This document shows, piece after piece, positions 1 through 6,186 of a DNA stretch of 6,186 nt. Positions within the stretch are counted from its first letter, which is position 1, and each line of letters opens with the position of its first letter. The position numbers and the translations under genes are program-made. The notes under the pieces are model-generated. The model searched no databases. It saw only the letters and a list, made by a program, of their open reading frames with translations, and had not been told where the DNA came from. Source of the DNA: a bacterium (lineage in GTDB: Bacteria; UBP18; UBA7526); assembly GCA_030619985.1 (NCBI GenBank), contig JAUXAI010000064.1:1-6186 (forward strand), written 5' to 3'.

Positions 1-1335
1 TCTCAAGGCGTTGTCTAAAGCGTTTATGGGGCCGTTCCCCTCTGCTGCGGTATGCTCTTCAATCCCTTCCACCTTCACCTTTATGGTTGCCTCGCAATTT
101 AAAGTTCCGTCCTTTCTCTTCTCCACCGTGACCCGGAAGCCCTCTAAGTCAAATAGGCTTCTATACTTTCCCAGGGCTTTCTTCATCAGGAGTTCGAAAG
201 AGCCCTCCGCTCCCTCAAACTGATAGCCTTCATCTTCAAGTCTCTTCAGGTTCTCCAGGACCTTCACTGTCTGAGGGGTCTTCTTCTCCAGGTCCAGGCC
301 ATACTCCTTTGCCTTATAGAGGATATTACTCCTTCCCGCGAGTTCCGAGACCAATATCCTCCTATGGTTCCCCACCAACTCTGGTAGGATATGCTCATAA
401 GTCCTGGGGTCCTTCTTCACCGCACTCACATGTATCCCTCCCTTATGGGCAAAGGAAGAGTTTCCCACGAAGGGCTGCCTTTCATCATGAGGCAGGTTGG
501 CAAGTTCTGCTACATACCTTGAGACCTCGGTTAATCTTGCCAGCTGCTTCTTCTTGATACACTCTATTCCCATCTTTATCTGGAGGTTCGGTATCACGGA
601 ACAGAGATTTACATTCCCACACCTCTCTCCCAAACCATTTATCGTCCCCTGAACCTGAAGCGCACCTTCCTGGACCGCAGCCAGGGTATTGGCCACAGCA
701 AGGCCGGAATCGTTATGGGCATGGATGCCCAGAGGAATTTTAATCTTCTTTCTTACCTCACGCATGATCTTTGATAGTTCAAAAGGAAGGGTTCCCCCAT
801 TGGTATCACATAAGACAATGGAGTCCGCTCCTGCTCTTTGGGCCGCTTCCAGGGTCTTAAGAGCATAGGACGAGTTATTTTTATAGCCATCGAAGAAGTG
901 TTCGGCATCGTAGACTACTTCCTTCTTCTTTTTCTTTAGATAAGAGACGGAATCTTCGATCAGTTCAAGGTTTTTTTCTAAGGAAATGCCCAAGGCAACC
1001 TTTACATGGAGGTCCCATGATTTTCCAAAGATACAGACTACCTTGGTTCCCGATTTTAAGAGGGCTCTGATATTGGGATCTTCTTTGGCAGGATATTTCG
1101 CTCTTCTGGTAGAGCCAAAAGCAGTAAGCTGGGCATTCTTCAGTCCCATTCTCTTCATCTTCTGGAAGAACTTTATATCCTTAGGATTGGAGCCCGGCCA
1201 ACCACCCTCAATGTAATGGATTCCAAGTTCATCCAGCCTCTGAGCGATACGCACCTTATCGTCTAAAGAGAAGGAGATTCCCTCTGCCTGGGCGCCGTCC
1301 CTCAATGTGGTATCATAGATCTTTACCTTAGTCAT
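1..1335 (-). CDS. cimA: (R)-citramalate synthase CimA, 3' end cut by window edge
   Basis: Condenses pyruvate and acetyl-CoA to (R)-citramalate, the first step of the threonine-independent route to 2-oxobutyrate and isoleucine; cytosolic. My translation gives 445 residues with no stop before the edge. Family members are usually about 520-540 residues, so roughly the last 80 are missing. The N-terminal TIM barrel of the 2-isopropylmalate synthase superfamily shows DTTLRDGAQ (8-16), the CimA-type [10 protein letters not shown] (44-53), CDTNGG (176-181), the metal-binding HAHND (205-209) and NGLGERCGN (233-241), then [14 protein letters not shown] (289-302). [14 protein letters not shown] (370-383) is typical of citramalate synthase and leads into the C-terminal regulatory/dimerisation domain, still visible at [15 protein letters not shown] before the edge. 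[10 protein letters not shown] argues against LeuA or homocitrate synthase. The ATG at 1335 is 3 nt after the lysC stop, with a good ribosome site, so it is probably co-translated with lysC. All visible catalytic motifs are intact. Confidence 0.93.
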
Positions 1336-1338
1336 CTC

Positions 1339-2550
1339 TTAACTCCTTCCTAAACCGAATTCCTTATGTAATGACCTCACTGCTCTCTTGACCTCTTTTT
1401 CCCCAATGACACAGGAGATCTTTATCTCACTGGTTGAAATCATCTCAATATTTATTCCCTCTTTTGCTAAGCAGGAGAACATCCTGGCGGCCACTCCGGG
1501 ATGGGACCCCATTCCCACTCCCACAATAGAGACCTTGGCCACTTCCTTGCTTGAGGCCACTCCCTTGGCTTTTATTCTTTTTGCTATTTCCTTGATAGCA
1601 GGCAGGGCCTTCCCCAGATCAGCCCCTGCTATGGTAAAGGAAACATCCGTCAGACCCTTTAGGCTGGCAGATTGGATGATCATATCGACATTGATGTTTT
1701 TCTTTGCTATCTCACTAAAAATAGCAGCGGCAATCCCCGGCCTATCAGGAACACTCTGAATGGTAATTTTCGCCTGATTCTTATCATAGGTGACCCCGCA
1801 GATCTCCGGGGCCTCCAGGCCCTTCTTGACGATCATGGTCCCCTCCTTATTAGAAAAACTTGGGCGAACATGCAATTTTACATTATATCTCTTGGCTAAT
1901 TCCACGCTTCTGAGCTGCATTACCTTTGCTCCCAGGGATGAGAGTTCCAGCATCTCATCATAGGAAATCCTCTTTAGTCTTTTAGCAGAAAGAACCATTC
2001 TGGGATCTGCAGTATAGATTCCCTCCACATCGGTATATATCTCACAGGAATCGGCTTTCAAGCTGGTAGCCAAGGCAACGGCTGTAGTATCGCTTCCTCC
2101 CCGACCTAAGGTAGTGATATCCTCTTCCCGGCTTATCCCCTGAAAGCCAGCTACTACAACTACCTTTCCCTTTTTTAATTCCTTCTTTATTCTTTCAGTA
2201 TCTATGGAGAGGATCCTGGCTTTAGTATGGGCGGTATCGGTGAGAATCCTGACCTGAGGGCCGGTGAAGGAGATAGCCGGACAGCCTAAAGAATGCAGGG
2301 CCATGGTTAAAAGGGAGATGGAGATCTGCTCTCCAGTAGCCAGGAGCATATCCACTTCCCTCTCCGGAGGATGGGCAGTTATCTCATAGGCGGAGGAGAG
2401 AAAGCGGTCTGTGGTATCACCAGGAGCAGAAACCACGACCACTACCTTATTCCCCTTCTTCGCGGTCCTCTTGATCCTCCGGGCTACACTCTTAATCTTC
2501 TCGACATCAGCGACTGATGACCCTCCATATTTTTGAACAATTAAAGGCAT
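1339..2550 (-). CDS. lysC: Aspartate kinase, single-function, with two C-terminal ACT domains
   Basis: Phosphorylates L-aspartate to 4-aspartyl phosphate, the entry step to lysine/diaminopimelate, threonine and methionine; cytosolic. The 403-residue length matches the B. subtilis LysC / C. glutamicum Ask class (about 400-420). The kinase domain has KYGGSSVA (7-14), VSAPGDTTDRF (40-50), TLGRGGSDTTAVALA (147-161) and TDVEGIYTADPR (173-184). Two ACT domains follow, around 261-310 (QSVPDRPGIAAAIF) and 339-400 (VGMGSHPGVAARMF, ISTSEIKISCVI). Such domains bind lysine and/or threonine for feedback control; which effector applies here cannot be read from sequence. The ATG at 2550 overlaps the 3' end of thrB by 10 nt and follows AGAAGG with a 6-nt spacer. 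An internal ATG at codon 239 with a perfect Shine-Dalgarno could give a separate 165-residue beta subunit (listed separately). There is no homoserine dehydrogenase fusion; hom is a separate gene upstream. Confidence 0.97.
   Translation of the reverse strand: MPLIVQKYGGSSVADVEKIKSVARRIKRTAKKGNKVVVVVSAPGDTTDRFLSSAYEITAHPPEREVDMLLATGEQISISLLTMALHSLGCPAISFTGPQVRILTDTAHTKARILSIDTERIKKELKKGKVVVVAGFQGISREEDITTLGRGGSDTTAVALATSLKADSCEIYTDVEGIYTADPRMVLSAKRLKRISYDEMLELSSLGAKVMQLRSVELAKRYNVKLHVRPSFSNKEGTMIVKKGLEAPEICGVTYDKNQAKITIQSVPDRPGIAAAIFSEIAKKNINVDMIIQSASLKGLTDVSFTIAGADLGKALPAIKEIAKRIKAKGVASSKEVAKVSIVGVGMGSHPGVAARMFSCLAKEGINIEMISTSEIKISCVIGEKEVKRAVRSLHKEFGLGRS
1343..1348 (-). promoter_or_regulatory. 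Ribosome binding site of cimA
   Basis: AAGGAG on the minus strand lies inside the last codons of lysC. A 7-nt spacer that includes the lysC stop TAA separates it from the cimA ATG at 1335. It fixes the cimA start and implies translational coupling with lysC. Confidence 0.75.
1834..1848 (-). promoter_or_regulatory. Internal ribosome site and ATG in lysC, probable start of aspartokinase beta subunit
   Basis: On the minus strand AAGGAGG (1848-1842) is followed by a 5-nt spacer and an in-frame ATG (1836-1834), which is Met239 of LysC. Translation from here would give a 165-residue protein running to the lysC stop and containing both ACT domains without the kinase domain. In B. subtilis and C. 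glutamicum, lysC is known to make an alpha2beta2 enzyme whose beta subunit (about 160-170 residues) starts at the equivalent place. This site matches the consensus better than that of the full-length protein, so production of the beta subunit is a good inference but is not proven. Confidence 0.7.
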
Positions 2551-3488
2551 ACTGCACCTTCTCGATCGATATCTAGGATCTTATAATGACTTTCGTGACC
2601 TGCCTTCTGAAAAGTACTGACCATGGCCTGGCCTATTTCTTTATTTTTCTCTTCACTATTTCCAATGGAGAAGGCAGCAATGGTAGAGCCAGAACCGCTC
2701 AAGAATACTCCTTTAGCCCCGTTAGCTAAAGCAGCCTTAAATACCCTTTCCATTCCTGGGATTAACTTTGCCCGATAGGGCTGATGAAGCCTATCCTGAG
2801 TGGCGATATCGAGAAGCCTGAGATTGCCCTGGGCTAAAGAGGAGACGAGTAGGGCGGTTTTACCCATATTAGCAACCGCATCCTCTAAGGATACCTCCTC
2901 AGGTAAGACTTCCCTTGCCTTTTTAGTAGAAACCTCGAAATCAGGGATGGCCAAAACAATTTTTAATTCTTCAGGTAGTCCTATTTTGAGATATTTCACT
3001 TCCTTTTTAGCCATTCCCGTATTCCCGGGAATTCGGGAATGAGACTTTACCTCTACCAGATAGGAGATGGTTAGGCCTCCCACCAGTGCTGGGGTGACGT
3101 TATCCGGATGACCCTCCAATCTTGCCGCTATTTTAAGGATCTCATCTTGAGATAATTTATCTCCTATCAATCTATTGGCGGCCACCAAGGCTCCGACGCG
3201 TGCCGCAGCAGAACTTCCCAATCCCCTTGCTAAGGGGATGTTATTGATGAGTTTTAGGTTTACGATTAACGGTTTACCGTTTACGGTCTTAAAGACTTCC
3301 TGGGCTGCTTGGTAGACGATATTCAACTCATCCTTGGGCAGAGAATCCGCTCCTTCTCCTTCAATTTCGATAGAGAGCCTATCACTCTTCTCTATCTCCA
3401 CAGTATTATATAGTTTTAGAGCGAGGCCTAAAACATCATAGCCCGGCCCTAAATTTGCTGTAGTGGCTGGAACCCGAACTCTTACCAT
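2541..3488 (-). CDS. thrB: Homoserine kinase (GHMP family)
   Basis: Transfers phosphate from ATP to L-homoserine to give O-phosphohomoserine, the substrate of ThrC; cytosolic. The protein is 315 residues, slightly above the usual ~300. GHMP motifs appear in order: VPATTANLGPGYD (6-18), the ATP-binding loop PLARGLGSSAAA (85-96), EGHPDNV (125-131) and the C-terminal GVFLSGSGSTIAAF (260-273). The MVRVRVPATTANLGPG opening is canonical, which supports the ATG at 3488. A modest AAGG lies 8 nt upstream. Residues about 147-163 look like extra sequence between two strands. Ten of them, HSRIPGNTGM (150-159), are encoded by a near-perfect DNA palindrome, so this is probably an in-frame repeat insertion in a surface loop. 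The conserved motifs on both sides are intact, so the enzyme is probably functional. Its 3' end overlaps lysC by 10 nt; its 5' side faces the repeat-filled gap after thrC. Confidence 0.96.
   Translation of the reverse strand: MVRVRVPATTANLGPGYDVLGLALKLYNTVEIEKSDRLSIEIEGEGADSLPKDELNIVYQAAQEVFKTVNGKPLIVNLKLINNIPLARGLGSSAAARVGALVAANRLIGDKLSQDEILKIAARLEGHPDNVTPALVGGLTISYLVEVKSHSRIPGNTGMAKKEVKYLKIGLPEELKIVLAIPDFEVSTKKAREVLPEEVSLEDAVANMGKTALLVSSLAQGNLRLLDIATQDRLHQPYRAKLIPGMERVFKAALANGAKGVFLSGSGSTIAAFSIGNSEEKNKEIGQAMVSTFQKAGHESHYKILDIDREGAVCL
2555..2562 (-). promoter_or_regulatory. Ribosome binding site of lysC inside thrB
   Basis: AGAAGG (2562-2557) lies within the last thrB codons, 6 nt before the lysC ATG at 2550. 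Because thrB terminates only after the lysC start (10-nt overlap), the two are likely coupled in translation. The match is weaker than that of the internal site at 1848-1842. Confidence 0.6.
3012..3041 (-). repeat. 30-bp near-perfect palindrome inside thrB coding sequence
   Basis: The stretch is symmetric about the CCC/GGG centre at 3026/3027. Fourteen of fifteen base pairs match, with outer arms CATTCCCG and CGGGAATG; the only mismatch is 3020 against 3033. It encodes ThrB residues 150-159 (HSRIPGNTGM), a peptide with none of the conserved GHMP motifs, in a segment where ThrB proteins are normally shorter. Its size and symmetry suggest a mobile palindromic element that landed in frame, not a terminator, since it lies mid-gene with no T run. 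Confidence 0.8.
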
Positions 3489-3496
3489 AATAAATA

Positions 3497-3500
3497 CCTT
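3497..3500 (-). promoter_or_regulatory. Weak ribosome binding site of thrB
   Basis: AAGG precedes the thrB ATG at 3488 with an 8-nt AT-rich spacer. It lies between the start codon and the first TATCAGG repeat, so the repeats stop just short of the translation signal. Confidence 0.5.
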
Positions 3501-3505
3501 AAAAG

Positions 3506-3544
3506 TATCAGGATATCAGGGAATCCGGACATCAGGGTATCAGG
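3506..3544. repeat. Cluster of four TATCAGG-type repeats
   Basis: TATCAGG occurs at 3506-3512, 3514-3520 and 3538-3544, with the variant CATCAGG at 3530-3536. These are the reverse complement of the CCTGATA core of the tandem block at 3691-3728, giving the thrC-thrB gap inverted ends. Confidence 0.65.
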
Positions 3545-3567
3545 AATACCCGATCACCAATTCCTGA
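3540..3567. repeat. 8-bp inverted repeat (hairpin) in the thrC-thrB gap
   Basis: TCAGGAAT (3540-3547) pairs perfectly with ATTCCTGA (3560-3567) across a 12-nt loop. No T run follows on either strand, so it is not a convincing intrinsic terminator. Confidence 0.55.
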
Positions 3568-3640
3568 AATCGGAGAACTGTTAATAGAAGTCCGAAAACG
3601 GTAGGGAAATCGGAAATCAGTTATTGTTTCAGTTTTCTAT

Positions 3641-3670
3641 CTTCTGTTTTCTCTACTGACTTCTGTTTTC
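3641..3670. repeat. Direct repeat of an 11-mer, 19-bp period
   Basis: CTTCTGTTTTC occurs at 3641-3651 and 3660-3670, each followed a few bases later by an ACTGA word. Together they look like two degenerate copies of a ~20-bp unit leading into the CTGATAAC tandem block. Confidence 0.6.
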
Positions 3671-3690
3671 CAACAACTGATTTCTACCAA

Positions 3691-3728
3691 CTGATTACCT
3701 GATAACCCGATAACCTGATAACCTGATT
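3691..3728. repeat. Tandem 8-bp repeat, consensus CTGATAAC
   Basis: Four consecutive 8-mers are CTGATTAC (3691), CTGATAAC (3699), CCGATAAC (3707) and CTGATAAC (3715), followed by a partial copy CTGATT (3723-3728). On the coding strand the repeats begin immediately at the thrC stop codon TAA (3730-3728), so the array starts exactly where the gene ends. Confidence 0.8.
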
Positions 3729-4804
3729 TAGTAACCCAATTCCTTCACTACTGCTTCCAATGTTGGGGGGAGGACCTTTGGCTTTTTTGCCAGGGCAATG
3801 GCCCTATTTGGATCCTTCAGTCCATGACCAGTCAAGATGCAGACCACTAATGGTCGTGATCGGTGATCAGTAATCGGTGATCGGTGAAGTTCTTCTTTGA
3901 AGTAGCCTTGTTTGTGTAACTTAAGTAGGCCAGCGACCGAGGCCGCAGAGGCCGGCTCCACGAATATCCCCTCCTGAGAAGCGATTAGCCTGTAGGCATC
4001 AAGGATCTCTTCATCCGTTACTTTATCTATCAGCCCTCCGGACTCATCCCGGGCTTCCTCCGCTTTCTTCCAGGAAGCAGGGTTACCGATCCTTATTGCC
4101 GTGGCAATGGTCTCCGGTTTTTCAACCACCTTTCCCTCAACAATAGGAGCGGCACCAGCCGCTTGAAAGCCAAGCATCTTCGGTAGAAATTTAATCTTCC
4201 CCTTTTCTTTATATTCCTTATACCCTTTCCAGTAGGCAGTAATATTCCCCGCGTTCCCTACCGGCATTACCTGATAGTCTGGCGCTTTCCCCAACTCATC
4301 ACAGATCTCGAAGGCCGCTGTCTTCTGTCCTTCAATGCGGTAGGGGTTTATGGAGTTGACCAGTTTTATGGGGTATTTCTCTGTTATCTCCCGGGCAAGT
4401 TTCAGGGCCTGATCGAAGTTCCCTTCAATGGCAATCACCCTTGCCCCATGCATCAGGGCCTGGGCAAGCTTGCCCAGGGCGATGGCTCCCTTAGGAATCA
4501 AGACAATGCAGTCCAAGTTCGCTCGAGAAGCATAGGAGGCAGCAGAGGCCGCGGTATTACCCGTGGAGGCGCACATCACCGCCTTTGCTCCCTCCTCCTT
4601 TGCTTTAGAGACAGCAACCGTCATTCCCCGATCCTTAAAGGAACCTGTGGGGTTTACCCCCTCATACTTGAGATAGATCTCTAATCCCAGGGATTTATTT
4701 AAGGTCTTAGCTTTGATTAAGGGAGTATCTCCTTCATCCAGAGTAATAAACGGTGTCTTCTCTGTTATTGGCAGATAATCCCGGTACCTTTCAATCACTC
4801 CCAC
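3728..4804 (-). CDS. thrC: Threonine synthase (PLP-dependent)
   Basis: Converts O-phosphohomoserine to L-threonine and phosphate using pyridoxal phosphate; cytosolic. The 358 residues fit the short bacterial/archaeal type (about 350-360), without the long N-terminal domain of the E. coli/yeast class. Visible motifs are GDTPLI (25-30), [10 protein letters not shown] (51-60) with Schiff-base Lys57, [12 protein letters not shown] (78-89), the phosphate loop PVGNAGNI (181-188) and [11 protein letters not shown] (322-332). The start is GTG at 4804, directly abutting the hom stop. A perfect AAGGAGG 7 nt upstream and the family-typical [14 protein letters not shown] opening support it. Residues 307-316 ([10 protein letters not shown]) are encoded by four tandem 7-bp repeats and look like an in-frame insertion just before the final PLP-side strand. 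The motifs on both sides are intact, so activity is plausible. TGHGLKDP and the overall form favour threonine synthase over threonine dehydratase. Confidence 0.95.
3858..3885 (-). repeat. Four tandem 7-bp repeats inside thrC coding sequence
   Basis: On the coding strand the unit is ACCGATC; the four copies read ACCGATC, ACCGATT, ACTGATC, ACCGATC. They encode most of [10 protein letters not shown] (ThrC 307-316), between FKEEL and the conserved VVCILTGHG. The 28-bp length is not a multiple of three, so gain or loss of one unit would shift the frame before the last conserved motif. The unit resembles the ACCTGATA words of the nearby intergenic array with one base deleted. Confidence 0.8.
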
Positions 4805-6088
4805 TTAGAGCCCTCCTTCTACCCGGATGAGACAAGACTTGGCTCTCACCACCTTCAGTCGATCGATCTCTCTTAAGGCCTTCTGGATTGAGGACTCTTT
4901 GGCCTCATGAGTCATCATAACGATGGGCACCTTCCCTTTCTCCCGCCTCTCTTTCTGGATGACGCTGGCTATGGAGATCCTGTGTTTCGCCAGGATCCCA
5001 GAGATGGAGGCTAAGACACCCGGTCGGTCAACGGTTGTGAAATGAATGTAGTATCTTGTCTCCACCTCCCCCATACTCTTAATCTTCAAAGGCTCCTTGC
5101 TGAAGTTAGCGGATAGGAATCGGCCGCCTGACTTGACCAGATCCATGATATCCGCTACTACAGCACTCGCTGCGGGAAATCCTCCTGCTCCTCTTCCGTA
5201 GAACATACTCCTCCCTATGAGATCTCCTCTTACATAGATGGCATTATAGGCCCCATCCACCGCTGCCAGGAGATGCTCTTGGGGGATCATGGTGGGATGA
5301 ACCCTGGCCTCTAAAGAACCGTTGCTCTCCTTGGCAATGGCCAGTAGCTTCACAATATAGCCGAACTCCTTGGCATATTGAATATCTTGAGAAGTGATCT
5401 TCGTAATACCTTCCCTATAGATATCCTTTAAGTCTACGAAACCCTCGAAGGCCAAAGTAGAGAGAATGGTCAACTTATGGGCAGAGTCTATCCCCTCTAC
5501 ATCTAAAGAAGGGTCCCTTTCCGCATAGCCCTTGGCCCGGGCGTCCCTCAGGGCCTCCTTAAAGCTCGATCCATAGTGGCTCATTCCAGAGAGAATGTAA
5601 TTCGCTGTGCCATTGATGATCCCGAAGATGAAGAAGATCCTGTTTGCTATCAGACCCTCTCTCAAGGCCTTGATGATGGGGATACCGCCCCCTACACTCG
5701 CTTCAAAATAGATCCCCACTCCCTTCCTTTCTGCCTCCTTAAAGATTCTCCTTCCTTTCTTTGCCAAGAGGGCCTTGTTCGCTGTTACTACTGGCTTACC
5801 TCTCTTGATCGCTCCCATGATGATTTTCTCTGCTACGGGAGAGTCACCGATCAATTCAATGACTATATCTATTTCCGGATCATTTAGGACATCATTTATT
5901 CTCTTGGTTAATATTTTGGCGGGCACTTTTACTTTCCTTGGGGTAGAGATATCCTTATCGACAATCCTCTTGATGACTAACTCAGCGCCCAACTTCCTTT
6001 TGATGAGTTCCTTTCTCTCTTTGAGAATTTTTACCACAGAACTTCCTACGGTGCCAAAGCCAATCAGTCCAATATTAATCTTTTTCAT
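4805..6088 (-). CDS. hom: Homoserine dehydrogenase with C-terminal ACT domain
   Basis: Reduces L-aspartate 4-semialdehyde to L-homoserine with NAD(P)H, at the branch point to threonine and methionine; cytosolic. The 427 residues match the monofunctional ACT-bearing class (about 430). The Rossmann domain opens with GLIGFGTVG (7-15). VTANKALLAKKG (101-112) carries the conserved Lys105, followed by EASVGGGIPII (129-139) and NGTANYIL (159-166). RDPSLDVEGIDSAHKLTIL (191-209) holds the catalytic pair Asp201 and Lys205. A C-terminal ACT domain (about 345-427, TTVDRPGVLASISGILAKH) is typical of feedback control, usually by threonine. The ATG at 6088 overlaps the stop of the upstream SPOR-domain gene (ATGA), and the stop abuts thrC. 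AGAGG lies 5 nt upstream of the ATG. All expected motifs are present and no insertion is seen. Confidence 0.97.
   Translation of the reverse strand: MKKINIGLIGFGTVGSSVVKILKERKELIKRKLGAELVIKRIVDKDISTPRKVKVPAKILTKRINDVLNDPEIDIVIELIGDSPVAEKIIMGAIKRGKPVVTANKALLAKKGRRIFKEAERKGVGIYFEASVGGGIPIIKALREGLIANRIFFIFGIINGTANYILSGMSHYGSSFKEALRDARAKGYAERDPSLDVEGIDSAHKLTILSTLAFEGFVDLKDIYREGITKITSQDIQYAKEFGYIVKLLAIAKESNGSLEARVHPTMIPQEHLLAAVDGAYNAIYVRGDLIGRSMFYGRGAGGFPAASAVVADIMDLVKSGGRFLSANFSKEPLKIKSMGEVETRYYIHFTTVDRPGVLASISGILAKHRISIASVIQKERREKGKVPIVMMTHEAKESSIQKALREIDRLKVVRAKSCLIRVEGGL
4812..4818 (-). promoter_or_regulatory. Ribosome binding site deciding the GTG start of thrC
   Basis: A perfect AAGGAGG lies within the last codons of hom, 7 nt before GTG at 4804. 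The spacer includes the hom stop TAA (4807-4805). It supports GTG 4804 over the second GTG six nucleotides downstream and implies coupling of hom and thrC. Confidence 0.8.
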
Positions 6089-6186
6089 TTCTCCCTCTTC
6101 CAGACCATGGCATCTAGCAGACCTTCTTCTTTCAGCCTGGTTACTAATTTTAAAGCATCTTCTTTATGCGGAAAGGAACCCACCCT
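6085..6186 (-). CDS. C-terminal end of a probable SPOR-domain protein (5' part outside window)
   Basis: Reading the minus strand from the right edge gives 33 codons and a TGA at 6087-6085. The peptide begins RVGSFPHKEDALKLVTRLKE and ends GLLDAMVWKREK. RVGSF followed by an amphipathic helix with ...DALKLVTRLKEEG is the pattern of SPOR domains, which bind denuded peptidoglycan glycan strands at division sites and normally sit at the C-terminus of an anchored or secreted protein. The rest of the protein, including any signal or membrane segment, is off the window, so the full function cannot be stated. The stop overlaps the hom start by 4 nt (ATGA), which suggests the same transcript and coupled translation, so the hom promoter most likely lies beyond the right edge. 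Confidence 0.7.
   Translation of the reverse strand, partial: RVGSFPHKEDALKLVTRLKEEGLLDAMVWKREK

What the first reader, a model, noticed from the sequence alone, without database searches (positions are those of the whole stretch)
3858..3885. Tandem 7-bp repeat read through in frame within thrC
Four ACCGATC-type units encode [10 protein letters not shown] just before the conserved [11 protein letters not shown]. Related threonine synthases go nearly directly from the helix ending FKEEL to this strand. A 28-bp, non-triplet array inside an essential-pathway enzyme means single-unit slippage would frameshift the last ~40 residues, so it is either a tolerated insertion or a possible on/off switch.
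Basis: partly seen in the sequence, partly recalled or inferred. Interest (0 to 1): 0.6.

Follow-up and report, generated by a model that had tools for sequence, protein, structure and literature searches.

The report
Swappable seven-letter DNA repeats in genes
A four-copy, seven-letter DNA repeat inside the threonine-synthase gene is an in-frame insertion in a loop; in this uncultured lineage many housekeeping genes carry such repeats, and related species have a different repeat at the same spot, so it looks like tolerated, fast-replaced DNA rather than an on/off switch.

Summary
The array is real (3856-3887, 4.6 copies of ACCGATC on the thrC strand, in frame) and is an insertion: solved ThrC structures lack about 12 residues there. 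It is not unique and not a switch. Of 85 ThrC genes parsed, 19 carry a period-7 array in this one loop, with unrelated units; a tree needs about 11 changes. In 833 kb around ThrC genes, 11 of 28 in-gene heptamer arrays sit in that loop. In five genomes of the window's family I found 159 in-gene arrays of period 7 or 8, against 19 of period 6, 9, 12 or 15. They lie in ileS, valS, leuS, prmC, lpxK, ahcY, proC and others. At orthologous sites the unit differs in 74 pairs and matches in 16. When the unit matches, length rarely changes. Frame is kept in 106 of 109 comparisons. One genome shows a burst of a single unit, AAAGTCC, at about eight gene sites, which points to copying between arrays there. 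Best reading: tolerated, frame-filtered arrays replaced whole at persistent loops; the copying step is inferred. Closest precedents: cyanobacterial heptamer repeats, Rickettsia palindromic elements. A limited literature search found no description of this pattern.

The parts
3856..3887 (-). Heptamer array, coding-strand unit ACCGATC (variants ACCGATT, ACTGATC), 4.6 copies, in frame in thrC, encodes [11 protein letters not shown]
   Evidence: TRF; translation; genome-wide family of similar arrays
3728..4804 (-). thrC, threonine synthase, 358 aa, GTG start; the array lies in the loop between helix 300-307 and strand 318-323
   Evidence: NCBIfam TIGR00260 1.1e-105; AlphaFold model; PDB alignments
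3489..3727 (.). thrC-thrB spacer with period-8 arrays (3506-3545, 3691-3727) and weak period-7 stretches; 239 bp here, 1-195 bp in relatives
   Evidence: TRF; spacer comparison
3251..3287 (-). Degenerate AAACCGT-type heptamer array in frame in thrB (KTVNGKPLIVN); the congener G001 has ACGAGTT/ACGAATT heptamers at this site
3013..3040 (.). Palindrome ATTCCCGTATTCCCGGGAATTCGGGAAT in frame in thrB; the residues are absent from congeners
2541..3488 (-). thrB, homoserine kinase (operon context)
   Evidence: NCBIfam TIGR00191 1.8e-88
4805..6088 (-). hom, homoserine dehydrogenase (operon context); the Omnitrophota loci L064 and L068 carry arrays in their hom
1339..2550 (-). lysC, aspartate kinase (operon context)

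Best explanation
The thrC tract is one of a genome-wide population of 7-bp (and 8-bp) short tandem arrays in this uncultured bacterial family, also present in Omnitrophota and Desantisbacteria. They fill spacers and sit in frame in tolerant loops of housekeeping enzymes. Shown: (1) arrays occur at persistent sites; (2) between species the unit at a site is usually different, and the unit distances look random rather than stepwise; (3) copy number is mostly stable while the unit stays the same; (4) reading frame is kept almost always; (5) in one genome (G001) one unit, AAAGTCC, has spread to many sites. Inferred: new arrays are laid down as multi-unit blocks in one event, by template switching or illegitimate recombination into an existing array, sometimes copying a unit already resident in that genome. 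Selection keeps only blocks that preserve the frame and are stop-free in all three frames. The peptide itself ([10 protein letters not shown]) has no known role and is probably a neutral, disordered loop.
For: Hotspot: 19 of 85 parsed ThrC loops carry period-7 arrays with unrelated units (ACCGATC, AAAGTCC, CCAGGAT, ACTCCGT, AACACCG, AACTCCA, AAAATCA, GTGCGTC, ACCCGCA and others); 14 of the 19 are outside the window's family; parsimony 11 changes, at least 6 forced by strongly supported branches. 11 of 28 in-ORF period-7 arrays in 833 kb lie in this loop; Markov shuffles give 0 period-7 arrays. Genome-wide: in five family genomes (1.67 Mb sampled), in-ORF arrays of period 7 number 122 and of period 8 number 37, against 4, 4, 3 and 8 for periods 6, 9, 12 and 15; 96 kb of loci from other lineages give one period-7 array. 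Replacement: ortholog pairs with arrays in both are 74 different-unit and 16 same-unit. Example ileS: G000, G002, G003 and G004 have ACCGATC, ACCGTTC or ACCGATT, while G001, inside the window's own genus, has AAAGTCC. Example ssnA: AAAATGC, AAAGTCC, AACTCCG and AGGATCC in four species. Non-stepwise: unit distances at orthologous sites resemble those between unrelated sites apart from the retained identical ones. Stability: same-unit length differences are mostly 0, none are +/-7 aa. Copying in G001: AAAGTCC has 43 hits in G001 against 9, 5, 0, 16 and 16 in relatives; within-site permutation 63 against 42.9 +/- 5.0, 0 of 1000. Junctions: 52 adjacent different-unit arrays against about 4 expected from uniform placement. 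The same unit swapping occurs in an Omnitrophota trio, in thrC and hom, at 84-91% ThrC identity.
Against: The genome-specific unit preference disappears without G001 (18 against 22.0 +/- 3.5), so copying from resident arrays is supported for one lineage only; elsewhere local birth fits as well. The loop unit of L052 occurs nowhere else in its genome. The adjacency expectation ignores that arrays cluster in spacers. ORF calling was simple, genomes are incomplete MAGs, sampling was partial, and orthology rested on tblastn at 60% identity or more. Short repeats can be mis-assembled, and one G003 array is interrupted by a run of N.
Confidence: 0.62

Rival explanations
1. Local birth by replication slippage: each loop independently grows its own heptamer array from a chance seed, and old arrays decay or are deleted; loops recur only because they tolerate insertions. 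No copying between arrays is needed.
For: Units are mostly idiosyncratic outside G001; the L052 unit is found only at its own site in its genome; heptamers are reported as the commonest long SSR in most genomes examined (PMC4679880, citing Mrazek 2007).
Against: Growth one unit at a time passes through frameshifts in ileS, valS and leuS. Same-unit arrays do not vary by three units. In-gene arrays are not enriched for triplet periods. G001 has one unit at many sites.
Confidence: 0.27
2. Phase-variation (contingency) locus: slippage of the 7-bp unit toggles thrC on and off.
For: Unit length is not a multiple of 3; two probable frameshifted alleles at arrays were seen in other genes.
Against: Array length is the same in G000 and G002, with synonymous differences; frame kept in 106 of 109 comparisons; the array class also sits in aminoacyl-tRNA synthetase genes; ThrC is a biosynthetic enzyme, not a surface structure.
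Confidence: 0.03
3. Enzyme-directed array writing: a dedicated system (telomerase-like, or a diversity-generating retroelement) writes unit arrays into designated sites.
For: Persistent sites with wholesale unit change and a one-unit burst in G001.
Against: No RVT_1 (PF00078) and no Y1 transposase (PF01797) match in any of six family genomes, though the controls ring; the genomes are incomplete. Arrays are spread over spacers and many genes with no shared flanking motif noticed.
Confidence: 0.05
4. The arrays are functional, as regulatory RNA or DNA protein-binding sites or as useful disordered peptides; thrC is one carrier.
For: Known heptamer repeats have been proposed as regulator sites (PMC4679880); Borg in-ORF repeats make disordered regions (PMC9879509).
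Against: The unit changes completely between close species at the same site, so no sequence-specific role is kept; the peptide changes with it.
Confidence: 0.03

Closest known systems
Nostoc tRNA-Leu(UAA) intron P6b heptamer repeats (PMC4476775, PMC3488679)
   Same: 7-nt degenerate repeats in a tolerant loop; two unit classes, with whole-region replacement inferred repeatedly at one site; extra non-repeat elements inserted in the array.
   Different: In an intron RNA where repeats pair into a stem; two unit classes only; one site. Here: dozens of units, protein-coding frame, many genes.
TAACTGA repeats of Beggiatoaceae and cyanobacteria; cyanobacterial STRRs; Mrazek long SSRs (PMC4679880)
   Same: Abundant 7-bp direct repeats, mostly intergenic.
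   Different: One fixed unit in Beggiatoaceae, few inside genes and mainly at gene ends. Here many units, in frame in the middle of conserved enzymes, with unit turnover.
Rickettsia palindromic elements (review PMC10969869)
   Same: Short repeat DNA inserted in frame in unrelated housekeeping genes.
   Different: RPEs are about 150-bp palindromic elements with a conserved peptide. Here short non-triplet tandem arrays, sometimes with a small palindrome inside.
Borg tandem repeats (PMC9879509)
   Same: Fast-evolving tandem repeats in spacers and genes, a hotspot in one gene, disordered products.
   Different: The in-ORF examples described there have triplet-compatible units (18, 21, 36 nt) on an extrachromosomal element; here 7 and 8 nt in chromosomal housekeeping genes.
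PARCELs (PMC2996958)
   Same: Mobile repeat coding sequence spread across genes.
   Different: A defined 25-residue amphipathic motif in ORFs without assigned function, many of them membrane-targeted.

Membership tests
Phase-variable contingency SSR | Copy number of the unit varies between close relatives at the locus | tested here: not met
   thrC array has the same length in G000 and G002; same-unit pairs mostly equal length
Phase-variable contingency SSR | Out-of-frame alleles occur at the locus | tested here: not met
   All thrC copies found in the family are open; 106 of 109 array-site comparisons in frame, two probable frameshifts in other genes
Phase-variable contingency SSR | Length variation among reads of one population | not testable with these tools
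   No reads available
Heptanucleotide repeats of the STRR/TAACTGA type | Many dispersed 7-bp tandem arrays per genome | tested here: met
   ACCGATC-type arrays: 32 matches in G000, 9-46 in relatives, reversed control 0; period 7 dominates
Heptanucleotide repeats of the STRR/TAACTGA type | One or few fixed unit sequences per lineage | tested here: not met
   More than 20 unit types in each of the two genomes tallied; units swap between species
Heptanucleotide repeats of the STRR/TAACTGA type | Located mainly between genes | tested here: inconclusive
   Denser outside ORFs (226 period-7/8 arrays in 189 kb against 159 in 1.48 Mb of ORFs) but many are inside conserved genes
Rickettsia palindromic element (RPE) | Conserved palindromic element of about 150 bp with a conserved encoded peptide | tested here: not met
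   The thrC insert is a 32-bp array; peptides differ from site to site
Rickettsia palindromic element (RPE) | In-frame insertion in unrelated housekeeping genes | tested here: met
   thrC, ileS, valS, leuS, prmC, lpxK, ahcY, proC, ssnA
Borg-type amino-acid tandem repeats | In-gene unit length a multiple of 3 | tested here: not met
   In-ORF periods 7 and 8: 159; periods 6, 9, 12, 15: 19
Diversity-generating retroelement or other RT-based writer | Reverse transcriptase gene in the genome | tested here: not met
   PF00078: 0 of 6 family genomes, control genomes ring; genomes 53-93% complete

The most novel reading that the evidence does not exclude
A lineage-wide process writes or replaces whole 7-8 bp arrays at persistent sites, including loops of essential enzymes, drawing on a unit that can sweep through a genome (AAAGTCC in G001). 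It would be an undescribed mode of array turnover that changes protein loops in frame-preserving blocks, possibly with a dedicated enzyme.
Probability: 0.15. Interest if true: 0.85.

Novelty: new variant of a known kind. Interest (0 to 1): 0.6.

Why it matters
Coding repeats in bacteria are usually read either as triplet expansions or as slippage switches. These arrays fit neither: non-triplet, in frame, in aminoacyl-tRNA synthetase and biosynthetic genes, mostly stable in length but unstable in unit. That makes the origin of heptamer repeats, a long-noticed oddity of bacterial genomes, testable, because every in-gene site has a frame filter that limits which events can have happened. It also gives a supply of short, fast-changing loop peptides in conserved enzymes, and warns that such segments in metagenome proteins are neither conserved domains nor assembly noise.

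Tried and rejected
No Rfam family in the window. Dispersal of one family as a general explanation: rejected for Omnitrophota, where the L052 unit is confined to its own site. Genome-specific unit preference as a general rule: rejected after leave-one-out, since only G001 carries the signal. Reverse transcriptase and Y1 transposase as drivers: no match. Of three frame-disrupted comparisons, one (thrB in G003) is an N gap and not evidence. Literature searches for Omnitrophota tandem repeats or frame-preserving 7-bp repeats found nothing on point.

Full report
What was claimed.

Observation. The array is there: 3856-3887, period 7, 4.6 copies, read on the minus strand as ACCGATC-type units inside a complete ThrC of 358 aa. 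The ThrC assignment is secure (TIGR00260, 353.6 bits against a cut-off of 167.1). Matches to a two-unit pattern exceed dinucleotide shuffles (4 against 0.12). Solved threonine synthases have a 12-residue gap at this point.

Not unique in its genome. A three-unit pattern has 23 matches (overlapping matches in an array counted separately) in the 1.25-Mb genome with up to 2 mismatches, and none for the reversed control. All six family genomes hold such arrays.

A hotspot in ThrC. I fetched 80 ThrC loci from public genomes. The segment from EPASA to GHGLKD varies from 35 to 57 residues, with peaks at 37-38 and 44-45, that is +7 aa or three heptamers. Reading the DNA shows why: many species carry period-7 arrays here, each with its own unit. 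By a fixed rule (score at least 9, shuffle p < 0.005), 19 of 85 parsed loops have one, 14 of them outside the window's family. On a ThrC tree built without the loop this needs 11 changes, at least 6 forced by strongly supported branches. In the 833 kb of these loci, period 7 is the commonest array period (44 arrays; the next is 9; none of period 7 in shuffles), and 11 of the 28 in-ORF period-7 arrays are in this one loop. Fourteen loci failed the parsing pattern and were not counted.

Other genes. In-frame arrays also sit in ileS, valS, leuS, proC, prmC, lpxK, ahcY, an asparagine-synthase-like gene and ssnA (family matches; sites). Some sites recur across lineages: before xVATTRPET in valS of a family genome and of two Omnitrophota, in tsaD and hom of two Omnitrophota, in proC and ileS of two congeners (tsaD is my reading of the sequence). 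Across five family genomes (1.67 Mb sampled), in-ORF arrays of period 7 or 8 number 159; periods 6, 9, 12 and 15 together 19. This is the reverse of what slippage filtered inside genes should give. Outside ORFs the density is about eleven times higher (226 in 189 kb). A control of 96 kb from other lineages has one period-7 array.

Unit replacement. At orthologous sites of the five genomes, arrays in both species have different units in 74 pairs and the same unit (at most one change) in 16; 29 pairs have an array on one side only. Unit distances at orthologous sites look like those between unrelated sites, apart from the retained identical ones, so replacement looks wholesale. Direct cases: in ileS, four species across three genera keep ACCGATC-like units and G001, in the window's own genus, has AAAGTCC; in ssnA, four species have four units. 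The same happens in an Omnitrophota trio (L064, L068, L071) in thrC and hom, with ThrC 84-91% identical.

Length and frame. For same-unit pairs, 18 of 29 comparisons have equal length and none differ by 7 aa, the in-frame step of a 7-bp unit (directional comparisons, so some are counted twice). Frame is kept in 106 of 109 comparisons. Of the three exceptions one is an N gap and two look like real frameshifts at arrays, in a B12-binding radical-SAM-like gene of G002 and in a membrane protein of G000 (both names are my reading of the translation). In thrC itself, G000 and G002 differ by two synonymous bases inside the array and one residue after it. These points argue against a switch.

Where new arrays come from. 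Inside G001 the unit AAAGTCC occupies thrC, ileS, both ssnA sites and others (about eight sites), and has 43 genome-wide hits against 0-16 in relatives. Permuting units among species within each site, excluding sites closer than 3.5 kb, gives 63 within-genome matches against 42.9 +/- 5.0 (0 of 1000). Leave-one-out shows that this signal is G001 alone: without it 18 against 22.0 +/- 3.5. Copying between arrays is therefore supported for one lineage, not as a rule. Two different arrays abut 52 times against about 4 expected under uniform placement, which is suggestive but inflated by clustering in spacers. No reverse transcriptase (PF00078) or Y1 transposase (PF01797) was found in six genomes.

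Reading. Shown: genome-wide arrays, a ThrC hotspot, persistent sites with unit change, mostly stable length within a unit, kept frame, one unit burst. Inferred: new arrays arrive as multi-unit blocks, because growth one unit at a time would frameshift aminoacyl-tRNA synthetases; the event is most likely template switching or illegitimate recombination into an existing array. Local slippage birth remains a serious rival (about 0.27).

Known relatives. The nearest analogue is the Nostoc trnL intron P6b loop, where two heptamer classes occur and one has repeatedly replaced the other at one site (PMC4476775). Heptamers are the commonest long repeats in most genomes surveyed and TAACTGA arrays pervade marine Beggiatoaceae, mostly between genes (PMC4679880). 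Rickettsia palindromic elements insert in frame in metabolic genes (PMC10969869). Borg repeats in genes have triplet-compatible units in the cases described (PMC9879509). None has non-triplet, multi-unit, swapping arrays inside conserved enzymes. The literature searched was open-access only.

Limits. MAGs, incomplete and partly sampled; simple ORF calls; tblastn orthology at 60% identity or more; thresholds chosen by me; the table was cut in display, though the counts used all rows.

Noticed in passing
window 2541-3488 (thrB): thrB looks mosaic: the N-terminal ~130 and last ~50 residues are close to congeners while the middle is diverged (65-71% overall), as if recombined; a 28-bp palindrome lies in the diverged part.
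   Followed up: partly
window 3489-3727 and relatives: The thrC-thrB spacer is 239 bp rich in 7-8 bp arrays here, 195, 163 and 120 bp in three relatives, and 1 bp in G001, so arrays inflate spacers in an operon.
   Followed up: partly
L040 (G002 thrB), L042 and L044 (G001 thrC), L071, L080, L119 (thrC): Small palindromic hairpins (for example GGGCACCCCGACAGACGTCGGGG) sit inside heptamer arrays, with heptamers on both sides, as if arrays are landing pads for REP-like elements.
   Followed up: partly
L202, L193, L195, L185, L128 (family spacers and genes): Adjacent arrays are often near reverse complements (for example CCGGTTTG next to AACTGGTT), which would form long hairpins.
   Followed up: no
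L126:19548-19625 (G000) and L156 about 16640 (G002): Probable frameshifts exactly at arrays in a membrane-protein gene and a B12-binding radical-SAM-like gene: rare failed arrays or assembly errors.
   Followed up: partly
G003 sample (L215-L234): G003 has 20 in-ORF period-7 arrays but only one outside ORFs, unlike its relatives; either real or masking/assembly of spacers.
   Followed up: no
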